64,000 nucleotides of DNA from Jaapia argillacea MUCL 33604 (lineage: Eukaryota; Basidiomycota; Agaricomycetes; Jaapiales; Jaapiaceae): contig KL197709.1 in the NCBI GenBank assembly GCA_000697665.1, forward strand, positions 1,239,791 to 1,303,790, given 5' to 3'. How positions within the stretch are numbered: position 1 is the first letter of the stretch; each line of letters begins with the position of its first letter. Made by a program: the position numbers and the translations under genes. Below the pieces are notes generated by a model that saw only the letters and a program-made list of their open reading frames with translations, searched no databases and had not been told where the DNA came from. Below, in pieces: positions 1 through 64,000 of this stretch.

Positions 1-133
1 GATCTATGCACAGATACAGAAAATATGAGTACAAGGGTGGAAAAAAGTTGAATTGGGAGCCGTACCGACTGACGTTGACTTCTTTCGAGGGACGCGTTGC
101 CCGCCTATGGAGACACTTCTGAAGTCCAATGTA

Positions 134-793
134 TTAAGGGATTGACTCCGATGGGCGAAATTTTGCAGGCCGGAGCGTCAGTGTGCTGGGAGGCGTGGAT
201 AAGGAGGGATCGTAGGGTACGGCCATGCAATCAAGGAGATCGCATCTCGCTCCTGATGCAACAGGGCTGAGATAAGTACTTGTGATGTTGACGAGGAAAG
301 GTCAGTTACGTACCATTGAAACGGTCAAATCGTTTGTCGTAATGATCATCCCGCGTCCTCGCTGACTGTCCGTCCTCCATCTCATGAGTTACTCCCTTCC
401 TTGAACTTATGTTGCGCAACCTCGACTTTCGAGTGGGAAGAGAAGATAAGGGAGTGATGGTTAGCGTGAGGATTATATCCGTTCCTAAGTGAGGTGGGGT
501 TGGAAGTTCAGCGTCAGGTGTTGGTGGATGATACGCACGTCCCAAATACCTTAGGTGCTGATCGTGAGAGATGAAGAAGGGGTTGCAAACTAATCGGATA
601 GGGAGGAATATCTTTGGCCTTGACAGTTGGCGAAGGCTGGTCATCATGTTCTGCATGAAGAAACCAGAAAGAGATATGTGATGAGTAGGGTCCAACGGTC
701 AGCCCAGTAACCTCGAGAGCTGCCCGGTCACAGTTTATCGTCGCCGGGCGTGGAAGCCGGTGCAGAGATGATGGCCGCACTGTCCATGATCAT
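134..793 (-). CDS. possible hypothetical protein (weak model)
   Basis: I do not recognise this product. On the minus strand an ATG at 793 or 787 opens a short Ser/Ala/Pro-rich start (MDSAAIISAPASTPGDDKL). A long open frame follows from about 695 down to 306, and it ends in a hydrophilic stretch (DDHYDKRFDRFNG) directly before a good donor, gtacgt. A last exon could run from about 246 to a TAA at 134. The middle of the open frame contains intron-like sequence (CTAAC boxes, pyrimidine tracts, AG), so the internal splicing is uncertain. The composition of both ends looks coding, and that is the only support. It could equally be noncoding sequence upstream of the p14 gene. Confidence 0.22.
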
Positions 794-1255
794 CACTGTA
801 AGCTCTCAACTGGGTTACATATTCTCTTGGATGTCAATAACAGACTTGGTCATCCCCGAGCAAACAGTTGGTCATCGAAGGATACTCACACCTGTATTAT
901 ATTCATGGGTTGACATTATAGAAGTTGATAATCCTGCACCAGGGCTTCAGTTAGTAGCCATGGGTGTCTAACTGGTGCATACTGAACCGCCGTACAATCT
1001 CACACCTGTGCAATTTAACATTGTCGTCGCTGATCGGTTCGACCGTCAGAGTTGTAGATTTAGCAGACGTTTGATTGGGGATGATCCTTTATAATCCTAG
1101 TTCAAAACCTCACTGTTTTCCTGATGTTCGGAGTTCAACTGCTGCCATAGAGTGTGCCACGTGGCGCCTTTGAACCAATTCTCTGCTTGACATCCCACCA
1201 ACCCGACGTAAAATATCAAGTAAACAAGGGTCGTTTGTGCCACTACCCAGCGACC

Positions 1256-1731
1256 ATGGCTCTCGCAAGACCTACGGTATGTCCCTCCCAATCTGTCATC
1301 ATCAAACTCACTGTTGACTTCGTTTGAAGACCAAGCTTCCCCCAGGTGCGAATCGCATCTTATTCGTGAAGAATCTTGACTACAACATCACCGGCGATGA
1401 CTTGTACGAGCTGTTTGGACGTTACGGCAGTATACGCCAAATACGTCTGGGAAACGAGCAGAAGACGAAAGGAACTGCTTTCGTCGTTTTCGATGATGTG
1501 ATGGATGTGAGTTCACAGTCTTTCGACCGGTACTCAAAATTTGACCCCCAGACAAAGGCCAAGAATGCATTAGATCATCTGAACGGCTTTCACTTGCAAG
1601 GGCGTTATATTGTTGTCCTTTATCATATGCCGGCGAAGCAGGATGCAGCTGCTGCCAAGGCTGACCTGGCGAAACGAGAGGAAGAGTTGGCTCAGCTGAA
1701 GAAAAAACATGATATCAAGGATGACGAATGA
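1256..1731 (+). CDS. SF3B6: SF3b subunit p14 (branch-site RRM protein)
   Basis: This is the 14-kDa SF3b protein of the U2 snRNP, which sits at the branch adenosine during spliceosome assembly. The model is join(1256..1276,1330..1506,1552..1731), 125 residues, the same size as the human protein. A single RRM spans about residues 15-90: RNP2 is RILFVKNL at 16-23 and RNP1 is KGTAFVVF at 54-61. The typical flanks LPPGANR and AKNALDHLNGF are present, and a charged Lys/Glu helix forms the C-terminus. The human tyrosine that contacts the branch adenosine (Tyr22) aligns with Phe19 here, so the aromatic side chain is kept. Intron 2 is 45 nt, a multiple of three with no stop, so its retention would add 15 residues in frame. 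FAL1 and SF3A3, also RNA-processing genes, lie within 6 kb. Confidence 0.96.
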
Positions 1732-4700
1732 TGGTGCGACTTCCATCTGCTTCGCTTCAGCTCAGCTGACACAGATTTAGGTATCCCGCGGAGTCCGTTG
1801 CTGTATTACACGCTATATGTATCATAGAGGAGTCAAAGATTGTGCGGAGTCTGAGCAAGGTTTTGGGGTTGTTGGTTTGCTGTCGCAACGTGTTCTGAAT
1901 TCTTCAATGATCTCAACGCTTTCAGGTACCACGGAATCTGAAGAGAGTTGCCGACCACAAGACAGCTCGCTCTATTTCTGCCGTTCTAGGTTTTACCTAG
2001 GTTGACCCTGGCTTCGCAACAACTCTCTTTCTACATAACTCATATGCCGATGCCCGCCGTGACCCAGTCTACCCTGTGATTATCTGCACCCATTCGACCG
2101 AACACCTTCCGCGTAAGGAAACCCTCCAACCCCACTGAAATTCCGAGATACCATGATCATATCGTACACCTTCGCAACTGTCTGCTCCCGGTTTTACCTC
2201 CCCGCCGCAATGCAATTTGGGCATTTGCCATCGATATTTGGCGCTGATATCATGTGTCAGAGCTAAAGTTATCTCCGTGAGGTCATGTCTTACAATACTG
2301 CTGAGGGTACTGGTGGCTAATCATGTTGAAAGGCACGCAGCGTTGGAGGGCGGGCAATTGAATACTTGTGGTCAGTTCCCTCCCAGAGCTTCGAGGAAGT
2401 CTAATTGCGTACTACTGCCAACACGTCTTGATGCATTGTGGTGGAACGCAGTCCAGGGGATGATTTGGACTAAATTTGCAGTTGCGGGAATCACATCTTA
2501 TCTATACCTTGGACGTCAAATAGCCACGCGTTGGGAGAACACCACCACACACCTCATCATCCGGCTTGAGGCCGAAGGCCCGTGCCATCAGTTGATGGAA
2601 GGCCCGCTCTGGAAGGTTAACTCACCAGGTTGATGGCATGGTTGCATCTGAATCATCAAGACCATCAAACGACGAAGGCCCCGGGCTCCATACAATGGAC
2701 GTACTGTAAGTAGACGTGTCTCACTCTGCCAATGGATATTAGTCAAGACTCATCCCATTGCAACAGAAATTATGTGGCTTGCCGGCGCCAGCAACACATG
2801 AAGCCTAGGAGTGATATGAATGAGTACCAGGGAAAAGGTTGATGTAGGAAGGGGAATTCTTTTGCCATTCTTATACGTTTCTAACCTGTTCCCCTTGCGC
2901 CGCGAATGCCAGCTGCTGTTTCCCCTCAAGCCCAAACGTGCCGTGGACTCGCATAATCCTCGTTCACCCGATAGGGAAACAGTTGCCATCCGGCGTGGAT
3001 CCTATGACCTGCGCGAAACAAACTCGACATTGCTATCATCATTTGTTATTCATAGAGCCTCGGATACGGTGAGAACTACCTCCGAACGGAAGGATCGTCC
3101 CTTCACAAAGCTTATCATAGGGCAAATAGGTGCCCGATAGACTTCTGACTTCCTCCATGACATCTAGATCTTCCCAGCGAGTTCTCAAAGGAAGTCTATA
3201 ATACGCCGGAGGAATAGCCCGCAGAGAATACGTCAACTGCGCGAGGCATGAGAACGCCTACCCACCGACGATATAATCGTTGGACGAGATTTAGGTACCG
3301 TGCACAGGGGTCGGCCTTGTCGGCGGATCAAGCGGCTCCAGTATCTGTGGTGCGTTAAACGTGTTATTGGAATGTCTGGATACCACATCACTTCCTCGTG
3401 CGAGGGTGATATCTCGAACCAACGTCCTCCCTATCCGTGAGTTGCGTTGCGTAAAATCTATTTCCCGGCCACATCTCCTTTCTGTTTTTTATACTACCCA
3501 ACGTTTCCCTAACTGTCCTCCCAACAGCCCGTTCTAGGCGTTCGAGGAAGAATTACATTCCTGCATTTGGGCTACCTATGTCATAGTTGCCTGAGCTCTG
3601 AGTGCCGGCGTCCACAGCCAAATCCCACCACCACCAATTTCGCATATTGTCCCTGTGTTAACCACGAGCATGCCGGCGATGGCTTCGACGATTGGACGAT
3701 ACGTTGGCGCAGGTTGGCTAGAATCCATGCCTGCAGGCAACGAGGCCCCCGTGGTCTTGGGATTCATTCATTCGGTACAGAGCTACCATTTGTCGGTATG
3801 CAGAACTCCTTTCAAAGATCAAATGGGATTAGCGCCCATATTTCCGCAGACCAATCGAATCTCGACTTTGACCGTGAATGGCTGGGCTTAGAAGTATGTC
3901 CAGCCGTGTCATGCGCGCGTTCACCGAACGGGTACGTTCTAATACCCTCGGACGATATGACGTATCCTTTGTGTGATGGGGTGGTCCGTGTCATTGTCAC
4001 TCTGCTCACGGTGCTCTACAGGTGAGGGGCATTAGCTGGGAAGTTTTGTTCAGATTTCACAGCCACGCTTCAACCGCGAACTTTCCGAGGGCCGGTCCCG
4101 CTAAACACCGTTAGCTTGAACTCGAGAGATTCTTTCTAGGGGTCAGGAATTTTCTCGCCCCCGGCGATGCTCCAGTCTCGTCCATGGACTCAGCCACGCG
4201 ACAGTCGCGTACTCGAGGACAAGGGGATTCGCCATTTGAAGTCGTCGGGATCCGGCTTATCGGATAGGGGAAGTGGTTCGGGCGGCACATATCGGTTTGA
4301 CCCTCGTCTTATTCCTCGCCGAAGGCGTCCCTTTTCCATTTCTAGACACCGTTCCCTTTGCGAAGTCCTTGACTAGCTTTACTACCCATGAGTAATGGGT
4401 CCCTTGACTCTCAGAGCTCGTTCATCCGATCCCCACACAGAATTCCTGCTTCCAGTCTTATCAAGGTTGTGTGAGGCGTGCGAAGTGCCTGTTGCCTTTG
4501 GATTTTATCCGTTTGGCAGGGTCGTGTCGGCGGTTGAACATTCTATCCTGCTTCCAAGGTTACAGCTAGTGGTGCTGATCGGTATGCTTCAGACCTCAAA
4601 AGAGGTACTTTTATTGCCTACGTCGATCACCTTGCCGTCTCACTTAGGATGGAACCTTTGGGTCGGCGGGCGCAACAGATACAGTCGTGCGAGAACTGCG

Positions 4701-5370
4701 GTATCTCTCGATTTTAGGAGGTTCCCTCGAAGAGCTTTCGGGTGATCCGAATACCTTCTCCGCGCCCGTTACCTCTACTCTTTCCAATGAACGTGTCATC
4801 AAAGTAGGGCAGTTATCCTCTCTTCTCACACGTGGTTATCAGGAAGTGCTGAGGCATCGCCTCGGTAAGCTCCTGGCCAGCCAAGCTCAGGCTTTCTTCT
4901 TGAATTCCATTGTTCTTCGCCGACAGAACTCCGCCACGTTTTCGACACGCGTAATTGGATGATGACACCGTCGAAGTCAAACTTCATGAAGGCAATCTTA
5001 GTGGCTTCGAGCTTTCGAGGGTGTGTAACCTCTCGTGGCGCACACGTTGACTCTTGGGGGCTCACTTTGCCTCCTTCAGCATAGGCTTTCTCGGTAAACT
5101 CTGTTCTTCAACAAAACCACCGCCGATTGCACGGAGTTTACAGCCGCCTTTTTGACTGGAGCCTATGGAAGGGCGATCCTGTGACGCTACAAAAAACATA
5201 TAGACCGATCGAATGCATAATAATTTACAAGGGCCGTGGGCGAGTGCCCTGGATACACAAATCCTCCGACAACACCCAGTTCCCAGTGAGACGTGTTTAC
5301 AAGCACTGCGGGTGGGTCGTCACTATCAGAAACAATTGCGAGTGTCTCGGCGGGTGCCACAGAACGGAGA
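1732..5370. other. 3.6-kb stretch without a convincing gene
   Basis: After the p14 stop and before the FAL1 stop I find no open frame that resembles a known family on either strand. There is no reverse transcriptase, transposase, terminal repeat or RNA gene that I can recognise. Open frames of up to about 150 codons occur but overlap each other in different frames without a clear winner. The only notable short element is a hairpin at about 2583-2596 (CCATCA-GT-TGATGG). Gaps elsewhere in the window are mostly 0.1-0.8 kb, so this is the longest. It may hold a fast-evolving gene, decayed sequence or regulatory DNA. Confidence 0.5.
4184..5020 (+). other. coding-like fragments, possible unresolved gene or relic
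   Basis: Several short plus-strand segments read like protein but cannot be joined by me into one model. They are a start at 4184 (MDSATRQSRTRGQGDSPFEV), a segment ending near 4390 (VPFPFLDTVPFAKSLTSF), a 91-codon frame at 4687-4962 containing ERVIKVGQLSSLLTRGYQEV and KLLASQAQAFFLNSIVLRR, and DDDTVEVKLHEGNLSGFELSR near 4959-5020 in a shifted frame. The balanced composition, with amphipathic helical stretches, is unlike the surrounding sequence. I recognise no family. It may be a lineage-specific gene with unusual splicing, or a decayed one. Confidence 0.22.
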
Positions 5371-7008
5371 TCAGATGAGTTCTGCCGCATTGACCGGCAT
5401 TTCGTCCTGAAGGTCAGTGGTGAGTGATTGGAGCCATATGAGGAAAATGGTTCATCGAAGGCTCACTATCTGCGTTCCGTAGAATTGTTCTTTATAAAGA
5501 AGGCAACATTAGAATTCTAACAACGGGTGATCATAGGACTCTTCGTACCGATATCACGCAAAATCTTCACATCATCTACAGTCACGAACTTCAAAGATCA
5601 ACCCGGTGAGTGTCACGATTTCGATAGGAGAGCAGGGAAACATACGTTGATGGCCACACCCTTCCTCCCGAAGCGTCCAGAACGACCGATCCGGTGGATA
5701 TAGTTCTCACGATTGCTATTCCAAGAAGTCAACGCCACGTTCTATGAGGACTCAGCGGCACTCACGAAGGCAGATCGTAGTTGATCACCAATGAGACCTG
5801 TTGGACGTCAATACCTCGGGCCCAAACATCCGTTGTGATGAGAACACGCCTATTTTGAGGGTGATAAAGGTTATGATATCTCCATGTAGAGTTCACCCGT
5901 TGAACGGACTTACGATGTGCCAGCACGAAACTCGGCCATGATAGCGTCCCTTTCTTTCTGGGGCATCTCCCCGTGCATCGAAGATACAGTGAAATTTGCT
6001 GCCCGCATTTTCTCCGTCAACCAATCCACCTACGAAGACAAGACAGAATAAGAATGTGACGACACCGGTGTTGTGAAAATGACTCACTTTTCGCCGTGTA
6101 TTACAAAAAATAACGGCTTGCGTGATGGTTAGAGTATCGTATAGGTCGCATAGTGTGTCGAATTTCCAATCCTCTTTCTCCACTGCGACGAAGAACTGTT
6201 TGATACCCTCGAGAGTTAACTCGTCACGTTTCACAAGGATACGAATGGGGTCCGTCATGAACTTCGTGGTCATTTCCAACACATCGTAAGGCAAGGTCGC
6301 ACTGAGGAGTACGACCTGCGTTGCTGGTGGTAGGTACCGATAGACGTCGTAGATTTGATCTTTGAAACCCTTGTTGAGGAGTTCATCGGCTTCGTCAAGG
6401 ACCAACATTTTGATATTGCGTGTCCGGAGACACCGCCTCCGAATCATATCGAACACGCGACCTGGCGTCCCCGAGACTACGTGCTGACCATATTCCAACT
6501 TCCTGATATCCTCCCCGATTGATGTACCACCAATGCAGGCATGACACTGGACGTTCATGTAATCACCAAGCGCAAGGACGACGGACTGGATCTGTGTTGC
6601 CAGTTCGCGCGTGGGGGACAGCACCAGAGCTTGTGTCTCCCTGACGTTGACGTCGATGGATTGAAGAATTGAGATGGAAAAGGTTGCCGTTTTACCGGTA
6701 CCGGACTGGGCTTGCGCGATGACATCCCGACCTTGCATGATGGGTTGGATTGCGCGCTGCTGAATAGCAGAGGGCTTCTCAAAGTCTACAAGCAAGTTAG
6801 ATACATCACAATTTAACGTTTCAAGACGAACTGTAAGCATAGATGCCTCGCAGCAGGGGCTCCTTCAGGCCCAAATCATCGAAAGTTGAGATGACAGAGA
6901 CAGCTTCTGAGGACTCGAAAACGAGTTTCTATGGTAACAAGATCAGACCCAGTCAGATTCAAGAACAAGGAGGGGACGTACTTCATCTCCAACGTTAAGG
7001 CCAGCCAT
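5371..7008 (-). CDS. FAL1: eIF4A3/FAL1-type DEAD-box RNA helicase
   Basis: ATP-dependent RNA helicase of the eIF4A3 group, the core of the exon junction complex in fungi and animals and a pre-rRNA processing factor in yeast. The model is complement join(5371..5406,5467..5489,5549..5588,5646..5715,5766..5849,5914..6029,6088..6785,6832..6928,6982..7008), nine exons, 396 residues, the usual length. Motifs in order are the Q-motif region ([12 protein letters not shown]), Walker A AQSGTGKT (67-74), PTRELA, TPGR, DEAD, SAT, ARGID and HRIGRSGR. The family tail [19 protein letters not shown] closes the protein, which separates it from eIF4A itself. The last exons are very short (36, 23 and 40 nt). 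It is divergent from SF3A3 across 143 bp. Confidence 0.96.
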
Positions 7009-7151
7009 GATAGATGCAGTGAAGGATGCCAGGTAATGGTGAAATGTGAAAATGCACAAGTTCGGTTCGTCGGAGTTTGAAACGCCACTCCCTCCGTTCA
7101 TACAGCAACACTAACCAAGTTGCACTCAGCTTTCCCTCATTTTCGGTCATT
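7009..7151. promoter_or_regulatory. short divergent promoter FAL1/SF3A3
   Basis: Only 143 bp separate the start codons of the FAL1 helicase (minus) and SF3a60 (plus), so both 5' leaders and core promoters must lie here. No TATA box is evident. A pyrimidine-rich patch lies close to the SF3A3 start. Shared control of two splicing-linked genes is an inference from the arrangement. Confidence 0.6.
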
Positions 7152-9053
7152 ATGGACTCAGTTCTCGAAGTACAGCGACAAACTCACGAAGAAATCGAGC
7201 GATATGAGCGCGCCCTCTACCAGCTTCTCTCTCATCCTCAAACCGCTCACCAGCAGCGACTCCAGAATGAGCATAAAGCATCGCAGATTCTCGACCGTAT
7301 TTCTTCGCGAGTTATGAGCTTGAATAGCTTGTACGAAGATCAAGATACTCGACAGGCAGAGATTGACCTTTTGGCACCTCCGGCGAACCAGGATGACTTG
7401 TCTGAATTTTATTCGCGGTTGGTGAAGATTCAGGAGCACCATGCCAAGTATCCTGATTCTGTCGCAGGGGGTTTTGAGCTCGAGCTCGCTGCTTTCTTAG
7501 AAGCTGGGCAAGAGGAAGCGGAAGACGAAGAGGAACAGGAAGATCGTACGCCCAATTCCCCTCACCTCTGGCCATACTGAACTTTTTTTCTTAATTTATA
7601 GCCGTTGCGCTGCTCTTCTCTGGCGAAGAATCTTACGGCAAATATCTTGACTTGTACGCCAACCATACTGCGTATAATAATCTTAAGCACATTGGCAAGC
7701 GACTCGGTTATCTTCAGTACTTGGACGCACTTCTTGCTGCATCGGAGGGCCCGATACACTCTGAGCTCCCACGTCCGACGCGACAATCCCGTGATTACGA
7801 GCTGTGGGTTCCTTGTAGCTATACCTCATTGGAACTCCTCACTGATATACCCCGCAGATATATCAAAGCCCTTCACTCGTACCTGTTGTCATTTTTGAAA
7901 CGTTCGCAGCCACTCGCCGATGTCGATTCACAGCAGGAGCAAGCCCACGCGGAGTTCCAGAAAAAATGGGAGGCCGGGGAAGTCGAAGATTGGGAACCGC
8001 CCACCAGCGTTAAAGTTACCGTAGACAGCAACGGCCCAGAAAGTGGTATCTGGTGTTCTGCATGTAAGTTAAGTCTCAAGTTAATCCACGAGGACCTCTC
8101 ACATTGTGTCATTGTTGGCCAGGTCAAAAACATTACACAAAGCAAACCGTTTATGATGCCCACTTGACGTCTAAACGCCACCTGAAGGCAACGTCGAAAC
8201 AGGCCACTGCGGGAGTACCCCCTGCAAATCCCAACGGTCCTCCTACCGACTCCATGCCTCCCCCATCGGCCTTACCTGATAAAAGGTCGAAATACTTCAC
8301 AGCCGCTCTCCACACTCACCTGTCTACTGCCCTCCTCAATCTCCTCCTCCCGACTCTTAATGACACGAAATCCAATGTGGAGCGTAGATTCTCGCTCACG
8401 GCCCGCGAACGTGAACAAGAATTGGTGGAACAATCCAAGCCACCTCCGCCACCACCGACGGCCAAAGGCGACGGCGAAGAGGAGGAGGAAGAGGAACGTA
8501 TTTACAACCCTCTCAAGCTTCCATTGGGATGGGACGGGAAACCTATTCCATACTGGTTATACAAATTGCATGGTCTTGGCGTAGAATATCGATGTGAGAT
8601 ATGTTCGGACCATGTTTACATGGGGAGGTGAGTCGGTTTTCTTCATCTCAACCCCGATCTGTCGCTAAGGTTCCTTGTCTCCGCAGGAAAAACTTCGAGA
8701 GACACTTTCAGGTAATCCATATATAAGCATCGAATGACCTCCACTGAAGGACAACTGACCTCCTCTTCAAACAGGAATCGCGACATGCTTTCGGGATGCG
8801 GGCTTTAGGACTTCCAAACACCAAGCATTTCCACGAAATCATCCGCATCGAAGATGCCCTCGCTTGTGCGTTGTTTCGAAACAAATTTACCCCTGTACTG
8901 AGACTCATATTTACCTCAGTGGCTGAGCGCTTGAAAAGAGAGGGACGCCACGAAATCTTTGAGCAAGAAACTATGGAAGAGCTCGAGGACGACGAGGGGA
9001 ACGTTTACAACCGCAAGACGTACGAGGACTTGAAGAAGCAAGGGCTGATTTAA
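7152..9053 (+). CDS. SF3A3: splicing factor SF3a60 (Prp9 family)
   Basis: Subunit 3 of SF3a, which binds the U2 snRNP and is needed for prespliceosome formation. The model is join(7152..7545,7602..7803,7858..8063,8123..8627,8687..8711,8775..9053), 536 residues, close to the human 501. The N-terminal helical region ([17 protein letters not shown]) is followed by the conserved block [14 protein letters not shown]. Next comes a first zinc finger ([20 protein letters not shown] with SKRHLK) and a C-terminal C2H2 finger (CEIC...FERHFQESRH) ending in [13 protein letters not shown]. The C-terminal finger is split by a 25-nt exon. An acidic run at the end of exon 1 and a proline/acidic insert near residue 350-400 are fungal additions. 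Confidence 0.96.
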
Positions 9054-9180
9054 CTGCAGACCTGAGTATATGCTTCTTGTGGCATGGGCTGTGGAATGTC
9101 TGGTACGACATTCGTATGTATTTCGTGGTAAAAGATGCGTATATGTTGCAATGACATGGAGACAAGGTGAGAATACATAT

Positions 9181-12100
9181 TCATCCTGCCTCCGTGACGG
9201 TCGGCTTTGTTGTCCTCGGAGGCGGGGGTGGCGGGGGCGGTTTCCTTGGTATGCTCTGCGTAGGGGCGATAGGCGTTTGCAGTGATAAGGCATTGGCATA
9301 TAGCTCTTCATCGGATGTAGATGGTGACGACGCCAATGAATCATCCGGAGAGTCAAAGGGATTGGAGGACCGCTGCCGTCCTTCGATGGCGGATTCAGGA
9401 ATGAGTATGGGGAAGACTCCGTTGGGGTGCCCTGAAGGAGAGTCGTCAGGAGAGATTCATTTGAAGAACAGTCTCATACCTGGCCCATCCCACCAAGCAG
9501 ATTCGTCAGAGCTAGGAGGAGGCACTGGATGCAAGTCAGCGGGTGCTAGTCTCGAGATATGGCACTTACAGTCGGCTTGACCGGAGTGGAAGGTCAGAGC
9601 GGCTAGTTTTTCGTCCAGTTTTTCTCCCGGGGCCGTCGACCTCACATTTTCCATGAGCAAACGGGAAAGTGCAGCCTTCTTCTCTGTATTGATGCTACGA
9701 ACGCTGGCTCGGAATAATGCAAATACTGAGGTGAACAGTCAGCTAGGCGGTTCAGGGCACCCTGTGATTTACACACCTGGACGATGATCTGAGCTGCGCA
9801 GCTCCGCTCTGGAGTAAACTGTGAGATCTAGCTGAGTGCCGCGGTATAGTACCCGATCTAACAGTATGATTAGAGGATCAACCGATTATATGAGGATAAT
9901 CTCACCTGTCCAGGCAGGTATCCGCATCTTTTCACTGGTGTCGTAATTGTCCGTTCCCAAATCATATCGATACGTGGGGGCGAACAGGATAGGGCCCTCG
10001 TCGTAGTTAATGAATGCAGCTCCTGCGTCGACAGCTTGCTTGAGCTGCAACTATATAAACACACTGTGATCTAGCCCATTAGACGAAGGGCTTACCTGAT
10101 CAGCAGCCAGCAACCCATCGAGATCTGACAGAGCTAGCGTTCGGACAGTTTCGTTATCCAAGTCGATTCGATAGTTGGTATCGGCAAGCCAAATGATATT
10201 ACTGAAGACCGCGGGTCAATGGTTGCGATTTCGTGAGAACTCAGAGACTTACTCGTGGCTGTCAATAGTCTTTCCCTTCAGAAATTGAAGACCATCGACT
10301 ATGGTCCAATAGTCTGCGTTACGCTCTTGAACATTTGCATGTCCCGCGGCAAGATGGGCTGTGAGAAAGCAGAAGCTTGTATCATAATACTCGAGCCTTA
10401 TCCCTACTGCCCCCTTGTTTCCAGACATTCCCCTCAATCCTGTCTGGAGATACTTGAGATCAATTCCGGCGTGAACACGCTAGGCTCACCTTTCGCGAAG
10501 TTGCTTCAACGTTGCGGATGACCGAGGTCAACTCGGCCCTCACTAAGACCATCAAGGCGGTTCCCACTAACTATCGAGGCACCGTCTCATGAGAGTTGTT
10601 CACATGTGAGAAGGGAAAATATACCTGTTCGGTCCGCAGCATGACATACTCAGCCTTCTTGTTCGGTCTTCTTGCGAGAGTGTCCATGATCTTAGATTCC
10701 CAGATTCGCCTGCACTAGATTATTTACCATTGCGAAGGCGACAAATCAGATGCTGACCTCTTTTCCGGATCAGTTTGCAAGATTTGCTGAGCAGTGAGGG
10801 GTACTATTTCTTGGAACCCAAGGACAAAGATATCTGGGCTGTGAATGATTAGTAGCGGCAGGCTCAGTAAACGCGATAGCTTACTCAGGGACACCTGGCG
10901 ATAAAGAGGATATGAGAAATATTTTCTACATCATTTCCGTCAGTCACTTACTAGATCGGGGGAAGAGCCAAGGTAACAACGATTCTCCTGAGGGAGGCTA
11001 CATAGCACATAGTGAGTGTCGGCTCTAGGAAACCATGAAAAACGTACCCTGCCATTGAGATTCCAAGTACCAACGAAGATAGTGATTTGTTTCACCGAGG
11101 AGTATTCTGATATGCTGTGGATCGCTGGTCAGTGGAGATGGCTAGATAACATGACATGAGCTTACCGTTGGTCCAGGGCAGCTCGCACAGAATCATGGAT
11201 GGGATCGAATATCGTCACAGGTCGCTGATTACTGAGATTGCCCTGAAACATGGCTCAAACCTCGTCTCTTGCAATCAAAATCACTGATCGACGGACCAGA
11301 AACATGTCAATCGCAATCTGTTTGTTCTTGTCTTGAAAGTTGTTGATGTATGCTCTCGAAACACTCTTGGTGGCATCGGAGAGTACACCTGTACTCTGTT
11401 TAGCAGCTGTTAGTAACAGAAAAATATTAAGCGTACCAGCCAGGGTCCGCTTTCCACTCCGAGTAAAGCTGGTATTCAGAGCGCCTGTCCCAGCATAAAT
11501 GCGAGACAGAGCGTCGCCATTCTCTGCCCAGACTTCGCGATGATATGACCACAATGGTATGGAGCTGACCCATTCCCGACGAACGAGGATGAGGTATTGT
11601 TCAAGCATGGTCCTGGACAAGATATCCTGAACGAAGTTTGTGCGATCTAGGCTGTACGTATGGATGAGAGATAGTTGGACTCTAGATCACTGAAACGGCT
11701 GACCAGTCTAAGCAATTCGTTCGGAATACCCCCTTTTGCTCGGTAATCAACTCGTCGGATGTGGCATCGCACATCGTAAACCCGAACCTGTCGATGTTGT
11801 CGGTGATATTTTCAAGACGACTGAGAGTACGTGAGGAAAGCCGCGAAGTGAGAAAAAGGGAGCAGCCATACCGAATATCGCGAATAATGCTATCGTGACC
11901 ACCAATTCGCACAGCATTGTGAAAATCGAAGTGGGTGATCCCCACGTCCTCGCCGAAGACGTTACGAGCGGCTTGTATGTGCCTATCATAAGCCGAGGTC
12001 AAAATTGCCTCGTTCTCCTTGGTCCCAAGAAGATTGATGGCGTGGGTAGACCCGTATTCTTCAGTAAGTTGGGCAAAATGGCGCTCAAATGCAGGCTGCG

Positions 12101-13358
12101 ACGCATGTGGTCGCGTAATCTGAATCTTTTGACCGAAGGTTTGCAACCCCTGTTGTTCCCAGAACACTTAGGAACAGAAACACAAAGGATGTTTGAGAGG
12201 TCAAGTTCGCATTTTGAAAGAAAGGCACCTACAGGGTATGCTTCCACGGACTTGTACATAACTAAAACAATGTTGATCTGTACTGAAAATAGTCTCGGTC
12301 TGGGGCCACGTAAGGCGGTGAGTACGCGAAACTGATATGAAGGTGACACGTACCTCGACAAAATTTGCAGTATTGCCGTCGTCATCCACGCCGCGTGTAT
12401 TGAAGCGTGTTCCAGCTCGTTTATAACCCAAGCGTGATGTCAGTGTGAGAGTCGCAACTGTGGGCGAACCATTGGTGGGTGGAGCAGGCAATGCCATGGT
12501 GTAGACCCCAACATATCCTTGTATGACGAGTACCTATCGCCAGGAGCAAACCAATTCAGGATCAGAAGGATGGTACCTTGCTCTGAACTCACGATGAATT
12601 GACACCGATCGAGGTCCTCTCTCTCTTGTGGGTCAAGCCTGTCTCTGAAGTCCATCAAAGATCGTACGATATACTCATTCCAAACGAATCGATCATCAAA
12701 GGTTCCGATGTCCTTTGCGGTGTTGACATCTCTGGCCAGTCTTTCCGATAACCGGGAAGACAGATCCCACTGGGGTTCGAGCGCATAGTAAAATGATCCA
12801 GATGACAGGATTTTGGTCAACGGTAAGCACGGGTGCTCCAGCGCAGGGCCAGGTGGAGTACTCTGACCATATGCCTCATTGCGCGTCATCACCATGTCGG
12901 CAGAGTCGGAGTAGCTGGGGCTTGGTAAACCATCTGAAATGAGGCTCGAATCGTCCCAAGTGGAAGACGTCAAGCTGTAGAAAGACACTTCGTGAATCTT
13001 GGCTACTGATTCAGGTTTGTTGGCGGACGGCCTGGTATTCCCAACCTCAGTTGCCGATGTTATGACTGCAAGGAACATCTCTACAAGAAAATCAGAAGGT
13101 TTTGACGCTCAATGAAAACATAAACTCACCATCTGAGACGGACACTAGACCGAGACAACCTTTCACCACCCTGCTGGTCAATCTCACGGTATTCGAGAAG
13201 TCTACGTCGTCCTTTTGTAAGAACTCTACGACAGCCTGAGCCGCATTCCCTTCGGCGCAACGAAACACGAGAACTCGGCGAGGGCGGCCAGATCGTTCCT
13301 CATGCGCGCTCGTCACTAGGTATAGCGTCCTCGGATTCTCTCCGAGATAGAGATGCAT
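9181..13358 (-). CDS. synaptojanin-type inositol polyphosphate phosphatase (SAC1 + 5-phosphatase)
   Basis: Two-domain phosphoinositide phosphatase of the yeast Inp51/52/53 type, acting on PI(4,5)P2 and monophosphorylated inositides in endocytosis. I resolve 22 exons: complement join(9181..9431,9480..9524,9570..9725,9777..9857,9906..10050,10096..10201,10253..10443,10490..10570,10625..10709,10758..10838,10885..10894,10952..10997,11048..11114,11166..11242,11297..11388,11437..11651,11704..11820,11872..12166,12233..12299,12354..12533,12593..13080,13130..13358), 1034 residues. The SAC domain covers about 1-540; its catalytic NCLDCLDRTN (about 456-465) is split by an intron. The 5-phosphatase covers about 590-885, with FVGTWNLNG, GMSGNKG, WLADTNYRI, PAWTDRVLYRG and SSDHRP. 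The tail carries NPF (about 973) and a Pro run, as in EH/SH3-binding synaptojanins. Exon 12 is only 10 nt. It shares a promoter region with the aldehyde dehydrogenase gene. Confidence 0.95.
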
Positions 13359-13975
13359 CGTGTCGCGACAGCCAAAAGGGAGGATCGGTTATCTTTACCA
13401 GAAATGATTTATCGAGAACAGAATGGAAATGGCAGGCAGGTTTCGTAGGTGTGACAACAGAAGAGACATACGCAGCATGGAGCCGAGGAATCCTGCCTTC
13501 GCCGCTTGTTCGCGCGCAGATTCGAATTCAGAATTCGGTCAGGCCGTCGATCATGCATGTGTGTCGCTTCCTCGTCGACTGACTTTCACTCGACTTCGTA
13601 AACTTCCAAGAGGTGTTGGCAAATCTAGAGGACTCCAACTCCGATTGCCATTGTTTCACTGACCTGCCTGGACTCATCGTGGACCTGACGTCCACTCCCA
13701 CCCCCAGTACTTAGTCGTGCGAGTATGCGAACATCCCAATCGCTCCGGAAGGTGAGGCTACCGAGATAAGACTGGATATCGAGGACACATGCATACTTTT
13801 CATCCACTACATCACAGATTTTCGCATCCACATCCCGCAACTTGCACAAGACGAGATATGGGCCTTATACTCTCCACACTCTCCAAGACCATTCTCCACC
13901 TCGCGAGGGGACTGAGGAGTTAGTCCACTCAATCGTTTCTTGCCATTTTCACGAACTTTCCGTCCCTCCAGAATC
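13359..13975. promoter_or_regulatory. divergent intergenic region, phosphatase/ALDH
   Basis: These 617 bp lie between the start codons of the synaptojanin-type gene (minus) and the aldehyde dehydrogenase (plus). No gene is visible. An extra 5' exon of the dehydrogenase could be hidden here, because the sequence ending cctccag just before its ATG resembles an intron acceptor. I could not find a matching upstream exon with a start codon. Confidence 0.5.
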
Positions 13976-16056
13976 ATGGTCGTAAACCCAGCCACCGGCG
14001 AAGATATATGCAGGTAAGTCAAGGTCATTAGGTCCCAGCAATGTCACCTGCAATATCTGTCTGATTTGTCGCAGTGTAGTATCGGCTTCAAGTGACGATG
14101 TGCGTGAGGCCATACACAACGCCCATACAACTTTTGAATCCGGAATCTGGTCCCAAGCATCACCTCTTGCTCGCTCGACAACCCTCACCCGCCTAGCTCG
14201 AATACTGGAATCTCGCGTTCCGGATCTCGCACGTCTGGAATCACTGCAAACTGGTCGCGTTATTCGGGAGATGAATGCTCAGCTCTCTCGTCTACCAGAA
14301 TGGCTGTGCGCTTTGTCTTCCTCGCTATCGATCACTCATAGTAAATCAAGTTCTAATTAGTGACTATTATGCTGCTTTGCTCCGGACTCGTCAAGATTTT
14401 GTTGCCCCTACTCAAGGAAAACTTCTGAACTATGTGAAACGAGTGCCTCTAGGCGTAGTCGCTCTCGTCACGGTGAGGGTTGGACTCCTTTTTCAGATAT
14501 TTGAGGCTCATCCTTACAACAGCCTTTCAACCATCCCTTGTTAATTGCTGTGAAGAAAATTGCACCGGCTTTGGCTGCTGGTAACAGCGTCATAGTGAAG
14601 CCCTCGGAGGTATGTATTTGTGTTTCTCGTCAATATCTTACGCTGAACCCCCACTACAAGTCAGCACCCATCTCAGTACTTGAGTTCGCTGAAATGGCGA
14701 CGGCAGCCGGAGGTAGCATTTATCTGTAAATTACAAGCGGGGTCTCGTCTGAACCGGCTCTTTTTTTCAGTCCCAGCAGGTGTTCTATCAGTGCTACCCG
14801 GTTATGGAGTCACCACTGGTACTGAGATCGTCTCGAATCCCCTCGTCAGGAAGGTGGACATAACTGTATGCGATGCCTCCCACATATAGCCACTTTGCCC
14901 AGGCTGACTGCTGTTGAAGGCAGGCACCAAAACCGGTCGTGCTTTAGGAAGCATCGTTGGCTCCAATCTTGTTGCTTTCACAGCAGAGCTTGGTGGAAAG
15001 GTTTGGATCAGACTTATGACCCTTTCTTCTCTGCTCATCTTCATGATGTTCGCCTATAGGCGCCTCTCATTGTTTTTGACGATGCTGATATTGAATCCGC
15101 CGTCAATGGTGTCGCTTTCGCATCATTCGTAGCCTCTGGCCAAACTTGTGTCTCTGGCACACGACTAATCATTCAAGAAAAGATATACGATCAATTCATG
15201 TATCGTTTTCTTGAAAAAGTGAAAGGTATCACCCGGAGAATGGGAGATCGTGCGCCAGCCCCGCTCGCTTTCGCTGCTGTACCAGCTAATATCGATTTTG
15301 GCGGATTAAAGCATCCAACCCACAATCGACGATGGGATCTATTATCTCTCATCATCATTTGGAGCGCATAGAAAGCATGGTAAAACGACATACTACGGGC
15401 AATGTGCTGCTGGGCGGGTCACGAATGACTGGGAAATCACTTCTGGATGGGTTTGACTTCTCGAAGGGAAGCTTTTTTCCACCCACTATTATCGAGAACG
15501 TACACACCGAAGACGAACTCTGGAGGGAAGAGATTTTTGGCCCCGTGGTAGTCGTCAAACGATTTTCAGTAAGTTTGTGTCAACTTTGATTGTTGAGATA
15601 CATTTGAGCTGAATTTGATTTAGGATGAAGCCGAAGGCGTTGACTTAGCAAATGCTTGCAAGTACGGGTTGGGTGCTGGTATATGGACCAATAATTTGTC
15701 ACGAGCACACCGGGTGGCGGCGGATATTGAGGCGGGTTTGGTATGGGTCAATACTCACCATAGAAATGACCCGAGCTCTCCTTGGTGAGATTTATTGTCT
15801 ATCCTGAGAATATCTAATCACAGGTATTTTAGGGGAGGTATGAAAGAAAGTGGGATTGGAAGGGAGAATGGCGTTGAAGCTTTCGAAGCTTGTAATCACT
15901 ACATATATCTTGACGATTGTGGCGTTCCTCACTTCCTTCTCTCTAGATTCGCAGAGCAAGTCCACCATAGTAAATGTTGCTTCAGTAGAGGAAACCCGGC
16001 AGAATGATGACTGGTTTGGAGACGACGGAGATGGTCTGGTAAAACGCTATGGTTGA
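13976..16056 (+). CDS. NAD(P)-dependent aldehyde dehydrogenase (betaine-aldehyde-dehydrogenase-like)
   Basis: Oxidises aldehydes to acids; the substrate cannot be told from sequence. The model has twelve exons: join(13976..14013,14075..14305,14361..14472,14523..14609,14661..14712,14771..14865,14920..15000,15060..15249,15312..15568,15624..15784,15833..15891,15947..16056), 490 residues. In order it shows VNPATGEDIC, PFNHPLLIAVKKIAPALAAG, VKPSE, the cofactor glycine region (TAGTKTGRALG), the general-base glutamate in TAELGGK (Glu228), the nucleophile in ASGQTCVSG (Cys262), EIFGPV, and the C-terminal GGMKESGIGRENG. All catalytic residues are present. The start lies unusually close to the NPATG motif (family members usually have 15-30 more residues), so a 5' exon may be missing from the model. 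The tail ends SKSTIVNVA, as in fungal cytosolic members. Confidence 0.93.
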
Positions 16057-16196
16057 TAAGAAGCATTATCCCCCCTCAACGGCGTTACAGCAAGGTACGA
16101 TGGATTGGTATAAGTAATCGTAGAATACAAAAGGGATGTGTATGACTCGATAGAATACAGCTGCGGAACCGGGGCACTACTGGATATATCAGACAC

Positions 16197-17116
16197 CTAG
16201 CCAGTCGTCCTGACGGCTTCGTGCTGAGCTGGCGTCTGCTGGAGAAATATCAGTGAAACGGAAATGGCTATTCTGGGGAATGACGTACTTCGCTCAGCTC
16301 AACAGGTGGCTCGTCCACAAAGTCGGGTGCTTTGCTCAGATCCGCAAGGTACGACGGACCTTCTTCCTCCTCTTCCAGAGCAAGAGCATCCAGTTCTGAT
16401 AAAAGCCACATCAGTGGCGGTACGCAGCGACACAGCAATGCGAACTCTCACCGGCTTCGAGGTCAGCCTCGTCAAGTTCATCAGGAACCGCATAAGATCT
16501 TCCCAGTGACTCCTGGATTTCATTCGCCTGTTCTAGTAGATCTTCCATGTCGTAATGAATATTCTGACGCGTAGACAGTGCTTTAGCATATTTAACGCTG
16601 GAGTGGCGGAGCATCTCACCTCGATCTTGTCAATGTCAATCTTTCCATACTGTTTCCGCATCTCCTTGTTCGCCACCTTCATAGCTTCCACAGTTGCCAT
16701 AGTATTGCGCAGATTCTCTGTGGCGAGGGCAGCGGATTCCATGTTGAACGTCTGTTGAGTGAGCTGGGCTAGCTGAGACTCGTACATCTTCTTCTGTTTC
16801 AGCGTCCGCAGTGCCCGTTGCTGGATGGCATCCTAGAACACAGTGAGTCGTCATACGAGATTGGCAGAAACACATCTTCCACTCACTCTCCCGGGGCCAT
16901 TTCTTAGCTTGTTCATCTGCTCTTTGTAACGCCCTAGCTCGCCATCGAGCTTCTTGATCTTGACCTCAATCGAAGCGACTCGAGCATCTGTCTGCGACCG
17001 CAATCAATCAATAAGCAGCCTTGCTGAGTAGTGAAACGTGTGCGCACTGATGCGATAGCATCTTGCAGCGAAGGTTTTGCCTTCTTGCTTGAAGAGGAGC
17101 CGAAGATGCGATTCAT
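16197..17116 (-). CDS. VPS60: ESCRT-III accessory subunit Vps60/CHMP5
   Basis: Snf7-domain protein that acts late in ESCRT-III disassembly with Vta1-Vps4 at multivesicular endosomes. The model is complement join(16197..16235,16289..16395,16452..16563,16620..16832,16887..16991,17048..17116), 214 residues, the family length. The start MNRIFGSSSSKK is typical of CHMP5. It is followed by a basic helix-rich first half (KIKKLDGELGRYKEQMNKL, LKQKKMYESQLAQL), the family-specific FNMESAALATENLRNT, and an acidic second half (DMEDLLEQANEIQESLGRSY, DELDEADLEAELDAL). The C-terminus is acidic and short. A second ESCRT-III gene, DID2, lies 9 kb away. Confidence 0.95.
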
Positions 17117-17965
17117 GATGGGTTTCGGAAGGCAACGAGTCCTAAATCGCAGCACGCAGCGATGTCAACATGTCTCCTTGTTGCTTTCGGCAAAGTCCGT
17201 AGCTGAACTTGGATGAAACAGGCAAGAAACAGGCGAGAAGCGTCTGATATTTGAGGGCGTCTGTGGGCGCATGGCAGTCACAATGTTCTTCGTCTAGGAT
17301 CAGGGACCCGCAGTACGAGCTTCTGTGTGTTTGAGGCATGTTTTGTACGTACCCACATCTTTCGCCATAATTTATCCTGCTTTGCTACCTGGGCTGAGGC
17401 TTCAGTGCACCACATTGACACGTTCCTATGCCACGGTCCTACTACATAGACGCCCAGCATTGCCTTGACGCCCAGAACCATTGTCCAAGCCAGCAATTTA
17501 GCACAAGGCCCGCAAGCGTTGTTCCTCCGAAACATTGTTCCTTCGGTGCACCGCAGGTATTTCTGAACCTTGTCCGGCCAATTGCGGCGAAATTTGCTTC
17601 CGTGTCAAGAGTTGTGTTACGAGTTTCTTGGTCCAGTCGGGGACCGGCGAGCCCAATTTGCGGGTGAATCATCGTTGTTCTCCATTTTGCGTGTGGATAG
17701 CAGCTGCCTTGGGTTTTCTAATTTATCTGTGTTGCGCCCCTCTGACGATCGGGGACGTGGGCGGACCCCAGTGTACAGGGCTTGACCCATCATAGGATCT
17801 TACGCCCCAAGTCCTGGTAAGCACTGCATTCTGCTACCCAAATTTGTTCAAGCATTTTGTCTTCGATTGGTGGGCGCACCACGATCATTCCCAGCTTTCA
17901 TCACCCTCGTTCCTATAAAGTCTGGGACCGTTACCTCTGGGGTTCGTAACAGCCCACCCTCACCC
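17117..17965. other. divergent intergenic region, VPS60/kinase-fold gene
   Basis: These 849 bp lie between two divergent start codons. Short open frames on both strands overlap and show no family signature. I see no RNA gene or repeat. It is presumably the promoters and leaders of both genes. Confidence 0.5.
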
Positions 17966-19489
17966 ATGTCTTCATTCTCCCCTCATGTCAATATTGAAGC
18001 TCTGCAGGAGCTCGCCACCAAGGCAGCCTTGGACCATGCTACCGTGCGATACTGGGATCTCTTGGATTCTGAACGAAGGCAACTCACACCGTGGCCGCCT
18101 CGTCCAATTCGTGTCGCGTCGTGCGACGACGTCTTGTGGGGTGGTGAGAAGGTATTTACTCCCGTCGTCACTCTCCACCGTTTCTAATATCGCCACATAG
18201 ATGATTCTCATCACCTTCAAACCAAAGACCGTCCCACTAGGCCCCGCCTCGATGTTAGCTCACTTCCCCCGTGGCCGTCCTCGCCTCGCCACCCAGGCTC
18301 TGGTGATTATTCTCCTGGTCATTTTATCTTTGCCATACTAACCCTCTCAACCCCCACTAGGTCGGCATGAGTAATAGACTCAACGAGACGGCCTTTATCC
18401 GAGTGCCCAAGATCTACGACTACATCGACTACGCTCCCAACCAGATCGGTCCCGAAGTCGTCCTTATGGAAAAGGTGAGTTCACCCCCAAAGATTTTGTG
18501 TGGGTTTCCAGTGATCTCGGCTGCTCCCTTAGGTTGCCGGAGAGCAACTCGACGTAGTCTGGCCGACGCTGAACCAGAATCAAGCCATGAACGTTGTTAA
18601 GGAAATGACTCAATTGATTGTCGATCTGTTCAACGTCCGCTCGCCACTGATCTGTTCGGTACTTGCAGCGCCTAAGACTATCCCGGCCCCGCGTTCTTCC
18701 AGGGCCAAAGGGAAAACTCGGATAGATCCTCCTGCTCAAGTACAAGGACCCGTTCTTCTCATGCCGGCATTCGAGGTGAAGAGGGACCCTCAACCTGCAT
18801 TGTCAGATGTCGCCTCCTATCTGTTTGCTTTTGTCCACCACATGCGCGAGACGCATGCCCACCGACAAGACGGCTACATCAGTGCTGAAGATGCCAAGAT
18901 CCTGGATACATGGGATCGTCTTGGAACCCTCATCGAAACCCACCTAGGCGGCTCCTACCTTCCCGAAGACAGGTACAATCGGCGCGAGCGAAATAAATTC
19001 ATCTCCACGTGCAGAGAACCACTGTTCCCTCTGCTGCACCGGGATATGCGGATGTGCCGATTCGTCGTCGAGACGAAACCCCGCACAGACGACGTAGTTT
19101 TGACGCTAACGGGATGGGAGCATGCGCATTACGCTCCTGTGTGGTCAGCTACTCGATTACCTGCCTGGCTCGACACAGGGATTCTAAATCCACTCGTCTC
19201 ACCCGATATGCAAACGTATTTCGGTCGACAAATGCTCGTCCTAATGACCGATCAGAATTCACCCATTCGCCGGCCGTCAAACATTGGAGATTTCTTGATG
19301 TGCTTGGATCACTGTTTTGCGGAGAGAACGTTGGAAACAATGCTTTCTGTCCCCAGCTCGCAGAGGGACTGGGTAGAGACTATGTTGGTTTGGATGAGGG
19401 ACAATTGGGTTCAGCTGAAGCCGAATTCTTATTGGCCTTTGAGGGTTGGCAATGAGTACTCTGGTCGAGGGCTTGGACAAATTGTCTAG
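17966..19489 (+). CDS. aminoglycoside-phosphotransferase-fold protein, degenerate active site
   Basis: This belongs to the large fungal APH/choline-kinase-like fold group. The model is join(17966..18151,18201..18302,18361..18474,18533..19489), 452 residues. The N-lobe features are FIRVPKIYDY and the hinge-like EVVLMEKVAGEQLDVVW. The segment PLLHRDMRMCRFVV near residue 300 occupies the catalytic-loop position, where active members have H-x-D followed by N five residues after the Asp. Here Asp is present but the Asn is not. The metal-binding IDWE motif is replaced by LTGWEHA near 325-330, which lacks the Asp. Many fungal relatives are annotated only as phosphotransferase-family proteins. It may be a pseudoenzyme or may bind small molecules; the substrate is unknown. 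Short motifs elsewhere (PVWSATRLPAWL) match the fungal subgroup. Confidence 0.75.
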
Positions 19490-19725
19490 TATTTTGGATA
19501 CAGGAGAACGGACTGTAGGTTTCTGACTCGCAGGACCTTCTAGGATAGATTTTTTCACGTCTGTTGTATCACAAGTTCCCCTCATATTTCTTAGACCGTA
19601 TTCACAATCATCCCAGGATCATAAACAATGTACTGTGTGCAATGTGACAAATACAATGATGCATCATAATCTACAATGACTGTGAAACGGAACTAGGCCG
19701 CCAGCATGACAAAACTCCCCGTTTA

Positions 19726-21530
19726 TTATAGGAATCCTCGAATAGCCCCACCAACATTTTGGACGTCCAACCTAAGAGGAGAAAATCCAAGAATATGTCA
19801 GCAGCCCCATCATCAACAAAAGGGACAGGCCACACTCACAAAAACGTATCATGGCCCCAAACACCTCCAAGCTCATAATAACTAACCCTCTCATTCCCGG
19901 CCATCCTCAAAGCATCCGCGACCTCCCTCTGCTGTTCCACAGGGAACAAAATATCACTCTGTACACCCAATATCAGCGTCGGGGTGTTTGCGAGTGGTGC
20001 TAGACCCTCTGCCAGAGACGGGAGGTGAGGAGGAGGGTTTACGGGCGGAGGATGAGATTTTGAGTGAGAGGTTTGGTGAGGGAGGCGAGAGGCGTTTGAG
20101 TGTTGTGGGTGTGGGTGGAGGTGATGGGAGTGAGGTTCGTGGGGAGGGGGTGAAGGGTGGGGTGGTTTCAAGTTGATGGAGTGGAGAGCGGGTAGCGTCA
20201 TGTCAAATAGATCCATTGCTTTGGATATGTAGATCAAAGAGTTGGCATCGTATTTGAGGCAGAATTGTTCGCCTTGGTAGTCCAAGTAAGTCTCGATCAG
20301 GAAATCGGGACATAAGGCTGGTTTGCGAACAGTTCCTTGGTGGTAGTGTTGTTGATGATGATGGGGATGTTGATGTTGTGGGTCCGAGGGAGCTGAAGCA
20401 AGAGGAGGGGGAAGGTCGCGGACTTTACGACCGAATCGAAGGTCCCATTCCGGGCCGGAACGATAGGTGATCGTCGCTATTTCTGTTTGAAGATAACGAT
20501 TAGGTGTGGAATGAGGAGAAGATGGGAGAAAAGGTACGAACGTCGTGCTAATTTCATGCCTGTGTGAGGCGGCAGTCCGTCGTAATAAAAACCGTTGTTC
20601 CAGTTGGGATCGGCCATGAGAACTGGTCAATGAAGATCTCGATGAGGATCCTGAGTTTACAGGTGGAGAAGTAAGGAAGAACTCACCACTTCGCTGTGCG
20701 AATCTCATGGCGATTGCGGACGGACTGCTCCGAGCCGTGCCACTGATACTAACCACCTTCCCCACTCTCTTTGGGAACTGCCAACCCGCAGCTAAACTCT
20801 GCATCGCACCCATACTACATCCCACACTTGCGTATAACTTTTCGATCCCAAGATCATCCAACAAAGAAAACTGAGCTTTGACCATGTCGAAAATCGATAG
20901 TACCGGGAATGTCGTGGCGTATGGTTGGTTTGTATTTGGGTCGATTGAGGAGGGGCCTGTGGAGCCATAACAGCCTCCGAGGACGTTGGTGCAGATGATG
21001 AAGAACTTGTCGGTGTCCAGTGGTAACCCTGGTCCTATGAATTTTTCCCACCAGCCTTCGGAGGGATTCGATGGCGTTGAGGCTGCATGTGATGATGCCG
21101 AAAGACCAGTATGCAGTAAAATGGCATTGTCTTTCGTTGGTGACAGGGTGCCCCAGGTTTCGTATGCGATGTCGAATGCAGGGAGAGGATCTGCATATGT
21201 TAGAGGGAGGGGAGATTTGTGGTGGTAGACGTGATACGATTGAGGAGATGGACGGGCGTAAGGAGGTTCGGGGCCATCGAATCTTGATGATCGGGGTTGA
21301 GACGAAGATGAAGAGAAACTGGCTCTAATCTTTGATTCCCTAGCAGCGTGTGCGTCTACACAAGGAAAGTTTGGTCGTTCGGGTCGTTCAGGCAGGGACT
21401 GGTGGTTATGGATGATGGTTGATGATACGGATGCGCCTGCAGATGCCGTATTCGACAACCTGGCATTGGAACGAGGAGATTTTGGAGGGGGACGTTTCAG
21501 TGCACGAGCGACAGCTCTAGTGGGATGCAT
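19726..21530 (-). CDS. MET2: homoserine O-acetyltransferase
   Basis: Transfers acetyl from acetyl-CoA to homoserine, the committed step of methionine synthesis by sulfhydrylation. The model is complement join(19726..19771,19840..20482,20542..20622,20687..21530), 537 residues. The alpha/beta-hydrolase triad is visible: nucleophile elbow VGCSMGAMQ (Ser about 239), the aspartate in GVQSDILFP, and the histidine in GHDTFL near the C-terminus. Other family blocks are FDIAYETWG, LHTGLSASSH, FIICTNVLGGCYGSTGP, LMADPNWNNG and ATITYRSGPEW. Odd points are a roughly 100-residue Ser/Pro/Arg-rich N-terminal extension, possibly a targeting peptide, and His/Pro-rich inserts before the Asp segment (about 480). 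Introns 1 and 2 total 123 nt and read open together, which makes the unspliced frame look continuous. Confidence 0.95.
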
Positions 21531-21936
21531 GGCGGTAGGGATAGCGTCGACAACGTCGGAGTACGATGCGGGGCTTTATGAAGAGCGCCCGAACATGTTT
21601 TGTAATCTGTTTGTGACATTACGGAGGGGTGATTCTGGCGTCGTGGGCGCCGATGGCGAGCAATAACACCATCAGTCATGTGACCGTCTTTGACTGTGAC
21701 GTTACAGTGTGACAAGGCTGCGCTGTGACGTGACGCGCACACTGTTCCCACGTGGATCAATTCGAAGCATCGCTTGTTCACCAGCAAAGTCTGCAACGGT
21801 GCAGGGACTCACGGAGCGCTTGATCGTACGTACTCCAGCGACAATTTTGCGAGAAATCCAGCGACGAGCGCACGGTCTTACATTCGAAGGCGAAAAGTAC
21901 TGACCCCGCCATCAACAGAACGCATGCTGTTGAAAA

Positions 21937-24900
21937 ATGGCAGAGTCCATACAGTTGTCCGTCCTGGACCCATCTTCATCGGAATCTCTCGCCCTGTCGT
22001 CCCCGACCCCGTCCACAGTCGATCACTCGCAGGATCACTGGCAGGATCACCAGCGGAGGGCCAGCATCAACGTACTGGAATCGGCCAGAATTAGGCTTTC
22101 AAAAGATGTATGCAAATCCTCGCTGCATGGCTTCCGTCCTCCGTGCCTAACACGTGTTCCCCACCCCCCTCACTAGTTCTACTCCCTCGTCCGTTCAAAT
22201 ACAAAGTCCAGGCGGAACTCTTCTTCCCTCACTGCCCAGGTATGTCAGCCCATATGGCTCTCCCATCTTTGTTTCACCCCCAACTCACCGATACCCCTTG
22301 TTTTACTTTCGTTACTATGACATCAGGTTCAAGGCTTAGACGACTCCGAAGAAGGTAGTTTTGTACTTGCTGGTTATGCCAGCGCTGCTGGCCCTACTCC
22401 GTTAGGTGACCTGCCCGCCCACCTGCCCGCCTTGGACATGTTCCCGAGTGCAGAAAAAGAGAATCTTGTCTTGTCTTCCCAGGAACAACCAGATTCAAGT
22501 CAGGACGGCATGGTAAGTCCTCGTGTCTTTCACACCTGTCTAATCCTCGCACCATATCCCCTTGCTATCTGTGCTCCCGTCCCGTTCTATCCGATCGCAT
22601 CTAGACGTCAATCTGCCTCGTTGCATCCTGCACGTCCAATCGCTGACATGTTCCTCTCTCTTCCAGTTCCTCACATTCATACATCGTTCACGATCACCAT
22701 CACGTCCCAAATTCGATACGATGATGAGTGCAATAGGAGGGGAACCCAATCGTCGCTCCAGATCTGTAGATTCACTTCCTCTTGATCATTCACCCTTGTC
22801 CTCTTCGAACATCCGGAACCGTTATCACGACCGACATCCAAGTTTAGATGACGAGCACCATCACTTACATCATGGCCGCTCAACCTCACCTTCCTCACCT
22901 ACGCCAACACTCACACCCACGCAACAGCACTTTCACCGAGACGCTTCGAAACCACTGACACGATCACCCTCACGTCCCCTAGTCCTATCGTCATCCCCGA
23001 CACAGACGAATGCAACGAACAATACGATTATGACACCACCCAACGTTTATGACACACTCGGACGATCCTCGCACAAAAAGAAGAATATCCCAAACCCAAT
23101 CTTACCACCCTCCGCCTCAGCATCGGCACCAACCTCACGAATCCGTCGCGACGCAGATGAACCAAAACAAAAGTCTCCGGGTCCTTTTTCACGGCTACAC
23201 AACCTCTTTGGCCTTTCCTCGAATTCCCGAAAAACGTCGCTTGGACGGGATGCATCACAGTCAAACTCCCGTTCAAGACCCTCAACACCCCGACGGCCTC
23301 TACTCCAAGCATCACCTTCACGTCCGCAGAGTCCACACTCGGAGCACATCACCAGTGCGCCTGCGTCACCCAAGGGAAATAAGGAGAGCAGGCGAGGTCG
23401 GGTTGGATGGCGGTTCTTCTCGGGTTCACGGTCGGCTTCAAGGTCTGCATCCGCATCCGCCTCGACCCCAGCGTCCGCAACGACTTCAGCCACTACGCAC
23501 GAAACCAGTACGACCGGCTCCGCTGCAAGACATATTCGAGGAGGAGGAAAGTTCTCCATTGATCTCGTTTCGTCTAGACCTACCACACCCCCACCCCCAT
23601 CATTACCACCACCAACACCACACCACCATTCGAGATCCTCGGAGAAAGGCAAGGAAAAGGCTCGGGATTTTGGGGAAGATGTCGATGTGGACGCTACACC
23701 GAAAGCAAAACCCAGACACAAGAGCTCCGACACTCCCCGACTTCATGCCCATCAAAAATCATTAGACCAGAACCCTCTCGCCATCCTGCACCCTGTCCCA
23801 ATCCGCACTCGCCTAAACCCCAATTCGAATGGAGACACCTATGTGGTAGGAGTCGGACGAGGACGGAACGACATACCTGTTCAGGTTTTGAATTCGGGTC
23901 GTACCCAGTCAGGTGAGGTTCCACCGGGAGAGGAGGAGAGGGATAGTATTGGCACGGAGATGTTGGGAAGGTGTTCGCCGTTGTTTCGGAGATTCCAATC
24001 GAAGAGTCGAGAGAGAGGTCAGCAGGTGGTTCCGAAAGGAAAGGAGAAGGAGAAAGGGAAGGGACAGGACATTGGCAAGGACACTGGGAATGACGTTGGG
24101 AGGGACGCTGGGAAGGAAATTGGGAGGATTGGGAGGGACGTTGGGAAGGACATTGGGAGGGACGCTGGGAAGGACATTGGAAGGGACGCTGGGAAGGACA
24201 TTGGGAAGGACATTGGGAAGGGGAAGGAGAAGGTCAGGGATAACGGGAAGGCTATCGTCAAGGGACGAGTTTCAGAACCTACCACTAGGAAGGCCGTCGC
24301 TATCATTCCCAATGCAGGCCCTAGTACTTCGAGCCGGATCACTGTTCTTGGTGGATCCAGTACAGGCGCCGTCTCGACTGTACCGACAGCTCCGAAGCGA
24401 AGGCGGGGGAGTTCAGGGGCAGCTCCGAACCCGAGTGTCCCAAGTACTCGGATTCCGCCTGTATCAACGATTTCGTTATCCTCCACTGCCAACCCCAATC
24501 CAAACCGAGCCGATCTTCAAGCCAAACGGGCCAAGCATGGCAGTTTCGACTTTGAGCGGCCCAACAGTGGTGGGAGCAGCGTCGTTGGAACAGGGTCGGC
24601 GAAAGGGAAGGAGAGAGCCAAAGAAAAACCACGGCCAATTCCTCTTGGTCGAAGTCAAAGTGACAAAATGGTACCCCTGGCTGCTGTGGCAGAAAAAGAG
24701 GGAAGACACATTCAATTCCAGAGCGATTGTTTACCCACATCAAGTACGACTACGCACGGGACGGCACCTTCTCCAAACTCGCAGACCAGTGTTTTGAACG
24801 GGTCCGCGGATACGCATGGCAGGGGTAGTTGGTCAAGGGCTCATAACCATCTCACACATCCGAGCACGCAACAAGTTTTCGTCAGGTCAAGTCCTCGTCA

Positions 24901-25726
24901 TCGACATTTACCCCATTTAGGGGCGTTTGAGTTCGAGCGCCCCGGCCATCCTCACAAACCGCTTCCCCCGGTTCCCTCTGATCCTCGGACGACCACTGGT
25001 GGCGCCAACGGAATTACTAGGTCTCACAGTCATCATCACTACAGTCCTATTCCGAGCCCCACGACGCCAACGTCGTTCGCGACCATCGCGAGTAATGTCA
25101 CAGGTGGCACCTCTGGGGCGACGGGTGGGCTGGGGAGGGACAAGGGCAAGGGGAAGAGTTTGGATCTGGGTCTTGGTTTAGCTTGGGCTCCGACGAAAGT
25201 CCGTGAGGAGGCGGTTTTGAACTTTGTGAGGCCTCCTGGGGCTGTCGGACCAGGACGGAGTAACAGTAGGATGGGGAGGAGAGAAGGAGGCGAGAGGGAA
25301 GAGGTGCTCAGGGATATGGGAGCATTTATTGGGGAGGCTGGCATCGAAAAAATCGAGAGATGTACGTGTCCCACCACCTTTTCTATCCATTTATTTTCGA
25401 TCTACTGCCCAGCTACCACTTCTATTCGGTTCCCGAATTAACTTGTGCTGATTGACCTTTCGCTTGCCTCGTGGCGATTTGTTTGCTTGTTACATGCTTC
25501 AGATCTGAAACGATTCGAAATGAACCAAATACCGCTAGACCAATCACCCCTTGGACTGATACCCCGCGTTCGCAAACTTTTGGATACCGCATCTTTATCA
25601 CTATCTACGACACCCACATCTGCGCTGGATGAGAGGACAAAGAGACAACTGCTGGATCGGTTTGGGAGGATTGTGCAAGCCCAGCAGGCTAATGGCGCGA
25701 GCGCGAGCGCATGTACGAGCCGATGA
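21937..25726 (+). CDS. large disordered Ser/Pro/basic protein with G-K-D-I repeats
   Basis: I do not recognise this family. The model is join(21937..22107,22177..22239,22327..22512,22667..25361,25503..25726), 1112 residues; all junctions keep phase and end at a TGA after SACTSR. The protein is dominated by low-complexity Ser, Pro, Arg, His and Asn, with phosphosite-like RSRS and SPS clusters. A four-residue repeat G-[KR]-D-[IAV] covers about residues 605-659. The two ends are more ordered: MAESIQLSVLDPSSS at the start, and a C-terminal helical patch with LKRFEMNQIPLDQSPLG, LIPRVRKLLDTA and RTKRQLLDRFGRIV, which is the likeliest conserved element. Such architecture suits a regulatory or scaffold protein. 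No enzyme motif is visible. Confidence 0.8.
24061..24222 (+). repeat. in-frame 12-nt minisatellite encoding G-[KR]-D-[IAV]
   Basis: About 13 imperfect copies of a 12-nt unit (GGGAAGGACATT or GGGAGGGACGCT) lie in frame inside the large disordered protein. The alternation of charged Lys/Arg-Asp with Gly and a small hydrophobic residue gives a polyampholyte tract. Higher-order units (KDIGRDAG) are themselves duplicated, which points to recent expansion. Confidence 0.9.
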
Positions 25727-26428
25727 CGATCCGATTGTAACGTTTGTGTTTCGATAACCGAACGCCCCACCTTGTCCCTCCCCTAATTCGCATGGACGGA
25801 CACGCACTCACCTTGCGCTTCATGACCTCTCCTCCACCCTGTGCAGGAAGTAAAGTTATACTATTTTGGTGGATACTTGGTTCGTCCTGTTTCACCCCTG
25901 TATTGCATATACTATCAGTGTCGTTGGCTGGCTCTACTTGGATTATTCTGCCTGCTTTATGTTTTATGATCTCTTTATTACGCGTCTCCCTAGGTTTGGT
26001 TTCCTTCCCGTTCACTTTGCATTGGATTCACAGATCACCTCGCTGTAGTTGATAGCTTCCTATCACCCTCATCCGTCACTCACGACATGTCTCTGTCATC
26101 TATGTTGCATGTCTATTGCGATGTGCGCATTTATTGGTTTTGACTTTCGTACTCCCTTTGTGCACACGTTCCCTTCAACCCCACCCTCACCCATCCGGGC
26201 GATCCGTGTACCCTGCGTCTTCATCCACTCATGCCTGCGCATTGCACGACGCAGACCACGTCGTTAAGATGGCAGATTAGATATGTTCAATGGATTAGCA
26301 TTACACGATATGCATGACAGGAAACCGGGGAATGTCCACTACACGATACCTTTACACAAGAAGTACAAGGGATATCTCTCACAAATAATGCTTCTTCTAA
26401 GACCCAAAGTCAACGCCCATCCGAACAT
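25727..26428. other. convergent intergenic region
   Basis: These 702 bp lie between the stop codons of the disordered-protein gene (plus) and DID2 (minus). The sequence is pyrimidine-rich on the plus strand and has no supported gene. It should hold both 3' untranslated regions. Confidence 0.5.
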
Positions 26429-27262
26429 CTATGCTGGCCTCAACGCCCTCAGCCTCTCCGCCAATCTGGCATCCTCCTCCATTGTCTTCTCAGGTGCACT
26501 CAAATCCGCCACACCCTCCAAACTCTTCGCAGCCAGATCATGCTGTAACTCGATCTTGGCCTCTTCGGCTGTTTGTTGGATGAGGGAATCGATTTGGTCC
26601 TGTGGCGTTGAGACGGCTGTGGTGGAAGACATAGTATCTTCCATGTACGCGGTTTGAACGTCGAGATCGGAGAACTGGGTTTCGAATTTGTCCATGATGA
26701 GTGAGATCTGGCATGTCCAGGTCAGTTGGGAATGAGAAACCAGGAGAGGAACTGAGAACGGCGCAGGGGACATACACGCTCGAGGTTCATAGACTCCATA
26801 GCCTTGTCCATACCTTTCACTACACCCATCATGTTGCCCGTCACTTGGCGCATTGTAACAGCCGTCTCCACACGACTGGCAACAGCATCTATCCGACTAG
26901 CTAGTCGGAGCAGGTTGAGAGCCTCGCTCTTCTTGCGGATGGCGTTGGAAGCATATATCCGTGCTCCGTCATTGTTTCCTTGTTGTAACGCCTGCGGAGG
27001 TTGGCTGAACTGGAGTGTCAGAAGGATGAAGAGAATAAGAACCTTCTTGAGACGAGCTTTCTCCTTGTTCTCATCCTTGGCGGCGTTCTTTGCCTGACGA
27101 TTCAACGTCTTGGCCGTGAACTAATCAAACGCCCACCCATCAGTGTCCGCATTGCATCATAAGAGTATTCGACATACCTTGAGCTGAAATAGAGTCTCTG
27201 ATATCGCTCAATGTAAGAAAATAGGCCCAGTAGTAGGGTCACTCACTCTCTAGGCTGCTCAT
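26429..27262 (-). CDS. DID2: ESCRT-III accessory subunit Did2/Vps46 (CHMP1)
   Basis: Snf7-domain protein that recruits Vps4 to ESCRT-III during multivesicular body sorting. The model is complement join(26429..26707,26776..26991,27043..27120,27178..27197,27247..27262), 202 residues. It begins [20 protein letters not shown], the CHMP1 signature start, which spans three exons of 16, 20 and 78 nt. It continues with [38 protein letters not shown] and [20 protein letters not shown]. The last residues, [12 protein letters not shown], match the MIM1 pattern that binds the Vps4 MIT domain. It is divergent from SVP26 over 153 bp. Confidence 0.96.
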
Positions 27263-27415
27263 AGTGTAGATATCGTAGAAGTGTGTGCGAGCTGAGTGTG
27301 GGTTGAAGTCAAGAGCGGTGTCTGGGGGCTGCGGCTGGACTGCTGGATCACGCAGCGTGATTGACTTCGCGTTTCTTCCAAGAATTGTATTTGTTCCATC
27401 TTGCTCGACCGCCAG

Positions 27416-28662
27416 ATGACGGTTTTGTATGCCCTCAGGTCAGCATCCTTAATATCCTACACGAAACTCACTAAGCGACCTTTTATCCTCTCAGTTATGG
27501 TGCGACGGTGATAGCCTTCGCGTTTGTGGTATTATCTCTCGGTGAGCTCGAGTCCAAACTATCTACTTGGTTGCCTGACGTGGTGAATACGAATGTCAGC
27601 CAGCGGGCTCTTGTGGCTCTCCGAACTAATCGAAGAAAATTCTCGCTACTCAAAAGTGATAGGTCAGAGAGGCATATATGTTCGTGCCTCATTTGCTCCT
27701 CCCTCCCATGCATGTATTGACCCGCCGTTCTCATCAGGTGATTATATTCGTACATGCCCTGTTGTACTTCTTCGACTCCCTCCCCCTACCTCAAACCATA
27801 TTCTCCATCCTTTGCCACGTTGTCTACCTCCAAAACTTCTCTCATACATGGCCGATCATCTACTTGACCTCCGTGTCTTTCATTGCATCATGTTGTATGG
27901 TTATCATCGACCACTTTCTGTGGTTCTTCTATTTCGCACACCTGACACAGGAAGCGAGACAGAGATCTCAGAGGATGTACCGAGGGCCCCGACCCCCGCA
28001 AAATGCGCCGGGCTTTGCTGAGATTGCGACCTTCTTTGGGTTATGCGTTTGGCTTGCCCCTCTCTTCCTGTTCCTTAGCTTGAGTGCGAACGATAACGCA
28101 CTACCAACCTTCACAGGTATGATGCCTTGTTTATATGTCAGCTTAAACTATCCTACATTTTACAACTTTGCACCTAGGTGAACCTCCGACCCCAAGCACC
28201 CCCTCAAAACTTACGATACCCACAACCCAACAACATACCTCCCTCTTCAAATCCATCTTCAAGTCTCTTCCTCTGGACACAATCCCCCGTATCCGTCCCA
28301 AACGCCGAGAAACGGAAGGCTTAATCGCTCCCCAATCTCCGACCACCCGTTCAGCCCCTTCCTCGCCTTTATTATCCTCTCCACATACTTCATCACTCAA
28401 CAATATCCCAGTCTCACCTTTAATCTCCCCCCGATTCCCAAGGACGCCAAGTGGGACTTCTTTCGGTATGGGTGATGACGTTTTTGAGGAACCAAGTCTC
28501 ATTGGTAGTGGTTCGAGGAACACGCCTTCGAGTTTCACGTTGAGTCCGCCGCCGAGACGGTCGGCTTCGGCATATGTGCCTGCGAGTCCTGTGCAGAACA
28601 GGAGGGTTGGGTTGGGTCTGAGAAGAACTGTTAGTGGTAAGGAGTCTGGGGACGGTCTCTAG
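27416..28662 (+). CDS. SVP26: Svp26/TEX261 family ER-Golgi membrane protein
   Basis: Multi-pass cargo adaptor for COPII export of Golgi type II membrane proteins in yeast. The model is join(27416..27438,27495..27541,27600..27679,27738..28116,28178..28662), 337 residues. The N-terminus (MTVLYALSYGATVIAFAFVV) leads into the family motif SGLLWLSELIEENS and KVIGQRGIY, then hydrophobic segments around LLYFFDSLPLPQTIFSIL, ASCCMVIIDHFLWFFYFAH and FGLCVWLAPLFLFLSLSAND. The start codon was chosen because the 23-nt first exon restores the first membrane segment. Usual relatives have about 200 residues; here a Ser/Pro/Thr-rich tail of about 160 residues, encoded by the last exon (ESGDGL end), is added and is probably cytosolic. 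Confidence 0.92.
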
Positions 28663-28960
28663 TTTGCCATGCCAGTTAGACATTTCAGGGGGCGGGTTAG
28701 GGTGAATTGGACAACGTGACGTTGGGACTACCGTATATACAGCTTGGATGATGACGAGTTCCACTTAATTCGCAGAGATGACGACGTTTGGAGGGGATCC
28801 GACCCTCTTCCGCTTCCTTAGAGCTTGGCATCCGATCGCATGCGTATCTAGGTGGTAAGTAAACCCGGGCGCCTCGTCATGGTGGGCGGTGAACCCGATG
28901 CGGCGACCAGTCAATCCGAGCCGACTTTTCGATCAGTTCGATCAATCGACTCCATTCTTG

Positions 28961-28968
28961 TATATAAA
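28961..28968 (+). promoter_or_regulatory. TATA box upstream of the HExxH-protein gene
   Basis: A TATATAAA lies 61 bp before the ATG of the next gene, in a pyrimidine-rich 5' region. Spacing and sequence fit a core promoter with a leader of about 30 nt. I see no other similarly placed TATA box in the window. Confidence 0.55.
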
Positions 28969-29021
28969 CCTCACCTTCCTCCAGATTACTCCCCCTACAA
29001 TTCCTCTTCATTCCTGTCACG

Positions 29022-30061
29022 ATGGATAAGTTAGGAATTGTCCGTAACGGTCTTTTCGAGGCCGAACAGATAATCTCCAAGAAACATTATCCACTTGCCA
29101 CTCAGCTTATCCATCTGGTTCAAGACCATATCATATCTAGTCTGACGACAAAGCTCGCGCTCTTGGATCTTCTTCATCGAATCTGGAAGGCAGATCGGAA
29201 TGCCCAACACTTCCATCCATCCCTACCGACAATTGCCGAGGTTGAAGATATCGCTCGCACTGCGTTCCCAATTGTCATTATTACGAAACAGGACTGTGTA
29301 GACAAAGATGGTACTGTTATATGGGGTTACGTCACTCCCCCAACTATCGCCAGTTCGATCTGCCCTCCCATTTTCATCAATGAACTGTTTAAAGTTTATC
29401 TTGAAGAAAACCCGGTGAGTTTTTCACAAATACCTCTCATCGGTCTCTCATCACAATATAATTTTCCAGCCTGATACATTCGTTCTACGACAACTCTTCT
29501 TCGCCATCACGTTAATCCACGAATTTTCGCACTCATTGAGCTTGAGGTTGCTCGGCCCCAATGTCAAAACTCCCCCTGAGACAGGGCCGGCATCGGGTTC
29601 AGGGTGCGGGGAAGGAGGATGGTTCGTTGAACAAACCTTGTTTGGAGGAGATCTTTGGTTAGAATTGCAAAAGGTTGATTATCAGGCAGTTTTGGGTGGG
29701 GTGTTTTCTCAGCCTGACAATCCGAGCAAGTTCTTGGGTGCGTGTATTTCACATTCTTATGCACTCATATTTATTTACTTTTTGTGCAGTGGTAACACCA
29801 CAGATTGCCGCGGCAACATTCAATTCTTTTTCCACTGCAACAATTATCCCTATCAAGTGTCCTGAAGAAGAAACTCCACTCTTTGCATCTCCCGAACCAC
29901 TTCCACATGTAGTCAGGATGTGCGTTACCGAAGGTGGCAAGACATGTTCACCAGTGACTACACCATCCACTTCTTCCTCAACAATTGGTCTGGGAATCAT
30001 AGGTATTGTCGGGAGACCTGATTCAATTCTGATCCGTACAGGACGTGATCACAGGGTGTAG
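29022..30061 (+). CDS. uncharacterised HExxH zincin-like protein
   Basis: Function unknown. The model is join(29022..29414,29470..29737,29790..30061), 310 residues. The central segment TLIHEFSHSLSLRLLG has the zinc-metallopeptidase HExxH core (His148, Glu149, His152). A further acidic ligand could come from GEGGWFVEQ, where Glu179 or Glu185 lies 27-33 residues downstream, which is the spacing seen in gluzincin-type enzymes. No signal peptide or membrane segment is visible, so a cytosolic protein is expected. The first third (AEQIISKKHYPLATQLIHLV) is helical. The C-terminal third is hydrophobic and Thr/Ser/Gly-rich, ending in GIIGIVGRPDSILIRTGRDH. I think it belongs to a little-studied fungal family, but peptidase activity is only an inference from the motif. 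A TATA box precedes it. Confidence 0.8.
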
Positions 30062-31862
30062 AGAAGTAAATCGTTATTATATTGTCATCCAATATATCTT
30101 CCCGTACGAACGAGTTGCATGTGAACAAATGCCCACATATTTTGTTTTTGCCTGATCTCCTTGACATGTGCTGAATGCGCCAATTGGTATTTTCTATTTT
30201 CAGTCAGCACAGAGTGTCAACACTGTCACCCTCAGGCTGATCTTTGGCCACGAAAGTCGAGCCCGCTCGCCATTCTCGTGCGTTTGACTTGTCAGTATCA
30301 TTGCAGGATCTTTCGGTGCGTCATTTCTGGTTCACCTCGCGTTCTGTGGGAAGTACGGTTCTTTTCGGTTGTCTAATTGTCTCGCGGTCGTGTGCGCCTC
30401 CGTTGGTTGTCTCAGCCATACTTCCTCTGCTCACTTTCGGTGTGTCATTTCTGATTCACCTACTAGGTGCCTTTTCGTTTCGCTGTCCGACAGCCTGAGG
30501 GCGGATCAGGCAAATAGCCACATCCCCGTGTTTGTTTGTGGTTACTATGTAAATATATAGATTATCTGTTTCTTTCAAAATGAAAAGGATGAAACCATAT
30601 GACACCACACGAACTCATCAAGAGTTGGGGATGGGTACTTGCCGCCGCGACGATCCCACTTTCGCAAATTGTGCACCTCCTGTCACAGGTTGTCACAACT
30701 GTCACGACCTCGTCGGGAGGCAGAAGAGCATAACAAAATCGCAAGCACCAACTCTTCGATGCGGAATACGAGAGAAGTAGTAGAATCAACAGTTCCATGT
30801 CAGAGATGAAGAAATTCCATGTTTGCGTGAGGATGTAGAACATTGTAAACTTTTAGACGATTTGTCTTATACAAGAGACGGTGCAAAGCACTGAAGACTC
30901 GTGGATCGCAACACCAACAGGCCGTAATTTGGTAGGATAAACCACAGATACAAGGGCACCAGCGACGGAGAGACGTATTTCTCACAACCCAGCCCTGGGA
31001 AGGCAGAAACACAGCGAATTGACGAGGCTGTGTGGTCCAAAGCTGAACAGATCAGCGGAGCACCACTAGAGAGTGCAGTCATTGGTTGAATCACTGGCGA
31101 GAGGTGGGCGTAACCAGATGGATACGGACTATATAAGTTGGATGGATGGCCAGCGACCAAGCTCATAGTTGATGGAGATCAACGTCTACCAGATCGGACA
31201 AAGGCATGGTCACTGTCGTGAGGAGCCAGGTGTCAAGCGCTGCTATCGAAAACAACGGTGGCAACGCGCAAGGTGACGGAGCGATTGCCATGCAAGTTGA
31301 ACCGAGCCTCCGAGAGGATTCCGAGGACCTGTGTGTCAGGGCGGTTCAAGATGCCAGAATAATGCCAGGGGAGAGGATGGTACAAGAAATCTAGTGGCAA
31401 AAAGGGAACAAGGGGTGTGACGCGAATAAAGACCACACTTTTGGCATACTTACTTTATTGGCTGCCCATGTCGAGTCGGAAGTGGTGGTCACGGTGATTG
31501 TCACAGGTCAGTTCCACACGTGGCGGCGTTTTGATGGTAAACATGTCCGAGTCGCTGAAGCGGAGGCCTGCGAGCTTGCCTATGCCCCTCAAGCTTCCAC
31601 TGGCTATCATGTCTTGTCAAGCAACAGCGTCCTCCTCTTCAATGTGGATGCTCATCTGCTCTCGCTTGTGGATTAGTACCGATAGCACTAGCACTGGTAT
31701 GCACCTCGAGGTTTCCCAAGGGCGGATCATGTGGTCCGGAACGGAAATATCTAGGACTGTCGCCACGTTCAATACAACTTTCTTTCTGCCTCCATCCCCC
31801 TTCCTCTGTGCTCTTGCACATACTCACCGTCGCTCTTTTCGGCCCACATTCATTAATTCTTG
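30062..31862. other. 1.8-kb intergenic region without a supported gene
   Basis: This lies between the HExxH-protein stop and the CAP-protein start, both on the plus strand. Open frames stay below about 120 codons and resemble nothing known. It contains a 27-bp direct repeat (separate entry), an 11-bp inverted repeat at 30229-30239 and 30491-30501, and a TATATAAG at about 31130 that is too far from the CAP gene to assign. It may hold long promoters or an unrecognised transcript. Confidence 0.5.
30311..30461. repeat. 27-bp direct repeat, 124 bp apart
   Basis: TTTCGGTGCGTCATTTCTGG at 30311 and TTTCGGTGTGTCATTTCTGA at 30435 both continue TTCACCT, giving 25 of 27 matches. Both differences are transitions (C/T and G/A). 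The sequence between and after the copies contains further TTTTCGGTT/TTTTCGTTT-like pieces, so it may be a worn tandem duplication. Confidence 0.7.
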
Positions 31863-32507
31863 ATGTGTAATCTCTTCATCCAGGCCACTATCCTCCTCTT
31901 TGTCCTCCTATTTTCTGCGACCGGTGTCGCAGCCACCCCTTCACGCCTCTCATGCCGAACCGAGTCTTCAATAGAGACAGGTTTTTTGGCGGCCCATAAC
32001 GTCGTTCGCTCTGCTCACGGTGCCGGTCCGTTGGTATGGTCCTCCGAGCTCGCCCAGAAGGCACAAGAATGGGCGAGCGGATGCCAACTCAAACAGTCCC
32101 GTGGCTCCTTGGGTCCGTACGGGGAAAACCTAGCTGCTGCTGCAGGGCCGGGCGGTTTCTCCGTCGAAAGTGCTGTCCAAGTCTGGATCGATGATGCTTG
32201 TAAGTCATATCAGATCTCGTCAGATTTAGCTGATGTTGACCTTTTTTTCAAGTGGATTACGACCCTTCTCATCCGACTTACAACCATTTCACTCAGGTTG
32301 TATGGAAATCGTCCACAGAACTTGGTTGTGCCGTTGCATCCTGCGATGGTATTTTCGACGCCGGGCTTGGGAAGGCCACCTACTATGTTTGTGAATATAA
32401 TCCCCCCGGTAATGTTGTCGGGCAAGCTCCGTGAGTTCTTTCGAAGCCTTAGAGAGCTTCCTCTGATTTCTCTTAATTCATTCTATAGCCTCAATGTTCA
32501 AGTTTAA
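31863..32507 (+). CDS. secreted CAP/PR-1 (SCP-domain) protein
   Basis: Extracellular CAP-superfamily protein. Fungal members bind sterols and lipids or act at the host interface; the role here is unknown. The model is join(31863..32199,32253..32430,32489..32507), 177 residues. A signal peptide covers about residues 1-24 (hydrophobic ATILLFVLLFSATGVAA). The CAP domain covers about 38-172, with HNVVRSAHGAGPLVWSSELA, GPYGENLAA, the CAP1 motif HFTQVVWKSSTELGC and the CAP2 motif YYVCEYNPPGNVVG. Both cavity histidines, the first Glu (GENLA) and cysteines for the usual disulfides are present. The short last exon adds only six residues (LNVQV after Pro). Confidence 0.95.
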   Translation: MCNLFIQATILLFVLLFSATGVAATPSRLSCRTESSIETGFLAAHNVVRSAHGAGPLVWSSELAQKAQEWASGCQLKQSRGSLGPYGENLAAAAGPGGFSVESAVQVWIDDACKSYQISSDLADVDLFFKWITTLLIRLTTISLRLYGNRPQNLVVPLHPAMVFSTPGLGRPPTMFVNIIPPVMLSGKLREFFRSLRELPLISLNSFYSLNVQV

Positions 32508-32962
32508 TTCATCATCTTCCCCTCGATTCGCCAGCTCGACTCGAACACTCTTTGACCAACTCGATGTTGGCTGCAAACCTCTCTCACTTCTACTGGTCAG
32601 GAACCACCACATTTACGAGTTTACATCCTGGCGATCCTTATCTTAAACATGCATGTTGTACGCTGGAGTTTGCACGTTCTCTGTGTCTCTTGAGAACCCA
32701 GGTAGTCAGGAGTTCGATGCGTCATCTAACGATACTTAACGACTGACCTCCACTGTACGCATCTTGCTGTCGATTGAATAGTTCCTCATCTCGAACGAGC
32801 TGCGAGCGACTGCAATTAGCAAGTGCTTAACAAGATCGTGCGCTTCTGTTGTGATGAGTGAAAGTGGTGGCGCCCACAAACCAAGCTTGACTCAAACAAC
32901 GTGTGTCAGCTACAATACTGTAGTCAGCACCGTCTGCAGAAATCAATATTTCAATCTTAACC
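32508..32962. other. intergenic region, CAP/F-box genes
   Basis: These 455 bp hold no supported gene and presumably contain the CAP-gene 3' end and the F-box gene promoter. I see no repeat or RNA element. Confidence 0.5.
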
Positions 32963-34432
32963 ATGGCCATCACTTTCCAATCGCTGCCGGTCGAGCTCAT
33001 TGCTGATATCTTGAGCGAATTAGATCTTCATTCTTTGATCCTCGTGGCATACCTCTCGAGACGCTTGCAGCAGATAGCTTCGGACTCGGCCCTCAACCCC
33101 TGGAGACGCCCTGTCCTTCGTAATCTCCATTCTGGAATCTATGAAACATGCCTCAAACACCTGAGCGTACGGTTGATTGTGCCGAGACAAAATTGGGTGG
33201 AGATATTGAGCATGGCTCGCGCCTCCTTTCTGTTGTTTGACGCCACTCTCCCCAATCTAAAGGATGCCGAATGGGAGGAATGTTTTAGGAGGAGGTTCCT
33301 TCCTGGTTGGATCAAATGGAAGAAGGAGAGTAGTTGGAAGGAAACTTTTATCAAGTGAGCTCGATTTTACCGTGAGGTTGCTCAGCATGACTAATAGTCA
33401 TTGCTCGAGGATGTTACACCGTGTATGGCACCGGAGCGTCACCCCCTGCACCGCGGACGAGTCGTGGACAAAGTCTGTTGTTCGCATTTGACGGTGCCAA
33501 GTGTCTCACTCCGACACAGGTATATTGTGCTCAATCGTAATGGATCTGCGAACGAGATGGATGCGTCTTCGCGCAACTTCAATCCACTTGCGATATTCAA
33601 CGAGATGAAGTACGTCTTAGTAACACTCCCAAAATAACTTAGTTGTTTTGACGCTGTATCAGGCTTCAGAGCAATCTGTCTCATCTCGAGACTCATATCC
33701 GAGTAAGGATATTCTCTGATACCGACACCTGTGAACTGAAATCATCCGCGGCAGCTCGTTGTTCAATTCGCAGATATCCGCGTCATTGCTCTCGGAGTGC
33801 TGAACAAGCCAAGGGGCCCTTTCTCCATTAATCTCAACGCACGCGCCTTTTTACATCCCCCTGGAATCGAGGACACCACACGCCCAGCTGTTGCTAACCC
33901 CGAAGTGTCTTCGTCTGGCTCAAGCACCCGCACTGTCGACACCACCTCGCCAGCAACGGAATTTAGTCGTGCGTGCTTAGAGTCGTCTCCCCCCGTCCAT
34001 CCATTGATCTTTTACACCACAGAATCACCCCTTAATCCTCAATATTGGCCTTTAGTTCACCCCTTACCGGCCCCTTCCCATTCACTGTATCCCTTCTTCA
34101 CTCCAGGTGGAAGTGATAAGCGGTGGATTGGTTCCGGTCCCCTTGAAGAGGGTGGCTTGGATTGGGTTGGGGGACTAATGTAAGTACTAGTGCGGCCTAG
34201 TTAAACGAGTATTGCTGATGGGAGATTCGTCTGAAGGCTGACTGCTCAAGTTGTCGGTCCGCACACCAACGAGACCTTTGCCGACAGCCCTCCCCTCCAA
34301 GACCTGGATCTCGTTGTTGGGCTTGGGCGAAATCAGTATGCTTCTTTCACGTGGCCGGACTTACACGCCATAGCACCGTGGATGGAGGAGAGGATCACCA
34401 AAAAGATTGATGGTGCGGGGTTGGGTAATTGA
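32963..34432 (+). CDS. F-box protein of an Agaricomycete family
   Basis: The F-box at residues 5-45 (SLPVELIADILSELDLHSLI, then YLSRRLQQIASD) would recruit it to an SCF ubiquitin ligase; the target is unknown. The model is join(32963..33354,33410..33472,33520..33609,33663..33702,33755..34179,34237..34432), 401 residues. The following region (SMARASFLLFDATLPNL, WIKWKKESSWKETFIK, YIVLNRNGSANEMDASSRNF, VLNKPRGPFSINLNARAF) is shared, as far as I know, by many mushroom F-box proteins without a named C-terminal domain. The donor of intron 2 (gtctgt) is weak, but it is the only site that restores the YIVLNRNG frame. A Pro/Ser-rich stretch surrounds residues 260-310. Confidence 0.85.
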
Positions 34433-35242
34433 GATAGGTCATGGATCATGACTGACTGATTCTTTTGTTTTCGTCGTTTTGTTTTGATTATACACGGACA
34501 ATCGTTCAGCTGGATCCCGCTGTTACCGCAGGTGTCGATGTGAGACAGGACTCATGGTTGGAAATTCAAGTCGCTCGGGGGGACTTATGATGACTCTCTG
34601 AGATTCCTGCAACAAAATCTCTCCTCCCCCTCGAGTGCAGATAGCTCTCGGTTAGAACGCAGTTATCAAAGTCAATTCCTTCGGTAGATTGCAAAGAGGT
34701 GGAAGCACTGCCGACCGGCAACAGCCGCGGGCGCTTGTTTTGGAAAATCAAAGTGAGACATGTCTACTACGGACACCAGATCGTCCCCAAACGATTTTTT
34801 TACTCCGACAATCCTTTGTCCCCCTTCACCCACGTAGATTCCTTTTGTATTTTATCCTCGGGCAATTGTTTTCTCGCCTAGTCCCGATGATTTCTAAAGG
34901 GTTTTCGAGGTTTTCTCCGCATCGCCACTCGTTCGGCATCGACATCGTTGTCATACGGTGGCTACTCCCGTTCATAACAATAAAGCAAACTCAGCGGTTA
35001 CAGAAGGCCTGATCCGGACCATGTCGCTCGTGGCTGCTTTTGAATAAAAGGGCGGGCTTTGTGTGTCCCTCGGCAGGCCACCATTCTTCCCTACTCAGCC
35101 TCTTAAAACGTCCACTGCGTGGGCGGGTTTCACGACTTATAACTTAATCTACCTACTGTGCAGGTCACAGTCGCGACCTACTTGCTCTTACTCTTCAGCC
35201 ACGACCCATATACGACTGCTCGCTTTTATTCCGTGCTTCACG
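34433..35242. other. intergenic region, F-box/C2H2 genes
   Basis: These 810 bp hold no supported gene; open frames on both strands are short and mutually overlapping. The region from about 35000 is pyrimidine-rich and is probably the leader of the zinc-finger gene. Confidence 0.5.
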
Positions 35243-36409
35243 ATGCCTGTGAGTGGCATACATCCCCCTCTTTCCCAACGATACTGATTGTATATTTTTC
35301 AGGCTACCTGTTCTACTTGCTCCAAAGAATTCAAGCGGAAAGGCGATCTTGCTCGTCACTCGCGGTTACATACCGGTGTCAGGTGAGCGAATTTTCCAGT
35401 GGGCTGGTAACGCCCCCCTCACCAAATCGACAGGCCTCATGTCTGCGACAAGTGCGGGAAAGCTTTCTCTCAGCTCTCGGCTTTGAAAACGCATGGAAAT
35501 ATCCAGTACGCCCACAGATCGTCCCAGACGACACGAATACTTTGCTAACGCTATCTTCCAGTACCTTCAAACGGCCCTATAAGTGTGGCATCGGAATCTG
35601 CGACGCAGATTTTGGAGATCCTTCATCATGTGCCAGACATCGAAAGGAAAAGCACCAGCCCATGGTGGCTTTCAGATGCATCGTCCCCGGCTGCAAGTCG
35701 AAGTGAGTTCATCAGTTGTAACGCCCGGTTTCTTCTAACAGCACGATAGGATCAAGCGTCGATCTTCATACAACGCCCATTTGAAGAAGCATGGAATAGA
35801 TCCCGATACTGTTTGGGCGAATGCGTTGACGTCCTTGACCAGATACCCGACTCCGGAGGCTTTCTCAAGTCGATCAACTTCTCCTGAGGACATGCCTTCG
35901 ATGACGAGGGGCTCAAGCATGGCGACCGTGTCTGGTTATTCCCATTCTGCGGAATCATCTCTCCCAGCAACACCGGAGGATACATATACCACACTCGGCA
36001 CGTATGTCGCTCCAATAAGTACGCTTCTCGTCCTTGATTTTTGTGGCCCGAGTTGACCTCTGTGATAGAGAGTTTCCAGGGATACGAGGACTCGTATGTC
36101 CCCGACGCTACTGGCACTGCAAGTCATTCGCTGGTCGATGGTTTTTATAGACATTCGGTTCGAAGTTCGCCGTCGTCAGAGCTTGATACTGCTCTCGATT
36201 CCTATGCGCCTCGTCTATCTCACGCATACCAGCACTCCCAGCCTTCATACCTCCAGAAACCACAACAGCACTTTGTCTCCCAGTCTACCTTTTGGGTCAA
36301 CCCCCCTCCCGAGGACGGGTTCATCCGTGTTCCAAATGACTTGGATCTCCCTTTGCGGAACCTCGATGCATCGAGGAGCAGAGGAGAGTGGGTGGTATCT
36401 TGGGACTAG
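35243..36409 (+). CDS. C2H2 zinc-finger protein (probable transcription factor)
   Basis: The model is join(35243..35248,35303..35382,35434..35505,35562..35702,35750..36018,36069..36409), 302 residues. The first coding exon is only ATGCCT. Finger 1 is CSTCSKEFKRKGDLARHSRL-H, finger 2 is VCDKCGKAFSQLSALKTHGN-IH, finger 3 is YKCGIGICDADFGDPSSCAR-H with KEKH, and finger 4 is FRCIVPGCKSKIKRRSSYNA-HLKKH. These occupy about residues 3-120 and should bind DNA in the nucleus. The rest is Ser/Thr/Pro-rich with no further domain. Exon borders fall inside or between fingers, as in Krueppel-like fungal genes. Specific targets cannot be inferred. The two-codon first exon is supported by good donor and acceptor sites and by the absence of another start. 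Confidence 0.85.
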
Positions 36410-37009
36410 GGACAGGGTAGATGATCATGAGCGATTTCCTTCCGTTCCGTTCTACCATGATGTTACATTTTTCTTACAACCTTTCAGTCCTCGACTGTAT
36501 CCTTATTGCATTTCCTTTCGTACCCGTTGACGACCCTAGTAATTACCATTTTATCTTATGTTCGATTGTGTATCATGATCATCTTCGATGGGGGAGGGGT
36601 GGTACCTGTATTTGTGCTTTCCGGTTGACAAACAGTGTAGTTTAATTTTGCAATGCTACCGTACTGTGAGCTCTACGCTCCGGATCTGATCACAAGTTCC
36701 CCTACTATAAATTCGCCGCACAATGTCAATTCTCTTGATCCTCACTGAAGGATCTCGTAAAACAACGTGGAAGGAGAGACTCCTCACACGTGGCCTCTAA
36801 AGCTGTCGCATCGGCAGAGCAAAATGGGATTCTCCCACTGCCGTTTGTAGAGTTACCCACCCCTGCCACAGACGCCCCTCACCATTCTCCCTTGTCTGCG
36901 CTCTGTTGCCCGCCCATCCTCGGTTCCTTCCCTTACATGCACGCAAAAACACTTCTGGACTCGTAAACTCTCGTTGAACGCTGTCCTTGCGCGGTGCCCC
37001 CACTGTAGA
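36410..37009. other. intergenic region, C2H2/deubiquitinase genes
   Basis: These 600 bp hold no supported gene. A TATAAATT at about 36705 lies 300 bp before the deubiquitinase start, too far to call a core promoter with confidence. Confidence 0.45.
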
Positions 37010-39378
37010 ATGCTCGCCTCGCCACTATATCCGACTCCATCATTTTCACCCACCCAAAACTCTGATGATCATCTGAAATATCACCCGACCAAAGATCTCG
37101 AGACATTCAACAGCCTGCTTCCTCCCCCAATTGAATTTGTCGAAGGCTCGTCGTCTGGGGCCTTGGCTGTAGCAGAAGGGAAGTATCAACCAATCAACGT
37201 TACGCCGAAAGCGTTGAAAACCGAAGTGCGTCTCCACTTGCCTCTTGGTCGTTCGTGGAACTAACCTGGGTACTGGGTAGGCTAATGGTGCGCCTCGAGC
37301 ACCTCCTACCACTCCCAAGTCTCCCAAGACGAACCAGACATCTAGAGCGGTTACCAAACTCACCTCCTTATACACTCTCCCTCTGGATACAAGTTGGATT
37401 CCAAACATATCTGTGGGAGCGGGTCTTTATAATACAGGCAACACCTGCTTTCTCAACAGCGCCCTGCAATGTCTGCTGCACACTCCTCCACTTCTCCGCG
37501 TGATTTTAGCCCATGGAAAACCAGTCGATCCCTGTGAGTCTAGGTTCATGTTGGATTGCCTCAAACTAATCATTGCCGACTTGAAGGTCAAGTCAAATCA
37601 GGTTCATTCTGCATGTCCTGCGCCTTTAAGCAACTCATGTTCGAGTCGCATGCCGGCAAGAAGCGCGCGCTTAGTCCGTCCTCAATTACGAATAAAATGC
37701 AAGGTATGCGGCGTCTATCAGGAAGTGCTCCTGTGATCTCACAACATCTATTTTCTTGCAGTAATAGCTAAACATATGCGTAGAGGTAGGCAGGAGGATT
37801 CGCATGAGTTCCTGCGTTACGCGATAGACGCTTTCCAAAAATCGTGTTTGGCCGGTCATCCTCCGTGAGTATGACCTTGACCCCCTCGTCCGACTGAAAC
37901 CAAACCCCTCGTAGAAAGTTAGACCCGAAGTTGGCTGAAACTACCTGGGTGCACAAGATCTTCGGTGGGAGGTTGCGATCTCGTGTCACTTGCCACGAAT
38001 GCAATCACAACAGCGACACTTTCGATAGTATCCTTGATTTGAGCGTTGACATCCACGAATGTCACGGCTTGAAGGAAACCCTCAGGAAGTTTGTTGCTGT
38101 AGACTATCTCAAGGGTGCCAACAAGTACAAATGTGAAAAGTGAGTCTTCTGCGACCGGACCTCCCGTCGACTTCTCATAATCTCCTCCCTAGGTGCAAGA
38201 AATCAGTTATCGCTGAGAAGCAATTCACGATTCATGATGCGCCCCTTGTCCTCACCGTCCACCTAAAGCGGTTTACGCCACTTGGCCGGAAGATCGGACA
38301 CCTGGTCAGATACGAAGAACGAATAACGTTGCGACCAGCGATGAGCGAGGGTCAATTCGGCCCATGGTACTCGCTAATCGGTGTCATCTCCCATGCCGGT
38401 GGCGGACCCAATTCTGGGCATTATTATGCTCACGTTAAGGCAGGAAACGGTCAATGGTTTGAGATGAACGACGAGTCGGTGTCACGACATCATGGAGTGC
38501 CGATCAGTCTCAAGAACGCCTATATCTTGTTCTATATGCGCGAGAAGGGGCAAGCCTTGGAGGCCGTCACTTCTTCAACATCAAGTCACTCACTTCTATC
38601 CCCGCTTCAGACGCCTGTGGTAAATGGGATAAAGAAGAGAAGAGTCGTAGAAAGCGATACGGAGGAGGATACGGGTATCAAAGCGACTCCAACTTCTCAA
38701 CCATTCATCGGGCCAGTTCTCCCCCCTTCACTACCTCCCACGTCATCACCCACCATAGCCACGACAAACCCGCCAACGTCCATTGATACCGCCCCACGCC
38801 CGGACCCCCAAGCACAAATGATTAAGAAGAAGATTCAGGCGGCGTCTCAGAAGGCTTCGGGTGCTCTTCAAAGCCTTGCTCAATACAGCGGTGATGAAGA
38901 CGACGAGGGTGACGACACCAGTAAGCCAGGAGCTGCTGCTGGGGGTAATGATGACGATAAGTCTATGGATGTGGATGTGGATCCAGCAATACCTCAATCA
39001 TCGCCACCAAAACCTTCCCCGTCATCGCCTGTTGCGCCTTCACCCATCCCCGCATCTAGTTTCTACGGTACTTCCGCCGCTCGCGTAACCGCCAACGAGA
39101 AAAAGCGAAAGTCTCCTGATGGTGATTCCGACGACGACGACGACGACGATTCCCCGACATCTTCGCAAGGCTTCGCTAAAGGAGCTATGGCGTTTTCTTC
39201 CCCTCATCGTGGCAAGAAACGCCACGGTCCAGGGCATAGAAAGTCCTCATTTGGTGGCGGAGCTCTCAATCCATACACCCGATTATCTGGGAGCAATAAC
39301 CTGCAGTCACGGCGAAACGACACGCCTATGCGGCCATTACAGCGGTATGGCAAGAAGAGGAAGAATTTCTTGATGTAA
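37010..39378 (+). CDS. ubiquitin-specific protease (USP36/42-like)
   Basis: Cysteine deubiquitinase of family C19, nearest in sequence to the nucleolar USP36/Ubp10 type as I read it. The model is join(37010..37225,37281..37533,37587..37703,37762..37864,37915..38139,38193..39378), 699 residues. The Cys box is [19 protein letters not shown] (nucleophile Cys128), followed by [16 protein letters not shown]. Zinc-binding Cys pairs are in [10 protein letters not shown] and KYKCEKCKKS. The His box is [14 protein letters not shown] (His about 381) with acidic partner WFEMNDESV. The C-terminal 300 residues are disordered, with a run of Asp ([10 protein letters not shown]) and basic stretches ending in [11 protein letters not shown], a plausible nuclear or nucleolar signal. 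An in-frame upstream ATG does not exist after the nearest stop, so 37010 is the best start. Confidence 0.92.
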
Positions 39379-39594
39379 CTGGCTGATTATTGTTGTGCAT
39401 GCCGTTGTCTATACATTATTTGCATATCGTTGTACTGTTGCTATGCGATGACCCAAGGGAGGTGGTCAGTAGGCAGATATCTTGGGAGGCGGACCCGAAG
39501 GAATGCACTCCGTACGATGACAATTGTCACTCCTTGCCCATGTGGATAGAATGTAGTGAAAAGACGCAGTTCTGTTGCCCATGTGAATCAACAA

Positions 39595-41375
39595 CTACAA
39601 CTTGGCCTTGAACTCTCCGTCGGGTCTAAATGTACTCGTCCTGACACTTTCCTCCCGCCCGTCTTCCCACCACACTACCGTGACTGTCGTGTCATCCCGA
39701 TAGTTCCTTGCCAACGGAACCGGCAGACTGAGAAGCTTTCGGAGCTTCGAATGGTCGGCCCCACCAAACGCGTTGCGGATCAAATGAGCACCAACGTTCT
39801 CGTCTTCGAAGGCCCAAGCGCCCTCCTTTCCGCCCTTCTTGTGGCCTTTATCCTTGCCATCAACGGTCGCAGAACCCATTGAAGTTGGGATGAGGTCAGA
39901 GAGCGAGGACTTAGCAACCGACCCTTTGAGACCGGCCAGATGACCTCCCACAAGAGCGACCACTTCCTCCGAGGTAAGTTGGTCCCAGAGTCCGTCCGTA
40001 GCAAGAACCAGGAATCGAAGAGTGGATTTGTTGCCCTGAGGGGCATCGGAAAGGGGTAGGAAGGAGAGTTTGCGGTGAGTGACTTCGGGTTTCGCAGTCA
40101 CGTAAGGGGGTGTCTTGAACATGGATGGTGGATTTCGCATGGGTTGATCGTTCCCAATCATAAATGCAGCATTCAAGCTAGATAAGTAATCAACCTGGTT
40201 AGTGATACAATGAAGGTTCACGAAAGTTGGTTTACATTTGCTGGACTTCGAGTGGCCACTTGTATCGGGCATCTCCAAATGCTCTTGTAGGCTCCAGTCC
40301 TCCAAGAACACGACCGTTTCGAATGACAAACTGGGATTCCTCAGCTGGGTGTTCCGAGCGGACTCTGTGGATCGTGAGTATGGGGAATTCGAGAGGAGGG
40401 CTGCTGTTCAACGAACCTTGCATGTTCCTTCGGATTACGTCCCGTCTGATCCTCACTCATAACTTCTACTTTCCACCGGCCTTTACCATGTTCATCCTCT
40501 TCCCACACGCCAGCTACAGCGCGACTATCCCCGGAGCATGCGACATACAGGTTCTTATGCGCTGTATCGAGTAAGGCAACCAGTGCACAGCTGCCTAATA
40601 TGGTGGAGTTAATACCGTCTGACCATCTGAATAACGAGGTAGACTTGCCAGACATTGCGGGAAGCATACTCGCTAAAGCCATTGGATGCTGGCTTAGGTC
40701 AGGAAGCTCTTTCGTCTCCTTGTCGATGTGTGAAGCCAACAAGCGGAGCGGCGCGTTGATGATCTCTGAGTCTAGGTTCAAGAAGGCCTTTTGAATCGCA
40801 AGAGAGACATATTTCGGGTTTGCATCGATTGGTCCAGGGGTTTTGGAGGTGGCGCCCAACAGAGTCTTCCAGTCACTTAGAACGCTCGACTTCGGTATGA
40901 TGGAATTGGGATCTTCCAAAAGAGCCTTCAACTCCAGAGTAATCGCAGGAATAAGCACTTTCGACAGGAGCCGAGAAGTATCAAAACCGCCATGACCGTC
41001 CATCACCGCAAAAAACAGCAAGTCTCCCTCCGGGGTGACGTCCGTGGGGTCCCTCTGAATTATAGCACTCGCATTGGCGTCTTCGATAGGATCGTTGGCC
41101 GCAAAGGTAGCAGTGGCTTGCTTCCAAATGATTCCACCTGGTCTCCGCGTTTGAGTCGAGACGCAGTGCTCGTTGATGCGAGCGTCGATCTGGTCTTTCG
41201 AGAGGAGGGGGAATGTTCGATTCACCGTAGCCGATTTACCGTCCACCCCTCTGACCTTGATTGCGAGGTCGAAAGTCTCGGGTTTAGCCTTCGTAGCAAA
41301 GGAATACCACAGATAACTAGACGCCCCAACTACACCAGTGGTAGCAGCAATCGGCCTCCATGCGTTTCGGAGCAT
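39595..41375 (-). CDS. PTC5: mitochondrial PP2C phosphatase (pyruvate dehydrogenase phosphatase type)
   Basis: Metal-dependent Ser/Thr phosphatase of the Ptc5 group, which in yeast reactivates pyruvate dehydrogenase. The model is complement join(39595..40177,40236..40364,40417..41375), 556 residues. The start MLRNAWRPIAATTGVVGASS is a basic, hydroxylated presequence with a hydrophobic stretch, so a mitochondrial location is expected. PP2C motifs in order are FFAVMDGHGGFDTSRL, ACSGDSRAVAGV, SEDQTGRNP, GGLEPTRAFGD, VLATDGLWDQLTSEE and RNYRDDTTVTVVWWE. All metal-binding aspartates are present. The frame stays open upstream across a possible intron to 41700 but contains no ATG, so I start at 41375. 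The gene is convergent with the USP gene. Confidence 0.92.
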
Positions 41376-41845
41376 AAACCCAGTCAAAAGGAATCCCAAT
41401 CGATTCACCAGGCGTGAGTCGCTCTGTGGTGAGAAAAATGGAGACCTAGACGATCACAGGCTGTCAGATGATATCCAAGTCATAAACTCGAACATACCTG
41501 AAAAATGCAGGAACAAGCTGGGAAGTCGGCGCCAAAACGCGCAGGCAAGGACCCACAATGTGGGATACGGATGTGTAAATCGGTGCAGGCGGTACGGGCG
41601 CGTCGGGGTGACAGACGAACTTGCTGGTCGGAAATTGCTCCCACACTTGTGACTTGTTTACTCGGAACCTGCCATAGACTGCGTTGCATTGTCCTGCCAA
41701 TCATCGATATCCAGCTTGTTCTTTAACCACCAACAATCCCCCTTGCCCACATCCCTTGCCAATCGTTCAGCCCGTCCAAATAAAAATTCTGCGTGAAGAA
41801 CATCTTTTTTCCGGAGCCAGGGAAGCTCAATCAAATCAAAGACAA
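41376..41845. promoter_or_regulatory. divergent intergenic region, PTC5/hypothetical
   Basis: These 470 bp lie between divergent starts. On the minus strand a presequence-like open frame (LRVLAPTSQLVPAFFR) could splice in phase to the PTC5 frame but has no ATG, so it is more likely leader sequence. No other gene is visible. Confidence 0.4.
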
Positions 41846-43291
41846 ATGTCGGGAGGCTTTATTAGGAGTCATCCAAGCCAAACCGAACCAACTTATTTGG
41901 AGGGAGATACAGATGTCGCTGCCCAAGAGTCGTCACAGGGAGGGGAAAGCCAGTGGATCGATGAATCTCAGACACCAACGGCATATATCAATGTAAGTCG
42001 AGGATTAGTTCAGAAGTGGGAGTCCGCCTCAAGATGTTTTCGTTGCTGTCCGAAGGCGCCCGCATCAAGTGACCCTGAAATGGGGATCATATACCCGTCT
42101 GCAGAGAGTTCAAACAAGACATCTCAGTACGAATATCCCTTCGCGGCCGTATTGGCCCAGCATGGAATCAAAGTGCGAGACTTTGCATACGAGAGCACAC
42201 TACCACCTATTCCGTCCATACCTCGTGTTCGGCGTCCCACTCAGGCAGGTCCCCGACCGCTGAAACGGGCACGACGAAACAATGGAACGCAGGACGACGA
42301 AGATGATGAGCTGCTGCTTCAAGGCGGATCAGCGATAGGTGTAATCAGTCGCCTTGGACCGGTGGCGAAGAGACCCAGGGTGCTGGAGCGCACACCCACC
42401 GAGCCTGCCAATAACGAGAACAATCTGTTACCACGACGTGAACTCGGCTTTGCCGATTTATCCCAGTATAAACCCCAAGACTCACAGGGTCTGGGGTCGA
42501 GCAATGTATATTCCTTTAGCCAACAGTCCAGTATGTTTCAACCGTCCCAACCTCGCACTCCACTTCGCACGCAGCCCTTCGCGCCCGTTGCAACACCAAT
42601 TTGTTACCCCGACAGACAAGATATACCCGCCCTATCTCAGCCCATGTTTTATGACCCATCTCAAGAATCCGAGCCATACATCGATACACCCCTTGTCACA
42701 CCCAACGGGTCCATGCACTTCCCGGTGGCTGATAATAGTGAAATACCCCCTTCGCAGTTGGACACAAACTCCCAGTTGCCAGTACCAGACGACATCACTT
42801 ACTCACAACTCGGCTTTTCTTCCCCACTTTCCCAACCGGCGGACTTGGAATCAACCCCACCGCCACGTCCAGGGCAAATGCATACCCCTCCCCCTCAGCT
42901 TGCGACACCTTCACCGAGAAGAATTACGACACTTTCCTCACCGCATGGCAAATCTCCTCGACTGATCCCACTCACCTCTGACCCTCCGATACCCATCACG
43001 AGTCCATCCCCCCAACCCTCACCTACCAGAAAGCCACGTTCTCGACGACAAACCCAGCCGAGCCACCCAACTTCTTCCCCTCGTTACTTCCTACGCAAAC
43101 GACAGGCTTCACCGGCGCCGTCCCCTTCCTCACGTCCTCGCACTCGCTCATCAGGTGGATCAAGGATGGGCCCAGCCCCCTTTAGCTTCCAGTCCGCGCA
43201 TGCCAAGTCGCACAAGGGATCGTCTCCCAGGATGAGGACATTGAGGAAAGGAACAGATAATGGGCAGATGGAGAGCATGATCTCCGGTTGA
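41846..43291 (+). CDS. hypothetical disordered basic protein
   Basis: I do not recognise this family. A single open frame from ATG 41846 to TGA gives 481 residues. It is rich in Pro, Ser, Gln and Arg, with a basic cluster GPRPLKRARRNN near 130, an acidic DDEDDE next to it, and many S/T-P sites (TPPPRPGQMHTPPPQ). Arg/Lys motifs such as KPRSRRQTQP and RYFLRKRQASP near the end suggest a nuclear, perhaps DNA-associated, protein. A donor-like gtaagt at 41993 with AGs at 42033 and 42069 could mark an intron, but neither acceptor keeps the frame, so I leave it unspliced. The frame is open for 535 codons, which supports coding. Confidence 0.65.
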   Translation: MSGGFIRSHPSQTEPTYLEGDTDVAAQESSQGGESQWIDESQTPTAYINVSRGLVQKWESASRCFRCCPKAPASSDPEMGIIYPSAESSNKTSQYEYPFAAVLAQHGIKVRDFAYESTLPPIPSIPRVRRPTQAGPRPLKRARRNNGTQDDEDDELLLQGGSAIGVISRLGPVAKRPRVLERTPTEPANNENNLLPRRELGFADLSQYKPQDSQGLGSSNVYSFSQQSSMFQPSQPRTPLRTQPFAPVATPICYPDRQDIPALSQPMFYDPSQESEPYIDTPLVTPNGSMHFPVADNSEIPPSQLDTNSQLPVPDDITYSQLGFSSPLSQPADLESTPPPRPGQMHTPPPQLATPSPRRITTLSSPHGKSPRLIPLTSDPPIPITSPSPQPSPTRKPRSRRQTQPSHPTSSPRYFLRKRQASPAPSPSSRPRTRSSGGSRMGPAPFSFQSAHAKSHKGSSPRMRTLRKGTDNGQMESMISG

Positions 43292-43957
43292 GCTCCCCAC
43301 GATCAGCGGACCATCTTGAGACCAACCGTGGCCGCATTTGCTTTCTGGACTAATGATGACTACTTATCAAGTGCGCCTCACTCTACTTCTTCCCCTCCAC
43401 ACAGCTAACGAACTTCACAGTTATTTATCCTTTTTCACGCGTTGGACTGTATCTCCACTTAGACCCTGCCTGAGTCACATCATGTTGTACGTTACATTGT
43501 TCTTGTCCGCTTTCGTGCTTGTCGATATCTCCACACCATTGTCCGTCATGTTTGTTCTTTACACCTTAGGCGGTCGTTCATGGCACTGTTCTCACCGATG
43601 CAATCCCCGTGTATTCGTTCATTCAGGTATCACTGTATCGCTGGCATATCTTTATTTTCTCCATTTACTCAGCACGACGGTCCGCTTAGCCTCACGGCCG
43701 TCTGGATCATAGCGAGAGGCATATGGTTAGAGTCTTTGACGTTGGAGAACACCTGGCGATTCTGATCCTACACCCTTTTTGACACCCAACTCTGACTGAT
43801 GTGTAACTGTTCTATCGTCGCAGAGGGTAATGAGAGATGGGAAGCTGATAGGAATGCAGGGGTACATATTCCACCTGTTCAACCCAATAAACACAGAGAA
43901 AAGAATATAAACTTACGGCATCTAGTATATGCATGCTGGCGATGCTGATGTCCACTA
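43292..43957. other. convergent intergenic region
   Basis: These 666 bp lie between the stops of the hypothetical protein (plus) and haspin (minus). They are pyrimidine-rich on the plus strand with no supported gene, and presumably hold both 3' untranslated regions. Confidence 0.5.
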
Positions 43958-46686
43958 TCATATCCATCCTTTCTTCACAGCGAACTTGACAACATCCATC
44001 GCGCTCTCCGGACCATCTATCAGCAGAGGCTTGGATGTAGGGGCTTGAGTTTTCCGTCGTCCTCTCGGAGGCACCGGAATCTTCTTGAAACCCGATACGC
44101 ACTTGTCCAGTACTTTCTCCATTTCGACCAAGCACTCGTAACACTCCCGCTCCGTAAAAGCAGTAGATACCACCGCTACCGTGGATTTACGGGATGTCGA
44201 AGGCGGTCTTAGCCTCTTCGAATGGAGCAACTTGAGAGCCAGGTAATGAAGCCACTACAATACATCGTTTCAGAACACCAGAAAAATCGACGAAGCGCTG
44301 AAAGAACACGAACCATGACATTAGTCAGAGGCTTGAACTCCGTCCATCCTTTCCCAATGTAATTTCTCATCATCCGATAAACGTCAAACTGATAATCCCC
44401 TAAAATCCAGAATCCAGAATAAAAGTTTCAGTCAGACAAAATAAAATACTTCAAACGTCAAAGCTCGCGCTAGTCGAAACAACCTCTCACCTTCACCTTC
44501 AAAGACCTCTTCTTCGAAAGGTGTCCAATGAGGGGTGACACCATCCCCTGAGTCCATTCGTGCCAAGCCGAGGTCAATGACGGTGGCTTTCACACCTTGG
44601 GAGGAATGATCCATCGGCATCTTAGTTTTACCATGTCGCCGTTGGGTAGGAACAGATGAAGGTACGTTCTTGACTAAAATCTGGCCCCAATGAAGATCCC
44701 TGTGCTGGAATTTGGTAAGTAGCGGTTCAAAGTGACTGTTCTCGGTGGAAGAGGGAGGGGGAGAAGAAGAACCAACCTCAAAGTCGACCAATTCTTCCGC
44801 CTTCGAAAGCGATCTGGCCACTTGCCAGAAAATACTACAAGCCTGACGCCATCCTGTCTTCGACGCAGTCGAAAACGTATACGACTCTAAATCGGGTCCT
44901 CCGTTTGGCAATACAATGATAGCATACATCTGCGAAACCGGGAACATATCTAAAATCGAATTCGAACGATCAATATCCAGGATAGTGCGTGACCCTGTCG
45001 AGAGGGAGCAAGACCAAATGGCTCACCTGGACGAATACTCTCTGAACCTTTCTTCTCATTATATCCATCCCAGAGGGACAGTAACAAAGACGGGTACCGA
45101 CCCCTCACGACATAGGTCCTAAGCAACTTGACAAACCCATCACACGTCTCCCCCATAGCCCTCGTCACTATAATCTCTTTCACCACATCCTTCACATCAC
45201 TGGGCGGAGGCGAATCCACTTCATCCCCAAAGCCCAATTTACCGGCCTCATCCCGCAAAGGTATCACCTTCAACACCACATCCCCAATACCGAACACTTC
45301 CGAATAAGAAGCTTCTCCAATCTTCTTAAACTCGTATCTCCCCGAGGAAGAGGAGGCGTGTCCTTCGTGAAGAGGTTGAACTATCGGATCAAAAGGAAAA
45401 GTCTCGATGAATGCCGAAAATTCATGCACCCCACTCTGTCCACATTCCTCCAGCAATGGAACAACCCATTCCGGGGCAGCTGCATCCTCGGCTGAACCCA
45501 AGTCAAGTGAAAGAGATACACTAAGATCGAGGTCGGCGAAATCGAGTGAGAGGTCTTCGTCTGAGTAGTTGAGGGGAGAGGGAGGTGAGGAAGGGAAGAA
45601 GAGACCCTTGTGTTTGTTACGGATGGGCGTGAGTTTGTGAGGTTTGGATCGAACAAGGAGGGGGATATCGTACGTCTTGTTCGGTCGGTATGGCCCAGGA
45701 ATAGGACTATATTGAACGTTGTGCCGCGAGGGTTCGGCCAGGACACGATCCGTCCTTGCCAACCTGGGTAGAGGAGGACGTTGGTTTGCAATGTGAGGAG
45801 GTGGTGCGTGTGGAGGCAGGATTTCTGTGATTTCTTCTTCATCGGAAGAAAGGACGATGACTGCCTTACGCGTACTCTGCCTTTTCTCAGGCTTGGAAGG
45901 AGGGACGTTCTCCACTTCTTTTGAGCGGCGAGGTGGCGGAGGTGGCGGGAGAACATCGATGACGTCCTCCTCATCAGACGAGAGGATGACGGGTACTTTC
46001 CGCTTGCCCGACTTTTTTGGAGGCTTTGGAAGGGGGAAATTCTCGTCTTGCTCGCTATCCGATGAAACGATGATCGGTGCTGGGATCGGTATTACCTTGG
46101 CTTTGACACGCCGTGCTCTCGTAGGTGCGGGTAATGGTGGTGCGGGGTTGGGCTGAATCGTAGTTCGAGAAACTCGCCTCTCTTGGCTCAGTTTATGACC
46201 CTCGTCATCAACGACGATGATATCCATATCCACGAAGGGAGAGAATGGCTTTTTGACACGAGGGGACCGAGGCTTCGACTTCGCCCCGTCTGATTTCTTC
46301 TTCGATGGGACGGCTGGCGAGCCAGGGACATTTTCCTGAAAAAGACCAAGAGGGTGACGGGACAGGACGGCCTTCCCACTACCACTCGCCTTGGGAGATT
46401 TCCTGAGCCGGTCGGAAGCAAGTCGCTTTCGAGCAATCTTGGTGGCATGAGCTGGGGAGGATGAAGGGGAGGATATTTGTTTGGGTTTCCTCGGTACGGG
46501 CGCAGGCTTTGGTTTCGGAGGGGGTACATGAGGAAGAGTGTTCTCCGGTTTCTCGACCGGGACTTGAACAACAGATTTCCTCCAGTCATCTCTGTCGTGT
46601 ATATCATCCCTTCCATCTGAAACAGCGACAATACGCTGTCCACGTCGACCATAGGCAACGACTTGTTTGGTCCTGGTTCCGAGCAT
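43958..46686 (-). CDS. hrk1: haspin-family protein kinase
   Basis: Atypical kinase that phosphorylates histone H3 Thr3 at centromeres to place the chromosomal passenger complex. The model is complement join(43958..44254,44314..44399,44491..44704,44777..44949,45027..46686), 809 residues. The N-terminal half is disordered, Pro/Lys/Ser-rich, with repeated acidic patches (VILSSDEED, VIVLSSDEEE, IIVSSDSEQDE) that resemble SUMO-interacting motifs. The kinase starts near 470, with GEASYSEVFGIGDVVLKVIP, and has the catalytic loop HRDLHWGQILVKN (Asp614) and VIDLGLARM (Asp about 655) where canonical kinases have DFG and human haspin has DYT. The haspin-specific DYQFDVYRMMRNYIGKGW and WLHYLALKLL follow. 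It is divergent from PSF2 over 268 bp; both act in chromosome duplication and segregation. Confidence 0.94.
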
Positions 46687-46954
46687 GATGAGTAGGAGTA
46701 GAGCGAAGAGGGCCGCACCGAGAAACGTGCAGCCGTATATCAAGTCCGGAGGGAAAATGATGGGCTACGAGTGCGTAGTTTCGAGGGTTGCACTGACCAA
46801 GTCGGATAGAGTGCGGGATGAAATGTCTCTGTAGCAGATGTTTGGTGCAGCCTGAGAGCCTCGGTTGGAACCAAGTCGCGTCTGTCACATGATCGTCACA
46901 GTTTCCGACGCGTCCCTCCTCATCGCGTCCTCCAAAAAATTAGTCATCCACGAA

Positions 46955-47730
46955 ATGGCCCTGCCAGCATCAATCAGAAGCTCAGTGACACCCCCAGAAC
47001 TCGAACTCATTGCATCAGAACAACTAGTCGACATTATCCCCCTAATCGCAATGGACAAGACGGCGTTCATCTCAGTACTTTGCCACTCATATCCATCTTG
47101 ATCCCACCCCTCATCACTCTTCCTCAGGGAGCTTACGGTCCACTCAGACCACCAGCAAAGTCTAGAGTTCCCCTCTGGATGGCTACTAATCTCAAGCTCA
47201 AGAAGAAATGTCATATCGTGCCTCCAGATTGGCTCTGCGTTGGTGAGCAAGCCCGCTTTGATTCGTGACAACCGCACAGGTAACTTATGGTAGGCGACGA
47301 ACAGAATTCCTGCAGGATCGCCTAATGCGTGAAACCAGTCAGGCAGAGTTCTGTGAACTGCCGTTCAGGTTCGCAGAGGTCGCAAAAGTGCTCCTGGACG
47401 TGTAAGTTCTCCCTTCTCTCCTCGGTGCATCACATAACACAACCTCGTTTCACAGAGCCTCAGACGACATGCAAAATCCAGACAAGATCCGATCTCTCCT
47501 CAAAGACCTGCGTGAGGCACGACAAGCCAAGAGTAGAGAAGGTCTCCAGAAATTGGACCACAGCGAATTGAGTGTACGTCTTCTTTCTACCCCGATTGTA
47601 ACATCCATTCACCACTCGTTTTCCCTTCTAGCTGCCCAACTTCTGCTCTTTGGAGATTAACGAGATCCGCCCATTCTTCGTCCGAGCTATGGGTGTCCTA
47701 ACTCAGGTCTCACGCACCACCCAAGAGTGA
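46955..47730 (+). CDS. PSF2: GINS complex subunit Psf2
   Basis: Subunit of GINS, part of the Cdc45-MCM-GINS replicative helicase. The model is join(46955..47074,47128..47242,47305..47401,47456..47573,47632..47730), 182 residues, matching the family. Characteristic blocks are MALPASIRSSVTPPELELIA, GAYGPLRPPAKSRVPLW, KKKCHIVPPDWLCVEFLQ, LPFRFAEVAKVLLDVASDD, IRSLLKDLREARQAKSREGL and NEIRPFFVRAMGVL. The ATG at 46955 was chosen because MALP is the standard Psf2 start. An in-frame ATG at 46889 would add 22 residues. It is convergent with YVC1 over 145 bp. Confidence 0.96.
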
Positions 47731-47875
47731 AAACCCTCCTCACGCCCAAAGTCACTGTATCCTTACTGCTCGCAATGTACTTTGTACCTCACATTCCCTT
47801 TGCATACTTGTACAAGATCATCGAACAAGAAATCCGTCATGGTCCAGTCCATTCACATCCATCATTGATCAACCA

Positions 47876-50812
47876 TCAATGTCCAACCCCATTACTCGGC
47901 TGCTCCAACTTCTTCATCAATTCGTCAAGTTGCGCCTTCACCTCTGCAAGCTCCTTCAAAATCGTAGCCTCACTCGACTGGAACACAAAAGCACCATCAG
48001 TTCCCATCCGGCAAAATTCAAGAGAAAGGAGTAACGCACCTGCATCGTATTCGGAAACACCTTGATCAACTCCTCAAACGGAACCTTACTAATAACCAAC
48101 CCTTCCTCCTCATCCACCTGCGGGTTCCTATTCTCAGGTGTGTCCTCATCCTCACCTTCATCCCCTCCAAACCACTCTTTAATCCATCCCTTACCACCTG
48201 CAGCAGTCGAGGACTCGTACAACGCAATGATACCCAGTGGGATGAAAAACACCACTCGCATCATGACCCGGTTGTACTGGCAAAAGAATGGAAATGAACA
48301 GTCCACTCCGTCAGTATTAGTCGGGAGGGTTAGAAAGAAAGAGGACTCACAGTACCATATGCTTGATAGCTCAAGACGTACTCAAACGGAGCAACCAAGA
48401 AAATCTCGATAATATTGAAAGGAGCGGGAAAGAGATATTGATCTGGAGCCCGGATCATACCCACAGTCTTGCCTGCGAAGAATGCCAGGTACTCTGCTTC
48501 GGCGTCGTCAACGACCTATGATAGATGAGAACCGAGAAATGAGAACAGTAACACCATGAGGGGGGGAACAGAAGACGGACGTCCTGGTATGCGGAAGAGA
48601 ACAGGGAGATCAAGACATTGAGCAGGATGAGTGCAGTAACCGCGCTCCAGCTACACACAGCGGTGGTTAGTAGCAATCAAGGACGAAGGGGAGCTCCCAT
48701 ACAAATAGTACAAGATCAATCCTGTAGGACTAACAATCGAAAGCGAGGGTAAGCAAAGCATATTGAGGGCGTCCGAAGGCAACAAAATACCTATTTTCGA
48801 ACTTTCCGAAATTTGGTGATCTGCAAGTGGCCGCTTAGTGTAACATAGGACTCGAGCGGTAGATTTGGGCGTACTGCAGTAAACCTTGAATCATGACGTT
48901 CATCACCTGTGTTACAGTGAGACTTAATTCAAAAGATATGGGACGGTACTCACCACATGCGGATGCTCTGATTCACCGTCGGCCATGTCGAGGGCATACA
49001 GCCCCTGGGCGAAGCCGAGACCAAGGACGGAGAGCAGCTAGAAATGTAGTCCATCAAGACATGCTGAAATGGAAGTAACTAGGGTGCTCACAGCAAAGAA
49101 TATACCCGATTCTCGCAGCATACGGGCGACACAGATTTGCATCATACCGACATACTTATACCCATCAAACACGGTAACAATTTCTACCATCTCTTCGTTA
49201 GCACGAGTGGTCAAGAACCAGTATTTGGGCTAAACTCAACTCATCCTATAAGCGCAGTCAGTCGTGACTGAACCGGGAGATAGACTACGAGACATACCAA
49301 ATCAAGGGTGCAACAAAACTTAAAACCTGGAAACTCTTGAGACGGAAATGTGCACTAGGTTCGTCACCTGTACTGAAAATCCCTACAACTCGAAGGATGA
49401 AGGCCGCAACGAGGAGAGAGTCTGTGATGAAGGAGACGACGTTCCAGAAACCGAAGGCGCGCCAAGTGGCATAGCGGAGTAGCTTGTAGAACTGATTGGA
49501 GGGTTAGTGGTGAACTCCTCAGGCTCGGTCGAATCAATCTTGCCTTGGTCACATCTATCAGACGAGATGGATTGATTAGTCTGGGCGAAAAGGTACAACA
49601 AGGGCCGAATCACCTTCCATGGCAAACGCAGATGTCATGAGATACAAGATAATTTCCCAAGCATCAAGGTTCTGGTGGTTTGGATCAAGCCGGTCAAGGG
49701 GTTCGCGAACTGAAACAAGCAATTGCGAGGTCAGATCATGCTGCTCGCACAAATAGGAGCCCCGCACCAGCCTGGGAGTACACAACCAAGAAAAATAGCC
49801 ATATGAATATCCGGAAGAAGTTTTGATACTGAGGAACCGCTAGTCGGGAAGGATGCAAGTGGCCCCAGTGATGGTGAAGTCGTTTCGGGTCGTAAGCAAC
49901 GTCTACATAGATTGACTCAAATTAGACCCAAAAATGAAATCGGAAAAATAGAAATAGCTCACAGTCAATGTCGTTATTGTCATTATTCACTTGAATCCAA
50001 TCGCCTCTCCATAATGCGTTGATGACTTTGAAAGTAATTATCAACCAAGTAGACCTTGAAGGTGAATTTGAGACTCACCATGTTGGGCCTCACTAGATGA
50101 AAGAAAGATAGGGCTAAAACGCACACTTAGCGTAGGTCAAAGTACAATAAGCTGCGACCTACCAGTGTAAGTCGATGGCCAATTCAAGTGCGCTTGTCAC
50201 TTCGCTCGCTTCGTCATCTTCCTCGCGGTTTTGATAGCGGGTTGACATGATTGAAGGGAGGCGGTCAGGAGGGGACTGATGGACAATTCTGCGGGCAAGG
50301 ACCTCGCAGGCAGTCGCTAGTTTCATTCCGAGATGTCAGCATAACCCGGTAAGGGAACAAGTCAATATCTTCACCTCGTCCAAAGTTCTCGCCATAGTCC
50401 GCTGGATTATGATTTGCGTCCCACATGAAATCCTTGCGGGCTCTAAGGAGACAGTAAGGCAGCTACCCACCAGCGTAGACAGCTCCATCGTCAAACAAGG
50501 TCACAGTCAACCGTTAGTTGTGCATACCGCTTCCTTGCAATCACCGGCAGCGGCGATGTATGCAGAGATGACCTGTTGGGTGATAATCCGACTGGTTACA
50601 TCCTTGATGATCTCTGGGTCGACTTCGACCGGAATCAAGGCTAGCGTCAGTAGACGAAGACGCTTGACCAACTCTGAAATAGGTGCTCAGCCAAAATGGG
50701 GTTATGTAAAGGTGGAATGCGTACTTCCAATCGTGCTCGGGTTTGGGTGGACGGATTTTATGGACAATAACGAGCCATTCTCGTCAGGGAACCCCTCTGC
50801 TGGTTGGGACAT
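47876..50812 (-). CDS. YVC1: vacuolar TRP-type calcium channel Yvc1
   Basis: Vacuolar cation channel that releases calcium on osmotic or mechanical stress. I resolve 20 exons: complement join(47876..47977,48040..48276,48351..48515,48581..48650,48703..48729,48789..48831,48885..48906,48954..49037,49092..49192,49241..49245,49298..49491,49544..49554,49614..49709,49768..49902,49963..50025,50079..50113,50163..50316,50375..50462,50528..50673,50725..50812), 621 residues. The N-terminal linker domain starts MSQPAEGFPDENG and contains LVKRLRLLTLALIPVEVDPE and DVTSRIITQQVISAYIAAAG. Membrane segments include FRIFIWLFFLVVYSQA, NVVSFITDSLLVAAFILRVV, the pore-side SGIFFALLSVLGLGFAQGL and ALILLNVLISLFSSAY. 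The tail has a coiled coil (LKELAEVKAQLDELMKKLEQ). Exons of 5 and 11 nt and a GC-AG intron are required to keep frame. It is divergent from ARPC3. Confidence 0.88.
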
Positions 50813-50947
50813 CTTGAATGAGTCCAAGTAAGAGGACAAGATGAAGCGAGTAAGTACCTCAGGGTCCAATTGATGGAATGAGACGTCATGTTGTTTGTTT
50901 GAGTTGCATTTGTCGGACTTGTCGTTCTCCTGAATCTTGACTTTACC
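50813..50947. promoter_or_regulatory. 135-bp divergent promoter YVC1/ARPC3
   Basis: Only 135 bp separate the ATGs of the Yvc1 channel (minus) and the Arp2/3 subunit (plus). No TATA box is visible. The two transcripts must begin within or overlap this interval. Confidence 0.55.
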
Positions 50948-51653
50948 ATGCCTGTGAGCTATATCATCCTCAAACCCAGAAATCGCTTCTGACAATTGTA
51001 CCAGGCCTATCACTCTGCTTTTAATGAAGTGCCCGATGTTCGTCAAGTGGGCAACATGTCTGTGCTCCCCATCAAAACTAGAATCAGAGGTCCGGCTCTC
51101 GTAGGTACGTGCACTGCGCATTCACAATCCACTTGAGAACTCACTTAAAGCTTGTACGCCAGCGGATCCATCTGAAGCAGACATTATCGACGAAACCCTT
51201 GATCTTTTTCGCGCCAACTCCCTCTTCCGTAACTTTGAGATTAAGGGACCTGCGGATCGTCTCCTCATCGTCCTCATCCTATTCATCTCGGACTGTCTAG
51301 CGAAGCTTGGTGCTTCAAGAGCGGTTCCCGGTCAGATCGAGGCGACGAAATCGCTCAATACTCTGGCTGTCGATAACTTCCCCATCCCTGGTGATGCTAA
51401 TTTCGTTCTGAACGCACATTACGCACCTCCAGCCAGCCGGGCTGATGCAGGTTTGTCCATCGATACGCTCTTCATCTTCCACATGGATTGATCAGTTGTT
51501 TCAGAGTATCTACGACAGTACTTGTCGCAAGTTCGTCAAGAATTGGCTGCTCGGTTGGTGGAAAGGCTTTACGCTGATGGAACTGGGAAACCGAGCAAGT
51601 GGTGGATGTCATTCCAGAAGAGACGTTTCATGCAGAGAAGTTTGGCCACTTAA
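50948..51653 (+). CDS. ARC18: Arp2/3 complex subunit 3 (ARPC3/Arc18)
   Basis: The 21-kDa subunit of the actin-branching Arp2/3 complex. The model is join(50948..50953,51005..51104,51151..51450,51505..51653), 184 residues; the human protein has 178. The first coding exon is only ATGCCT; it joins to AYHSAFNEVPDVRQVGNMSV, which restores the universal MPAYHS start. Further blocks are LPIKTRIRGPAL, DPSEADIIDETLDLFRANSL, FRNFEIKGPADRLLIVLILF, FPIPGDANFVLNAHYAPP and KWWMSFQKRRFMQRSLAT. It ends 137 bp from the NOB1 stop (convergent). Confidence 0.96.
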
Positions 51654-51790
51654 TACAGTACGGAAACAGGCACTGTACGTTTACCATTTGTACCAGCGAT
51701 AGAGATGGCAAGGTGGATAAAACTCTCAAAGTGGGGACATCAGTAAGGGCAGCTGGAGATACCTATATGAATCAACGGCTCCTTAACCTC

Positions 51791-53371
51791 TCACTTTTTC
51801 GGCCTTCGTTTCTCGTTGGGATTTCTTCGTCCGTAACCTATCGTTGGCATGTCCCCACTACCCTTCATGCTCCTGCCCTTCCCTCCTGCTCCGACGCTGA
51901 GTATTTCCGGGACCCAGTCGGGATCCATCCAACTCCCAATAGTAGCGCCTCCTTCAGCACCTCTAGCAATGGCACTGTTGAACATCTTCTTCTCATCCCG
52001 CTCTCTCTTCGCATCCGCACGTTTCTTCGCCCGCTGGTATTCGATTTGGTCCTCACGAAGAATGAGACCCTCCCCATTACCCTTTTTGGCGGAACCAGGT
52101 TTGGGTGATGGGATCGAGTATATCGTCCCGCGTGTTTTATATTGAAAGTTCTTCTTGAGGTGAACTTGCATGGCTGGTACATTTGGTGCCGCATCGGGGG
52201 ATGCGACGGTCACTGATGCTCGAAGCAGTGTTGGGTTACCACAGCTGGGACAGAACTTTTTCGTGGAGTCTTTGCATATTCTACGCGATCCAATTATGTT
52301 AAGATTTCCACCGGTGATAAGGATCGCGAGACTCACTTGAAGCAGGCATGACATCTGAGCACCCAAGTCTTCACTTTTTGAATTCTCTTCCCCTCGACGC
52401 CGACTAAATTCAGCCCCATCTGCAGCAGGACATTTTGCATCGCAAAATCTGCAGTCATACAACCTGCGTCGAGTGACTCTTCCTGCCCTAATTTTGACCC
52501 CGCGTTCGGAAGAAGATCGAGGTGGCGGGACTTGTGAAGGGCGACATTTTCCGGCGTGATCCATTCCCCTTCTCCGTCATCTTCGTCCGAAGGGTCATCG
52601 AATAGAGGATCTGTGGTCGGTGTACTAGACTCGGGTCCCTCATCGTGTATGGGAGCTGAATCACTTGAAGATGGATCGTCTATCCGTTGTAGCTCCACAT
52701 GCAAAGGCTCGCGCGCCTCTTCAAGATCCTCCCCGTCGTCTAACTCTGGTTCCTCGCCATCCTCTCCTTGTACGGCTTCGGTAGGAGGAACTTCAGAATC
52801 TGATATTAAAGGAGTTGAAGTCGTATTGAGATCAATCTGCTCCATACTCTCTGCGACCTCCGAGATTGGGTCATCTTGAGCGGGTTGGGGGGCCTCTGCT
52901 GCTAAAGCAGGCTCTGGCACCTTGATCTACTGGGACATCGACAATTCGTCAAAGACAGACGACATCCCACCCACGATGAAGCTTACCTCCTCTGCTTTTG
53001 CTCGTTGGTGGAGGGCATAAGTCAAGGCGAGTACGCACAAGTCCGCATGAGACAAGACACCATAATCTCCGGTCTTCTTGGCAAACTGGATAACTGAGAA
53101 ACAACCAGACTCAGGATATAATCCACAGAGAAATACGATCCAACATACCTTGTGCCAAAGATGCGGCATCGGGAGACTGTACATCAATTCGCACTCCTGC
53201 ATTCAACCCCAACCGCTCAAAATGTTCTCTGGCTTTCTGATCCTTCAACTCACTCAAAACTTGTGGAACTGTATAGTATGTCTCTGCCAAACCCCGCAGC
53301 GGCGACAAGGACAGTAATGGTCCAGCATCGAGGACGAGATTTTTGCAAGCGAATTTCTTATCTGAAGTCAT
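51791..53371 (-). CDS. NOB1: pre-rRNA endonuclease Nob1
   Basis: PIN-domain nuclease that cuts at site D to mature 18S rRNA in cytosolic pre-40S particles. The model is complement join(51791..52280,52337..52926,52987..53093,53149..53371), 469 residues. The PIN domain comes first: NLVLDAGPLLSLSPLRGLAE (metal-binding Asp15), VLSELKDQKAREHF, and DYGVLSHADLCVLALTYAL with the second catalytic acid. A roughly 130-residue acidic, disordered insert follows. Then comes GEWITPENVALHKS, the zinc ribbon (RCHACFK ... CPSCGN), NFQYKTRGTIYSIPSPKPG, and the C-terminal WMDPDWVPEIL and GYGRRNPNEKRRPKK. All catalytic acids expected of the PIN core are present. It is divergent from LEU2. Confidence 0.96.
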
Positions 53372-53524
53372 GATGGTAGCAGAAATTGAGCGTGGGAGTT
53401 CCAGAACTGATCTCTTTCGTCAGATCCGTCAGAGATTGCTCTTCGGCCGATATCGATATGAACCCCAATCCTCGACCCCGAGTCTCTTCACCTTTCATTT
53501 ATTCTCTGCATCACCTCCGGTATC

Positions 53525-54875
<1,351 letters not shown>

Positions 54876-55124
54876 GCGGGGATGCTGAAAGAAGTGAATC
54901 CTAAACTATTTGTATCTTTAGCATACACACAAATGAAGAGAGATTCATCTTGGACTTGGTACCATTGTCAGTGCTACCTGCCACTGCTCTGCAAACTTGT
55001 CTTGGGAATGTCATGCTGTTGGGAACAACGTTACGACCCCACTCTTCTTTCTCATGATCCAGCATCTGGGAACAATGTCATTATCAATAGCGCTTGAGGA
55101 CCGTTCATTACTTCGTGTCATCTA

Positions 55125-56597
55125 ATGTTCTTCTGCCTGCAAATTGTCTTGGCCTTTGCTCTTCTGAGCGTAGTCTCTTGGGCCCAGTTTCATCCATCTG
55201 AACCCGCCAAGTACCAGAGACTTCCGTCACTGAGAGACCAAGCCCGCATTCTGGACGAGTGGAAAGATGAGAGAGTTGCAAGGATTCCCCAGTTACTCGA
55301 AAGATACGGTGTCGATGCTTGGTTGGTCCGTATCTTACAAGGTTCAATGGGTCTGATACTGATCTCAGCTACTGTAGATGAGCCAGCGGGAACATGCAGA
55401 AGACCCCATTTGGTGGTCAATCAAGAATGCTACCGATTTCGCTGCACATCGCCGTACAGTGGTTCTGTTCCTCGCAAACCCACTACCACAACAAACCAAC
55501 CCAGTTGTATGGGTAGACAACACGGGAAAGGTATGGGGCGAATTGCTCGACATTCTCGAGGCCTCCGATCCTCAAAAAATCGTGCTTAATGTCGACCATA
55601 ATATCGCCTTTTCTGGCGGCCTTCATGTCGGAGAGTTTGAAGTCCTCCAGGCAGAACTCGGCAGCAAGTGGAAGGAGCGGTTCGTGAATCAACCCATGAT
55701 TGGGATTGAGTATGTGGCAACCCGAGTCCGGTCACAGCTGGAGTATTACAGAATGTTACAAGAAACCACTTGGGCAATGATTGCGGAAGCGTTCAGTGAA
55801 GCGGTTATCAAGCCCGAGATTACAACAACGGAAGTAAGTATCCCAACAAATCCCCCTGTGGCGAGGCTGATCTTGGTTCAGGATGTCCAATGGTGATTCC
55901 GAGAGAAGATGCAGGAGCTCAACGTCTCTACTTAGAATCATCCTCGTGTTTCCGTCGTCACCCCAGAGTCGTTTCCTGGCTGGCAGGGGACCCAGGACGT
56001 GATCCAAGAAGGCGACATCCTTCATGTCGATTATGGAATCACGGCTATGGGAATGAATACCGATGTCCAACATATGGCCTATGTGTTACGCGCTGGGGAG
56101 ACAGATGCCCCGCAGGGCCTGAAGGATGGCATCCGAAAGGCAAACCGCATGCAAGATATTATTTTGAGCGAAATGCGAGCCGGGAGATCCGGTAACGCAG
56201 TCCTTCAAGGATCGTTGGCTCAGATGAAGGTGGAGGGTTTGGAGGGACAGATCTACTGCCATCCCATTGGAGACTACGGGCATGCACCTGGCGCGGTCAT
56301 GGGCAGGTCCCCTTATCCCATCCACTTCATAATATTAACTCAAGTCCTGCAGGTTTCACAAATCTTCCAGTTAATGTACCCGTTCTGGGAGATCTGCCTC
56401 TCCTACCGGAGACATACTATAGCATCGAGCTCTATGCCTACAGCTTTGTGCCAGAGAGGAATGAAACTCTGAGATTTAGACTGGAAGAAAATGCGTATTG
56501 GGTGGATGAGGAGAGAGGGTGGGAGTTCGTATATGGAAGACAGGAGATGCTTCATCTGGTTGGGAAGACACCTCCTTCATTGCTTCTTCAGAACTAA
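55125..56597 (+). pseudogene. M24-family metallopeptidase (Xaa-Pro aminopeptidase-like) gene with two in-frame stops
   Basis: The layout is join(55125..55325,55378..55833,55882..56302,56353..56597), about 440 codons. It begins with a signal peptide (FFCLQIVLAFALLSVVSWAQ), then DAWLMSQREHAEDPIWW and an N-terminal creatinase-like half. The C-terminal pita-bread half carries all five metal ligands: HVDYGI, MNTDVQH, HPIGDYGHAPG, YSIELYA and RLEENAYW. Exon 3 reads DVQW-stop-FREKMQELNVST-stop-NHPRVSV. The TGA at 55894-55896 and the TAG at 55933-55935 both sit where relatives have Trp (TGG), so each is one G-to-A change away. No intron I can draw removes both and keeps frame. The intron after exon 3 has a GC donor (gcaggt). 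Everything downstream still looks well conserved, so loss would be recent. Sequencing error or unusual decoding remain alternatives. Confidence 0.8.
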
Positions 56598-56868
56598 TCT
56601 AGGCTTTGGATTTGGATGTACCGGCGGTTTAGAGTGAGTTTTCGTCGTCTGATGTGCGACATCTTGCTGATTCGCTTGCACGTGGAAGTAGGTTGATGAA
56701 AATACTACGTCAGCCAGACTCTTTAACTGGGCGTATAACTGCAGATCGTGCCCGAGATGTCCGAGGATCATGTTTGCCACCATGCCCGTATAAGAGGGCG
56801 GTCGCTTGTCACTCCTTCAGTCCATTCTGAACCACCATCCAGCAAACACTCTTCCAACACTCGGCCAG

Positions 56869-57436
56869 ATGCTTTCCCATCCATTTCAGTTGGTCCTACT
56901 CGCCTCCTTCCTCATCGCTGTAATCGGTGTGCTTGGTGTTCAAATCCCAACTTCCCACCGACTTAAGAAAAGAGGGTTCTATGGGAGGGTACGTCCCCAG
57001 TTAACATTGATGTCTTCCATTCCGTTGACGAGACCGAATTTAAAGGGGACGTGGTACGACGCAGGTGAGGGAAACTGTGGAGAGTATGACAGTGATCAGG
57101 ATCACATAGTCGCGGTGTCTGAAGCGCGTTACAATGGTGGTGCGCATTGTAACCAGGTTTGTTGATGCGATATTTTTCATCTTCCCAACCGTTCGTGGCT
57201 GATTAGTTCGCAACAGTATATAACAATCAGAGATACGCAAAATAGGAGGCAAACAAGGGCCATGGTGCATGATTCTTGTCCTGGATGTGGAACAAACGAT
57301 CTTGGTGAGTCCATTTGGTAGGTGTGAGGAACGATCGAGACTGAACGAATTGCTTGCAGACATGGCCAAAGGCCTCTTCGCCTATTTCGACAATCCCAGT
57401 CGCGGGGAGATACCAATCGAATGGTGGTTTGACTAA
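56869..57436 (+). CDS. expansin-like RlpA/double-psi beta-barrel protein
   Basis: Small secreted or membrane-anchored protein with a barwin/RlpA-type barrel. Fungal relatives loosen cell walls or act as ceratoplatanin-like elicitors; the function here is unknown. The model is join(56869..56988,57046..57156,57217..57304,57360..57436), 131 residues. Residues about 8-28 are hydrophobic (LVLLASFLIAVIGVLGVQI), fitting a signal peptide or anchor. The barrel begins GTWYDAGEGNCGEYDSDQDH, then ARYNGGAHCNQ, and ends with the active-site-like VHDSCPGCGTNDLDMAKGLF and PIEWWFD. The catalytic Asp of lytic relatives aligns with HDSCPGC. It lies downstream of the M24 gene in the same orientation. Confidence 0.9.
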
Positions 57437-57615
57437 TTGCACGATGGAAGAGCAGTCCCAAATCGTTGTAAACCAGTGCAATGTGTATTACCAGAATGAG
57501 CTACCTCCATCACGAACCCGCGAATGGTTCAGAAGCGTGTCCCTCGCCAGAAGAAAAAGTTTCGCATGTGAATAGAGACAAAAGTAATTATGAGGTTGCC
57601 AAGGGGTACCCTCCT

Positions 57616-59890
57616 CTAAAACATATTTGCAAGTTTGCTCGCTGCTTCTCTCGGGTCTAACCTGGGCCTGGAAGGTGTAACACGAACAGAGCTTGACATG
57701 AAAGTTGGCTTTGCCTGGCCGAGAGGGTCCAAGCCGTCGCTCTGTGACGGATTGGCATGCCCGTTTAGTGGTCCGTTCACAGGTACGCCAGCCAAGGGGT
57801 CGGATCCACCGAACGATGAATATGAAGCACTTCCGGCAGCGAGGGGGTGTGGTGCGTGGAGTGGAGACTGGGTGGAAGGAGGTGGTACAGGACCAAGTGG
57901 AGGACCCGACGCGGATAATGAGGATGGCGAAGAGGCGAATGAAGGTGATGGTTTGATGAACATCGACTTGGTCCCATCCACGAAACGACCGCCAAGAGGT
58001 GGCTCTGATCGCATCGGCGAAGGTGCGAACGAAGTTTGTAGTGGACTGGGCGTGGAAGGACCAGCTCCTGGCGATTGGGGAGGGAGGTGGCCCTGAGAAA
58101 AGCTCGATCGTCCAGAGAGTGGCGGAGAGGAGAGTGGCGGGGTCCTCATTATCGGTGCTGGTGCTCTCACCGCAGCTGCGGAGGAAGGTCGAGCAGGACC
58201 TGGCCCACCTACCAGCGGACCAGGCGCAATGCGAGTGGTAGGCTGAGATTGGGCCGACTCGGGCCGAGGAATGGTGGGAGGACGAATGGGTTCTGGTAGA
58301 GGTGCTGGAGGCGGCTGTGCAAAGTCTTCCAAGGGTGGCACAACTTTTGGCTTTGGGACGCCATTGGCCTTTGGCATAGTTTTGTTGGCAGCACTGCTTA
58401 CGTCGACCCTGAGGGACTCCAATTCGCGCAACAATTGCCGTTCATACATGATGGTAGATCGGGCGTGCTCAACGAGGGCTGCAGTGATGTCGTCCGTAAC
58501 AAGCTTTCTGTGCCTGTCAAGAGATTGGTGTAGGTTTTGCGAGATTCCGTCTGCTCGTTTCGCGAGGATTTTCTCATACTTGTTCGCCTGAGAATGTATT
58601 AGGAAACCAGGTTCATCAAGACTTGGCAAACGAACAAGCTCACCTCCTCCAAATCTTCAAGCGCTTCGTCCACCCTCTCAGGTCTGATATTAGAACTAGC
58701 CTTCAAACGCTCGATACCCCGGCGCTTGGAAATAGTCGTCTTCACAGCAGCCTGATACTCTTCAAGGACAGCGGTCCGTTGCTGTAAAGTCTCCTTCGCT
58801 GACCTCGCGTTCATCCCTTGATAACCCAAGGAGTCACCGACGATGACGCATTCGCTGATAGATTGGGCATTATCAAGGTCTGCCAAGCTATGCCAGACTC
58901 TTCCAACTTTTCGCAGTGCGTTGCCTAAGGGTGGGTGGGCCTCCGTTGCGGCGACGTTGACGAGTTTATTACCCATCTCAGAATGGGCAGTAGCAAGGGC
59001 TGGAAGCGGTGATCAGCTAAACGTCATCACAAGGAGCTCGATACATACTCCTTCGTGTACGAGCAAGTTTGTCAATGGCCTTGGCAGCATCGAAGTATTG
59101 ACCTTCAAGTTTCGTCAACTCGAACCGTGCCCTCTGCAACTCCTCGTCCTCATCTGGGACTCCACGTCGGATGAGACTAAATCCTGATGACGGTTTACGC
59201 TTGACACGAGGTGTAGGTTGGTATCCAAAGTCGCTCTCGATGAACGACCGTAATTCTTCGTCCATCATGATAATGGGGTCCTCGCATATCCTGGTCAACC
59301 AACGTTGGATCATGATTTTGACCAAACGATCATCTTCCTCGTCTGTTGGAGCTGAAGTCTGAGGGAGAGGGAGAGCTGGTATAATGGTTTGTGGACAGCT
59401 GACGAGAAGAGATTCGTGGAGTTGCTGGAACTCGAGGTATGACCGCGACACGTTTCGGTATGTAGTTCCAACAAAGTTGGCAAGATTCGTCTACCCATAG
59501 ATGACCCGCAGGAGATAAGCAGTAGAAGATACTGTTCAACAAGACAGCACGTACTTGAGCATCAAACTTTACTAGGATGTCCCTCCTGTTCCTATCCAAG
59601 CCCGAAATGCGTACTCTCAGATATGGCTCAGCCTTCTCGAACTTAGCGCCATTCGCAGCGACGTTCGCTCTTGGTGATATGAGCCCTGGCTCTGGTTGAC
59701 CATAAATTTGTGGGTCTTTACCAAATGGGCCAGAAGAGGGGCCACCATCCGTGCCTTTTTGAGGACTGGAGGGATGTGGTGATATCGACCTGCGGAGGTT
59801 GGGAATCGGAGAATTAGGCGGGTGAGGAGTCGTGGGCCATGGTGGTATCGCATCGTCTGCACCAAATCCAGAGTTTAGAGGATCAAACAT
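57616..59890 (-). CDS. VPS17: retromer sorting nexin Vps17
   Basis: PX-BAR sorting nexin that pairs with Vps5 in retromer for endosome-to-Golgi recycling. The model is complement join(57616..58587,58644..58999,59049..59490,59555..59890), 701 residues. The N-terminal Pro-rich start MFDPLNSGFGADDAIPPWP is typical of fungal Vps17. The PX domain covers about 90-215, with EPYLRVRISGLDRNRRDILV, YRNVSRSYLEFQQLHESLL and IIPALPLPQTSAPTDEEDDR. Then come FIESDFGYQPTP, SGFSLIRRGVPDEDEEL and a BAR region (FELTKLEGQYFDAAKAIDKL, AVLEEYQAAVKTTISKRRGI). The last 220 residues are Pro/Ser-rich and disordered, ending ASKLANMF. Basic PX residues typical of PI3P binding are partly changed, as in yeast Vps17. Confidence 0.94.
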
Positions 59891-60186
59891 GGTGAAAGAC
59901 TGCGCAGACGAGTGCCTCGTGAAATGTGATGATCGTGGCTGCGTCAAGTGAGTCTTGTCGGCACCGACATTGCGCTCCCAAAATGGACCTTCGCCTGAGC
60001 GGGTCTCCCTGCCCGAGGGTCGACGTTTTCTCTATGACGAGAAATGAGTAGCGAATTTTATTCTTCTACAATGTGGGCTACATCAGTAAGGGAGTGTACT
60101 ACATGACACATAAATATCCAAGAAATCCCGCGATAAGTAAACAATAACAACGAGCATGGTCAGTATAGCTGCACGAATGGCTCAAA

Positions 60187-61695
60187 TCAAGGATCCGAGG
60201 CGTCCATGGGGAACAATGGTAACATATGACCCATACGCAAAACCTTTGTTCGCAAATACTTTTCCAAGTCGTCGCCGTGTGCGGCGCCTCCTCCGATTAG
60301 TGTAGCCCCCGCTCTTCGTTCCTTCTCATGCAACATCTCCTCATCGTCACCAGCGACAGCCACCTCTCCCAGCAACGAATGAACAGGGTGCTGTTTTCGT
60401 TTTTGCCAACTCCTAGGTATCATCGGTACCCTCTCAACGATCCTCAAGCCCTCCTTCTCCAACGCAGCAACTTTATCGGGGTTATTCGTAAGAAGCCGTA
60501 CGCCCTCACCGCATTCGGTCCCGAGTCCCAGATCTCGTAAGATGGCGGCGGCAATCTCGTACCCTCGCTCATCCGCCTTATGGCCGAGCATCAGGTTCGC
60601 AGTGACCGTGTCATGGCCAAGATCCTGCAGATTGTATGCTCGGATCTTGGATAACAGGCCGATGCCACGACCCTCTTGGCGCAAGTAGACGACTGCTCCT
60701 CGTCCTGGGATAGTGATAGGCCGCGACGAACCAGAAGAGGGTGATGGGAGAGTGATGGATTGCGAAATTAGACGGATGGCCTCGTCAAGTTGCTCACCAC
60801 AATCACATCGCATGCTACCGATGGTTTCACCGGTGAAACATTCGGAGTGAATGCGAATGAGTGGGGATGGAATCGAGTCGTCCGCCATACCCGGAAGGTT
60901 TTCTGAAGGTAACGATGCAGCCTGTGATGTCGCTGATAGTCGGCCAACATAAGCCCCCCGTGTGATACGATCCATCTCCGTTTCTGTCGCACTCCACACG
61001 GCATCCAATGATCGGCTGCGAATGGGGGGTGCATAGCGCGACTGCTCATCGGAAAATTGAGCAGGGTCGACAACTATCGCAAGGTGCTCTTTATTATCAC
61101 GGGTGTTGTGGTATAAGTGGAGGAACGCAGGTCCATGAGGGGTGGGTATACGGGTACGGGCCATGCATTTGACCTCTAGGTCCGATATTTCCGACGAAGT
61201 CGATGATGACGCAAGGAGGGCATCGGTCAAAGTAGACGAACGAGTTAGCGCAGGAGTGGGCTGCGCCGAGATTGACGGTGTACGCTGCTTTTTCGGGGCT
61301 GGCAAGGGTAAATTGTCTGCTGATTTGAGGGGGTCGACAGCTTCGCGCCGAGAATCATTCTCCTTGGTCTCCGAGCCCAAACGCTTGCTCCTGGGAGCTT
61401 GGCGACTAACGTAGGTGAGTTTCTTCCTCTCCTGCTTTACCCCCACATCCTCTCCCTGCCACCTCGTCCAGTCCCACGAGCCCTGAGCCTGAGGGTCCAT
61501 CACGCCAGGAAAAAAATCATGGGTGTAATGGTTCCTGGTGACGTGAGGACCCGATGAAGTTGCGGCAGCTAGCAAAAGAGGGTCCAACTCTGCATCACGA
61601 CGCTTGATGATTGTTTTAGCACGAGGAGGAGTGGGTGCCGTCAGAAAATTGAGTAAGGAGAGATCGTCGTGGAGGGTTTCGATGCCGATAGTCAT
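60187..61695 (-). CDS. RIB1: GTP cyclohydrolase II
   Basis: Opens GTP to 2,5-diamino-6-ribosylamino-pyrimidinone phosphate, the first step of riboflavin synthesis. It is one uninterrupted frame of 502 codons, unusual among its intron-rich neighbours. The catalytic domain is C-terminal: the zinc site uses three Cys in [20 protein letters not shown], then [40 protein letters not shown] and [17 protein letters not shown]. The N-terminal 190 residues contain Ser/Arg-rich disorder and a conserved-looking block ([19 protein letters not shown]) found in fungal Rib1 proteins. VPS17 lies upstream at 296 bp in the same direction. No riboswitch-like structure was recognised in the leader. Confidence 0.95.
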
Positions 61696-62312
61696 GGTTG
61701 ATGGCAGAAACGACTAGTGCGGGAATAAGGGAGTGAAAGCGAGACGGATATAAAGTCAAGATGTAGGGATGGGCATAGCATATACTTATATCCTAGTCGG
61801 TGCAGTCGGAGGAGGAGCGTGGAGGATTGAAAACCATTACCGGTTCGGAAGTGGATGACTGGGAACATGTGACGTGATTATCACAAAGCCTCTCCAATCA
61901 CCTGAGAATGGGCCTTGGTCTTGCCTGTCATTGCCCGTCAATCTTGTTCGTTTCCAGTACCCTGGTCCCGAGCTCGTCGTCGGCGTCCTCAGCGCCCGCA
62001 ATAATATCACAGTCGGCCTGTATTGCGATCTAACCTGCGCTGCTTGATCGCGGGTCTCGTTGCGACGTGCTTACGGCAAAGAAGCCGCGAGAAGGGGCTT
62101 AGGCTCAGCAGTAAAAATAGGGTACAGCATCTACCCTCTTCCACAAATTCCGGCGCTATGGCTGGCAACGCATTCTCTTGCACGCGACATGATTGAACCC
62201 CCCGAGCCCGTATCCCATTATCGCTCTGAGCGTTGGTAAAATCACCGCTGTCCTCTGGTCAGCGTCAACCCGCCCTTTCATTCTATCGTCTCTCTTTCAG
62301 TATTCGTCTCTC
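61696..62312. other. divergent intergenic region, RIB1/membrane protein
   Basis: These 617 bp hold no supported gene and presumably contain both promoters. Short TATA-like stretches occur near 61749 and 61783 on the plus strand, but neither is placed to serve RIB1 convincingly. Confidence 0.45.
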
Positions 62313-63000
62313 ATGCAATTCCTCCTGTTTCTGACATTCTCGTTCTTTTCTCTGCTATCGTGCGTATCCATTGGCTGCTCTCATCCTGCGAACTTTCAAC
62401 TGACAGCCTTTCGTCTAAAGATACGTGTCCGCTGAAGTTGTCAGCGACTCGGAATCAATAGTCGTTCATTCACCATCTGTCTCTACTCATACCACCACCA
62501 CCACCACCCACTCACACGAGAGCACCACCGAATCTCACCATGCCGCGCTCATCACTTCCTCTAGCAACCACCACCCAATCTTCACATCCCCATCGTCATC
62601 CCTTGCTTTCGGTCCTGCAACACATCATCCAGCTCCGTTGCGCTCATTTCATCCCTACCCATCAAATCCTACCTCCAATCCACATCCACCCTTCCAGCGG
62701 GGAAACCGCCAGTCGCCGGGTGCAATTTTCGGCGAAGTCGTCGGGGGCCTCGCTGGTGTTATTCTTGTCCTCAGCGTCGTGCGTTGCATCTTCAGCTGGA
62801 GGCGAACACCGGCGCGTGATCGAATAGCCGCAAGGATAAGCAGGCATCACCTTGATAGAGAGATGGCCGAGGCTGCAGCGCAGGATCGTCTAACGCGCCT
62901 GCATTTCGAAGCACCATCACATCCTCCACCACCGCCTTACAATCATATACGACTTCCGGACTACGATACTGCAGTTGCATCCGGGGAAACGAATGTTTAG
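62313..63000 (+). CDS. Ser/Thr/His-rich single-pass membrane protein
   Basis: I do not recognise this family. The model is join(62313..62359,62421..63000), 208 residues. A signal peptide (MQFLLFLTFSFFSLLSYVS) is followed by an external region of about 100 residues rich in Ser, Thr, His and Pro with a run of six Thr, likely O-glycosylated. One membrane segment (IFGEVVGGLAGVILVLSVV) follows, then a basic stop-transfer patch (SWRRTPARDR). The cytosolic tail ends PSHPPPPPYNHIRLPDYDTA, which contains a PPPY motif that could bind WW domains of Nedd4/Rsp5-type ligases. The topology resembles fungal cell-surface sensors or WW-recruiting adaptors. The intron was chosen because it joins the signal peptide to the open frame in phase. 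Confidence 0.75.
62491..62508. repeat. (ACC)6 microsatellite in coding sequence
   Basis: Six ACC units encode the Thr run of the Ser/Thr-rich membrane protein. Confidence 0.85.
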
Positions 63001-63660
63001 AGCCTGGGTATATCTCGGGATCATCCGTGGACCGGCCTTCGTCGGGCTTACCTCTGCTGCTAGAAGATTTGGCTGAGAGTCTACCCACCACCCCCACGCG
63101 CAACGCGTACACGCCCGTATAAACGGCATCATCACGAGTTGCTCAGGCACCTACAGTGGCCATACCGGGCCGTCGACGACTGTTCCCCATAACGGACGTT
63201 TACCTTACTATTCATGGCTGCATACACAAGAGCTTCAACCATCATCATCATCATCATCATCATCATCAGGGCTAGAGTTTTCAGGTTGCACTATAGGATC
63301 ACACCACGGACTAAGGACTCAGTGTTCCTTGTCGGCTATGTAGGTAACTTATGTTTAAATAGTAGTTCGTCAGTTTTTTGCTCTGGTAGGGCTTACGGCC
63401 ATGTTACAAAATATTGTTGTCTAGGCTGTCCTTGTATCGCTCGCCTCCTCATTCTCAATGTTCATCGATGCAATCCCACGTCCGGTCTGCTATTGCCGTT
63501 GGCTTCGTGATATTCGCTGAGTTTAAAAGTCAAATTAGGCTTTCGGCGTTCTGCCAAAGCACCAACCTTCAAAGGGAAGGCGAATAAACCAGCGACTTTT
63601 TTCTAACCATTTCGACCGACCACCCACTCTGTCTTTCTCCTGCACTATCGACGATCCGAG
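63001..63660. other. intergenic region with ATC microsatellite
   Basis: These 660 bp between two plus-strand genes hold no supported gene. They include the trinucleotide run listed separately. The last 100 bp before the next ATG are pyrimidine-rich. Confidence 0.5.
63241..63268. repeat. (ATC)9 microsatellite
   Basis: An uninterrupted run of about nine ATC units lies in the intergenic DNA. Such loci vary in length between strains. Confidence 0.9.
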
Positions 63661-64000
63661 ATGAGCTCGGGACCTACGACTAGCAGTTCGTCTACCAAGA
63701 CCACTACACCGTGAGCTGGCTCAATCATCTCTCGCACGCAGATATCGTAATTACTCATGCTTCTTTAGGAGTTCAGGCGGGCAAGGAGACTTGCGATCTA
63801 AGGTGGTCGAAATCCTCGCCAACACTGCCAATGGCTGCCTACACGAACTCGGATACTTTCCTGGGATCATCCAGAGACTCCGAAAAACCGAGGCGATCAA
63901 TGCAGGCCTGACAAGTGACATGAAGAAACTCTACGAAGATAACCACAAACTCGCCCGAATGGTCCGGAATCACCAAAATCATCTCGCACTCGCCGGATCA
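63661..64000 (+). CDS. 5' part of an unidentified coiled-coil-like protein
   Basis: The gene runs off the right edge. The start is join(63661..63710,63769..64000 and beyond). The first exon encodes a Ser/Thr-rich leader (MSSGPTTSSSSTKTTTP). The second gives GDLRSKVVEILANTANGCLH, ELGYFPGIIQRLRKTEA and LTSDMKKLYEDNHKLARMVR, an amphipathic helical region. The splice site (CC|gtgagc to cttctttag|G) keeps frame. Too little is present for a family call. Confidence 0.65.

Follow-up and report, generated by a model that had tools for sequence, protein, structure and literature searches.

Organization of the locus

The window, by which we mean the entire stretch of 64,000 nucleotides that was analysed (contig KL197709.1, positions 1,239,791 to 1,303,790, assembly GCA_000697665.1), derives from the basidiomycete Jaapia argillacea MUCL 33604 (order Jaapiales). 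It carries an M24-like peptidase gene, the exons, introns and unusual codons of which are collected in Table 1. A NOB1 Zn-ribbon gene and a gene of the isopropylmalate/isocitrate dehydrogenase family (51794-54848) are its upstream neighbours, and a GTP cyclohydrolase II gene (60190-61695) lies downstream. A protein search of the assembly, the counts of which are lower bounds, revealed no second copy of the M24-like gene. In a search with the Pfam M24 profile, 11 matches were obtained at other places, and the gene in the window was absent from them.

Table 1. Features of the M24-like peptidase gene, in window coordinates
Feature	Position	Strand	Remarks
M24-like peptidase gene, 440 codons, three introns	55125..56597	+
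Exon 1	55125..55325	+	Hydrophobic N-terminus, likely signal peptide; N-terminal helix in structure models
Intron 1, 52 nt, GTCCGT...CTGAT...TAG	55326..55377	+	Boundaries identical in P0001
Exon 2	55378..55833	+	
Intron A, 48 nt, GTAAGT...CTGAT...CAG	55834..55881	+	Position common to relatives; some relatives retain it
Intron of the public model, 102 nt, removing 18 codons, the two stops included, without a frame change	55834..55935	+	Exactly the splice of P0001
Exon 3, conserved coding frame with both stops	55882..56302	+	Frame and relatives
Coding segment absent from P0001, 54 nt	55882..55935	+	Most of a helix (P0002 residues 223-236) and a loop
TGA stop, codon 224	55894..55896	+	Trp column in relatives
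TAG stop, codon 237	55933..55935	+	Trp column in relatives; AG is the P0001 acceptor
Intron C, 50 nt, GC-AG reading	56303..56352	+	Would give the family reading MGFTN; public model has 56307-56344, 38 nt
Exon 4, C-terminal end and natural stop	56353..56597	+	Frame and relatives

Two stops at conserved tryptophan positions

Exon 3 opens with GAT GTC CAA TGG, the TGA follows immediately, and the TAG comes later in the same frame. The first-pass annotation had drawn attention to these two nonsense codons and had stated that related M24 proteins carry tryptophan at both places; both statements hold. We aligned the window reading with 120 listed database hits, and P0001, the protein predicted from this very locus (see below), was excluded from the column counts. 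Among the remaining 119 listed hits, the column of the first stop has W in 115, F in three, and a gap in one, while that of the second has W in 118 and a gap in one. Both columns (W229 and W242 in P0002 from Obba rivulosa) are invariant Trp in a selection of 47 sequences, which includes none of the three rows with F. In the reading frame of the relatives, the Jaapia gene thus carries a disabling change, i.e., two in-frame stops. Given intron C as GC-AG, the coding exons contain no further stop. The six-frame match has one TGA and two TAGs, and the additional TAG closes intron 1 (55375-55377).

The proposed M24 relationship is borne out by the Pfam scores of intact relatives and by the modelled fold. 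P0002 and P0046 score 39.3 and 33.4 bits, respectively, above the PF00557 cut-off of 23 bits, and the M24 (pita-bread) fold is clear in the structure model of P0002. Among known proteins, the M24 peptidases with the prolidase/aminopeptidase P fold stand nearest, and the Jaapia copy differs in being interrupted by stops. Scores just under the cut-off were obtained for P0001 (22.5) and for the piece of exon 3 that follows the second stop (22.9), and P0081 from Armillaria ostoyae matches no Pfam family. The columns D274, D285, H360, E392, and E411 (P0002 numbering), candidates for the five M24 metal ligands D, D, H, E, and E, are invariant in the 47 sequences and present in the frame of the window. 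A profile of the 47-sequence alignment matched no PDB chain at E 0.001, and the three proteins scanned against the NCBIfam models had no match. These two results place the fungal group far from characterised enzymes, and the group itself looks uncharacterised. A literature search covering titles and the openings of abstracts found no paper treating the Jaapia M24-like gene.

The public gene model and the splicing of intron A

The best database match, P0001 (JAAARDRAFT_52322, 426 residues), is from the same strain and is the exact translation of the window when spliced with introns 55326-55377, 55834-55935, and 56307-56344. In P0001, intron A is lengthened to 102 nt instead of 48 nt, with the AG of the second stop as acceptor. 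The model thereby loses 18 residues and, according to structure modelling, most of the helix formed by residues 223-236 (P0002 numbering) of the M24 fold. A spliced transcript skipping both codons in frame had been named as grounds for giving up the nonsense reading; such a splice does exist in the public annotation, but the signals discussed below argue against it and most of a helix would be lost.

To score these signals, training introns were selected within 200 kb of contig KL197709.1 by open-frame support and a CTRAY motif, which yielded 101 introns from the real and 38 from the reversed sequence. Since the introns are inferred from open frames, these two counts imply an impure training set, about a third of which may be chance. 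With this set, the donor of the 48-nt intron A falls at the 66th and its acceptor at the 71st percentile of the 101 training introns. The donor of intron 1, in comparison, scores under every training donor, where the training donors were picked as GTRNGY. The sole CTRAY/YTNAY motif within the 102 nt has its A at 55870, 11 nt before the end of the 48-nt intron. In the 76 core training introns the distance from motif to acceptor is 6-30 nt, whereas in the stretched intron it is 65 nt and leads past six nearer AGs. These features argue against the 102-nt intron, and from the sequence P0001 is best read as a gene model that lays a stretched intron over the stops.

The alternative is that the second stop created a working 3′ splice site, such that removal of the 54 nt yields a functional peptidase shorter by 18 residues. 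We consider this scenario quite unlikely. P0001 is precisely the 55834-55935 splice, and the acceptor CTCTACTTAG scores like real acceptors (61st training percentile, with a score higher than that of about 94% of genomic AGs). The AlphaFold model of the skipped protein is confident, with a mean pLDDT of 88.3, although this value is not a test of stability. Moreover, the Armillaria ostoyae protein ARMOST_05376 (P0081) is without exactly the same 18 residues as P0001. The model of this related protein has two further insertions, and P0046 from Armillaria solidipes has the full 18-residue segment. Against the scenario stand the distant motif and the nearer AGs, the Pfam results for P0001 and P0081 (see above), and the finding that the segment is absent only from these two among 144 compared proteins; four fragments start inside it. 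In addition, a change of intron boundaries is described as rare in Cryptococcus (PMC2740785).

Other splices were considered as well. When intron length was limited to 40-250 nt and the acceptor position to about 56100, 19 in-frame splices from a GT donor bypassed both stops. As judged from the 15 of the 19 that were listed, these combine the donor of intron A with the TAG or a later acceptor, or depend on weak-looking and mostly unscored donors, and would give proteins of 385-423 residues; none was preferred to the 48-nt intron. A splice from the GT at 55893 loses the frame and meets an immediate stop, and its donor score is low under a matrix whose training donors were all GTRNGY. An extra intron behind the second Trp codon, by which the 54 nt would become a separate small exon, was also rejected for the read-through lineages. 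Ten database proteins in which intron A, intron C, or both are translated (P0083, P0089, P0125, P0126, and P0138-P0143) are unbroken across this boundary, and none of the 120 listed hits has an insertion there. The sequences thus argue against such an intron in the read-through lineages, Armillaria excepted. In the database models P0061, P0080, P0083, P0089, P0125, P0126, and P0138, intron A is kept as coding sequence, indicating that retained introns are recurrent in the database.

Intron C

The 38-nt intron C of P0001 (56307-56344) adds four residues to the protein. Of the other rows, 111 of 119 have no insertion at this place, and the remaining eight have different insertions that look like retained intron. 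Judging by these inserted peptides, the unspliced readings of the relatives suggest that intron C interrupts a glycine codon behind its first base (G|GT). Read at that position, the Jaapia intron seems to have a GC donor and to restore the family sequence MGFTN. From the GT donor at 56307, two acceptors were tried, and only that at 56344 leaves the frame open. Introns of 40 nt or shorter make up 2 of the 101 training introns and 3 of the 38 from the reversed control. The GC donor itself scores low, with the matrix trained on GTRNGY donors only. A count of GCARGT donors with open-frame support gave 87 in the real and 77 in the reversed sequence, without a clear excess; the GC-AG reading is therefore neither supported nor excluded by this count. 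The GC donor may represent a third lesion or belong to a working GC-AG intron. Together, the 38-nt intron C and the stretched intron A look as if the predictor had rescued the frame twice.

Constraint, age, and chance

Apart from the stops, the frame is intact, as had been noted earlier. In a set of 79 relatives (P0002-P0080), 113 columns show a conservation of 97% or more, and the window departs at a single one of these, which is about the median; 31 of the 79 relatives depart by as large a fraction or a larger one. With a threshold of 100% the departures number 1 of 62 (8 of the 79 as much or more, median 0), and with a threshold of 90% they number 5 of 178 (42 of the 79 as much or more). 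There is consequently no sign of relaxed constraint at the conserved columns (1 of 113 changed), and a pseudogene or null reading fits only if the loss is very recent. With an assumed transition weight of 3, neutral change since the loss is bounded at about 27 point changes, or 2.1% of the coding sequence. Under the same assumption, two neutral nonsense hits would be expected together with about 7.8 missense hits at conserved columns, and the probability of one or none is 0.11. The intact remainder of the gene leaves three possibilities for the stops, namely that they are very young, are not real, or are not fatal. It supports a loss that is very recent or polymorphic, as suggested earlier, or only apparent.

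It had also been argued that two different stop types, both at Trp codons, are more striking than a random error. This argument loses much of its force, since half of the transition-type nonsense opportunities in the gene lie in Trp codons (30 of 60, transitions only, both stop columns counted as Trp). The probability that both hits fall on Trp is about 0.25, and that of two nonsense hits within 38 nt is 0.052. The skippable 18-codon segment holds 9 of the 60 opportunities, and that both stops lie inside it is a point in favour of a functional intron extension. The placement of the stops and the type of codon are only mildly unusual; the unusual part is the intactness of the remaining gene.

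This intactness bears on the possibility of a base-level error in sequencing or assembly, or of a collapsed dikaryon consensus, with an intact copy in the living strain. We regard such an error as unlikely, and it ranks first among the rival explanations, ahead of a working stretched intron, with editing last. It would account for a remaining gene under normal constraint. Likewise, P0001 is the sole Jaapia protein among the listed hits, no locus of a second haplotype was found, and the next relative after P0001 is 68-69% identical. But two stop-making substitutions 38 nt apart, together with an unusual GC donor, are in our judgement much to ask of a consensus error. Moreover, the window contains no N, and in the isopropylmalate dehydrogenase gene next to the locus the matched exons are free of internal stops.

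RNA editing

A further explanation is that both stops are read as Trp at some stage by RNA editing of the kind that corrects premature stops. The model case is PUK1 of the ascomycete Fusarium graminearum, in which two stops are edited to Trp and were originally annotated as an intron, according to a 2020 review (PMC7306014). The stops in PUK1 are in tandem and UAG to UGG editing is described as proven (PMC7306014, PMC11156358). The Jaapia gene resembles PUK1 in having two in-frame stops at Trp positions with an intron of the public model laid over them; it differs in that its stops are UGA and UAG, are separated by 12 codons, and occur in a basidiomycete. After A-to-I editing both stops would read Trp, and the remainder of the gene is conserved. 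The 2020 review also mentions A-to-I and other kinds of editing reported in Polyporales (PMC7306014), but a 2024 review cites a re-analysis that found no A-to-I editing in the reported basidiomycetes (PMC11156358). Fungal A-to-I editing favours U before the A and corrects UAG. The second Jaapia stop is indeed UAG, but the first is UGA, in which the A is preceded by G.

RNA folding was considered in this context. The adenosine of the TAG has a predicted unpaired probability of 1.00 with 60- and 100-nt flanks, the two largest windows, a value in line with editing; overall it ranges from 0.26 to 1.00. That of the TGA goes from 0.92 down to 0.00 with the size of the fold window. As the predicted folds shift with window size, loop preference was rejected as evidence for editing. 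Collectively, the earlier suggestion of repair after transcription retains the position of the stops at Trp columns, but the G before the A in one stop and the disputed status of basidiomycete A-to-I editing (PMC11156358) make editing a far-fetched explanation here. Reading of both stops as Trp by editing would, if true, provide a basidiomycete counterpart of PUK1. A paper on Coprinopsis reportedly deals with alternative splicing together with RNA editing.

Interpretation

The stops, the frame, the Trp of the relatives, the single locus found, the identity of P0001, and the intact remainder of the gene are directly established. We propose that the Jaapia M24-type gene is probably a very recent null allele or a young pseudogene, hidden by its gene model. 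According to this proposal, the locus would be the only copy found of a gene for a secreted-type M24 peptidase with the aminopeptidase P/prolidase fold. The conserved 48-nt intron A would be spliced as in the relatives, and translation would end at codon 224, giving a 223-residue product without the metal-binding half. Alternatively, the message may be removed by nonsense-mediated decay. The stops would actually occur in the strain, as a fixed or a polymorphic allele.

For the null or pseudogene reading we counted the Trp columns, the signals of intron A, the loss of the helix, the Pfam score below the cut-off, the oddity of intron C, the intact rest of the gene, and that no second copy was found. 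Counted against it were the possibility that the stops are base errors and the scarcity of missense change, which opposes a prolonged life as a pseudogene. The good sequence of the distal acceptor, the Armillaria ostoyae model without the same 18 residues, and the impure intron training set were also counted against it. As in strain-level nonsense alleles and young pseudogenes, premature stops interrupt a gene that is conserved in its other parts and was found in one copy; there is no difference in principle, and the Jaapia gene is without excess missense change. That the stops are instead kept in a working gene we judge to be improbable, be it as a helix-less isoform made through the TAG acceptor, with Armillaria ostoyae as an independent parallel, or through reading of the stops as Trp by editing.

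As a null allele, the Jaapia gene would be an ordinary event. It would also illustrate clearly that premature stops can be hidden in a eukaryotic gene model by means of a stretched intron, whereby a protein without a core helix enters the databases. The locus offers a small, clean test case for distinguishing a dead gene from an altered intron and from RNA repair, and the same 18-residue gap in the Armillaria model extends this interest to two genera.
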